Assembly: GCA_024256285.1 (NCBI GenBank)
Contig: JACGUG010000005.1
Location: forward strand, 1-46,942
DNA length: 46,942 bases
Source: an archaeon
Lineage (GTDB): Archaea; Thermoproteota; Nitrososphaeria; Nitrososphaerales; JACAEJ01
Reading direction: 5' to 3'
Shown: in pieces, positions 1 to 46,942 of the stretch
Layout of the letters: the number at the start of each line of letters is the position of its first letter
How positions within the stretch are numbered: the stretch's first letter is position 1
Program-made: the position numbers and the translations under genes
Notes under the pieces: model-generated
Told to the model about the DNA's origin: nothing
Database searches by the model: none
Seen by the model: the letters and a program-made list of their open reading frames with translations, nothing else

Positions 1-124
1 CCATCGCAACGATACTTTAAATTTTTGGACTAAAAAAACTTTGGATTTGTAAAGGTCTCGACTTCATCCATTATAGTTAAGTAGGTGCCATAATGTAATG
101 TAATGATGTCTTGGTGGTCGTTCT

Positions 125-1234
125 TTGATCCCTATCAATGAACCCTTGATAAGTGAAGAGGAGAGAGTAGAAGTGATGAGGGTCCTGGATAGTGGCAGGC
201 TTACAGATTCCAGTTTGGAGGGGGGCTTTATGGTAAAAGAGTTCGAGAAGATTTTTGCCAACTTCGTTGGCGTTAAGTATGCAGTGGCTGTAAATTCTGG
301 TACCTCGGCATTACTCGCCTCTCTCTTATCACTGGATGTTGGTTATGGCGATGAGGTTCTCATGCCCTCCTTCACCTTCGTTGCTACAGCCAATGCGGTT
401 CTTGTTGCAGGTGCAAGACCAGTCTTTGTAGACATCGATCTAAATGACTACACCATTGATATAAGCGACCTTGAAAGAAAGATCAACAAAAGATGTAAAG
501 CGGTAATCCCTGTACATCTCTATGGCCATCCTGCCAATATGGACCCCATAATCGAATTGGCCAGAGAGCATGATCTATTCGTAATAGAGGATGCCGCCCA
601 GTCCCTTGGCGCTTCATATAAAGGGAGGCAGACTGGTGCGATTGGGGATCTAGGTTGCTTCAGCTTCTATCCTACCAAAGTTATAACATGTGGCGAGGGT
701 GGTGCTATAACGACTGACGATGAAGATCTGTATATTAAGTTGAAGATGGTTAGAAACCATGGGATAGTAAATGATTACAATTCAGAGGTATTGGGTCTTA
801 ATTTGAGGATGCCTGAAATTGGGGCTGCTTTGATCAAGGCACAGATGAAGAGGATCAACTCATTTTTAGAGGTGAGAAGAAAGAATGCAGAAAGGCTCTC
901 AGAATCCCTTGATGGTTTGGAAGGGATGAAGTTGCCGAGAGAGAAAGAGGGCTGTGTCCATAATTGGTATCTCTATACGATCTTTGTAGAGAAGAACCGA
1001 GATGAGGTATTGGAGAGCCTCAATAAAAGGGGAGTCGGAGCCACTGCTTACTATAGAACACCGGTGCATAAAACCGATCTTTACACCAGACTTGGTTATG
1101 GTAATATATCTCTCCCCAACACCATCTTGGCATCTGAGCATGTCGCATCTCTACCAGTTCACCCGGGGCTTGCAGATAGCGATCTTTCTGTTATAACCTC
1201 TTCGATCAGAGAAGCTATTAAAACCAACTTTTGA
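125..1234 (+). CDS. DegT/DnrJ/EryC1-family PLP-dependent sugar aminotransferase
   Basis: 369 aa ORF from TTG; INEPLI start, VNSGTSALLASLL, EDAAQSLGASYKGRQTGAIGDLGCFSFYPTKVITCGEGGAITT (PLP lysine region) typical of the family. Confidence 0.93.
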   Translation: MIPINEPLISEEERVEVMRVLDSGRLTDSSLEGGFMVKEFEKIFANFVGVKYAVAVNSGTSALLASLLSLDVGYGDEVLMPSFTFVATANAVLVAGARPVFVDIDLNDYTIDISDLERKINKRCKAVIPVHLYGHPANMDPIIELAREHDLFVIEDAAQSLGASYKGRQTGAIGDLGCFSFYPTKVITCGEGGAITTDDEDLYIKLKMVRNHGIVNDYNSEVLGLNLRMPEIGAALIKAQMKRINSFLEVRRKNAERLSESLDGLEGMKLPREKEGCVHNWYLYTIFVEKNRDEVLESLNKRGVGATAYYRTPVHKTDLYTRLGYGNISLPNTILASEHVASLPVHPGLADSDLSVITSSIREAIKTNF

Positions 1235-1254
1235 GATTCGATAGAGTGAGGTAA

Positions 1255-2034
1255 ATGGCACGAATCGCTGTATTGATCCCAACCTACAATGAACGTGATA
1301 ACATCTCTCTGCTTATAGATAAAGTCTTTAACAACTTCTCTGATGGAACCCACGATGTGCACATAGTAGTCATAGATGACAATAGCTCGGATGGGACGGG
1401 GTACATAGTGGCGAAGATTGCTGAGGTCAACGATCACGTCCACCTTTTATCTAGACCTGGCAAGTATGGATTGGGCTCAGCCTACATGGATGGCTTGAGA
1501 TGGTCTGATTCAAACCTTTCCCCAGATGTCTTTGTACAGATGGATGCTGATCTATCACACCCTCCTCACTACTTGCCAACTCTTGTAAAAGAGGCTCTTG
1601 AGGGACATGATGTAACAATAGGGTCGAGATACGTCGAAGGCGGCGGGTCTGTATCATGGTCATGGTATCGCAGAGTAATAAGTAGAGGTGCGAACTCGAT
1701 AGCACGTTTGATGCTCAGAATAAGGGAGAAAGATGCCACGAGTGGATTCAGGACCTTGAGCAGAAGGGCTGTTCACGCTCTACTTGACTTTGATTTAAGT
1801 AGCAAGGGCTACGCTTACCAGATCGAGAGTCTTTTCTTATACTCCACACTGGGATTGTCTATCAAGGAAGTTCCTATCTTATTTTTTGAGAGAAGAAAGG
1901 GAGAGACGAAACTCTCAATTTTGGAGATCTTGAACTTTGTCTATCTGCTTATGTTTATGAGCCTAACAAGATTCAAGGCATTAAAGCAGTTTAAGAACAT
2001 ATCGAGACATAGTAAGGGAAACTTCAAATATTAG
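1255..2034 (+). CDS. Family 2 glycosyltransferase, dolichyl/polyprenyl-phosphate mannosyltransferase-like
   Basis: 259 aa; IPTYNERDNI, VVIDDNSSDGT, QMDADLSHPP, GSRYVEGGG motifs. Confidence 0.92.
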   Translation: MARIAVLIPTYNERDNISLLIDKVFNNFSDGTHDVHIVVIDDNSSDGTGYIVAKIAEVNDHVHLLSRPGKYGLGSAYMDGLRWSDSNLSPDVFVQMDADLSHPPHYLPTLVKEALEGHDVTIGSRYVEGGGSVSWSWYRRVISRGANSIARLMLRIREKDATSGFRTLSRRAVHALLDFDLSSKGYAYQIESLFLYSTLGLSIKEVPILFFERRKGETKLSILEILNFVYLLMFMSLTRFKALKQFKNISRHSKGNFKY

Positions 2035-2054
2035 TACTATATAAAGAAAGTACC

Positions 2055-2231
2055 TTGAGCAACTCTGAGATCGAGAAAGTCTTTGGAGGGGTTGTATACG
2101 AGTGTGTCCGATGTGGCACAAGGGTTACGGCTGAGGAGCTGGCTCAACTGCCAGAGATCAAGTGCATCTGTGGGTACAGAGTACTTAAGAAGGTCAGACC
2201 GCCTATAGTCAAGCAGGTAAAAGCAGTCTGA
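2055..2231 (+). CDS. rpo12: DNA-directed RNA polymerase subunit Rpo12 (RpoP, RPB12-like zinc ribbon)
   Basis: 58 aa ORF missed by the track: MSNSEIEKVFGGVVYECVRCGTRVTAEELAQLPEIKCICGYRVLKKVRPPIVKQVKAV; CxxC...CxCGYRxLxKxRPP signature. Confidence 0.93.
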   Translation: MSNSEIEKVFGGVVYECVRCGTRVTAEELAQLPEIKCICGYRVLKKVRPPIVKQVKAV

Positions 2232-2359
2232 TCAACGAATATCGTCCTCCCAATTCTATTGTATGATGAGTCTATATGTAAAGCTTCGACTAATGTCGAT
2301 CAATCAATGATATAGGGAGATGATTAATTTACTTGCAACGTAGTGATCAGGCGATAAAT

Positions 2360-2467
2360 TTGAAGAGTTCTGAAGAAATAGGCATATCAGGCTATGGGGC
2401 ATACATCCCCATATACAGACTTCCTACAACCGAAGTGGCTAGAATTTGGCGAGGGGGAACCCTATAG
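2360..2467 (+). pseudogene. 5' remnant of archaeal 3-hydroxy-3-methylglutaryl-CoA synthase
   Basis: Frame from TTG 2360 reads [35 protein letters not shown], matching only the N-terminus of archaeal HMGCS (GIxGYGAYIPxYR...EIARxW), then loses homology and stops at 2467. Confidence 0.8.
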
Positions 2468-2622
2468 GCGCTACAGGTGTTTACCAGATAGCAGAAGCCC
2501 ATCTACAACTGACAGATCGAGCTGGGCAGAATCAGGTAGAAGGTGCGGAATTTGGGATGAGCCAGAATGTAGGCGGGATAGACACTACATCTATAATCCA
2601 TGTATTAAGGAGGGTTGCATGA
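2447..2622 (+). pseudogene. 3' remnant of archaeal acetoacetyl-CoA thiolase (SCP-x-like)
   Basis: Frame reads [59 protein letters not shown], the typical thiolase C-terminus, with no upstream thiolase sequence. Confidence 0.82.
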
Positions 2623-3013
2623 TGAGTATATCTTACTGGAGGATGAAAGATAGGTACTATAGACTCATGGGGTCCCTATGCAAAGCATGTGGGTCAGAGT
2701 TCTTCCCTTCTGTCTACAGGTGCAGAAAGTGTGGCTCCGAGGATTTGGTTGATAAAGAGATGCCAAAGACTGGGAAGGTCTTGACTTATACTGTCCTCCA
2801 CCAAGTTATGGATGGCTTTGAAGATGAAGAGCCTCTTCTTTTGGCGATAATAAGCCTCGATAACGGGGTCAAAGTTTTAGGGCAGATAGTAGATACACAG
2901 CCGGACCGGATTCAGACAGGTGACCTGTCAAGGCAGTCTTCAGAAGGGTAAGGGTTGATAAGAGAACAGGGCGGATAATGTATGGTTACAAATTCACTAA
3001 AATCGAAAATTGA
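2619..3013 (+). pseudogene. DUF35 OB-fold/zinc-ribbon protein of the HMGCS-thiolase operon, frameshifted near 2915-2930
   Basis: YWRMKDRYYRLMGSLCKACGSEFFPSVYRCRKCGS...VLGQIVDTQPDRIQTGD in one frame, then VKAVFRRVRVDKRTGRIMYGYKFTKIEN* in another frame to 3013; consistent with a 1-nt loss. Confidence 0.82.
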
Positions 3014-3098
3014 AAAAAGGTTTTGAAGATGGATATGAAAGAATTAATTTTATGATATCAGTCATATATCTTCTTTTTGATGTCACTTAAGTCATGTT

Positions 3099-3827
3099 GT
3101 GATAAGAATGGATCTTCCCCCAATCCTATTAGGTTGTAGCCCTTTCATCGGCGCAGGACAGTTCGGAGCGAAAGCATATTACTACTATCAGAAGTTTTAC
3201 CTTCAACCAAAGAATATGGTCAAGCTCTTTAAAAAGAGCTTCGATCTTGGTGTGAAATCGATTCAGCTCTTGTCCGATAGACCTGTTGACGCCCTTATCG
3301 AAGCATCCCGTACAGCAGGGGTGAATCCCTTTGTGATCTACTCAACAGACCTATCTGGAGTAGGGTTAAGGAGGACCTTAGAGAGGCTCAGGTCTTTAGA
3401 GCCCGAGGTCATCGCTGTACACGCAGGGATCGCAGATAGCTTCGATGTGAATGAGATTATGAAACGTATCGATATAGTAAGAGAATACGGTTCGATTGCT
3501 GGCATTGCTACTCACAGACCTGGCACAACTCTCCCATGGATAAAGGAGAAGAGAATACCAGTAGAGGTAATACTTGCACCTCTAAATCCGATAGGATACT
3601 GCATGGAGCCTGATTTTGAGACCAGTATGAAGGCGATAAGAGAGTGCTCACATAAGATTGTAGCTATAAAGCCACTAGCTGCTGGCAGATTGGCACCAAG
3701 AGAAGCCCTTAACTTCGTCTATAGTTATGTGGATAACGTTGCCGTTGGTATTGCATCTGGGGAAGAGATGAAGGAAACTTATGATGCTGCAGATATAGCC
3801 TTTAAAGAGAGAAAGGTTAGAGAGTAA
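3099..3827 (+). CDS. TIM-barrel protein, aldo/keto reductase-like
   Basis: 242 aa; LLGCSPFIGAGQFG start, VIAVHAGIAD, VAIKPLAAGRLAPREALNFVYS, VAVGIASGEEMKET. Confidence 0.6.
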   Translation: MIRMDLPPILLGCSPFIGAGQFGAKAYYYYQKFYLQPKNMVKLFKKSFDLGVKSIQLLSDRPVDALIEASRTAGVNPFVIYSTDLSGVGLRRTLERLRSLEPEVIAVHAGIADSFDVNEIMKRIDIVREYGSIAGIATHRPGTTLPWIKEKRIPVEVILAPLNPIGYCMEPDFETSMKAIRECSHKIVAIKPLAAGRLAPREALNFVYSYVDNVAVGIASGEEMKETYDAADIAFKERKVRE

Positions 3828-4137
3828 AGTAATATTATATAAAAAATCTAAAGACCGACCTTTATCGATAAACCATTATCATATTCTAATTCTTTTGATC
3901 GAATGGGCTGAAGGGTTTAAGGCTAAGCCAAGCCTATTTGGTGAGACATCAACTAGACTCAAAAATGACATAGGAGTGTGGTTCATATGATCACCGAACC
4001 GAATCAATTGTGAGAATGCCACAAGTACCTGATCAAGATCCAAAGAAACCAGAAGCAGACTTATCATCGCAATATACGTATTCTTATATATGATAAGTGA
4101 TAAAAAATCCAACTTTAGAAAATAGGAGAAGAACACC

Positions 4138-5100
4138 ATGAAGGCAGTTGTATATGAAAAATACGGTTCACCTGAAGTTCTTGAATTTAGAGAAATAGAA
4201 AAACCCACGGTCATGGAAGATGATGTACTCGTAAAAATTCATGCCGCATCCATGAATCCAATGGACGTGCATTTTCGAAGTGGCACTCCATTTATGGCCC
4301 GATTAATGACAGGTCTCCTAAAACCAAAGAGTAAGATATTGGGATTTGATTTTGCTGGGAAGATTGAGTCGGTGGGAGAAAACGTAGAGCAGTTTAAAAA
4401 AGACGATGATGTTTTTGGTTTGGTACCACCTGAGCGTGTTGATGGTGGTGCTAATGCAGAGTACGTATGTGTTTCTGAAAAAGATATAGCGTTAAAACCT
4501 GTTAATATGACCTATGAGCAAGCTGCGGCAGTTCCTGTTGCTGCTCCTATGGCACTACAAGGTCTTCGAGATAAGGGGAATATCAAACCTGGACAGAGAG
4601 TTCTTATCAATGGAGCATCTGGAGGCATTGGGACTTTCGCTGTTCAAATAGCTAAATCCTTCGGGGTAGAAGTCACTGGAGTATGTAGTACAAGGAATTT
4701 AGAGCTTGTAAAATCCATTGGAGCAGACGAGGTTATTGATTATACAAAGGAAGATTTCACAAAAAAGGATCAGAGTTATAATCTTATTTTCGATGTAGTA
4801 GCTAAAAACTCGTTTTCAAAATGTAAGAACGCCTTAACCCCCGAAGGAATATATGTTACAACTGCTTACGGGCCTAAGCTGCTTCTTCAAAAGTACTGGA
4901 CTTCAATGACCAGTAGTAAAAAAATGATTCCAATGTGGGGGAAACGCAGCAAGGAAGATCTAATTTTCCTCAGGGATCTTATTGAGGCCGGAAAAATAAC
5001 ATCTGTAATAGATAGGGTTTATCCGCTGAATGAAATTGCTGAAGCTCATCGGTATGTCGGAAAAGGACACGCAAGAGGAAAAGTAATCATAACTTTATAA
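4138..5100 (+). CDS. NAD(P)-dependent medium-chain dehydrogenase/reductase, quinone oxidoreductase-like
   Basis: 320 aa; MKAVVYEKYGSPEVLEFREIEKP, GFDFAGKIESVG, VLINGASGGIGTFAVQIAKSFG, RGKVIITL C-terminus. Confidence 0.93.
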   Translation: MKAVVYEKYGSPEVLEFREIEKPTVMEDDVLVKIHAASMNPMDVHFRSGTPFMARLMTGLLKPKSKILGFDFAGKIESVGENVEQFKKDDDVFGLVPPERVDGGANAEYVCVSEKDIALKPVNMTYEQAAAVPVAAPMALQGLRDKGNIKPGQRVLINGASGGIGTFAVQIAKSFGVEVTGVCSTRNLELVKSIGADEVIDYTKEDFTKKDQSYNLIFDVVAKNSFSKCKNALTPEGIYVTTAYGPKLLLQKYWTSMTSSKKMIPMWGKRSKEDLIFLRDLIEAGKITSVIDRVYPLNEIAEAHRYVGKGHARGKVIITL

Positions 5101-5284
5101 CATAACCCCAAACCCAACATCAGGCTGTGTCGATCTAGATGGGTGTTTCGGGTGACGCAATAACAACCTTTTTTATTTTTTTATGGTAAGACAGTCTTAA
5201 TGGTAGGTAAACTAGGGTAAGCTAAGGTATAGTTGTTCATTTAATATATTATTGAAAAGTAGGTTTAATATGTAATGGAGTAGA

Positions 5285-5802
5285 ATGTCAAAAACCAATC
5301 CTCTAGACGAACTCGAAAAATTACTTGAAGAAAGGTCTAAAGAGCGAGCGTCTCTTTTCAAGGCTTTTACTGCAGCCATTCCATCAATACGTCAGAGTAC
5401 TATAGGATGGTTTAAATTTGAAGTAGATGTCCTTTGGAAGGAAATGAATTTGCTTGAAGGAGTAATGCCTGAAGAAGTTTTGAATGGAAAATAAGACTGT
5501 CAGAGATACAAGATAAATTTGATAAATCTATCGGAACCATGGATAACATAGTCAAAGATGTAGAGGAAGGTAAAATAACCACTTTAGGGGAGATATACAA
5601 AGGTAAAAAATCAAAACCTTCATTTCCTACACTTCCGACCGAAGAAGAGAAAGCTGAAGACTTTGCTGCAAATTTATTAGAGATTTTCGATTCCGCATGG
5701 GATTTGGAAAAGCTAATTGACGAAGTTGAATCCGAAGCTAGGAGAACTTTGTTGTTAAGACGATTAGTCAAGATTGAGTTAGAAAGTAAGTACAAAGGTT
5801 AG
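5285..5802 (+). pseudogene. Hypothetical helical protein split into two frames (5285-5494 and about 5473-5802)
   Basis: ORF1 ends ...MPEEVLNGK*; the second frame is open upstream of its annotated ATG and reads IRLSEIQDKFDKSIGTMDNIVKDVEEGKITTLGEIYKG..., a plausible direct continuation. Confidence 0.55.
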
Positions 5803-5934
5803 ACTAAACTGATATAACTTCCAAAAATAAGGTGTTAGGGGCTATCAACCCGCCCCAATAAGTTGGGAGACGTTTATTAAAGCACCATTTTGGGGGCTTA
5901 ATTTATATTAGAGGGAATCTCGCCAAGAAATCTG

Positions 5935-7683
5935 TTGAACTTGACAAAAGAAAGTAAAGCTGAAAAGTTGACAGAATTGGCAAGAAGGCGAGGATTCTTC
6001 TGGCCAGCTCTAGAGCTCTATGGCGGCGTAAGCGGATTCTTATCCTTTGGAGAACTTGGCGTGAAGCTCAAGGAGAAGATCATCAGATTGTGGAGGGATT
6101 ATTTCGTTTACAGGCATGACTTTACCGAGGTCGATACACCTTTGATATCCCCCTACACGGTCTTCGAAGTATCAGGCCATGTAGAGAGCTTCAAAGACCC
6201 CATGGCAGAGTGCTCCAAATGTCATAGGAAGTTCAGAGCAGACCATCTTTTGATGGAATTCGGTCGCCATGTCCCAGAAAGGATGAGTATCGAGGATATG
6301 AAGAAAGAGTTGAACAAAGGAGATGTTAAGTGCAAAGAATGTGGTAACACGAAATGGGATGTAGGGCATTTCCTAACTATGTTCAGAACGACTATAGGAC
6401 CCTACAGCGAGAATGAAGGGTTCATGCGCCCTGAGACAGCTCAAGGTATGTTCACAGAGTTCAAGCGCCTTTATGAAGTATCGAGAGGTAAGATGCCTCT
6501 TGGTGTAGCGCAGATAGGGAAAGCCTTTAGGAATGAAATTTCGCCAAGGCAGGGCGTGATAAGGCTCAGAGAGTTCTCTATGATGGAAGTGGAGTTCTTC
6601 TTCGATCCATCAGACCCTGCTTGTCATCTTTTAGACCAAGTAGAAGATGAAGAGCTGAGGATACTGCCAGAGGAGACAGTCGCAAAGGGTATAGAAGAGC
6701 CCCTTGTTATGACTGTCAAAGAAGCTCTGAACAAAGGAGTGATAAAACAGGAGTGGCTTGCATACTTTATGGTACTGTCAAAGAAATTCTTAAGAAAACT
6801 CGGTATACCCGAGGATCAACAGAGGTTTTATGCAAAACTTCCTGGAGAGAGAGCCCATTATTCTGCCCAGACTTACGATCATGAAGTTCTCCTCGATAAG
6901 TTCGGGTGGGTCGAAGTGGCTGGGCATGCCTACAGAACGGATTATGACCTCAGCTCTCATATGAAGAAGAGCTCTGTCGACCTCTCTATTTCTGTGCAAC
7001 TAAAAGAGCCAATCAAAGTTAAGCGTCTGAAGATGAACATCGATGCAAAGAAGATCTGGAAGGCCTTCCCAGATAAGGTCAGTGGCATACTGAAAGGGTT
7101 ACATGGGATGAACCCAGAGGATGTGAAAAAGGAGATCGAAGATCTTGGAGCGGTAGTGGTCGAGGGGTGTAGATTGCCTATGGATGCAGTTGAATTTGTT
7201 GAGGTGGAAGAAGAGACGAAGGTCAGGCGTTTTATCCCTCACGTTGTAGAGCCAAGTTTTGGGATAGAGAGACTGATTTATGCTACACTCGAATATGCGT
7301 ACTGGGAGAAAGAAGAGCGAAGGGTCGTACTGAGAATTCTTCCATGCCTTGCCCCTATTCAAGCAGCAGTATTCCCATTGGTATCAAAGAAAAGATTGCA
7401 GAAAAAATCTCTGGCAGTACTAGAAGATTTGAGGAGGAGAGGGATCGATGTGATATACGACGATTCTGGCTCCATAGGTCGGAGGTATGCAAGGGCTGAT
7501 GAAATAGGTGTACCATTTTCCATAACGACAGACTATCAGACCTTAGATGATGATACTGTAACTGTGAGAGATAGAGATACATGGAAGCAGAAGAGGATTT
7601 CTGTTAAAGACCTCTCTGAATACCTCTTAGAGCTTTTACATTATAATTGTTCATTAGATGAGAGTAAAGAGAGTTATAGATGA
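5935..7683 (+). CDS. glyS: Glycyl-tRNA synthetase (archaeal/eukaryotic dimeric type)
   Basis: 582 aa; RRGFFWPALELYGGVSGF, FRTTIGPYSENEGFMRPETAQGMF, GVAQIGKAFRNEISPRQGVIRLREFSMMEVEFF, PHVVEPSFGIERL. Confidence 0.97.
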   Translation: MNLTKESKAEKLTELARRRGFFWPALELYGGVSGFLSFGELGVKLKEKIIRLWRDYFVYRHDFTEVDTPLISPYTVFEVSGHVESFKDPMAECSKCHRKFRADHLLMEFGRHVPERMSIEDMKKELNKGDVKCKECGNTKWDVGHFLTMFRTTIGPYSENEGFMRPETAQGMFTEFKRLYEVSRGKMPLGVAQIGKAFRNEISPRQGVIRLREFSMMEVEFFFDPSDPACHLLDQVEDEELRILPEETVAKGIEEPLVMTVKEALNKGVIKQEWLAYFMVLSKKFLRKLGIPEDQQRFYAKLPGERAHYSAQTYDHEVLLDKFGWVEVAGHAYRTDYDLSSHMKKSSVDLSISVQLKEPIKVKRLKMNIDAKKIWKAFPDKVSGILKGLHGMNPEDVKKEIEDLGAVVVEGCRLPMDAVEFVEVEEETKVRRFIPHVVEPSFGIERLIYATLEYAYWEKEERRVVLRILPCLAPIQAAVFPLVSKKRLQKKSLAVLEDLRRRGIDVIYDDSGSIGRRYARADEIGVPFSITTDYQTLDDDTVTVRDRDTWKQKRISVKDLSEYLLELLHYNCSLDESKESYR

Positions 7684-8514
7684 GATAGCACCGCTAAGGG
7701 TAGAGAGGAAGTTCACTACATTATTGTCCACGAGATTGAAACCTCTTAGTCTCTCTGTGGGCTTACCACAATGTCTTAAGTTCTCGGTAGTCTTCCCACA
7801 GACCTTACATAAACCGATCCTTTGAATCATAGCACCAAGGATGCTGTCTACGATACACCCTATAATGCCTCCTGCAGTTACTATAGTCAAGACCTTGATG
7901 GGTGAAGCCTCAACCATCCCAAGGAGTGTTGCCACTGCTCCGATGAAAAATGATGCAAAAAAGGCAGATATAGTCCCTATCGGAGTAACGCCACCCGATG
8001 TACCGATCGGAACCCTCTTCCTTAAGTTAGTTATAAGTTTGGGCTCTTGTTTGCTCAATAAACCTATCTCAGTAGCTAGGGTATCTGCCGTGGCTGAAGC
8101 CATCGCACCAAGAAAAGCCACCCCATAAATTCCTCCACCAAATAAGAATTCCGTGACTGCGAAGATGGCTGCAACTCCACCATTTGCCAAGGCATTGGGC
8201 CAACTCCTTACCCCTCCCTTTTCTTGAGCAAAGCCAAGTTTCTCCTTGTAGTTATATCTCAATCTTGTGAACTGGATGGAGACTACAAAGAAGATGATCA
8301 TTATTATGAACCAATACCAACCCCCGCCGATCAGGATCAGAGAACCTATCAAGATGCAAGCTATGGCGCCTCCAAAATCTACAGCTTTAGCTTTTAGAGC
8401 TATCAGTCCGATAGAAAATACAACTAGAAGATAGGTCATCACTTCTAGAGCTAAGGGCAACATCACTTGCCAATTCTTTACAGTTGAGTAGTCCCTCAAA
8501 TACTTTTTTATCAA
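7654..8514 (-). CDS. DUF92-family membrane protein (VTE6/phytyl-phosphate kinase-like superfamily)
   Basis: 286 aa, multi-TM; SWPNALANGGVAAIFAV, GAMASATADTLATEIGLLSK, PIGTSGGVTPIGTISAFFAS. Confidence 0.88.
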   Translation of the reverse strand: MIKKYLRDYSTVKNWQVMLPLALEVMTYLLVVFSIGLIALKAKAVDFGGAIACILIGSLILIGGGWYWFIIMIIFFVVSIQFTRLRYNYKEKLGFAQEKGGVRSWPNALANGGVAAIFAVTEFLFGGGIYGVAFLGAMASATADTLATEIGLLSKQEPKLITNLRKRVPIGTSGGVTPIGTISAFFASFFIGAVATLLGMVEASPIKVLTIVTAGGIIGCIVDSILGAMIQRIGLCKVCGKTTENLRHCGKPTERLRGFNLVDNNVVNFLSTLSGAISSITLFTLI

Positions 8515-9206
8515 TTATAATTTACCTAAAATATCCAAGAACGACTTTTCACTAGGCAAAGATGATAGAACCAAGATCATCCTTTCCTTTTCTGCAAGGT
8601 CTATTGCCAAGGGATCGACTACCTTTGGGCCGTGAAGAACAACCATTTTAGGCTTTAATTGTGAAACTCTGATCGCGACGAGGGGGGACCTACCTAGACC
8701 TACCTTTGTGAAGACCAGAACCCTCTCTGTAGTAGCACCGAAGATTCTATAAAACTCAAAGCCCGAAAGAGTGTATATCGCTTTTATGCTATCTAGGATG
8801 GTGTAACCGTAGATCTCTGAGTTGAGATACGCTTCACCCTCAAGAACTTGCCTTTTATCATCTCGGCTATCAAACTTGCACGAACAGGCCTCTTAAATTC
8901 CCCTATGGCTATTATTGTAGACTTATCTTTAGGCACCAAATTCCTCTCAAGAATCCGCTCATGTGTCTTGTCCAGCTTTATGAGTGCCTTCACATACTTC
9001 TTCACAAAGCCGACACCGGGTGAAGATCGCCTTCCACTTTCATAATCGCTCAGGACAGAGGGGGAGACCCCCATCTCTTTAGCAAGTTGAATCTGTTTGA
9101 TGTTGAGCCTCTTCCTCCAGACTTTTAAAGCGGTGCAGGGGTTTGGGCTTGCTACAACATTTCCAGCTATCCTTGCAAGAATTTCATCGTTATCAGAATC
9201 CATCAA
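8515..9206 (-). pseudogene. XRE-type HTH transcriptional regulator (COG1709-like) interrupted by a frameshift near 8850-8870
   Basis: N-part: VWRKRLNIKQIQLAKEMGVSPSVLSDYESGRRSSPG (HTH); other frame continues VLEGEAYLNSEIYGYTILDSIKAIYTLSGFEFYRIFGATTERVLVFTKVGLGRSPLVAIRVSQLKPKMVVLHGPKVVDPLAIDLAEKERMILVLSSL... to TAA at 8515-8517. Confidence 0.75.
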
Positions 9207-9255
9207 GTCTAGATTTATGGCTATGAATAATTAAATTTTGTCGAAATATATTACG

Positions 9256-10740
9256 TTAGTCAAGCAACTTTATCCTTGGACTATCTTTAACATAGTCTTT
9301 GAAGAAGAGATTCGTCTCTCCCAATGTGAGCATGTCTGTCGGTTTTACTTCTACGATTACTGGTAACTCATTGACAGCCTTTCCCAATACCATACAGGTC
9401 CTTGGAGGTAACGTCTTTACAATGGATTTTACCGTATCCGAATCTGCCGTAGAGACACGAGAGATCGCCTCAAGATCGATATCATTTGTGAAGTTGAATA
9501 TGAAAAGATTATCAGCTTGTCTATAGATGCAGTCCTTTATTACATCTGGCTGGTTGGTTATGAATGTAGTGAATATGCCAAAATGTCTCATCCTCGTGAC
9601 GATATCATCCCAGTACGTCTCCCTAAGATAGAGGTGCGCTTCTTCTGCAAATAAAAAGATAGGTGGGATTTTGCCCCTCCCAAGGAGGTTGACCATCTTA
9701 CCCAATATGAGTTCCACAGCCATCTTCCTCACTTGAGGTTGGAGACGGCTAAGAGATACTATGAAAACCCCTCCTTTCTTAAGTCTGGAAAACAGGCCCT
9801 CAAATCTTATCGAATTTTCTCCCTCATCTGAAAACAAATTGGAAGATAGCATTGTGTGATACCTTGAGAATAAAGCATCCCTGACAAACTCGTTGCACCT
9901 CCACTTCTGAATCGCGTTGATAAGAGAAGCCATAGTCACTGAGCCCTGAGCCTTCAGAAATTCCCAAATCCTTCCGAACTCACGTAATGAAGCTCCAGGG
10001 ATATCTAGTGTATGTTGAAGCATACTCGCAATCCCTGACAAGCCGATGTATTCTAAAGTGAAGCGCAAAGACTCCCCTGGCACAAGGTTTACTACTTTAT
10101 CGGCTATGGAATTCGGCTTCCCATCCCTATTCCATCCTATGCCTTTGTATTCATCATTAAGATCAAAGACGATCACATACGCCCCATACTCTGCTAGCTT
10201 GCTGACGATCAGCTTGGCCAAATGGGATTTTCCAGTCCCCTTCTTACCAGTAATTATGTTAAGCCTACCATCGAGGGCCTCAGCATGAATATGAAATCCC
10301 TCGCCACTGTTTGTGCTACCTATATGTACTATTCTATAGCCCTCTCTTTTTGCCAGAGAAAAAAGCTCAGCTATCGATAACTTCTTAACCTTCGATGTTA
10401 CTCTTGATGGAAGCCAAGAAACGTTTGGGGTTAACTTATCACCCTCTACAACCCCCCTGATCTTACATCTTAGCAACTTCATATCTCTGATCAGGTAGGA
10501 AATAGTCTTGATCTCTAAAGGGTCTCGCTCGATTCTTTTAGCGGATGTATTCAGAATTTCCTCCCTAACCAGATCGTTCACAAGTTCTGACCAGTCTAGA
10601 TAAGATTCGTCATAAACCTGAACCACCATCCATCTCTCTTGAGCCTCATCTTCGATAAGAATGTACTCGCCACGTGATACTCCCTCACTTGGTAGTGCCA
10701 AAAGAAGAATCTCATTCCCAGATTTCTCAAGGATCTTCAT
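9256..10740 (-). CDS. herA: HerA-like FtsK/HerA-superfamily DNA translocase ATPase
   Basis: 494 aa; Walker A ITGKKGTGKSHLAKLI, FLFAEEAHLYL Walker B, ITNQPDVIKDCIYRQADNLFIFN; overlaps the nurA stop by 4 bp. Confidence 0.88.
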   Translation of the reverse strand: MKILEKSGNEILLLALPSEGVSRGEYILIEDEAQERWMVVQVYDESYLDWSELVNDLVREEILNTSAKRIERDPLEIKTISYLIRDMKLLRCKIRGVVEGDKLTPNVSWLPSRVTSKVKKLSIAELFSLAKREGYRIVHIGSTNSGEGFHIHAEALDGRLNIITGKKGTGKSHLAKLIVSKLAEYGAYVIVFDLNDEYKGIGWNRDGKPNSIADKVVNLVPGESLRFTLEYIGLSGIASMLQHTLDIPGASLREFGRIWEFLKAQGSVTMASLINAIQKWRCNEFVRDALFSRYHTMLSSNLFSDEGENSIRFEGLFSRLKKGGVFIVSLSRLQPQVRKMAVELILGKMVNLLGRGKIPPIFLFAEEAHLYLRETYWDDIVTRMRHFGIFTTFITNQPDVIKDCIYRQADNLFIFNFTNDIDLEAISRVSTADSDTVKSIVKTLPPRTCMVLGKAVNELPVIVEVKPTDMLTLGETNLFFKDYVKDSPRIKLLD

Positions 10741-11807
10741 CTGAATGCACCTTTTCTCAACGAGCCTATCTTCAGGCTACCTAGTGCTATTTTACGCGGG
10801 TCTTCTGCTGGAAGCTCTACTATGTCAACTTTTTTGGAGAGGTAACTTTTGATAGACGTATCTTCTGAACGAGTGAATATAGAGAGATGGTGAGCAAGCC
10901 TTAAAGACTCTGGATATCCTCCAAAAAAGCAGTCGTTGTACCTTACCCCTGAGAGCGTATCCTTGAAAGTGTCAGGGTCAAAGTTGCCTATATCTACCCT
11001 AAAGACCAAGCCGTCATCAGTGAACTTGACAAGTAGGATTCTACCTTTAACCCCTCTGAATATGGGGCTTATCGATCGGTGAATATCTGAGTAGATTGGG
11101 CTTTTACCACATGAATAGAGCTCTCCTGAAAGTCTGTTCAGGATTCTGTGTCTTGAAGATTTTGAAATGCCGATGACTTTATTGCCGTTCCTTTTAGCTA
11201 AATCTAAAATATCTAAGAGATTGGAACCCTCTATATCGAAGATGGAATTCCTGAGCGAACCATCGATCATTATGATCCCTTCTGATAAGCTACGGGCCAA
11301 CTCCATCACAAAACTCCTCTCAAGCCTCACCCTGATCATCGCCTGGGCCATAGAGTCCTCCAATAGAACGAGCCTCGAGAACCGATCGTCTTCGTAACCC
11401 TCTCCTATTAAATCACCAACATTCTGCTCGTTCAAGTAGAAGATGATTGGCCCTATCCTCACATGGTTCTGAGGCTTGCGGTCGTAAAAAAAGATAGCCG
11501 CAACACGTGCTGCATAGATTACCCCGTCTTCGACATCGGCGATATGGATGCAAGATGAATCAAAGGCTGACAATACTGTCGGCTGAGAAGTTGCTGGGAA
11601 CTCTCTTACTTCTACGACTTCGTTTGAAGGCCATCCTCCAACAGGCCTCATGTTGAAATTGTCGGCGTTAAAGATTATCCTCTTTCCTGTGAGCTTTAAG
11701 ACGCATGATTTGACGTTTGAGAACAATTTATCCGTGATAGCTTCGGCTATTGACGATGTATCTGGTAAAACTTTATCAGTAAGCGGAAGATTTAATTGCT
11801 TGCCCAT
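10737..11807 (-). CDS. nurA: NurA-domain 5'-3' nuclease
   Basis: AFDSSCIHIADVEDGVIYAARVAAIFF, IIMIDGSLRNS, GYPESLRLAHHLSIFTR; start taken as MGKQLNLPL at 11807 (ORF is open to 11879). Confidence 0.85.
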   Translation of the reverse strand: MGKQLNLPLTDKVLPDTSSIAEAITDKLFSNVKSCVLKLTGKRIIFNADNFNMRPVGGWPSNEVVEVREFPATSQPTVLSAFDSSCIHIADVEDGVIYAARVAAIFFYDRKPQNHVRIGPIIFYLNEQNVGDLIGEGYEDDRFSRLVLLEDSMAQAMIRVRLERSFVMELARSLSEGIIMIDGSLRNSIFDIEGSNLLDILDLAKRNGNKVIGISKSSRHRILNRLSGELYSCGKSPIYSDIHRSISPIFRGVKGRILLVKFTDDGLVFRVDIGNFDPDTFKDTLSGVRYNDCFFGGYPESLRLAHHLSIFTRSEDTSIKSYLSKKVDIVELPAEDPRKIALGSLKIGSLRKGAFR

Positions 11808-11845
11808 GTTGTTCAACAATATAGAGCAAGATGGGGTTAATAAAT

Positions 11846-11870
11846 GTTGTGCAATTACAAATTGTACAAC
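11846..11870. promoter_or_regulatory. Candidate operator: imperfect inverted repeat in the divergent nurA/wHTH intergenic region
   Basis: GTTGTGCAATT-aca-AATTGTACAAC, 10 of 11 arm positions complementary; a shorter TTGTT-c-AACAA palindrome lies at 11809-11819 at the nurA start. Confidence 0.5.
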
Positions 11871-11884
11871 AATAAACAATATGG

Positions 11885-12292
11885 TTGAGGGCCTTGTCAG
11901 ACAGACCCAGCATAGTGAGGATAAGATTGAAGAAAGGGAGCTGGGAAGTAGAGATAGAATGTGAAGAGACGAAGATCAAGGAAACCATCGAGAGCGTGCT
12001 TTCAGGCCTTAGCACTGTACCTGAAATCAAATCTGAAGTACCAAAAAAGTCTAAAGGTGCACTAACCTGTAGAGGGTTGATCGAAGACCTATGGGCTGAG
12101 GGCTGGTTCTCCACGCCTAAGAGATTGAGTGATGTGCACGATGAATTGGCAAGGCGAGGGTACCATTATAACAGGACTTCGGTATCCCACTCACTAGCAG
12201 AATTGGTGAGAGAGAACTTGCTCACACGGTTGGGGACTCAAAGAAGTTATAGATATGTGCAGAAGAAACCGCCACTAGCTCCTTCAGATTAA
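11885..12292 (+). CDS. Winged-helix domain protein, hypothetical regulator
   Basis: 135 aa; C-terminal LSDVHDELARRGYHYNRTSVSHSLAELVRENLLTRLGTQRSYRYV is wHTH-like. Confidence 0.6.
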   Translation: MRALSDRPSIVRIRLKKGSWEVEIECEETKIKETIESVLSGLSTVPEIKSEVPKKSKGALTCRGLIEDLWAEGWFSTPKRLSDVHDELARRGYHYNRTSVSHSLAELVRENLLTRLGTQRSYRYVQKKPPLAPSD

Positions 12293-12299
12293 CTTACAT

Positions 12300-13058
12300 C
12301 TAATGCCGACATCTACTGAATTCACACCGGATTCTACAGGCATGACAGATTCTCTTATGATTCCATTGAGAGAGGGATATACGCGTGAAAAGCCAAAAGA
12401 CACTTAATGAAATCAAAAACAAATCTATGAATAAACTTTGACCAAGCGTGTCGGCCCCTATTAAGATAGAGAACATTCCAAAGATGAAGAAGGCGTTTAG
12501 AGAAAGGCGGAGGATCGTTCGTCGGACATTGAACAAGGGAGTGAGTAAGCCAAAGACAACTCCCATAATCCCGATACCTATGAAGAAAAGACTTTCTTGT
12601 TCAATTTGCCAATTGTTAGAAAAATACATGATGGTTCCGAAGAGATCTATCAGCCCTCCTAAGAGCAATCCTGCGCATCCGGTACAAAAGGTCTTATCCC
12701 CTATCTGAAATTCGTGAGCAGAAAAGTTTTCACAGTTAGGATGGTGTCCATGTACGATCTTAAGACCGAAAATAGAGGAAGTATTGTTAAACGCAACTAT
12801 GCCTTCTTTAGAACTGTGTCTACTCGAACCCTCTTCCTTCTCACAATAAAATATCTGAGAACACTTTCTTGGGGAAAAAACAGCCATTATCCCTAAGATG
12901 CAGATCAGTCCAAAAATTGAGCCGATTACTGGTTTCCGAAACGGAAGATCCTGAGTTGCTGGTGGGGAGATTGCAAGAATCCCTGTAAGAAAAAGTCCAA
13001 AAAATGACACACTTATTAGTAACAAAAGATCAGGGTAGTGGTAAATTTTCATGGACAT
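12300..13058 (-). CDS. DUF2085-like membrane protein
   Basis: 252 aa, multi-TM; HPNCENFSAHEFQIGDKTFCTGCAGLLLGGLIDLFG. Confidence 0.6.
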   Translation of the reverse strand: MSMKIYHYPDLLLLISVSFFGLFLTGILAISPPATQDLPFRKPVIGSIFGLICILGIMAVFSPRKCSQIFYCEKEEGSSRHSSKEGIVAFNNTSSIFGLKIVHGHHPNCENFSAHEFQIGDKTFCTGCAGLLLGGLIDLFGTIMYFSNNWQIEQESLFFIGIGIMGVVFGLLTPLFNVRRTILRLSLNAFFIFGMFSILIGADTLGQSLFIDLFLISLSVFWLFTRISLSQWNHKRICHACRIRCEFSRCRH

Positions 13059-13068
13059 GGAAATCTCT

Positions 13069-14493
13069 TTAAAACAGACTTCTTAACTGTCCCATGAGAC
13101 CTTGACTTGCCAAGTATCTATAAGTCCTTCTTTTGAGCTTATTCGTAGAGAAGATGCCTTTTAACCTCCTCTTCATAGACCCGTAAAAAGCCCTGTAGCA
13201 CTCATAAAGTTCTTCTTGCACCTCTTCCCTCGATAAGTTCTCTGTGGGCATTATGGCGTGAACCATGTCGTAGTTCGCCCAATTGTAATCCTCGATCCAT
13301 CCCTTCAGTTCAGCCTCTTCATACAACTCTGTCCCTGGAAAAGGTGTAAGTATCATGAAGATGGCCAGATCAGGGTCTAAATCGTTCACGAACTCTCTTA
13401 AACCCGCTATTGATTCAGCAGAATCTTTTCTTTCTCCGATTATAAGAGTTGCTTGGGCAAATATGTCGCTCTTTTTCAGCAATTTTATGGCTCTTTCAGA
13501 TTCTTCAGGATCGATCTTTTTGTTAAATGCCTCAAGAGTCGATCTGCTTTGGCTTTCTACCCCTAAAAGGGCCCACATGTTTCCTGCTTTTCTCATCTTG
13601 GGTAGAAGTTCTTGATTTCTCACAACATCGTCACATCTGGCTTGGAAAAACCACATTATGTCGTCTGATAACCCCCTCTGAATTATCTCATTACATAAAT
13701 CCTCCATATGTTTGCTAATGCCGAAATTGTCATCCGTTAACCAAAGAAACCTGATCCCGTAGTTCCTATAACAGAACTCCATTTCATCTGCGATTCGCTT
13801 TGGGGATTTAACCCTCCACAAACCGTTCCAGTGCCTCCACTGTGTGCAAAAGGTACAACGATGTGGGCATCCCCTCGATCCTTCAATCAAAGCATACCCT
13901 GTCTTTGAACCAGCCATCATGGTGAAGTGGTATTTATGAATGAAATCTTCAACGAAGTGATAGCCAGGAAAAGGTAAGTCGTCTAAGTTCTTGATCAAAG
14001 GTCTTTGAGGGGTGTGTAGAATCCTACCATCATGCCTAAACGAGATGCCATTTATCTGTGATAAAGGTGCTTTTTCGGTCAAAGTGTGAATCAGGTCTAC
14101 AAGTGTCTGCTCTCCTTCCCCACGAACGATCACATCTATCTCAGGGTACTTTTCTAGACTTTCTTGAGCCAAAAAAGTGAAATGCTGGCCTCCGACTATG
14201 GTTAAAATGTCCGGTTTTACTTTCTTAGCAGTGCCACAAGTTCGAAGAATAGCGTAAGTGTTACAAGTTGCAAGCCCGCTGGAAGCCGATACGTCAGGAT
14301 CGAAAGATTCTATGCGCTTTTCCAACCCCTTCCAATCCAATCCCTCAGCTTGGCAGTCGAGTACCCCTATCTCCACGTCTTTGTTTTTGCTTTCAAGGAA
14401 TGCTGCGAGTTGGAGGATTCCATAGGGAGGTGGGAGGTACTCTCCCATGACGAACCAAAAATCTTTAGGCGGTTCTACGAAGAGAATCCTCAT
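13069..14493 (-). CDS. B12-binding-domain radical SAM protein
   Basis: 474 aa; N-terminal cobalamin-binding-like region (LFVEPPKDFW..PPYGILQLAAFLE..), EGSRGCPHRCTFCTQWRHWNG radical SAM CxxxCxxC. Confidence 0.9.
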   Translation of the reverse strand: MRILFVEPPKDFWFVMGEYLPPPYGILQLAAFLESKNKDVEIGVLDCQAEGLDWKGLEKRIESFDPDVSASSGLATCNTYAILRTCGTAKKVKPDILTIVGGQHFTFLAQESLEKYPEIDVIVRGEGEQTLVDLIHTLTEKAPLSQINGISFRHDGRILHTPQRPLIKNLDDLPFPGYHFVEDFIHKYHFTMMAGSKTGYALIEGSRGCPHRCTFCTQWRHWNGLWRVKSPKRIADEMEFCYRNYGIRFLWLTDDNFGISKHMEDLCNEIIQRGLSDDIMWFFQARCDDVVRNQELLPKMRKAGNMWALLGVESQSRSTLEAFNKKIDPEESERAIKLLKKSDIFAQATLIIGERKDSAESIAGLREFVNDLDPDLAIFMILTPFPGTELYEEAELKGWIEDYNWANYDMVHAIMPTENLSREEVQEELYECYRAFYGSMKRRLKGIFSTNKLKRRTYRYLASQGLMGQLRSLF

Positions 14494-14537
14494 GGTTGAT
14501 CAGATGATCGACCTTTTTAGAATCCTACTTTTCTGCT

Positions 14538-14849
14538 CTACTTCGGTGAAGCAGAGCGTCTCACCCTTCGTCCTCCACGTATATAGGGGAGAATCCCACC
14601 TATGATGATCATTACCCCTATCAAGAAGAGGATTCCAGGCCACCACAAGTCTAGGTACCATAGTATCCCGAGGCCTATTAAGAAAACTCCGATCGCTATA
14701 ATCCCCCATACCTCCCCACCACGCTCCCAGCCGAAGCATTCAGGTCCCTTCCGCTCTTCTCTTTTGTATCCAGCTACAGGCGTACCACACTTAGAGCAGA
14801 ACTTCGAATCCTCCTCTATCTCAGCCCCACACTTTTCACAGTATAGCAT
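14538..14849 (-). CDS. Zinc-ribbon membrane protein
   Basis: 103 aa; MLYCEKCGAEIEEDSKFCSKCGTPVAGYKREERKGPECFG followed by TM segments. Confidence 0.75.
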   Translation of the reverse strand: MLYCEKCGAEIEEDSKFCSKCGTPVAGYKREERKGPECFGWERGGEVWGIIAIGVFLIGLGILWYLDLWWPGILFLIGVMIIIGGILPYIRGGRRVRRSASPK

Positions 14850-14963
14850 ATTTTACCATCCTTCTCGAATACGTTGACATAGTGAGGCATATAAGCTCTT
14901 CTGCTATCTATTCGACCTGATTCCAAGCATCCTTTTCTGGTACGATTTATCGCTCATAATTCT

Positions 14964-15593
14964 TTACCTTCTCTTGATGTAAGATACGATGACACCATAT
15001 ACGATTACTAGTACACCGATGACTACGATCCCCAGTACCAGAGCGACTTGCCATGTCAGAAGGTCCTGACCGTAGAGGTTGACAAAATAGGCGAATAACA
15101 ATAAGCCAACCCCTGTAAGAGTACCACTTAGAGGCCTTCTCCAGGGCTGTCTTAGGGCAACCCTTATGCCAGCTATAATGAAGTTGGATACGCCTATCAA
15201 AGCGAGGAAGAGGGCGAAGACGTTTATCAGCCCAATGGATGGTTTGAAGACTCCTTTCCCCAGATTCTCAATCCAAATGAAGAAATCTGATGGGATCCAT
15301 GGGTTTGTGAAGAAGATGTATCCCACTATCAAGAGGAAGATGCCAAAGGAGACCAGTCCTAAATAGTCTCTTTTGCCCCTTCTCTCACCAAAACACTCAT
15401 CCCTGGGTCCTTTCCACTCCTCTCGTTCATATCCAGCTACAGGAGCACCGCACTTAGGACAAAATCTTGCTCCCTCACTATACTCCGCTCCACAATTTTT
15501 ACAGTAGGGCATGTTATCTTCTGGACAGTCGTCTAAATTACATATAAACTTTCTAACGCTTATGACTAAGGAAAAATTCAAGCCCAAATTCAT
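14964..15593 (-). CDS. Zinc-ribbon membrane protein, paralog of 14538-14849
   Basis: MPYCKNCGAEYSEGARFCPKCGAPVAGYEREEWKGPRDECFG then multi-TM; start probably the internal MPYCKN. Confidence 0.75.
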   Translation of the reverse strand: MNLGLNFSLVISVRKFICNLDDCPEDNMPYCKNCGAEYSEGARFCPKCGAPVAGYEREEWKGPRDECFGERRGKRDYLGLVSFGIFLLIVGYIFFTNPWIPSDFFIWIENLGKGVFKPSIGLINVFALFLALIGVSNFIIAGIRVALRQPWRRPLSGTLTGVGLLLFAYFVNLYGQDLLTWQVALVLGIVVIGVLVIVYGVIVSYIKRR

Positions 15594-15845
15594 TATTTTC
15601 TCCAGTTGCTATCGCTTAAATGCCTGCAGAGAAACTTCCATGAAAAGGAGTCAACTGTATGTTTACGGATTTTACGCTCAATTTTGAGACTTCGAAATCT
15701 TAAAGGAATCTTCGTTCAATCCTTTTAGGTACGTTACTCGCTACTTCATAAATCCAAGGGAGTTGTAACCTTTCTTCTCTCCAATATAAAAATATGTCTT
15801 GAACATGAGCAAGATTTTTTAATCTTTGGATGAGTTTAATAATTT

Positions 15846-15946
15846 GGGCTCGTGGCGCAGCACGGATATGAGGACTGGAAAGCGCGGCAGACTTTTGGCC
15901 GAACCTCCTAAGCTGTAGGTCCGGGGTTCGAATCCCCGCGAGCCCG
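15846..15946 (+). tRNA. tRNA gene with insertions in D arm and anticodon arm; isotype uncertain (Arg or Lys most likely)
   Basis: Acceptor GGGCTCG/CGAGCCC, T arm CGGGG-TTCGAAT-CCCCG, D stem GCGC/GCGC, variable AGGTC; 101 nt, about 26 nt longer than a standard tRNA. Confidence 0.75.
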
Positions 15947-16017
15947 CCTACTAACCAAAGGATGCACCATATCTCAACTTTTATAATATTTTTAAACTAT
16001 GCTACCTTTCATTCCCA

Positions 16018-16767
16018 GTGACCATGAAGGTAGTCTACCACGAGCGCTACTGTGATGTTTACACCCACGACCCTGCAGCTGAGGCAGGCAGGATCGAGAG
16101 CATCCGAGACGCCTTAAAGGGCCGGTTCGATGTCGTTGAACCAAGACCAGCATCTGAAGACGACGTAAGCTTGATACATACGTCCAACCATATAAGGTTC
16201 GTGAGGAGTAACAAGGCTATCTACGAAGTTGCCTTACTAGCGGTCGGAGGCGCCATAAAGGCTGCTGAGCTGGCTGTAGGCGGGGAGCCTGCCTTCGGGC
16301 TGATACGGCCGCCCGGGCATCATGCAAGCAGAGATTCGAGCTGGGGGTTCTGCTACTTCAACAACATAGCTATATCCGTGCAGAGATTACTACAGCATGG
16401 GAGCATAAAGAACGTAATCATCGTCGACTTCGACCTCCACTTTGGAGACGGAACGGACAACATATTTCGAGGAGTACCTGCAGTGTCCTATCTCCATCTG
16501 CCCCTAAGCAACAGCCTAGAAGCGTTGGACGAGTATCTCCGATCCCAGAAGGACTACGACATAATATCGGTCTCAGCAGGGTTCGATAGGCATCAAGACG
16601 ATTGGGGAGGCATGCTCAGCACCCAGGACTACAAGATGATGGGTGAGATTCTAAAGGAACATGCAGAGAAAAAATGCGGAGGACGGGTGTTTGCTGTCCT
16701 TGAGGGAGGGTACAACCATAGAGTCCTCGGTAAAAATGTCAGGGCATTCTTAGAAGGCATGGAGTAG
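16018..16767 (+). CDS. Histone deacetylase / acetylpolyamine amidohydrolase family protein
   Basis: 249 aa; RPPGHHASRDSSWGFCYFNNIAIS, IVDFDLHFGDGT, VSAGFDRHQDDWGG, EGGYNHRVLGKNV. Confidence 0.92.
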   Translation: MTMKVVYHERYCDVYTHDPAAEAGRIESIRDALKGRFDVVEPRPASEDDVSLIHTSNHIRFVRSNKAIYEVALLAVGGAIKAAELAVGGEPAFGLIRPPGHHASRDSSWGFCYFNNIAISVQRLLQHGSIKNVIIVDFDLHFGDGTDNIFRGVPAVSYLHLPLSNSLEALDEYLRSQKDYDIISVSAGFDRHQDDWGGMLSTQDYKMMGEILKEHAEKKCGGRVFAVLEGGYNHRVLGKNVRAFLEGME

Positions 16768-17042
16768 ACATGTCGATAAAAGCCATCCTCTACAGACAAC
16801 CAAGCACTAGAGCGCTAAACGTATAGGATTGAAGACAAAACTAGTTTCATTATCTTTTAGGAATCAATAGATTTATAGCCCTATTTAATAAGTTCACGGG
16901 GTCATATTCATCTTCCACCTTTAAACACGCCCTATAACTCAAGACACTTCTAAAAGCTATTTCAAAAGATAAAAGGATTTTTTGCTATTGTCGTATTCAT
17001 AATAATTTTATAAACTACTTTAATTTAATTAACCGAGTAATT

Positions 17043-17246
17043 TTGGAGGAGGAAAATTTGGAAGAAAAGGAGCAGATGGTACTTGAAGCTATGGAAAAAG
17101 CGGGAAAACCCATGAGACCTGGAGATGTTGCAAAGATTACTGGTCTCGCCCAAGACGAAGTCTCCAAGATCATAAGAAGTCTGAAAAAGAAGGGGAAGGT
17201 TACTTCGCCCAAAAGGTGCTTTTATGCTCCAGCCATTCGTGAATGA
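17043..17246 (+). CDS. Small winged-helix transcriptional regulator
   Basis: 67 aa; MVLEAMEKAGKPMRPGDVAKITGLAQDEVSKIIRSLKKKGKVTSPKRCFYAP. Confidence 0.75.
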   Translation: MEEENLEEKEQMVLEAMEKAGKPMRPGDVAKITGLAQDEVSKIIRSLKKKGKVTSPKRCFYAPAIRE

Positions 17247-17370
17247 ATCTCCCAAGTTTCGTTGATGTTTCGGTCATAATATGACGGCGTTAAATCTGAA
17301 ATCTTAATCGATGTGAGGGTTCTGTTAATTCTTTAACTCTTCACGAATTTTAAGGCTCATCGCAAGGTTG

Positions 17371-18351
17371 CTATATCTTCAAGATTTCTTCTTTTATTGC
17401 CCTATGGGTTTCGATGACTGGCAACTTGGCGTTTAAAAGGTAGACTTCAAGGCGGTCGAAGAACTCTTTGAAAAATCGTCTTCGAAGATTGTTTTTCCGC
17501 TCGTCTTTCACTAGCAAGTGAGGATTACTAAAATCTACGGCTTCCATATATTTAGTGGCTTCATCGGGCGTTAATTTTTTAACGATCGTATCGTCTTCTG
17601 GGTCTCGCTTTAGTAGAATGGCTGTCCTTAATGTGGTCATGGGCAGTATCTTCCCCTTTCCAACGATCCACCTAATGTTGACGACCGCCCTACCTTTAGC
17701 ATCAAATTCTGCTTTATCGACGAGCTTTTTGTATTCTCTCCAAGTTTCCGCTATGTCTGCTTGGATGTAAAAATTTTTCTCAGAGCCGAAAGCAACGTTT
17801 TCCTCAGCTAAGAAACGAACAAAGAACCAATCGTCAGATATGGCACGGACGCCCTTCAACCTAAGAAGCCCATAGGTGTGCGTCGTTTTACCAGTACCCG
17901 GAGGTGCGATCAGACATATGCCTCGACCTTCGATGTCTACACATGCGCCGTGAACAGAATTGATTCCATGTTCATCTTCCAGTATGTCGCTAGCGACGCT
18001 CAGTGCGATGGATTTTATCCAGCCATAGTAGTCAACGTTTATTAAAAATGCCGTTCTTGATAGTTGATCGTAAACAACCTTCAGCTCTTCACCCTCTTCT
18101 TCAGTGACGATGAGCCTTCCGTGAGAACGAACGTGAGCAGACATGGGGTAAAAGTTTTCCTCCCAACGTTCCTTCACATATTTGATATCAGTCAAGAGCT
18201 TGATGCAACATCCATATATGTCGGCCCTCTCCTCGTAAAGGAAACGATCACTATATTTCTCCATCAACTTGTCCCTATCTTCTATGGAGATAAGCTCGAC
18301 TTCATACTTAGACGTCGCTTTATTACCTCGGGTAGATCGTTTGATACTCAT
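17371..18351 (-). CDS. HPr-kinase/PEPCK-like P-loop protein
   Basis: 326 aa; SVHGACVDIEGRGICLIAPPGTGKTTHTYGLLRLKGVRAISDDWFFV. Confidence 0.6.
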   Translation of the reverse strand: MSIKRSTRGNKATSKYEVELISIEDRDKLMEKYSDRFLYEERADIYGCCIKLLTDIKYVKERWEENFYPMSAHVRSHGRLIVTEEEGEELKVVYDQLSRTAFLINVDYYGWIKSIALSVASDILEDEHGINSVHGACVDIEGRGICLIAPPGTGKTTHTYGLLRLKGVRAISDDWFFVRFLAEENVAFGSEKNFYIQADIAETWREYKKLVDKAEFDAKGRAVVNIRWIVGKGKILPMTTLRTAILLKRDPEDDTIVKKLTPDEATKYMEAVDFSNPHLLVKDERKNNLRRRFFKEFFDRLEVYLLNAKLPVIETHRAIKEEILKI

Positions 18352-18460
18352 GCCTATGCCACCCTCATAGATCTTTCGAATTCACATAGTTCAACCCTTA
18401 TCAAAAAGGTTTTCATTCATATAGCCAATAGATCGCATGTCTTGAGCTCCATATCCTAAT

Positions 18461-19666
18461 TTATGATGGAGCCTTTAAGGAGCGGCTGAGCCTCTCAACC
18501 GTCTTATATGCGACACTCAAAGGTACGGGTAGGCGACCGTAAAGAGCAGATTCTATGATTCTACCACCAAAAATCCTACAAACCTCTTCAGTAATTCTAT
18601 CGCTTTGCATGGCTATGTCCATGATCTTCCTTATTCTAAGACCTCTATCGAGCTCTTTGCCTACCTCTTTTCTCCATACTTCCTCATAAAGAACTAAACT
18701 ACTCTTCCCTTTTAATTTGCTGACGATCACCTCTCCACCTATGTCCCCACATATGACTGCTGTAGGAATTCCACCGCCATTCGTTGGCATGACTTGACCA
18801 GCAGCATCTCCAACAACTATCACATTATCGCTGTAAGTCTTTGGAAGAGGGCCTCCAAGTGGAACTAAACCACCCATCGTAGATAGAATCGCCCCTTTTC
18901 TTAACTTCTTCGAGGCGATAGGATGTTTATCGATGAACCTATTCAGATATCCTTTTACAGATACCCCTTTCTCAGAAAAGGAGGTTCTAATACCAAGTCC
19001 AACGTTTGCCATACCTTCTCCCTTGGGGATTATCCATGCATAGCCTCCTGGTGCATACTCGTTACTGAAGTAGACCTCGACTACATCAGGATCGACTTCA
19101 ACTCCCCCCATCAAACATTCTATCGTTACCCCTAAGTTGCGTGGGTCGTTTGAACCTAGCCCAACATCCCTTGTCATCTTTGAGGATGGACCGTCTGCTG
19201 CAACCAAAACATCTGTCTCAAGTCTAAGGGTCTTGGCTCCTTTCTTCACCAAAACTTCTTTGCCACCATTTCGTGCACCAATCACATTACAGAAAGTCCA
19301 TAGTTCTGCCCCGGCTTTTGTAGCGTTCATCACAAGCCATTTATCAAATCTACTTCTATCTATGATGTTCGAATTGAACTTAAACTCATAAATTTTCTTT
19401 GATGGACTGAGAACCGCTCCCCTTGAGCAGTTATTGGATATGACCCATTGGGGCAAGTTAAAGAGCCTTTTGGCCCTCTCTGCTTTCGGGAGAATCTTTG
19501 AGAACTCTTCTATTGCTGGAACAAGCTCACCGCACTGTATCGGATGGCCTATCTCCCTCTTCCTATCTATGATGAGTACATCAAAGCCTGATTCAGCAAC
19601 CCTCCTTGCAACCGAAGCGCCAGCAGGCCCTGCACCAACGACTATAACATCATGCTTTCCCTTCAT
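18461..19666 (-). CDS. Geranylgeranyl reductase-family FAD-dependent oxidoreductase
   Basis: 401 aa; VIVVGAGPAGASVARRVAESGFDVLIIDRKREIGHPIQCGE, YAWIIPKGEGMANVGLGI, VVGDAAGQVMPTNGGGI. Confidence 0.93.
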   Translation of the reverse strand: MKGKHDVIVVGAGPAGASVARRVAESGFDVLIIDRKREIGHPIQCGELVPAIEEFSKILPKAERAKRLFNLPQWVISNNCSRGAVLSPSKKIYEFKFNSNIIDRSRFDKWLVMNATKAGAELWTFCNVIGARNGGKEVLVKKGAKTLRLETDVLVAADGPSSKMTRDVGLGSNDPRNLGVTIECLMGGVEVDPDVVEVYFSNEYAPGGYAWIIPKGEGMANVGLGIRTSFSEKGVSVKGYLNRFIDKHPIASKKLRKGAILSTMGGLVPLGGPLPKTYSDNVIVVGDAAGQVMPTNGGGIPTAVICGDIGGEVIVSKLKGKSSLVLYEEVWRKEVGKELDRGLRIRKIMDIAMQSDRITEEVCRIFGGRIIESALYGRLPVPLSVAYKTVERLSRSLKAPS

Positions 19667-19692
19667 TTGTCTGACACCTTACTATGGAACTA

Positions 19693-19735
19693 TAAAAAAA
19701 CCATTGCAGGTGAGCGAGTATTAGGATTTCACCTG
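19693..19735 (-). terminator. Candidate terminator of the nuoABCDHI transcript
   Basis: Read on -: CAGGTGA-15 nt-TCACCTG hairpin (19707-19735) followed within 6 nt by a T7 run, just downstream of the nuoI stop. Confidence 0.4.
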
Positions 19736-19779
19736 TAGTAAATTGCACATAACGATTTCAGCTTAAAGACACAACATGG

Positions 19780-20214
19780 TTACCCATGCTTAACGCCGAA
19801 CTTTTTATCCAAAGTTTTCACTGTCACTATCTTTCCCTTTATAGGCTCAGGGGGTTGGCTAAACCTATCTGGGGGGTATATATGGTCCTCCTTTTTGTAT
19901 ACACTGTATTCAACCTCATGAGTCATTGAGAGAGCCAATACTGGACATATATCGACACATAATACGCAGAAGCAGCAACGCCCAGCATTATATTGTGGAA
20001 GTTTTCGCCCATTGAATTCAACGAGGGTTAAAGCCTTATTTGGACAGATATTGACGCATGAATTACAACCGATGCATCTATCCATATTCAGCATTACTCG
20101 CCCTCTATGCCTCTCAGGTGGCTTTAGCGTCTCATATGGATGTTTAACGGTGAAAGTTCTCTTGAAGACATGATACAAGCCTAGGAAGAAGGGCCTCAAG
20201 ATAGATAGGACCAA
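19780..20214 (-). CDS. nuoI: NADH dehydrogenase-like complex I subunit I (2x 4Fe-4S)
   Basis: CIGCNSCVNICPNKAL and CCFCVLCVDICPVLAL. Confidence 0.93.
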   Translation of the reverse strand: MVLSILRPFFLGLYHVFKRTFTVKHPYETLKPPERHRGRVMLNMDRCIGCNSCVNICPNKALTLVEFNGRKLPQYNAGRCCFCVLCVDICPVLALSMTHEVEYSVYKKEDHIYPPDRFSQPPEPIKGKIVTVKTLDKKFGVKHG

Positions 20215-20218
20215 ATCA

Positions 20219-21298
20219 TCACACCCCTATAAGTGGTAGCCACCATTGAGCTGTAGCAAGGGTTATGAGTATCTGAATGATAGCAAGAGGTATCAATACA
20301 GTCCAACCAGACTCGAGCAACTGATCTATCCTTAAACGTGGGAAAACGCCCCTTCCCATTATTACGATCACCGTTATTACTGCCATCTTGAGGAGGAACC
20401 AGAATATCCCTGATAGCATTGGAGATATGTCATGTAAAAGCGGTATTGCAGGCCCACTCCAACCACCTAGGAAAAGTATAGTGATAAGGGATGCGGTTAC
20501 ACATAAGTCGAAGTACTCCGCCACCATCACAAGTGCAAATTGGACGCCGGTATACTCTGTGGGCCACCCAAAAACGACTTCCTGCTCCGCCAAAGGTATG
20601 TCAAAAGGTCTCCTTAAGAGTTCAGCCATCATCGCTATGAGGATCACTATGAAACCTATGGGTTGGAGGATTATGAACCATACAGATGATTGAGCTTCAA
20701 CGATTCTAGCCAAGTCAAAAGACCTAGTCGCTATCACTATGCCGGCTAACGATAGGACTATCGGGATTTCATAGGCTAACAGTTGAAAGGCTGCTCTTAA
20801 GGCTCCAATTGTGCAGTATTTGTTATTGGCCGCCCAGCCTGCCCCTACCATTATGAATGGTTTAGCCGTTAATATCACTAAAATCACCAACAAGCTCAGT
20901 GGCGTGTAGAATATGACCCAATAACCACCACTCGGATCGAGAGCGTAAGGTATGAAGGCTATGCTAAGGGCAGAGAGGAAGGCGGCTAGCATAGGCATGA
21001 GGTCGTAGAGGAATTTATTGGCTCTACTCGGAGTTATTATCTCTTTCTGAACTAGTTTAAGGAAGTCGGCAATAGGTTGAAAGAGCCCCAATCGGTTGAA
21101 AGGCCCTACATGAAGTGGTCCTATTCTGAGGTGCATTCTTGCTAGGAATTTACGTTCAAACCAGATCACGATTATAGAGAACAGCAACGAGAATAATGTC
21201 CCAGGGAAGATCAAAACCTTTATGAAAAGTTCGATGAGCTCAACAAAACTTAACCCTAGCATCTTATCACCTATCCACATCCAGAGGTATATAGTCAA
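20219..21298 (-). CDS. nuoH: Complex I subunit H
   Basis: IWFERKFLARMHLRIGP, LMPMLAAFLSAL, ELLRRPFDIPLAEQEVVFGWPTEYTG. Confidence 0.95.
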   Translation of the reverse strand: MTIYLWMWIGDKMLGLSFVELIELFIKVLIFPGTLFSLLFSIIVIWFERKFLARMHLRIGPLHVGPFNRLGLFQPIADFLKLVQKEIITPSRANKFLYDLMPMLAAFLSALSIAFIPYALDPSGGYWVIFYTPLSLLVILVILTAKPFIMVGAGWAANNKYCTIGALRAAFQLLAYEIPIVLSLAGIVIATRSFDLARIVEAQSSVWFIILQPIGFIVILIAMMAELLRRPFDIPLAEQEVVFGWPTEYTGVQFALVMVAEYFDLCVTASLITILFLGGWSGPAIPLLHDISPMLSGIFWFLLKMAVITVIVIMGRGVFPRLRIDQLLESGWTVLIPLAIIQILITLATAQWWLPLIGV

Positions 21299-22364
21299 AA
21301 GTTATGAATATTACAGGTATATCTCCAAGGGGTACATTCCTGCATAGATGTGGTAGTGCTGGAAGGTTTCTGAAAGATGGTGTGCTTATCTTTAATCTAT
21401 ACGGCTTGCTCTTCCCATCACTTACAAGGTAGTAACCGAACTCCCCCCTAGCCGACTCGACCCTACTGTAAGCCTCACCTCGAGGTGCGGTTGGCGGAAT
21501 CTTAGAACCCTTAGGGGAACCCTTTATAGGCCCCTTTGGTATATCCTTTAACGCCTGCCTCAATATGACTATGCTCTGTTCGATCTCTTTTAACCTCATC
21601 GATGCTCTATCAAAGGAATCCCCATTCTTCCCTGTGGGGACTTCAAAGTCGAACCTGTCATATACTTCATACGGCTCATCCTTTCTGACATCGGCCTTCA
21701 CCCCAGAAGCTCTGAGGTTAGGCCCGACTATCCCCAGCTTTACAGCATCTGACGGTTTTAAGATACCGACATTTTTAAAACGCATCTGAAACGTACGATT
21801 CCAAGCCATCATCTTATAATAATCCTCGAGCCTCTTCTCAAGGTAGTCGAGCCTCTTTAAAGCATCCTCCTTAAACCCGTCCGGCATATCCCAGCGCACA
21901 CCGCCTATCGTTGGATATGTATAGGTTATCCTTTGGCCAGACAGCTTTACAAGTAGGTCCAATATCAACTCTCTATCATTGATGGTCCACATCAACATCG
22001 TCTCAAAGCCGGCAGAGATGCCAACTAGGCTTACAGCATATAGGTGACTTGCAATCCTATTCAGCTCCGCCGCAATAACTCTTAGATACTTTGCCCTCTC
22101 AGGTATCTCTATACCCGTGAGCTCTTCAACGACTTCGACATATCCAAGAGTCGTGCCTATGGCGTCACAGTAGCTGTTGATCCTCTCGACAACTGGTATG
22201 TTTTGGATATATATCCTATTCTCCGCCATCTTCTCTATTCCTCTATGAGTATACCCTACATCCCATTCAAAATTTAAGACGGCGTCGCCATCAACATCCA
22301 ATATAAACCTGAAGTGGCTCGTTACTGGATGTTGTGGTCCCATACTCAACTTCATAACAGACAT
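21267..22364 (-). CDS. nuoD: Complex I 49 kDa subunit D
   Basis: MGPQHPVTSHFRF, VGYTHRGIEKMAE, RGEFGYYLVSDGKSKPYRLKI, PLDVDR. Confidence 0.95.
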   Translation of the reverse strand: MSVMKLSMGPQHPVTSHFRFILDVDGDAVLNFEWDVGYTHRGIEKMAENRIYIQNIPVVERINSYCDAIGTTLGYVEVVEELTGIEIPERAKYLRVIAAELNRIASHLYAVSLVGISAGFETMLMWTINDRELILDLLVKLSGQRITYTYPTIGGVRWDMPDGFKEDALKRLDYLEKRLEDYYKMMAWNRTFQMRFKNVGILKPSDAVKLGIVGPNLRASGVKADVRKDEPYEVYDRFDFEVPTGKNGDSFDRASMRLKEIEQSIVILRQALKDIPKGPIKGSPKGSKIPPTAPRGEAYSRVESARGEFGYYLVSDGKSKPYRLKISTPSFRNLPALPHLCRNVPLGDIPVIFITFDYIPLDVDR

Positions 22365-22380
22365 GATCCTTGACGCCCCT

Positions 22381-22857
22381 CTACTCTTGAGGTCTTTTAG
22401 GAAGGATGAAATCCTTTCTAAGTGGTGGTATCCCTTCCCAGTCTTCAGGAAGGAGGAGTAGAGATAGGTTTGGATGCCCTTCGAACTTTATCCCAAACAT
22501 CTCCCAAGTCTCCCTTTCGTGATAAAGCGCCCCTTCCCACACATCAACGAGGGACTTGAGAACTGGGTTATCCCTTGGAATCCTTGTCCTTAAAGCAGCT
22601 AAAATCTTCTTATCTATCGACCAGGCATGATAAACTACTTCAAACTCTTTCTTATCGATGTAATCCACGCCTGAAACTGAGGCTATATGGTCGAATCCAA
22701 GCTTATCTCTTAGGAATAAGCCTACGTCATAGATTCTATCCCTCTTGACAGATATCGATACTCTTCCCCTTCTCTGAACATCGATCTCCAATACATCATC
22801 AGGGAAGCTGGCTTTTACGTCCTCAACAACTCGATCTTCCATGCTCTTCTCACTCAT
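22381..22857 (-). CDS. nuoC: Complex I 30 kDa subunit C
   Basis: ALYHERETWEMFGIKFEGHPNLSLLLLPEDWEGIPPLRKDF. Confidence 0.95.
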   Translation of the reverse strand: MSEKSMEDRVVEDVKASFPDDVLEIDVQRRGRVSISVKRDRIYDVGLFLRDKLGFDHIASVSGVDYIDKKEFEVVYHAWSIDKKILAALRTRIPRDNPVLKSLVDVWEGALYHERETWEMFGIKFEGHPNLSLLLLPEDWEGIPPLRKDFILPKRPQE

Positions 22858-23327
22858 TTTTCATCGATCCCCTCTTTCTTGATCTTTTCTTGTAGCATCT
22901 TTATCCCTTGGATCCATGCCTCGGGTCTAGGAGGGCACCCTGGCACATATACATCGACAGGTATCACCCTGTCGACACCCTGAACAACGCTGTAAGAGTC
23001 CCAGTAGAATCCTCCTGTAGCCGCACATTCTCCTATAGCTATCACATACTTTGGGTCTGGCATCTGATCGTAAATCATCCTGACCCTTTTCGCCATCTTC
23101 TTGGTAACCAAACCTGTGATAAATAGCAGATCACACTCTCTTAGGGTTGGGAAGGGAAGAGTGCCGAAACGCTCTGTGTCGAACCTCGCGCATGCCCTCC
23201 CCATATCCTCTGGACCACAGCATCCAGTCTCTAAGTGTACAGACCAGAGTGACCATGCCCTCCCCCAATTCAGAATCCTTCGAAGAAATTTTATGTTCAT
23301 AAGCCTCTCTCTGACTTTTGAGAGCAT
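22854..23327 (-). CDS. nuoB: Complex I 20 kDa subunit B
   Basis: TGCCGPEDMGRACARFDTERFG, IAIGECAATGGFYWDSYSVVQGVDRVIPVDVYVPGCPPRPE. Confidence 0.96.
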   Translation of the reverse strand: MLSKVRERLMNIKFLRRILNWGRAWSLWSVHLETGCCGPEDMGRACARFDTERFGTLPFPTLRECDLLFITGLVTKKMAKRVRMIYDQMPDPKYVIAIGECAATGGFYWDSYSVVQGVDRVIPVDVYVPGCPPRPEAWIQGIKMLQEKIKKEGIDEK

Positions 23328-23328
23328 C

Positions 23329-23718
23329 TTAACTCCTCCATAACTTGAGATGCCTTAATGCATAAGACGCGACTATCGCCACCACGGTCAATACGCTTAT
23401 CGCTATGAATGGGAGTCCCAACGGGCCGGACAGCTTTGTCTTCAATTCTAGGTCAGCCAATCCAGGTGCAGAGATCAGCATAAGGATCGCGAAAGCCGTG
23501 AATACACCGTATATGAGGGCATAAGGGTAGTATTGTACTGTAACCCTCATATGTGCCCTTCCGACCGGAACCTGTCCACACTCAAATGACATATTCTTCT
23601 CTGCGCTCGGCTTCTTTTCACCTAAGAGTAAACCCGCACTGTAAAGACCTATAGGGGTTAAAGCTGAGAGAATAAAGTATATCGCCAAGGCCAATAAGTC
23701 AAAGTAACTTGCACTCAT
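23329..23718 (-). CDS. nuoA: Complex I subunit A
   Basis: FECGQVPVGRAHMRVTVQYYPYALIYGVFTAFAI. Confidence 0.9.
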   Translation of the reverse strand: MSASYFDLLALAIYFILSALTPIGLYSAGLLLGEKKPSAEKNMSFECGQVPVGRAHMRVTVQYYPYALIYGVFTAFAILMLISAPGLADLELKTKLSGPLGLPFIAISVLTVVAIVASYALRHLKLWRS

Positions 23719-23768
23719 AGCTGATCCCCCTCAGCTCCATACAACGTTTTAAGGCTTTTTTATTAAAC

Positions 23769-23815
23769 TTTTTGATTTCCTTTCGATAAAAATCAAAAAC
23801 AAAGAATTTAAATTC
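23769..23815. promoter_or_regulatory. Shared bidirectional nuoA/nuoJ promoter region with inverted repeat and palindrome
   Basis: TTTTTGATTT-11 nt-AAATCAAAAA (23769-23799) followed by perfect palindrome GAATTTAAATTC (23804-23815) in the 124-bp divergent gap. Confidence 0.45.
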
Positions 23816-23842
23816 ATAGAATTTTTCATCTAGGAGTGGACG

Positions 23843-24088
23843 GTGGGTTCTATGGCTGAAATCTATGAATTTATCTTTATCGGGTTGATGCTATTTACAG
23901 CCTTCCTTTCCATAAAACTTAAGAGAACTATTCATGCTGTCGTCTCCTTTCTCTTTATGAGCGTCTTTGTGGCTCTTCTCTTCGTCATGCTCAACGCCCC
24001 TTATGCTGCTGTCTTTCAGATTCTCATATACGCAGGGGTAATCGTGATTCTGATCTTGGTGACTCTACATACGATTAAAAAGTGGTGA
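23843..24088 (+). CDS. nuoJ: Complex I subunit J, N-terminal half
   Basis: 81 aa; HAVVSFLFMSVFVALLFVMLNAPYAAVFQILIYAGVIVILILVTLH. Confidence 0.88.
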   Translation: MGSMAEIYEFIFIGLMLFTAFLSIKLKRTIHAVVSFLFMSVFVALLFVMLNAPYAAVFQILIYAGVIVILILVTLHTIKKW

Positions 24089-24092
24089 GGAC

Positions 24093-24395
24093 ATGTCCCA
24101 GATTGGAAGGTTTGTTGGTGCAATCGCTGTTATCTTCTTTATCGTATTTCTTATGCCTTTGATCCTCCCGATAGCGTTTTTTGTATCTGCTCCTGCCCCA
24201 CCGCCTCCATTTACAGACAGCTTATTTGCGCTCTTTTGGGGGTATAGATTTTATGACACGATCTTCCTTGCCTTTGCCATCTTCGCCTCGATCGTAGGCC
24301 TCTCTTCCCTATTTCGAGCCGAAAGCCCCAAAGTTCATGTTGAGGAATCTGTCACTGAAGGATACGTAGAGGAGGTATTTGAGGAGGAGGAATGA
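24093..24395 (+). CDS. nuoJ: Complex I subunit J, C-terminal half
   Basis: 100 aa TM protein directly between nuoJ N-half and nuoK. Confidence 0.65.
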   Translation: MSQIGRFVGAIAVIFFIVFLMPLILPIAFFVSAPAPPPPFTDSLFALFWGYRFYDTIFLAFAIFASIVGLSSLFRAESPKVHVEESVTEGYVEEVFEEEE

Positions 24396-24398
24396 GCT

Positions 24399-24713
24399 GT
24401 GAGCAATCCCGATTTTACCTTATACGTCGTAACTGCAATTCTTCTGTACATCGTAGGGCTCTACGGCATCGCTATAAGGAGGAACATGGTAAGAACGGTT
24501 ATAGGTCTTGAAATTATCACAGCAAGCGTAAATCTGAACTTTTTAGCCTTCACATTGCTGGATCCTAAGTTATTACCTCTCGCCCAGTATTTCGTTGTAG
24601 TCTCGATAGTTCTCGGAGCTGCTGTTGCCAGCCTAGCCTTGATGCTAGTGATTCAAGCATACAGGCTCTACGGCTCTACAGACCTTAGAAAGCTCAACAA
24701 GTTGAAGTGGTGA
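24399..24713 (+). CDS. nuoK: Complex I subunit K
   Basis: GLYGIAIRRNMVRTVIGLEIITASVNLNFLAF, VVVSIVLGAAVASLALMLVIQAYR. Confidence 0.93.
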   Translation: MSNPDFTLYVVTAILLYIVGLYGIAIRRNMVRTVIGLEIITASVNLNFLAFTLLDPKLLPLAQYFVVVSIVLGAAVASLALMLVIQAYRLYGSTDLRKLNKLKW

Positions 24714-24716
24714 ATC

Positions 24717-26264
24717 ATGCCTCAGTCTTGGATAGTTTTACAACCCATCATTATCCTCTTCGCAGGCGCTCTCATACTGCCAACAATAGAATTCTTGGGT
24801 AAGGCTGTAAAACTCGAAAAGTTAAGAGGGACGGTTGCCGTCATAATTTTCGGCTTATCGCTGTATAGTGCATTAGGCGTTTATGGAGAGGTTCAGAGGC
24901 AAGGACCACTGACCTACTTCTTGAGCCCCTATGAGCCTCCAATCGGTGTAGACTTTTTCGTAGATCAGTTCAGCATCTTTATGGCATTAATATTCTGCCT
25001 TCTGGGCCTCTTGATCTCGATATACTCGATTAAATACATGGAGGATGACACGGGTCTCGATAAGTACTACTCCTTGCTCATGACTCTTGTTGCGGGTCTA
25101 GTTGGGATTTCATTCGCAGGAGATCTCTTTAATCTATTCATTTTTTGGGAAGTTATGAGCCTATCTTCCTATGCCTTAGTCGCATTTAAGAAGTACCGCT
25201 GGGAAGCGATAGAGGCGAGCTTTAAGTACCTAATCATGAGTACCATCGGCTCTCTGACCGCCCTTTACGCTATATCGGTCCTTTATGGTTTGGCTGGAAC
25301 TTTGAACATCTCCCAACTTGCGTCTATCATCCCAACATTAGAGACTTACCCGCCTCAACTGCCATACTTCATCATCGCCACAATAATTGTGGGTTTCGGT
25401 GTAACTGCCTCTATAGTACCCTTCCACTTCTGGCTTCCTGATGCTCACCCAGCAGCCCCGAGCGGGATAAGCGCCATGTTATCAGGGGTTGTTATCAAAG
25501 CCGGAGTTTACGCCATAGCAAGAGTCCTATTCTCCATATTCATCCCGACTGCTTTTAACTTCGGGACTACCTTGATACTGTTTGGCATTATAACGATCAC
25601 TGTGGCCAACTTTATGGCCCTTCTTCAAAGAGATATCAAGCGCCTTCTCGCCTACTCCAGTATAGTCAACATAGGCTACATAATCTTCGGCTTCGGCGTA
25701 GGTGCATACGCTTTAAATTTCTATGGAGTTGGTGGGTACAGCATAGCTGCTCTGGCCATCATGGGTGCCATCTTTCATGTCTTTAACCATGCTGTAGGCA
25801 AAGGTCTCTTATTCCTTGGTGCTGGTTCCTTCATACATGAAGTTGGGACTAGAGACCTGATGGAGTTGGAAGGTGTTGGGAAGAAGATGCCTTGGACAGG
25901 AGTATCTTTCTCAATAGGACTCTTGACGCTAGCCGGTGTTCCACCCTTGAGCGGATTCTGGAGTAAGCTATTCATAATACTTGCAGGCTACGCAGTGCTG
26001 GGCAACTCTTTTATGATCATCACCACAAGCATCGTTGTCCTCAATAGTATCTTCGCTGCAGCATATTACTTGTGGCTGATGCAACGCGTAATGCTCAGAG
26101 ACCCAAAGCCAAAGGCTAAAGGAGTTCATGAAGTACCGATCCTGATGGTTATACCTATAGTCATATTGGGCTTGATAACCGTTATAGTCGGATGCTGGCC
26201 ATTCGAGATCATCAATTTTGCGGATGTGGCTGCAAGATCGCTATTAGGATTATTGATGGGTTGA
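24717..26264 (+). CDS. nuoN: Complex I antiporter-like subunit N (Mrp/NuoN-like)
   Basis: 515 aa, multi-TM; FIFWEVMSLSSYALVAF, PFHFWLPDAHPAAPSGISAMLSGVVIKAGVYAI, LLAYSSIVNIGY. Confidence 0.87.
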   Translation: MPQSWIVLQPIIILFAGALILPTIEFLGKAVKLEKLRGTVAVIIFGLSLYSALGVYGEVQRQGPLTYFLSPYEPPIGVDFFVDQFSIFMALIFCLLGLLISIYSIKYMEDDTGLDKYYSLLMTLVAGLVGISFAGDLFNLFIFWEVMSLSSYALVAFKKYRWEAIEASFKYLIMSTIGSLTALYAISVLYGLAGTLNISQLASIIPTLETYPPQLPYFIIATIIVGFGVTASIVPFHFWLPDAHPAAPSGISAMLSGVVIKAGVYAIARVLFSIFIPTAFNFGTTLILFGIITITVANFMALLQRDIKRLLAYSSIVNIGYIIFGFGVGAYALNFYGVGGYSIAALAIMGAIFHVFNHAVGKGLLFLGAGSFIHEVGTRDLMELEGVGKKMPWTGVSFSIGLLTLAGVPPLSGFWSKLFIILAGYAVLGNSFMIITTSIVVLNSIFAAAYYLWLMQRVMLRDPKPKAKGVHEVPILMVIPIVILGLITVIVGCWPFEIINFADVAARSLLGLLMG

Positions 26265-26270
26265 TGAAAG

Positions 26271-28373
26271 ATGGAGGCAATAACACCTACAATAGGAATA
26301 GAAACACTCCCAGCTTGGTTGTGCTGGCTCTTCCCCCTAGTTGGCGCCCTCTTAACCCCCATATTGGCAAAGATCCATCCTAAGGTGAGGGACTATGGCG
26401 CTGTCTTCTTCTCCTTTCTCTCTTTCCTTATGGCTGCTATGCTCATCCCGCTCCTCTTTAATATTGAGGCGCTGCCTAAGTGGGAGGTCCTACCTTGGAT
26501 AGATTTGGAAGGCCTTCCAGTACTGTCGAAGATCGAGATGGGCGTTCTTATCGACCCTCTCAGTATAATTATGGCCAATGTCATCGCATCTATAAGCCTC
26601 CTGATAATGATCTACTCATTAGGTTACATGAAGGGAGACCCAAGCCTGACTCGGTACTGGTTCTTCATGAACTTCTTCATAGGGAGCATGGTCCTCCTCG
26701 TCATGTCAGAAAATCTGATTTTAACCCTCTTTGGATGGGAAGGGGTAGGCCTCTGTAGCTATGCTTTGATAGGCTTTTGGTACAGGGACTCTAAGGAAGA
26801 CTACATCGAGCGCTGGGTTGGAGAGCCACCAGAAGCATATCCCCCTTCACACTGTGGGATGAAGGCTTTTATAGCAACGAGAATTGGAGACCTAAGCCTC
26901 CTGTTGGGCGCCCTGATGATAGTCGCCTTCACTGGAACCTTGAGCTATATCGGGCTACTTGAAGAGGTTCAGCACTTGCCCCATGAATTCATGTGGGTCT
27001 TGGTCCCAGCAGCGATCTTCTTTTTCGGTGGCCCTATAGGCAAGTCCGCTCAACTTCCATTGATGGAGTGGCTCCCAGATGCCATGTCGGGCCCGACTAC
27101 TGTCAGTGCACTTATACATGCCGCAACGATGGTCAATGCTGGAGTTTACCTTGTCGGTAGAATTTTCCCAATAATGTATGTGGCTTCAACGGTATACCCT
27201 GAGATGATCTCCTTCTTCTATGTAATTGCCTGGATAGGCGTCTTAACAGCCTTTGTTGCCGGAACACAAGCTATGGCCTCGAATGAGATAAAAAAGGTCC
27301 TCGCCTACTCTACCGTCAGCCAGCTTGGCTACATGATGCTCGCACTTGGAGTTGCTGGCACAACTCTCGAATTCGCCGTAGGCTATACGGCTGGCGTCTT
27401 TCATCTTATGAGCCATGCTGTATTCAAGGCAGCCTTATTCCTCACGGCGGGTGCAGTCATCCATGCTGTTGAGTCAAGGTTCCTACATCATATGGGTGGG
27501 ATAAGGAAGGAGATGCCGATAACATTTTGGTGCATGTCCTTGACAGCCTTCTCGTTGATGGGCGTCCCTATACTGTTTAGCGGATTTTGGAGCAAAGACA
27601 TGATCTTAGAGTCTACTCTGTTGGCTGGTCAACCACTCATATTCATATTGGCAGCCATAACTGTTGCTATAACATGCTTTTACAGCGTTAGAATGATCGC
27701 TTTGACCTTCTTAGGTAAAAAGAGTGAGCGCATTCATGAGATGGAAGATGAAGGTCACCATGTTCATGAGGCTCCAAAGGTCATGTGGGTTCCCTACGCT
27801 ATCCTAGCCGCTGTAACACTGGCTTTCGGTATAGGCAGTATCTTCCCGTACAATGGTATCGGTATCTGGCTGGAGCACACATTTGAGGGCTATCTGAGCA
27901 AGTTTATAGAAATAGAACACCACCTCTCCCCCGTATCCCTATCAGCTGCTGAGGGAGCATTGCCACAAGAGTTGGCAGTCTTGATGACGATAGTAGCATC
28001 TCTGACGATGCTTGCTATAGGTACATGGATAGCTTATAGGTTATACGTCAAGCGTACTGTAGACCCTGTAAAGCTGGTCGGTAGTAGATCAGTGCTAAAA
28101 TCACTGTGGACTTTCCTGTTTAGGAGATGGTACATAAACGCCTTCTACTACAAGGTCTTTATCTACCCAACTATTTCCATCAGTAGATGGGCTTTGAAGC
28201 ATATAGAGGAAAGTGGGATAGATAAGTTCAACTATGTGGTGGCAGATGCTGCTAAAGGCTTCTGTAGCCGCTTCAGAAGGACCCACACTGGAGTCCTGAA
28301 CTATAACATCATCGGCATGATCCTTGGCTTTATCCTCATCATTATACTGATGTTTGTAGCTCTGGTGTGGTGA
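26271..28373 (+). CDS. nuoL: Complex I antiporter-like subunit L
   Basis: 700 aa; FGWEGVGLCSYALIGFWY, SAQLPLMEWLPDAMSGPTTVSALIHAATMVNAGVYL, extended C-terminal helices. Confidence 0.95.
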   Translation: MEAITPTIGIETLPAWLCWLFPLVGALLTPILAKIHPKVRDYGAVFFSFLSFLMAAMLIPLLFNIEALPKWEVLPWIDLEGLPVLSKIEMGVLIDPLSIIMANVIASISLLIMIYSLGYMKGDPSLTRYWFFMNFFIGSMVLLVMSENLILTLFGWEGVGLCSYALIGFWYRDSKEDYIERWVGEPPEAYPPSHCGMKAFIATRIGDLSLLLGALMIVAFTGTLSYIGLLEEVQHLPHEFMWVLVPAAIFFFGGPIGKSAQLPLMEWLPDAMSGPTTVSALIHAATMVNAGVYLVGRIFPIMYVASTVYPEMISFFYVIAWIGVLTAFVAGTQAMASNEIKKVLAYSTVSQLGYMMLALGVAGTTLEFAVGYTAGVFHLMSHAVFKAALFLTAGAVIHAVESRFLHHMGGIRKEMPITFWCMSLTAFSLMGVPILFSGFWSKDMILESTLLAGQPLIFILAAITVAITCFYSVRMIALTFLGKKSERIHEMEDEGHHVHEAPKVMWVPYAILAAVTLAFGIGSIFPYNGIGIWLEHTFEGYLSKFIEIEHHLSPVSLSAAEGALPQELAVLMTIVASLTMLAIGTWIAYRLYVKRTVDPVKLVGSRSVLKSLWTFLFRRWYINAFYYKVFIYPTISISRWALKHIEESGIDKFNYVVADAAKGFCSRFRRTHTGVLNYNIIGMILGFILIIILMFVALVW

Positions 28374-29932
28374 AGATGATCTTAGAAGATAACTCCTTCA
28401 TATTGCTGCAGTCGATACTCATACCAGCTGCCTTCTCTGTTGTTGCTTTGGTTGCTGGTAAGCGCCTTAAAGAGAAGACTGGCTGGATATCCTTCATAGT
28501 CTTGCTTTACTCCTCTATTCTGTTGGGCTATGTCCAATTGAAGTTATTCCTAGACCCTGCATTTGAAGCCCTTGAGGCATCTTATACATGGCTTCCTGAT
28601 ATAGGAACCTTTAGCCTTGGTAACTTCACTTTAAGGGCAGACGGTCTCAGTACACCCGTCGCTTTGATTATAACGATACTTTGTACAGTCATCTCCATAT
28701 ACTCCATCAAGTATATGGAGCATGAGCATGCCCTAGACAGATACTTTGCTCTTTACCTTCTCTACGCAGCAGGCATGATAGGGACAGTACTTGTGACGAA
28801 CCTAGCCGCCTTCTTCCTGTTCTTTGAGCTCATGCTGATACCGTCTTGGGCCTTGATAGGCGTGTGGGGTACTGGACTAAAGGAGAGGGTAGCCTTCAAG
28901 TACTTCATGTTCACAGAGGCTGGTGCTCTCTCACTACTCGCTGGTATAGTAGCCACAGGCTTCATAGCCAACACATTCAACATATTTGAAATATCTCAAG
29001 GCATGGAGGGTATCGCTCTAGGTACTCAACTTGCCATTGTTATAGCGATTTTATTGGGCTTATTCGTCAAGATGGCGATCTTCCCACTTCATACATGGCT
29101 TCCAGATGCTCACGCTGAAGCCCCGACGCCCATAAGTGCACTTCTTTCCCCAGCTATGATAGGGATAGGCGGATATGCAGTGATAAGGATCGTCTACACA
29201 GGCTTTCCAGCAGTCATTACTGCACAGACACCACAATTCATGCTCATACTATCCTTTCTGGCTTTGATAACTATGGTGTATGGAGGTTACATGGCTCTTG
29301 CACAAGACGATATCAAGAGACTCCTCGCATACTCAAGCATAAGCCAGATGGGCTACATGCTGTTCGGCATAGCATCGGTCTCAACTATAGGTGTCCTTGG
29401 TGCAGTCCTACTCTACGTGAGCCATGGTTTAGCTAAAGCTGTGCTCTTCATGGTTTCGGGGGTTTTAATACATGAGTTTAAGACGAGAAGCATAAAAGAG
29501 CTTGGTGGTCTTGGTCCAAAGATGCCCTATACAGCAGTTGCCACGCTTATGGGTTTCCTTGGATTGATGGGCTTTCCATTCATCATAGGCTTCTGGGCGG
29601 AGTTATACATATTCACAGGCTCCATGTATACCGCTCTTCAAGGTTTTAGCTACCTTATCGGGCCGAATACAATTCGCATCCTTATAACATCTTTAGCAAT
29701 AATGGGCTCTATACTAACCGCCGGCTATGGCTTATGGACTGTGAGGCGAGTCTTTTATGGTCAACCTACTGAAAAAACGATGGATGCAAAGGAAGGATCG
29801 GTAATTATGCTTGCCCCGATAATGATCCTCGCTATTCTTGCTCTAATTCTCGGCATATACCCTGGGCTAGTCGCTACAGGTGCATCAAGGTACATCTCAG
29901 AACTTCTAAGTAGCTTAATTCCAATATTATAG
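28367..29932 (+). CDS. nuoM: Complex I antiporter-like subunit M
   Basis: 521 aa; FFELMLIPSWALIGVWG, FPLHTWLPDAHAEAPTPISALLSPAMIGIGGYAVIR. Confidence 0.94.
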   Translation: MVKMILEDNSFILLQSILIPAAFSVVALVAGKRLKEKTGWISFIVLLYSSILLGYVQLKLFLDPAFEALEASYTWLPDIGTFSLGNFTLRADGLSTPVALIITILCTVISIYSIKYMEHEHALDRYFALYLLYAAGMIGTVLVTNLAAFFLFFELMLIPSWALIGVWGTGLKERVAFKYFMFTEAGALSLLAGIVATGFIANTFNIFEISQGMEGIALGTQLAIVIAILLGLFVKMAIFPLHTWLPDAHAEAPTPISALLSPAMIGIGGYAVIRIVYTGFPAVITAQTPQFMLILSFLALITMVYGGYMALAQDDIKRLLAYSSISQMGYMLFGIASVSTIGVLGAVLLYVSHGLAKAVLFMVSGVLIHEFKTRSIKELGGLGPKMPYTAVATLMGFLGLMGFPFIIGFWAELYIFTGSMYTALQGFSYLIGPNTIRILITSLAIMGSILTAGYGLWTVRRVFYGQPTEKTMDAKEGSVIMLAPIMILAILALILGIYPGLVATGASRYISELLSSLIPIL

Positions 29933-29945
29933 TAGTTCATATGAT

Positions 29946-30803
29946 CTAAAATTGGTATGAAATCATAAGATCAGCAAGATCGAGTAAGTGCTTCTTTGCC
30001 TTCGTATCACTCAACAGATTTAACTTCTGCTTCGCTTTCATTGCATAAAGCTCAGCCATCTTTTTTAGGTAAGATAGTTTGTCCTGACCTTTCTGCTCTA
30101 TCTCCAAGGCACTTGATACCTTATCTTCCTTGTCCCAATCGAGGGCATCGTCTTGTATCTGGTAAGCTATACCCAATAAATAACCGTAGCTGGAAAGAGC
30201 CTCTATCTCATCCTCTGTCCCTCCACCTATAATCCCGCCTATCTTTGCCGATGCCTCAAAAAGTGAAGCAGTCTTTTGGGAGATCAAGTTTATGTATTCG
30301 TCCCAACCCAAGCGATAGATTTTAGGGTCGATCTTCAATTCGCCGAATTCACCATCACACATACGGAGAGCTACCGATGACAGTTCTTTTCCAACCCTCT
30401 TATCCTTGTACCTCAGAGCTATATCAAGTATTATCCCAAAGACGAAGTCAGCAGTCAAAATGGATGCACCTAAACCGTATCTAATATGGAAGGCGGGTCT
30501 TTCACGTCTTAAAAACTCTTGATCTAAGATGTCATCATGAATTAGAGACTCTGTTTGCAAGAGCTCTATAGCAATCGCTACCGATAAAGGCTCAACATCA
30601 CTTCTGCCTATGCTCTCCGCTGAAAGTAGGAGGATGATGGGTCTTATCCTTTTGCCTCCCTCTAAAGCGTATCGTAAAGGTTTATAGAAATGAGATCCCT
30701 TATAACGCTCTAACTCTAATTTTATCGCCTTCTCTATCTGAGAGCGATAATCCTTCATCTTCTCCATAAGAGTACTAAATGTTAACGAACTTTCATCTTT
30801 CAC
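29946..30803 (-). CDS. Polyprenyl diphosphate synthase (paralog 1)
   Basis: 285 aa; GGKRIRPIILLL, TESLIHDDILD (FARM), YQIQDDALD (SARM). Confidence 0.93.
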   Translation of the reverse strand: MKDESSLTFSTLMEKMKDYRSQIEKAIKLELERYKGSHFYKPLRYALEGGKRIRPIILLLSAESIGRSDVEPLSVAIAIELLQTESLIHDDILDQEFLRRERPAFHIRYGLGASILTADFVFGIILDIALRYKDKRVGKELSSVALRMCDGEFGELKIDPKIYRLGWDEYINLISQKTASLFEASAKIGGIIGGGTEDEIEALSSYGYLLGIAYQIQDDALDWDKEDKVSSALEIEQKGQDKLSYLKKMAELYAMKAKQKLNLLSDTKAKKHLLDLADLMISYQF

Positions 30804-30898
30804 AGAAAGGCAACCCCATGGTGCGTAGGTTTAAGATTGTAGTATATTTACATTTTTGTAATCTGAATGTAGTCCAAGATTCACGTGATCTTCAAAGA

Positions 30899-32395
30899 TC
30901 ACTCTATTTGAGCTACTACCATCATAAAGACAGGGCCTCTCAAGTCTATTCTTTTGTTCTTGCTTGTGATAAATCTCAACACATCTTCTCTCACTCTGAT
31001 GTTGAGCTCCCCAGCAGTGCTCGTCATCGCCCTTTTCATAACAAATCCTTTCTTACCCGACTTTACGGCTTCCTCTATATCAGTAGCCGCGACTGCAGCT
31101 AAAGAATCGATATACCTTATTCCAGTCTGTACCCCCCTCTCTCTCGCTGCCTTTATCAACTCTCTCTTTGAGAGGGTTTCATCTTTTCTAGGGATCCCAA
31201 GAATATTGCCATCATAGGCCAAGACTTCGTTAAAGGCTGCCCTCCCTAAGAGTCTCTTTCCTTTCTCATTCTGGACTAGCTTTACTGTTACCTTCTTCCC
31301 AAGCATCTTTCCATCGTATACAGTATACTCACAAGGGCTGGGCATATCCCCATATCTTTCACAGCCTTCTATTATCGCACGTTGCATCCTCTTCCCCTCT
31401 TCTGTTCGAGGGACTTTATCTATAGTTACTGAAGAGGCGATCTCTCGATCAGAAAGTTCTAACTGAACGTAGAACTGAGGATAGACCAATTTACGCACAT
31501 CTGAAAAGCCGTAGATGACCATAGCCAACCTCTCGGCTCCCAGACCTAAGTTCAAGACTGGGTACATCACCCTATACCTTTTAAGGACCTTATTACTATA
31601 CATTCCAAAGTCTGCAACTTCGACCCAGTCTTTTCGATCCTTCACCCTCACAAAGACTTCAGTTTCGCTATTCTTCTCATAATAGCTGGCGCTCCTCCTC
31701 TTCTTCACATACTTTACCTCCTCTATTCCAAAAGGCTTAAACAGTCCTTTAATGACCTGCTCCACATACTCTATATCTACTTGTCTATCCATAACGACGC
31801 TTGAAGCTGAATGGTAGCACCTAAGATGAGTTGCATCTAAAGCTTGCTCCCTTCGGAAGCAGAGGTCCACAGAAAAGAGCTTGATTGGGAGAGGCTCTTT
31901 ATCCTGAAACTCTTTTAAAGTTAAAAACCATCCCGATGTCATATGACTCCTAAGGGTCAGATTTGTAGCAATAGGTCCCTTATGCTTTAACTCGGGGAAG
32001 GTGCTCAAAACCATCAAGGCTTTATCTTCATTTATCGAGAGAGTCTCGGCGAGTTTGGTGATCAACTCATCACTATCGAATAGGCCTTTTTTGTAATTGT
32101 GAAAGACTTTTTGTAATACGGTCTTCTTCTTTGGTTCGAGGGCAACCCCCATCTTTTTGAGAAGGTCTAGCTTGTCTTGGTCGATTCCTACGTCGGGTCT
32201 AGGCAGCGTTGCGAGGTAAAAACATCTATCTAGTATAGTTGGAGCTTCCCTACCCCATTGCTTATAGATATCCCCCTCTTCGATGAAAATAGGATTGTAG
32301 ACCTCTCTGAAGCCTAGATCGATGTAAGCATGCCTAAGCTTCTCAATAACGTCTGAAAGTAGATGTTTTCTAACTCCTTTCGATTCTATAGGCAA
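30899..32395 (-). CDS. sepS: O-phosphoserine--tRNA(Cys) ligase (SepRS)
   Basis: 498 aa class II aaRS: YNPIFIEEGDIYKQWGREAPTILDRCFYLATLPRPDVGI, TNLTLRSHMTSGWFLTL, DLCFRREQALDATHLRCYHSASSVVMD, VLNLGLGAERLAMVIYGFSDVRKLVYPQF. Confidence 0.95.
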   Translation of the reverse strand: MPIESKGVRKHLLSDVIEKLRHAYIDLGFREVYNPIFIEEGDIYKQWGREAPTILDRCFYLATLPRPDVGIDQDKLDLLKKMGVALEPKKKTVLQKVFHNYKKGLFDSDELITKLAETLSINEDKALMVLSTFPELKHKGPIATNLTLRSHMTSGWFLTLKEFQDKEPLPIKLFSVDLCFRREQALDATHLRCYHSASSVVMDRQVDIEYVEQVIKGLFKPFGIEEVKYVKKRRSASYYEKNSETEVFVRVKDRKDWVEVADFGMYSNKVLKRYRVMYPVLNLGLGAERLAMVIYGFSDVRKLVYPQFYVQLELSDREIASSVTIDKVPRTEEGKRMQRAIIEGCERYGDMPSPCEYTVYDGKMLGKKVTVKLVQNEKGKRLLGRAAFNEVLAYDGNILGIPRKDETLSKRELIKAARERGVQTGIRYIDSLAAVAATDIEEAVKSGKKGFVMKRAMTSTAGELNIRVREDVLRFITSKNKRIDLRGPVFMMVVAQIE

Positions 32396-32574
32396 TACTC
32401 TCCCTTCCTAAATGGTCGACTTAACTTATCCATCTTTCAGGGTAATAAAGTTAAAGAAGATGGGAAAGGATGGATTTGTGATCATCTCCATTTAATTGCA
32501 TAGGTATTGTGCCACATAAAGTTTATAGCGCTGTTGTCTCACGTCGAAATCTGCTAAGTAAAATTTTAATGAAA

Positions 32575-32664
32575 GCCGGGGTGGCCGAGCGGTTAGGCGG
32601 CAGGCTGCAGACGGTTCTATGTGTAGAGACCTGCTCTACGCAGGTTCGAATCCTGCCCCCGGCT
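32575..32664 (+). tRNA. tRNA-Cys(GCA) with an 18-nt intron at 37/38 (about 32611-32628)
   Basis: GCCGGGG/CCCCGGC acceptor, anticodon stem GCAGG/CCTGC, loop CTGCAG|A, T arm GCAGG-TTCGAAT-CCTGC, discriminator U73; central helix CTGC/GTAG of a bulge-helix-bulge. Confidence 0.93.
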
Positions 32665-32694
32665 CACAAAAATTGATTAAGTCTAATTTTCGAT

Positions 32695-34254
32695 TCATTT
32701 AGCGATGACTTCTTGCTTTCTCTTGATGTAAAAGTCGTCCTTGATCTTCCTTCCAGTTCTCTTCTCCCATTCCTCGATAGGAACTCCAAACTCTCTCTGG
32801 ATTTTATCTCTATACCATTCAGGAATGACGTTGAAAGCACAGAATGGGATTATCCTACCGTCGGGGACTAGATAATGTATACCACACCTCATCACTCTCT
32901 CGATATCGTAGTTGTACTTGTCCTGAAAATGCATCATGCCTATGAAAAGTGCTTCATGGTGAAAATTGCCCAACTCTTTGTAATTATGCTTCAAAAGAGC
33001 ATTGAATATTATCTTTGAAAGGTTCAGTCCTTTGGGTTGCTTCTCCTTATCCACGAACTTCCTGAGCTTGGATAGCACCTTGATAGCTACCCAGTATCTA
33101 TTCTTACCCTTCTTTATCTCTTCTGATTTTTCTGTCAAATATTCAAAAAGTCCATCTATATCGACGAATCTGGTTATGGGGATCAACTTATCATCTTCTC
33201 TGAAGACATAAGTGGCTGCTCCACACGTAAAGTGAACAGAAAGCTCGTAGTGCACCCTCCCTGTCAGGGCCTCCACAAATTCGCTTACAGGACCTGTGCA
33301 GGGTACTGGGTAAAAGTCATCCTTTGCTATCTCTCCATCGGTCTGCTCCTCTATCCTCTTTATCACATCCGGGATAGTTATCCTATATTTATCCCGCTCA
33401 GCCCTAGTGAGTCTGCCAGTGAGAGATACGGGCTGAAAGTTTACTCCCCGAACTACGTCTATATTCTCTGCTGCAAACTTGACTATCCCCCCAACTTCAT
33501 GGTCGTTCACACCTTTGATAACGGTTGGTACGAAGACTATCCCAACCCCTGCACTTCTGCAGTTTTCTAAACTTCTGCAGTTTTCTAATATAGCGGGTAT
33601 CTCCCAGTGGTTCTTAGGGTTGGTCTCTGGAGTTAAACCGTCGAAGCTAAGGTAGATCGTGTTTGTACCTGCCTCCCTGACCCTTCTGGCCAATGTAGGA
33701 TTGGTTGCAAGCCTTATCCCATCCGTATTGAGTTGAACATGATCTATGCCCTCCCCCTTTACGATCTTTATGATCTCTATGATATCGTCCCTAAGACATG
33801 GTTCGCCTCCTGTCAATTGCACAGCATTGCCAGGGACTGGCTTCTGATTCCTTAGATTTCTTGCCATCTCTCTGATCTGATCTAAACTAGGTTCATAGAT
33901 GTAGCCCGCTCTTTTTGCATAGAAAAAGCAGTACCAGCAGGCCAGATCACACCTATTCGTAACAACGATATTTGCTAAAGTCGTGTGGGTTAAATGATCT
34001 TTGCATAAGCCACAATCAGAAGGACAATTTACAACTTCTTTTTGAATGTTGGGATTGTCGATCCCCCTCCCCTTCATACTATGTCCGCTAGCCCTTTGAT
34101 ACATTTCGTAAGATCCCCAGTACAACTCCTCTACTTTACCATGATCTGGACAGCTCTTTTCTATCCAAACCTTGCCGTCTCTCTCAAATACTGTGGCTGG
34201 GAGAACCTTGTTGCACTCGGGGCAGATGCTTTTGGTCTCTCTTATGATGTTCAT
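32695..34254 (-). CDS. tes: Radical SAM protein, tetraether lipid synthase (Tes / MJ0619-like)
   Basis: 519 aa; CPECNKVLPATVFERDGKVWIEKSCPDHG, CPSDCGLCKDHLTHTTLANIVVTNRCDLACWYCFFYAKRAGYIYEPS, QLTGGEPCLRDD, CGIHYLVPDGRIIPFCAFNVIPEWYRDKIQREFG. Confidence 0.9.
   Translation of the reverse strand: MNIIRETKSICPECNKVLPATVFERDGKVWIEKSCPDHGKVEELYWGSYEMYQRASGHSMKGRGIDNPNIQKEVVNCPSDCGLCKDHLTHTTLANIVVTNRCDLACWYCFFYAKRAGYIYEPSLDQIREMARNLRNQKPVPGNAVQLTGGEPCLRDDIIEIIKIVKGEGIDHVQLNTDGIRLATNPTLARRVREAGTNTIYLSFDGLTPETNPKNHWEIPAILENCRSLENCRSAGVGIVFVPTVIKGVNDHEVGGIVKFAAENIDVVRGVNFQPVSLTGRLTRAERDKYRITIPDVIKRIEEQTDGEIAKDDFYPVPCTGPVSEFVEALTGRVHYELSVHFTCGAATYVFREDDKLIPITRFVDIDGLFEYLTEKSEEIKKGKNRYWVAIKVLSKLRKFVDKEKQPKGLNLSKIIFNALLKHNYKELGNFHHEALFIGMMHFQDKYNYDIERVMRCGIHYLVPDGRIIPFCAFNVIPEWYRDKIQREFGVPIEEWEKRTGRKIKDDFYIKRKQEVIAK
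33553..33588 (-). repeat. 18-bp in-frame tandem duplication within tes (LENCRS-LENCRS)
   Basis: acttctgcagttttctaa occurs at 33553 and again at 33571. Confidence 0.92.
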
Positions 34255-34349
34255 GTTCTCATCTCTTAAGAATGTCGGATGTAAATAGGGTCTTCCAGCC
34301 CTTTTAAATGATTTGCTGAAAATTCGAACGTCTATGAGATAAAATTATA

Positions 34350-34760
34350 TCAATCTTGGCTGCCGAAGATGACCTCATATTCCTTCAAGAAGCTATCATG
34401 AGAGTCCGAAGCATGAATAGCGTTCTCTGTTATGCTTGTACCAAAGTCGCCACGAATCGTACCTGGCGGGGCATACTTTGGGTTCGTAGGACCTATTATC
34501 TTTCTTGTCACTACACGTACATCTTCACCTTCGATTACCGCTGCGACTACTGGACCAGATGCAATAAACGGAACCAGATTCTTGAAGAAAGGCTTGTTCA
34601 TATGCACAGAATAGAAATTCTTTGCATCTTCTTCAGACAATCTCACCATCTTTAACTTAACGATCTTGAATCCCACATTCTCAAATCTCGATAAAATGAC
34701 TCCTATCAAACCCTTTCTGATAGCATCGGGCTTGATAAGAATTAAAGTTCGATCCTTCAT
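34350..34760 (-). CDS. ndk: Nucleoside diphosphate kinase
   Basis: DRTLILIKPDAIRKGLIGVILSRFE, IRGDFGTSITENAIHASDSHDSFLKE. Confidence 0.97.
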   Translation of the reverse strand: MKDRTLILIKPDAIRKGLIGVILSRFENVGFKIVKLKMVRLSEEDAKNFYSVHMNKPFFKNLVPFIASGPVVAAVIEGEDVRVVTRKIIGPTNPKYAPPGTIRGDFGTSITENAIHASDSHDSFLKEYEVIFGSQD

Positions 34761-34948
34761 TACTCCTTTCCTTTCTTATAATGTGCAGTCCACTTTAACT
34801 TACGTGGATCTCGCTTTAGCCTTATTGCATTCTTTCTGCATTTTGATGAGCAGTACCAATGTATCGCCCCATCCTTCTTCACCAACATCGTACCCCTCCC
34901 TAGCGGTACGTCCCTACCACAGAAGTTGCACTTTTTCGAAGTGAGCAT
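34760..34948 (-). CDS. rpl24e: Ribosomal protein L24e
   Basis: KCNFCGRDVPLGRGTMLVKKDGAIHWYCSSKCRKNAIRLKRDPRKLKWT. Confidence 0.96.
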   Translation of the reverse strand: MLTSKKCNFCGRDVPLGRGTMLVKKDGAIHWYCSSKCRKNAIRLKRDPRKLKWTAHYKKGKE

Positions 34949-34958
34949 TCGTCGACAC

Positions 34959-35186
34959 CTATTTTATCTTTCGAGCTTCCCTTTCAGTTTCTCGAAGCAT
35001 CAGTATATCCCCCAACCTTATAGGGCCCTTTACATTTCTAGTTAATATCCTCCCCTTGTCTCTCCCTTCCATCACCCTTACTCTGACTTGTGTGATCTCG
35101 CCCGCCACACCTGTCCTCCCTACTATCTGCAAAACTTCTGCCGGGGTAAGCTGTTCTTCAGACCCTGGTTGACTCATAGAACGCAC
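34959..35186 (-). CDS. rps28e: Ribosomal protein S28e
   Basis: [59 protein letters not shown]. Confidence 0.96.
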
Positions 35187-35465
35187 CTCTATAACTCGTG
35201 CAAGGGAATCATGTAGATATAAGCTTTCACATAAAAAATTGAATCGATCGGCTTTTCAATCATCCATCAAGGTAGTTTTAAGGTCTTATAAGATGCAGAA
35301 AAGTGAAGAGGCAGAAGTGGGGAATTCAAAGTTCCAAGTCGAGAGTCATGGCGTTACTGCTTTGATTAATTTCGATCGCCCTTTTGTTTAAAGGGTAATG
35401 GGAGGACACACTATTCTTGAGGAGAAGAAGACACAGGTATTTGAACATTCACTCAACTTTTTTAA

Positions 35466-35481
35466 GAAAAAGTATATATAT
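35466..35481 (+). promoter_or_regulatory. Candidate TATA box of glnA
   Basis: gaaaaagTATATATA about 30 bp upstream of the TTG start of glnA. Confidence 0.5.
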
Positions 35482-35510
35482 GTATATCATTTATCTCCTG
35501 GCGTGGAAAT

Positions 35511-36833
35511 TTGGACAGAGAAAATATGCTTTCTGATATAAAGAAAAAAAATGTGAAATTTGTAGATCTACAGTTCTTAGACATAATGGGGCAACTCAAG
35601 ACGTGTGCGATAACTGCGGAAAGGCTCCCTAAAGTATTAGAGGACGGGTTATGGTTCGACGGCTCTTCTATAGAGGGTTTTGTAAGGATCTTCGAGAGCG
35701 ATATGTTCTTAATGCCGGATATAGAAACTTATGCGATACTCCCATGGACGGATGGGAAGATTGCAAGAATTATGTGTGATGTCTACCTTAGTGAAGGTAA
35801 GCCATTTGAGGGAGACCCAAGATTCATTCTCAAAAAGATGCTTAGAAAGGCTTCAGAGATGGGTTTCAAGTATAAGGTAGGACCAGAACTTGAGTTCTTC
35901 ATATTCAAAAATAACAATGGAAACCAAAAGCCTGAGCCTCACGATATAGCGGGCTACTTCGACTTCTCCACCAGAGACCTTGCTGCAGACCTTAGGCGTG
36001 AAGTCGTCTCCGACCTAGAAGCCATGGGAATAAAGATTGAAATGAGCCATCATGAGGTTGCACCAGGACAGCATGAGATAGATTTTGAATACGATGAGGC
36101 ATTGACTGTAGCAGATCGGGTTATGACTTACAAAGCGGCCGTAAAAACAGTAGCCATGAAGTACAGTCTGTATGCGAGTTTTATGCCTAAACCAGTTTTC
36201 GGGATAAACGGCTCTGGCATGCACGTACATCAAAGCCTTTGGAAAGACGATAAGAACGAATTTTACGACCCCAAAGGAATAGGAAATTTATCTGAAATCG
36301 CAAAGCAATTCGTTGCGGGGCAACTGGCACATGTAAGAGGTATGTCGGCAGTACTCGCACCAACCGTAAACTCATACAAAAGGCTTGTGCCAGGCTATGA
36401 AGCACCCGTCTACATCTGTTGGGGCAGAATTAATCGGTCGGCCCTCATCAGAGTCCCAAATACACGGGAAGGAAAAGAAGCATCGACAAGGGTCGAACTA
36501 AGGTGCCCTGATCCTTCATGTAACCCTTACCTAGCCTTTTCAGTCATGCTCGCAAGCGGCCTTGATGGTATAAAGAATAAAATGATACCTCCTGAACCTG
36601 TCGAAGAAGATGTATACCATTTTGATGACAAAAGGCTTGCGGAGTTATACATAGAGACCATGCCAGGATCACTTGAGGAAGCTTCATCTGAAATGGCAAA
36701 AGACAAGATAGTACAAGAAGTCCTTGGCAAGCATGTCTACGAAAAGCTTGTTGAAGCGCAAAAAAGACAGTGGGATGAATATAGAATACAAGTGACTGAA
36801 TGGGAACTAAAAAAATACTTCAGCATCCTCTAA
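35511..36833 (+). CDS. glnA: Glutamine synthetase type I
   Basis: 440 aa; GLWFDGSSIEGFVRI, HHEVAPGQHEIDFEYDEALTVAD, FGINGSGMHVHQSL, NRSALIRVPNTREG. Confidence 0.97.
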   Translation: MDRENMLSDIKKKNVKFVDLQFLDIMGQLKTCAITAERLPKVLEDGLWFDGSSIEGFVRIFESDMFLMPDIETYAILPWTDGKIARIMCDVYLSEGKPFEGDPRFILKKMLRKASEMGFKYKVGPELEFFIFKNNNGNQKPEPHDIAGYFDFSTRDLAADLRREVVSDLEAMGIKIEMSHHEVAPGQHEIDFEYDEALTVADRVMTYKAAVKTVAMKYSLYASFMPKPVFGINGSGMHVHQSLWKDDKNEFYDPKGIGNLSEIAKQFVAGQLAHVRGMSAVLAPTVNSYKRLVPGYEAPVYICWGRINRSALIRVPNTREGKEASTRVELRCPDPSCNPYLAFSVMLASGLDGIKNKMIPPEPVEEDVYHFDDKRLAELYIETMPGSLEEASSEMAKDKIVQEVLGKHVYEKLVEAQKRQWDEYRIQVTEWELKKYFSIL

Positions 36834-37124
36834 TAGCTTCGATTTTATTTTATATTTAAGCTGGTCAAAAGTAGACGTAAAAAACGGAATATTAGAAGCA
36901 GCCCTCTTGGAGGAGAGTATGTGAAGCAACCTTGAAGTATAAAGATTTATGTCGAACCAGAGCAAACAGATTCACCTACAGTCATGATCAAAACATTAAA
37001 GCGAGCATCAAAAATTTTTTATATCAACCACACGAATTTTTCAAGATTTTTTCACCTACTCGATGCGTGGTGATCAAAATATTCTATTCTAAACTAAACT
37101 AAACTAAGATTCCAAAACTAAGGG

Positions 37125-38150
37125 TCATCTCTGAGGCTCGATGATGACCTTTAGGGATTCTCCAGCCTCTGCAACCAGCTTAAAGCCTAGGCCAATTTCC
37201 CCCAAGCCCAACCTATGGGTGATCGTATCATGGACGTCCACATGGCGCTCTCTGATCAGCTTTTCAGATTCCTCAAGGTCCTTAGGCGCTGCGCCGTATG
37301 AAGTTGTTATCGTTATTTCGTTACGCCAGAAATCTGTAACAGGGATTGGAACGTGAAAACTGGGATCTGGCACTGCAAAGAACAGGATGGTGCCTCCTCT
37401 ATCCACACACTGAAGAGCCTGCTTGCTCGCAGATATAGCCCCAGTGCAGACTACTACTCTATCCACAAGCCTACCTTCATTTAATTGGCGCAACCTTTTA
37501 GGCAGGTCTTCCTCAGCATGTAACACAGCGTCTGCCCCAAATTTTTTCGCAGCCTTCAAGCGGTATTCGTTTATATCTGTCGCGATTATCCGTTCCGCCC
37601 CAAGGAAGCGAGCAAGTTGGATGTGAAGTAGTCCAGAAACACCGCTCCCAAGGATGAGCACGCTTTCCCCTTTTTGTACTCGCGCCAACCTTTGACCTCG
37701 CACCACGCATCCTAACGGCTCGATAAAGGTGCCATCTTCAAAAGGCAGATCATCAGGCAAAAGGTAGACTCCATGTTCTACGTTTATTCTTGGCACGCGA
37801 ATGTACTCCGCAAAACCACCTGGATCATAGTTAGTTTTGTGCAAAGTCTCACAGGCTGTATGGTGGCCATTTAAGCAGTAACGGCATTTATTACAGGGGA
37901 CGTGATGAGAAACAAAGACTCTGTCACCAACTTTATACCGTCTAAACTCATCCTTGACTTCGACGATCTCGCCGGTGGCCTCGTGACCAAGCACCCGGGG
38001 AGCTTTTGGGATGCGATACCATTCGAGTACATCACTGCCACATATCCCGCTTGCCATCACCTTTACCAACAACTCGCCAGGACCGATCTTTGGTCGAGGC
38101 ATCTCTTCTAGGCGCACATCGTTATTGTTGTAATACACTGCTACACGCAT
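37125..38150 (-). CDS. Zinc-dependent medium-chain alcohol/polyol dehydrogenase
   Basis: 341 aa; ASGICGSDVLEWYR, LGHEATGEIVEV, GDRVFVSHHVPCNKCRYCLNGHHTACE, VLILGSGVSGLLHIQLAR. Confidence 0.93.
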   Translation of the reverse strand: MRVAVYYNNNDVRLEEMPRPKIGPGELLVKVMASGICGSDVLEWYRIPKAPRVLGHEATGEIVEVKDEFRRYKVGDRVFVSHHVPCNKCRYCLNGHHTACETLHKTNYDPGGFAEYIRVPRINVEHGVYLLPDDLPFEDGTFIEPLGCVVRGQRLARVQKGESVLILGSGVSGLLHIQLARFLGAERIIATDINEYRLKAAKKFGADAVLHAEEDLPKRLRQLNEGRLVDRVVVCTGAISASKQALQCVDRGGTILFFAVPDPSFHVPIPVTDFWRNEITITTSYGAAPKDLEESEKLIRERHVDVHDTITHRLGLGEIGLGFKLVAEAGESLKVIIEPQR

Positions 38151-38160
38151 TTATTCTACA

Positions 38161-38973
38161 TCATCTTTGATAGCTAATATCTTTTGCCACTTTAACCTCG
38201 TCGAATATCTTCTGGGCTTCTTTTGGGGTAGCGTTTTCATGGATAATTGCGCGCAGAGCTTTGATCATAGCTACTGGATAATCATGTTGCCATGTATTCC
38301 TTCCCAGATTTACTCCTATGGCGCCCTTTTGAATTCCATCGTAAACGAACTCGAAGACCTCAATCTCAGAATCTACTTTTGGACCACCAGCTATGACCAC
38401 AGGCACGGGACAACCCCTTACAACCTTTTCAAAACCTTCCTTACAATAGTAGGTTTTCACTACCCTTGCGCCTAGCTCTGCAGCGATTCTGCAGCACAAG
38501 GCAAGGTACCGTGCCTCACGCTTCTCCAACTCTCTCCCTACAGCCGTAACTGCCATGACTGGAATCCCGTACTCCTCGCACTGATTCACAAGCTTAGCTA
38601 GATTCATCAAGGTTTCTTGTTCGTACTTGCTACCAATGAAGATGGAGGTCGATACTGCACTGGCATTTAGGCGGATGGCTTCGTTGACAGAGGTCGTGAT
38701 ACCTTCATGAGACAAGTCTTCTCCAACCACGCTCGTCCCGCCAGAAACCCTGAGAATAATGGGTTTTGTGTTAGTGGGGTCTATGCATGACCGTAGAACT
38801 CCCCTTGTGAGCATGATCGCATCAGCGTAAGGGAGAAGAGGCTCAACAGTTTTTCCTGGCTCTTCTAATCTATGGGTTGGTCCTTGAAAGTATCCATGAT
38901 CTATAGGCAAAAAGAGGGCCCTACCATCGCGCTGAATCAGTTGTGAGAGCCTGTTTTTCATTCCCCAATCCAT
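38161..38973 (-). CDS. LsrF-like class I aldolase/thiolase (DeoC/FbaB family)
   Basis: 270 aa; MDWGMKNRLSQL, ALFLPIDHGYFQGPTHRLE, YADAIMLTRGVLRS, VVKTYYCKEGFEKVVRGCPVPVVIAGGPK, GVNLGRNTWQHDYPVAMIKA. Confidence 0.85.
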   Translation of the reverse strand: MDWGMKNRLSQLIQRDGRALFLPIDHGYFQGPTHRLEEPGKTVEPLLPYADAIMLTRGVLRSCIDPTNTKPIILRVSGGTSVVGEDLSHEGITTSVNEAIRLNASAVSTSIFIGSKYEQETLMNLAKLVNQCEEYGIPVMAVTAVGRELEKREARYLALCCRIAAELGARVVKTYYCKEGFEKVVRGCPVPVVIAGGPKVDSEIEVFEFVYDGIQKGAIGVNLGRNTWQHDYPVAMIKALRAIIHENATPKEAQKIFDEVKVAKDISYQR

Positions 38974-39203
38974 AACAACAACACCTCCCTTTGAGTTTAT
39001 TTGTCAGGCCTTAAATATCCTTTCTTTCTAGCCTTACATCTGGTTTTTCTTAGTTAAGATGATGTTCTACTATCCAAAACTTCAAGAATATTTCACCCAA
39101 ATATTTGGGCTTTAGTCCCATCCCGGTGCTACTGGAAACACTTCCTTCTCAAGGCTTCAGACATAGAAAAGGTATTATAAGCTCTTGCAAAATTGATATA
39201 ACT

Positions 39204-39752
39204 ATGAGCCAAATCTCTGAAAAAGTTGATGTTGAATTAGATGTAGCCACCAGGTTGATGTACCCAAGACCTGTAGTGCTGATCACTTGCATCGATAGCT
39301 CAGGCAAGCCGAACATAATCCCAGTAGCGTGGACGATGCCAACATCCTTCGATCCTCCTCTTGTAGCCATAAGTATAGCATTGAAAAGATACTCTCATAA
39401 GCTCATAACTGAAACTCGTGAGTTCGTAATTAACATACCGACAAAAGAACTTGTAAAGAAGATCGACTACTTAGGAAGTGTGTCTGGGATGGATGTAGAA
39501 AAATTTGATAAATCTGGTCTGACCGCTCTGCCAGCTAAGAGAGTCAAGCCACCTTTGATAGGTGAGTGCATAGCACATATAGAGTGTGAGTTGGTTTCAA
39601 AGCTTGAGACGGGAGATCATACGATATTTGTTGGAAAGGTCGTTGCCGCTCAGTCAGATAAAAATATCTTCGCAACAGATTATAATCTAAATAAAGTGCG
39701 GCTCATCCTAAGGCATAAGAAAAGGTACTTGACTTTGGGCGAGTATATCTGA
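39204..39752 (+). CDS. Flavin reductase-like FMN-binding protein
   Basis: Start at internal MSQISEKVDVELDVATRLMYPRPVVLITCIDSSGKPNIIPVAWTMPTSFDPPLVAISI; KRYSHKLITETREFVINIP. Confidence 0.88.
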   Translation: MSQISEKVDVELDVATRLMYPRPVVLITCIDSSGKPNIIPVAWTMPTSFDPPLVAISIALKRYSHKLITETREFVINIPTKELVKKIDYLGSVSGMDVEKFDKSGLTALPAKRVKPPLIGECIAHIECELVSKLETGDHTIFVGKVVAAQSDKNIFATDYNLNKVRLILRHKKRYLTLGEYI

Positions 39753-39759
39753 TTTTATG

Positions 39760-40164
39760 TTAGCTCTTCTTGAGCTTAGAAACAGCATCGATGATCTGGT
39801 CCAAGATGCCTGCTGCCTCCCCAGACTCTACTACACATGCTGATGCAGCAGGTACATCTATCCCAAGAGCCGAACCGATCTGGACTTTGCTTGGTGCGAA
39901 GATATATGTCACCTTTCTCTCTTCACAGAGTATGGGCAGATGAGCAACCACCTCAGGAGGTTCGACATCCTCTGCAACCACTACAAGTTTGGCTATACCT
40001 CTCTCGATGGCTTTAGTAACCTCGTTCGTTCCCTTCCTTACTTTTCCTGTCTGCCTCGCTTGGCGTAACACTTCATAGGTTGCATCGACCAGTTCTTTAG
40101 GGGTCTCGAACTTCACGAAGTAGGGCTTTGGGTTACTATCTTGATTCTGTCTTTCCGCATCCAT
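39760..40164 (-). CDS. rpl7ae: Ribosomal protein L7Ae
   Basis: TGKVRKGTNEVTKAIERGIAKLVVVAEDVEPPEVVAHLPILCEERKVTYIFAPSKVQIGSALGIDVPAASACVV. Confidence 0.97.
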   Translation of the reverse strand: MDAERQNQDSNPKPYFVKFETPKELVDATYEVLRQARQTGKVRKGTNEVTKAIERGIAKLVVVAEDVEPPEVVAHLPILCEERKVTYIFAPSKVQIGSALGIDVPAASACVVESGEAAGILDQIIDAVSKLKKS

Positions 40165-40288
40165 TTCTTATCATCTGCGGTTTGCGCACGATTATCTTTT
40201 AGATACTTACTTATAAGGTAAACGCTAAAAATTTTTAAGTTTAATCTGGATACTTTCATAAAGTTTTAATCAATTTTCCTTTAACATA

Positions 40289-41551
40289 TTAGGGTTTTAA
40301 CTTTTTGCAGATAAAAGGTACAAGCATCTCATCTTCAGACAACCCACCATGAGAACCCTTCATGAACCCTTTTCCAGACCCCCTTGCGTAATAAGAAAAG
40401 GAGTAGTTTGCATATGGGACCATTATCAGGTCGCCTACTCTATCATGTATTCTTTCCTTACATGACATCGATACAGTACCGAAGAGTCCCTCTTCGATTG
40501 CTTTGCTAGAGTCCAATAAGAGTAATTTATCTTTAAGCTTGCTATCGATATACTCCTTGGCTTTATCGATCTCCTCAGGTTCGACGTAAAGGAATATCGC
40601 CCTTGAGTCGCCAGTCGGCGGAATCCAGAGCTTATTCATAAGTTCAGGGTGATCTGAAGCGAAGATGGTGGTCTCCTCAAAGACTTCTGATTGACCATGG
40701 TCAGCCGTGATCATCAACAGAGTCTCCTTTGCTATATCTGGTTTCAACTTGTCTAAGAATTCGGTCTTGTAAGAGTAAAGAAAACTTCCAAGTTCCGCTA
40801 AAGCCTCTTCAGAACGAGGACCGTATATGTGGCACATGGTATCTACTAAGCCCCAATACACGTAAGTATAGGTCTCTGTACCGATTTCGCTTTCTAATAG
40901 CTTTCTGAGGGTTACAAATAGGTCTGAAGAGTTCATGTAATTAGAAACTGTAGCACCAGTGTGATGCATTCTAGATAGTCCTGTGTCTGCATACCTATTG
41001 ATCACATAGGACTTGATCCCTTTCTCATTGAGTATATCATGAATGTTTTTGATTCCAAGAAATTCCCTTGGGTCGAACCCCTTCAATAATGTCTCCCATC
41101 TGTAATCGTAGGTAGGAGTAAAGCTGACCATGTTGGCGACCAGTCCATACTCTTTTACGTACATGGTGTAACCTATTATGCCATGCTCTTGGGGCGTTGC
41201 ACCAGTGTTGAGTGTAGTTAGAGCAGTGGTCGATGTAGATGGGAAAGTCGAAGTTAGGGGGATCATGCTACCATCCATCAAAATTTTGGAGATAGGCTCG
41301 TTGGAATGGCTAAAAAATTGTTTGTAACCCATCGAATCGACTACTAGTAGCACGACTTTACGTATGCCATCCAGATGCTCCTTGATGATACGCTTAGGTA
41401 TACTCTTACATCCTTGTAAATTTGCTTTGAAGATCGATAGGATTGTTGGAGGTATATTTGCTATAGAGTATCCTTCATAACATGGTGTAACGAAATTCTC
41501 TAGTTTGCTCTTACTTTTTATCTCTCTTTCGACTTCCTCTGCTAAAGACAA
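40289..41551 (-). CDS. Alkaline phosphatase-superfamily phosphodiesterase/nucleotide pyrophosphatase-like protein
   Basis: 420 aa; VVLLVVDSMGYKQF, STFPSTSTTALTTLNTGATPQEHGIIGYTMYV, LMITADHGQSEV, KGSHGGLSEDEMLVPF. Confidence 0.88.
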   Translation of the reverse strand: MSLAEEVEREIKSKSKLENFVTPCYEGYSIANIPPTILSIFKANLQGCKSIPKRIIKEHLDGIRKVVLLVVDSMGYKQFFSHSNEPISKILMDGSMIPLTSTFPSTSTTALTTLNTGATPQEHGIIGYTMYVKEYGLVANMVSFTPTYDYRWETLLKGFDPREFLGIKNIHDILNEKGIKSYVINRYADTGLSRMHHTGATVSNYMNSSDLFVTLRKLLESEIGTETYTYVYWGLVDTMCHIYGPRSEEALAELGSFLYSYKTEFLDKLKPDIAKETLLMITADHGQSEVFEETTIFASDHPELMNKLWIPPTGDSRAIFLYVEPEEIDKAKEYIDSKLKDKLLLLDSSKAIEEGLFGTVSMSCKERIHDRVGDLIMVPYANYSFSYYARGSGKGFMKGSHGGLSEDEMLVPFICKKLKP

Positions 41552-41614
41552 GTCTATTCCACTGATATCTTTGAAGTTTTATTACTTACTTCTTTAACTT
41601 TGTTGCTATCCTCC

Positions 41615-43378
41615 TTATCTTGATGTGAAGTAGATGACTACCCCACCATCAATCTTTGCGTCTATGCGCCCAAAGCCTGCCCTCTCCAATTGCACCAAGG
41701 AATCAACAGGCTCTTCTACAAGGTTTTTTTCTGCCAACCCTTCGACCTTTTCTCCTGTAGGCATGATTAGGGTCGTCTCGATCAGACCTTCTGTAGGAAG
41801 CCAATGAATTATAGGTGCTTCATTTAATTTTGCCTTTCTAACAGACAGTCCCTTAAACTCCGCCTTAAGATGGCTACCCTCAAACTTTACACTACCGATA
41901 TTCATGAGCCCCATCAACCTAACTGTTGGTCTCGACAATAGCTGCTCAACATCTGATCTTGACACGTAGACTACTGCGACCCCCTTCTTCTGTGAAACTC
42001 TGAGTTCTCTATACCCTCTCGATCTATCGTCAGGATGCTTCAGTAAGCTTGCTTTCATGTCCTCTTTAACCCCATGAATATGAAGCTCGATCTTGTCAAA
42101 GATGGCGAAGTACCTAGATGCAATCTTATCTATGATCTGCTTGTTATGAGCGTAGAGATTCGACCAACTTATCGTCACATCTACTGGCTTGATCCCAACA
42201 TCGTATATCAGCTTACGAATAGCATCTGGTTGGATGCCTCTACGCTTAAGAGCCAAGAAAGTTGCCAGTCTAGGATCGTCAAAACCTTTATACAACCCAT
42301 CCTCTACCCCTCGAATTATCTTAGACTTGCTCAAAACAGCCCCCTCTATCTTCAGCCTTCCATAATGGATCGCTATTGGGTACTCCCAATTTAAGTACTC
42401 ATACATATACTTCTGCCTGACCGTGTTGGTAAGATGCTCCTTTCCCCGAATGATGTGAGTGATGCCCATGAGGTGATCATCGATACCGGTTGAGAAGTTG
42501 TATAGTGGCCACACATGGTACTTTGATCCAACTCTTGGGTGAGGGTACTTTGATGTATCGATAATTCGTAAAGCGGGCCAGTCTCTCACAGCAGGGTTTG
42601 GGTGGCTAAGGTCGGTCTTAACTCTGACTATGGCTTGCCCCTCTTTATACTCTCCATCCAGCATCTTCTTCCATCTAACCATCTGCTCCTCTATGGCTAA
42701 ATCTCTACATGGGCAGGCTCTACCCGAAGTTATGTAGCCATGAAATGCAGGCGGGTCACAAGTGCAGACGTAAGCCCCATTAACTCGGATTAAATTCTCT
42801 GCAATCTCATAATATATATGGAGTCTATCACTCTGAATGAACTCCTCGTCCCATTCACATCCTAACCATTTTAGGTCTTCCCTTATCAAGTTGTAAAATA
42901 CCAAGGATGCCTTCTTTAGCCTTGGGTCCGTATCCTCGAACCTGAGGATGAACTTCCCCCCATATTCTCTAGCGTAATCGTGGGAGAGGATCATTGCACG
43001 GGCTGAGCCCAAGTGAAGCACACAGTCTGGGTTCGGTGAAAATCTGGTAACTATCTTGGAGTACTTTTCAGCCCTTGGGAGGGGAGGTAGTTTTTTCTCT
43101 TCAACTTTAACTTTAGGAACTTCGATGATAGCATCGGGAAAATTCGATTTAAGCATGGAGAGTTGCTCATCTTGACTGAGTCGGTTGACTTCATCTGCTA
43201 CACCTTTCACAACAGAGTATAGATCCTTTACAAGATCCTTTAGATCTGGCCTTTCACCTATCACCTTCCCTAAGACTGCACCTACTTGGCACCTTCCATC
43301 ATGCTTGTAGGCATTCAGAAGGGCGTGTTTGAAGATCGTACGACGGACATCGGACTGAATCTCTACCAAATATACCAA
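41615..43378 (-). CDS. gltX: Glutamyl-tRNA synthetase (archaeal)
   Basis: 587 aa; VTRFSPNPDCVLHLGSARAMILSHDYAREYGGKFILRFEDTDPRLKKAS, GRLKIEGAVLSKSKI. Confidence 0.96.
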   Translation of the reverse strand: MVYLVEIQSDVRRTIFKHALLNAYKHDGRCQVGAVLGKVIGERPDLKDLVKDLYSVVKGVADEVNRLSQDEQLSMLKSNFPDAIIEVPKVKVEEKKLPPLPRAEKYSKIVTRFSPNPDCVLHLGSARAMILSHDYAREYGGKFILRFEDTDPRLKKASLVFYNLIREDLKWLGCEWDEEFIQSDRLHIYYEIAENLIRVNGAYVCTCDPPAFHGYITSGRACPCRDLAIEEQMVRWKKMLDGEYKEGQAIVRVKTDLSHPNPAVRDWPALRIIDTSKYPHPRVGSKYHVWPLYNFSTGIDDHLMGITHIIRGKEHLTNTVRQKYMYEYLNWEYPIAIHYGRLKIEGAVLSKSKIIRGVEDGLYKGFDDPRLATFLALKRRGIQPDAIRKLIYDVGIKPVDVTISWSNLYAHNKQIIDKIASRYFAIFDKIELHIHGVKEDMKASLLKHPDDRSRGYRELRVSQKKGVAVVYVSRSDVEQLLSRPTVRLMGLMNIGSVKFEGSHLKAEFKGLSVRKAKLNEAPIIHWLPTEGLIETTLIMPTGEKVEGLAEKNLVEEPVDSLVQLERAGFGRIDAKIDGGVVIYFTSR

Positions 43379-43425
43379 CTTTAATTCAAGAATTTATGTT
43401 AAATATTTTAATCTCGATCTTACGA

Positions 43426-44430
43426 TCACAGGTTTCGAGTTACTATAAAGTGAGTTAGTTCTGACAATGCCTTCTTTGAAGGTGAATCAGGGTATCTTTT
43501 AAGAATCGATAGCGCCCTATCGGCATAAAATTGGGCTTCACTCCTTACCTTGCCGACTGCCCCAGTCTTGGATATTATGGTCAATGCCTCATCCATCTCC
43601 TCTTGTTTAACTTCTCTCTTTCCAAAGACTTTTTGAATCCCGAGCTTATCGTCATCAGTTGCAAGTCTGATGGCTAAAGATATGACATAAGTCTTCTTCC
43701 CCTCTCTAAGATCGCTCCCTACAGGTTTACCAGTCACCTTAGGGTCTCCCACAACGCCCAAGGCATCGTCTATCAACTGAAAGGCTATGCCAATACACCT
43801 TCCAAAGTTGGCCATCGCTCTCTCATCATCTTTTCTCGCACCTCCAACTATACTACCGACTCTACAAGCAGTCTCAAAGAGGGACGCAGTCTTCTCTCGG
43901 ATCATATCGAAGTAAGTTCTTACAGAGTAGAAGCGTTGTTCTGAAGACATCTTTAGGTCCCTGACCTGCCCCTCACAGACTTTGATGGACGATCTGATCA
44001 TCAACTCCAATACCCTGATAATGGTGCTCTCTTTCATATTCATTTCTTGCATCCCCGATACTATAGACTCGAAGACTTTAGCGAATAAGAGATCGCCGGC
44101 AACTATGGCAAGAGGTACACCATATTTGGCATGTACTGTAGGAGCACCATGGCGTATTAAATCACGGTCCATTATGTCATCATGTACCAAAGTGAAGTTA
44201 TGGAGGAGTTCGAGAGCAGCAGCAGCTGGCATAGCCTTCTTTACATCACTGTCAAAGATTTCACAAGACTTTATGACGAGAAAAGGTCTTAACCTCTTTC
44301 CTCCCGTCCTTATCAAGTGTGATGAGGCCTCGTATAAAAACCTTGGCTTGCCCTTCAATAATGAGAGAACGTATCTGTCGACTTCTGATGCTGTTGCTTC
44401 TAATTGTTCCATTAAGCTCATACAATTCAC
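43426..44430 (-). CDS. Geranylgeranyl/short-chain prenyl diphosphate synthase (paralog 2)
   Basis: 334 aa; GGKRLRPFLVIKS, NFTLVHDDIMDRD, FQLIDDALGVVGD. Confidence 0.94.
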   Translation of the reverse strand: MNCMSLMEQLEATASEVDRYVLSLLKGKPRFLYEASSHLIRTGGKRLRPFLVIKSCEIFDSDVKKAMPAAAALELLHNFTLVHDDIMDRDLIRHGAPTVHAKYGVPLAIVAGDLLFAKVFESIVSGMQEMNMKESTIIRVLELMIRSSIKVCEGQVRDLKMSSEQRFYSVRTYFDMIREKTASLFETACRVGSIVGGARKDDERAMANFGRCIGIAFQLIDDALGVVGDPKVTGKPVGSDLREGKKTYVISLAIRLATDDDKLGIQKVFGKREVKQEEMDEALTIISKTGAVGKVRSEAQFYADRALSILKRYPDSPSKKALSELTHFIVTRNL

Positions 44431-45491
44431 TCAACTATCTTCCATTCAGCCAACTTTCCTGTAATCACGTATCTTTCCCGCTTCATGGCTTGTACGTTGC
44501 TACAACCGACTGCGAACATGGCTGTCTTCAACTCGTAGATGACTTTTTTCAGGAAAGAAACTATCGCGTCTTTAGAGACAGTTGCAGGCTTTAACAAAGG
44601 TAGAGCCATGCCTGCCAGACTTGCTCCCAGAACCAAGCTCTTGGCTATATCCAGTCCTGTTCTTATCCCGCCAGATGCGATTATAGGTATCTTGACAGAC
44701 TTCTTCGTCTCTATTAGGCTTACAGCCGTTGGTATGCCCCAATCCCAGAAGAGTTGCCCAAGCTCAGACCTTTTTTTATCCCCTAAAGCCAAGGCTCTAT
44801 AGTGCTCCACAGCAGACCAGCTCGTCCCTCCAGCTCCTGAGATATTTATCGCTGAAACTCCGGCCATCTCCAACTTGATAGCTACCTCTTTAGAGATCCC
44901 AAATCCTACCTCCTTGACTATCACAGGTATATCCAATTGAGTTGTCAGTTCGTGAATCTTGTTGATGACACCTTCGTACTGTGGCTCTCCTCCAACCTGC
45001 ACAACTTCTTGCAAGGGGTTTAAGTGAATCACAAATGCATTCGCTCCTATCATATCGATACACTTCTTTGCCTCTTCTTTGCTGAACCCTTTTACAAGTT
45101 GAGAAGCGCCTATATTCGAAGCCAAGAATATGTCTGGAGCCCTCTTTCTGACTATGGAGTAGGTCTCGGCCAAGGATGGAGAGGAGAGGCCTGCCCTTTG
45201 ACTACCAACGACCATGCCTATCTTAAGCTCTTCAGCGGCTAAAGCCAGATTCTCGTTTATCTTTAATGATGTTGGAGACCCACCGATCATGGCATCTATC
45301 AATATCGGTGCTGAAAATTTATGGTTGAGAAATACTGTCGATGTGTCTATAGAATCAAAATTCAGATCAGGGAGAGCGTTATGAATCAAATGGACACATT
45401 CGAAGAGGGTAGTGGATGTCTTTGCCTCTACCTCTTTCCCCAGACAGATGTCTACATGATCGGCTTTTCTCTTGATCAATTCTTCATCCAA
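44427..45491 (-). CDS. fni: Type 2 isopentenyl-diphosphate delta-isomerase
   Basis: 354 aa; RKADHVDICL, APILIDAMIGGSP, VGSQRAGL, INISGAGGTSWSAVEHYRA, IIASGGIRTGLDIAKSLVLGAS. Confidence 0.95.
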   Translation of the reverse strand: MDEELIKRKADHVDICLGKEVEAKTSTTLFECVHLIHNALPDLNFDSIDTSTVFLNHKFSAPILIDAMIGGSPTSLKINENLALAAEELKIGMVVGSQRAGLSSPSLAETYSIVRKRAPDIFLASNIGASQLVKGFSKEEAKKCIDMIGANAFVIHLNPLQEVVQVGGEPQYEGVINKIHELTTQLDIPVIVKEVGFGISKEVAIKLEMAGVSAINISGAGGTSWSAVEHYRALALGDKKRSELGQLFWDWGIPTAVSLIETKKSVKIPIIASGGIRTGLDIAKSLVLGASLAGMALPLLKPATVSKDAIVSFLKKVIYELKTAMFAVGCSNVQAMKRERYVITGKLAEWKIVE

Positions 45492-46272
45492 TTCGATCCC
45501 CCCTTACCAAAGTGCCCTTTGTCTGCTCACCCTTCAACGCTCTGACGATCCTTTCTGAATCTCTACCGCTTACGAAGATGACATCTACCCCGCTCTCTGC
45601 TATCTTCATGGCTTCTTTTATCTTGAGCTTCATTCCTCCAGTTACATCCATGTCTGTACTCTTGAGCTTGATCTTTGTTAAATCTTCTGGCTTCAGCTCT
45701 TCTATGAGCGATTCTGGCTGATTCAGATCTTCAAATATTCCATCTACATTTAAAAGGAAGACCGCCCTTGTAGGCCTTAGAGTTTCTGAGAGCATCCTTG
45801 TGATCTCATCTCCTGATAGCACATAAAAACCTCCTCTTTTTGGAAGGACATCACCATAAGTTATAGGCGTTAAGCCGTAATCGATTAAGGAGAAGAAGAC
45901 CCTTCTCTGTGATTCGACTGAGTATCCTACAAAGTTGGATGGTGGTAAAGGATAGGGATTCATCCCGTGCCTGTCTAAACTGTTCAAGATCTTAAGGTCG
46001 AGCTTCAGCATGGCCAATCTGGTCTTGGCTACCCCTTCAGCTGACACCCTTGATGGTTTGAGCTTTAAGCCGTACTTCTCAGCAAAATAGTGCCCAAAAG
46101 ACCCCCCGCCATGAACCAAGACGAGAGGCAGATCTGATTTTGAAAGGGCGTTGCTTACTATATCTAATGCCTCTAAATTTATTGAGAGAGGTTTATCTTT
46201 GTGGGTGATCAGAGACCCCCCCAGTTTCACTATCACCAGCTCTCTTCCTTCCAAACTTCGACACCCTTGCAA
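45484..46272 (-). CDS. ipk: Isopentenyl phosphate kinase
   Basis: VIVKLGGSLITHKDKP, LVLVHGGGSFGHYFAEKYGL, YGDVLPKRGGFYVLSGDEITRML; true start probably inside the overlap with the kinase gene upstream. Confidence 0.94.
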   Translation of the reverse strand: MQGCRSLEGRELVIVKLGGSLITHKDKPLSINLEALDIVSNALSKSDLPLVLVHGGGSFGHYFAEKYGLKLKPSRVSAEGVAKTRLAMLKLDLKILNSLDRHGMNPYPLPPSNFVGYSVESQRRVFFSLIDYGLTPITYGDVLPKRGGFYVLSGDEITRMLSETLRPTRAVFLLNVDGIFEDLNQPESLIEELKPEDLTKIKLKSTDMDVTGGMKLKIKEAMKIAESGVDVIFVSGRDSERIVRALKGEQTKGTLVRGDRIG

Positions 46273-46942
46273 GGTATTTTGACGATGGATGTATTCACAT
46301 CCTTCTTTTTTAGGTGCTCGGCTGCAATTCTAGCCTCGCCAGATTTAGGTAAAGCTATGATGCATCCACCCCCACCAGCCCCAGTGAGCTTCGCTCCAAT
46401 ACAACCTGCTTCGAGGGCCTTCTCAACCATATAGTCCAACTCTTCTATCGATGCTCCCATCTGGTTTAAAACTACATGAAAAAAGTTCATTATAGAGCCC
46501 AGAGTGGTAAGATCGTTCTTAGCCAAAGCATCTGTTGCTGTCTCTGTAAGGCAACTGGAGGACGAGACCAAAGAGGCGAAGATGTTGGGGTACAACTGCT
46601 TCATCTCGGAGAATTTGGCAACCATCTTAGATGTCTGGCGCTCGATCCCACTGTATCCTACAAGAAATTCTACATCTTTGTCCAGTTCTATTAGCTTGAC
46701 TCTCTCTCCTATCTTAAATAAGATGACTCCGCCATAAACTGCGACATTTACATCTATACCCGATGGCTTGCCATGAGTAATCCTTTCCGATACAGTAGCC
46801 AAATTTACTATCTCCTCTGGAGACAGATCATGACCAAGGGCTGAGGATGTAGCAGCAACTGTTGCTACAGCTACTGCGCTAGATGAACCAAGACCTGAAG
46901 AGACGGGTATATCCGAATTTATTTCTACCTTGACCCCTCTTT
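46233..46942 (-). CDS. mvk: Mevalonate kinase (GHMP family), 5' end truncated by the window edge
   Basis: Frame is open to the window end: EINSDIPVSSGLGSSSAVAVATVAATSSALGHDLSPEEIVNLATVSERITHGKPSGIDVNVAVYGG..., KLTGAGGGGCIIAL. Confidence 0.93.
   Translation of the reverse strand, partial: RGVKVEINSDIPVSSGLGSSSAVAVATVAATSSALGHDLSPEEIVNLATVSERITHGKPSGIDVNVAVYGGVILFKIGERVKLIELDKDVEFLVGYSGIERQTSKMVAKFSEMKQLYPNIFASLVSSSSCLTETATDALAKNDLTTLGSIMNFFHVVLNQMGASIEELDYMVEKALEAGCIGAKLTGAGGGGCIIALPKSGEARIAAEHLKKKDVNTSIVKIPCKGVEVWKEESW

Follow-up and report, generated by a model that had tools for sequence, protein, structure and literature searches.

The sepS gene studied here and the tRNA-Cys gene diverging from it probably make up half of a dual cysteine-encoding system of a methanogen of 'Ca. 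Methylarchaeales' (Nitrososphaeria), in which each enzyme gene is linked to its own tRNA. We found 16 tRNA-Cys genes in the seven genomes of the family, ten of one lineage (type S) and six of another (type C), and every one adjoins a gene for a Cys-tRNA enzyme. All ten type S genes adjoin sepS or SepCysS, all six type C genes lie upstream of CysRS, and there is no crossed pairing. SepRS and SepCysS, the linkage of tRNA-Cys to SepCysS, and isoacceptor preference are known already; what is new is that tRNA-Cys lineages and enzymes sort one to one in a family with both routes. The features of the window (the whole stretch of 46,942 nucleotides that was analysed) on which the text draws are these:

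20219-29932, both strands: complex I/Fpo-type cluster, with subunits B, C, D and H and an Oxidored_q4 protein on the minus strand and three antiporter-like subunits on the plus strand
29946..30803, minus strand: polyprenyl (short-chain isoprenyl) diphosphate synthase (IPPS; PF00348, 161.6 bits), downstream of sepS
30899..32395, minus strand: sepS, O-phosphoseryl-tRNA synthetase (SepRS), an intact ORF of 498 aa with a TTG start
32396..32574: divergent intergenic region of sepS and tRNA-Cys, 179 bp, presumed to hold the promoters of both genes
32575..32664, plus strand: tRNA-Cys(GCA), type S, mature length 72 nt, G37, U73, CCA not encoded (Rfam RF00005, 51 bits; ARAGORN with introns)
32612..32629, plus strand: tRNA-Cys intron, 18 nt at 37/38, ACGGTTCTATGTGTAGAG (ARAGORN and bulge-helix-bulge pairing; boundaries ambiguous by one base)
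32695..34254, minus strand: tetraether lipid synthase Tes (radical SAM; NF045702, 756 bits, cut-off 450), the next gene past the tRNA

SepRS matches positions 45-532 of the profile TIGR00470 with 566.9 bits (cut-off 380.65), scores above the cut-off of Pfam SepRS_C, and is matched by the PDB SepRS structures 2odr, 2du7 and 2du3 at E<=1e-130. Its Sep-pocket motifs HxT, SxS and NxG (RSHMTSGW, YHSAS, NLGLG) are those of M. maripaludis SepRS, and the TTG start sits just behind a Shine-Dalgarno-like GGGAGAG. The N-terminal extension of about 40 aa that is usual in archaeal SepRS (TIGR00470 positions 1-44) is absent; the match starts at position 41-45 in all seven SepRS of the family (L027-L031, L024, L025), and no such extension is encoded in any frame upstream of sepS in the source genome (G000) or in G004-G006. 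The extension does not define SepRS, certain bacterial SepRS also being without it (PMC8762117). Neither the TRAX nor the endonuclease V neighbour typical of Clade I SepRS lies beside sepS, whose neighbours are IPPS, tRNA-Cys, Tes, NDK and antiporter subunits.

The tRNA gene has the GCA anticodon, the U73 and the bulge-helix-bulge (BHB) type of intron at 37/38 that mark an archaeal intron-containing tRNA-Cys. The central helix of the BHB pairs GUAG with C32-C35. Across the ten type S copies of the family the intron pairs with nucleotides 32-35 as expected of this motif at 38 of 40 pairs, compared with a mean of 15.4 and a maximum of 29 for shuffled sequences. The length of the intron ranges from 15 to 21 nt among these copies and its sequence is varied; the tRNA-Cys homologues of other Thermoproteota are intron-less and alignable along the entire mature length. 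Run with default settings, ARAGORN calls the gene a tRNA-Ser(AGA) with a long variable arm, in which case sepS would not adjoin its substrate at all, and the intron together with the variable loop does fold like such an arm. We rejected this call, which has a negligible chance of being right, as an artefact of the 18-nt intron: position 73 is U here but G in the genome's own tRNA-Ser genes, the intron-less homologues match over the whole length, the BHB pairing is nearly complete, and the intron varies in length among relatives. Base-pairing is possible between the 3' part of the intron and a stretch made up of the variable loop and the first bases of the T stem (window 32612-32650; 9 bp here, and similar by eye in some relatives), so that ARAGORN reads a long variable arm. 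A further observation concerns the two type S copies of a genome: in G000 they are identical, intron included, and in G001 and G002 the introns differ between the copies (L003/L033, L004 and L005 versus L025, L030 and L029). The identity in G000 suggests recent homogenisation or duplication, possibly through gene conversion.

A tRNA-Cys gene is the divergent neighbour of sepS in all seven family genomes, with a gap of 179-845 bp. The preliminary description of this DNA had already placed sepS (minus) and tRNA-Cys(GCA) (plus) about 180 bp apart as divergent neighbours, and the profile match, ARAGORN with introns and the measured gap bear this out; it mentioned no intron and missed that SepCysS and CysRS also adjoin tRNA-Cys genes. 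In genus g1 (G000-G002) a second type S tRNA-Cys precedes SepCysS by 250-280 bp, both on one strand. The type C gene precedes CysRS by about 16 bp in G000, 18 bp in G002, about 141 bp in G003 and 0.6-2 kb in G004-G006. The type C gene of G003 (contig C23, L040, about 6500-6632, minus strand) apparently has two introns, in the anticodon loop and the T loop respectively, and was missed by ARAGORN. We found three tRNA-Cys genes in the source genome, and none is further than about 280 bp from a gene for a Cys-tRNA enzyme; the naive chance probability of this is about 1e-10, with the copies not fully independent, two type S genes being duplicates. As a control, we scanned 30 proteins encoded beside the non-Cys tRNA genes of this genome and found no aaRS among them, and for the genes scanned we reject a general clustering of tRNA genes with cognate aaRS genes. 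The block of IPPS, sepS and tRNA is inverted relative to its flanks between genera, with the linkage kept, and IPPS stays beside sepS wherever the relatives' assemblies cover that side.

The mean identity between types S and C is 66%. A maximum-likelihood tRNA tree separates them with support of 100/98: one side holds type S and those tRNA-Cys of other Thermoproteota that are linked to SepCysS, and type C falls on the other side, together with tRNA-Cys from other Nitrososphaerales. In the alignment, both types carry GCA, G37, A47, A59 and U73, which are the reported SepRS determinants (PMC9976931); exclusivity therefore does not follow from sequence, and the two types may be cross-charged. We infer that type S would be the main substrate of SepRS, and type C that of CysRS.

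Two SepCysS are encoded in the source genome together with SepRS, on contigs C109 and C11, both over the curated cut-off (615 and 415 bits against NF006810). Both lie outside the window, from which SepCysS had been said to be absent. They are about 37% identical to each other and fall in separate parts of the SepCysS tree, and the second lineage has no linked tRNA-Cys. In genus g1 a 60-aa SepCysSn-like ORF stands between tRNA-Cys and SepCysS and overlaps the SepCysS start; a short ORF of like appearance is found at the same place in seven loci of family f27. The 60-aa ORF fits the SepCysSn described by Mukai 2017. The peptide had no match in PDB or NCBIfam, and homology to the N-terminal domain (NTD) of SepCysE was not detected by sequence search. 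Contig C110 encodes a full-length CysRS (536.7 bits), and with this enzyme and two SepCysS the source genome, as read from its genes, has both routes to Cys-tRNA. The combination which the preliminary description had named as speaking against its reading, a CysRS and no SepCysS, is thus present by half: the CysRS is there, but so are two SepCysS. A full-length CysRS occurs in six of the seven family genomes. In the assembly of the seventh, G001 ('Candidatus Methylarchaceae archaeon HK01M', the nearest named relative, with a SepRS 89% identical), we saw neither CysRS nor type C tRNA, and orthologues of the CysRS flanks were not found in about 645 kb of its 1.36 Mb.

The CysRS of the family is unusual. 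We take the zinc ligands of CysRS to be C28, C209, H234 and E238 in E. coli numbering. In all six family enzymes the zinc-ligand Cys of WHIEC, at the Cys209 position, is replaced by Asp (WHIED) and HHENE by HHEAE; Cys28, His and Glu are kept, and the enzymes do not have the canonical set of four zinc ligands. No canonical (HIEC) CysRS was found in the family assemblies, and the CysRS branch of the family does not follow the canonical CysRS of the order. The same signature (HIED with HHEAE) occurs in one CysRS of G011 and in the second CysRS of G498, both of full length (HIED loci: G000:C110 (L021/L034), L016-L018, L022, L038, L218 and L205). A shorter CysRS paralogue of about 360-400 residues, also with Asp, stands beside a canonical CysRS in several Nitrososphaerales (for example L217, L226, L228, L230 and L231). 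G011 lacks any SepCysS match that reaches the cut-off, none of its CysRS matches over the cut-off is canonical, and we saw no full-length CysRS in it other than the HIED enzyme; this suggests that enzymes of this subclass would charge tRNA-Cys. We found no literature on Asp in the CysRS zinc site.

To place the linkage, we surveyed 398 Thermoproteota genomes, 40 of them with sepS. At the 40 sepS loci from outside the family, of which contig ends truncate four, no tRNA-Cys was found nearby, and tRNA-Cys was beside CysRS at none of 20 loci in other SepRS-bearing Thermoproteota genomes and none of 23 in other Nitrososphaerales; these negative counts are slightly soft, as ARAGORN can miss a tRNA-Cys with two introns (as it did in G003). 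Within this phylum sample, the linkages of sepS and of CysRS to tRNA-Cys are thus traits of one family. We reject sepS/tRNA-Cys as a widespread transferable unit in Thermoproteota. The preliminary description had suggested inheritance of the pair as a unit and raised its recurrence in other lineages. The former holds within one family, through all seven genomes and an inversion, and does not extend beyond it; recurrence was not found for sepS, whereas tRNA-Cys is beside SepCysS at 11 of 25 loci in other Thermoproteota. This last linkage has been described for several lineages (Mukai 2017, PMC5424206; 2022 survey, PMC8762117). In family f56, five loci (L053, L054, L056, L058, L059) have a non-cognate tRNA-Lys(CTT) upstream of sepS, at distances from a few hundred bp to about 1 kb.

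These data suggest two parallel cysteine-encoding systems in one cell. In the proposed scheme, the type S tRNA-Cys would be transcribed with its 18-nt intron and spliced at 37/38. SepRS, encoded 179 bp away, would charge it with phosphoserine, and SepCysS, one copy of which is encoded behind the second, identical type S gene and the 60-aa ORF, would convert Sep-tRNA-Cys to Cys-tRNA-Cys. In the parallel route, the zinc-site-variant (HIED) CysRS would charge type C, encoded immediately upstream of it, with free Cys. The linkage of enzyme and tRNA genes would keep matched pairs inherited together. A stronger version, in which the two systems are insulated on the same codons, so that SepRS/SepCysS with type S and the variant CysRS with type C are non-interchangeable and held by linkage, is possible but doubtful.

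A possible objection to the dual-system interpretation is that the linkage, though real, has no functional meaning: one family would simply have preserved an old tRNA-Cys/sepS neighbourhood, and both enzymes would use both tRNA types. The flanking IPPS, Tes, NDK and antiporter genes are largely conserved across the family as well, both tRNA types share the core determinants, and the pair is confined to this family among the sepS loci surveyed. Set against this, adjacency is seen for sepS, SepCysS and CysRS alike, the tRNA lineage matches the pathway in 16 of 16 genes, the other tRNA genes scanned in the source genome have no aaRS beside them, and the sepS/tRNA pair outlasted an inversion that moved it relative to its flanks. 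We consider the objection rather unlikely to be correct, and we infer that selection, more than slow rearrangement, has kept the linkage. Several points do weigh against two linked systems: with one clade and seven genomes the linkage may go back to a single ancient event, the type C/CysRS linkage is loose in genus g3 (0.6-2 kb), the second SepCysS lineage has no tRNA-Cys link, and the CysRS branch departs from the canonical CysRS of the order.

It might also be supposed that SepRS is a relic and that CysRS makes all Cys-tRNA while the Sep route decays, as the full-length CysRS in six of the seven genomes would allow. This is very improbable: in the six family genomes whose assemblies cover all of sepS the gene is intact, and in the seventh its reading frame stays open as far as the contig runs; the Sep-pocket motifs are preserved, each genome has one or two SepCysS, and HK01M shows no CysRS and no type C tRNA.

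The system resembles the SepRS-SepCysS pathway of methanogens, Archaeoglobi and others in its SepRS and SepCysS families, in the SepCysSn-like ORF before SepCysS and in a tRNA-Cys with G37 and U73 (PMC5424206; PMC8762117). That pathway includes the tRNA-Cys-SepCysSn-SepCysS-SepRS operon of Bathyarchaeota BA2 (Mukai 2017, PMC5424206; PMC8762117). It differs in that sepS diverges from its own intron-bearing tRNA-Cys, apart from SepCysS; that a second tRNA-Cys accompanies SepCysS and CysRS is tRNA-Cys-linked too; and that SepRS has neither the N-terminal extension nor a TRAX neighbour. In Methanosarcina mazei, SepRS and CysRS are redundant and differ in the tRNA-Cys isoacceptor that they prefer (reviewed in PMC9976931). 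That cell, too, has both routes and at least two tRNA-Cys isoacceptors; here, by contrast, the two tRNA lineages are separate in phylogeny, each has a genetic link to a single route, and such a preference is a prediction. As in the pyrrolysine cassette (pylS-pylT with pylBCD), an aaRS gene is kept beside a dedicated tRNA gene, but there is no orthogonal codon (both tRNA types read UGC/UGU) and no single mobile cassette.

The findings touch the question of whether the indirect Sep route was ancestral and displaced by CysRS, and of how cells keep both. A clade with a dedicated, linked tRNA-Cys lineage for each route offers a testable case whose controls occur naturally, in seven genomes of which one apparently is without the CysRS/type C pair. 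If the systems were insulated, tRNA partition would be recorded in the genome by the linkage, and one charging route could follow phosphoserine/sulfide while the other followed free cysteine. Cys-tRNA formation in thaumarchaeal methanogens would here be examined for the first time: in the literature searched, no paper covered 'Methylarchaeales' together with 'aminoacyl-tRNA synthetase', and neither SepRS nor tRNA is mentioned in the description of the order (PMC9478090).

The source genome (1.48 Mb, 118 contigs, 95% complete) is that of a methanogen, with mcrA on contig C44 (922.8 bits). The statement that no methanogenesis genes are visible holds for mcr in the window but misleads about the organism, and an Fpo/Nuo-type complex I cluster stands in the window. 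The publication on HK01M and related MAGs places them, as methanogens within Nitrososphaeria, in the order 'Ca. Methylarchaeales' and reports an Fpo-like complex (PMC9478090), which the cluster in the window matches. We did not see mcrA in the assemblies of G003, G004 and G006 (three of the seven family genomes), though sepS is kept there. Tes is outside the Cys system; lipid genes surround sepS, namely Tes, IPPS and a geranylgeranyl reductase-family protein at 18461-19666. Elsewhere in the source genome, ARAGORN calls a tRNA-Pyl(CTA) at G000:C25:1366-1452 (L099), next to an aldolase and an aminotransferase, which may be a misread intron-bearing tRNA.
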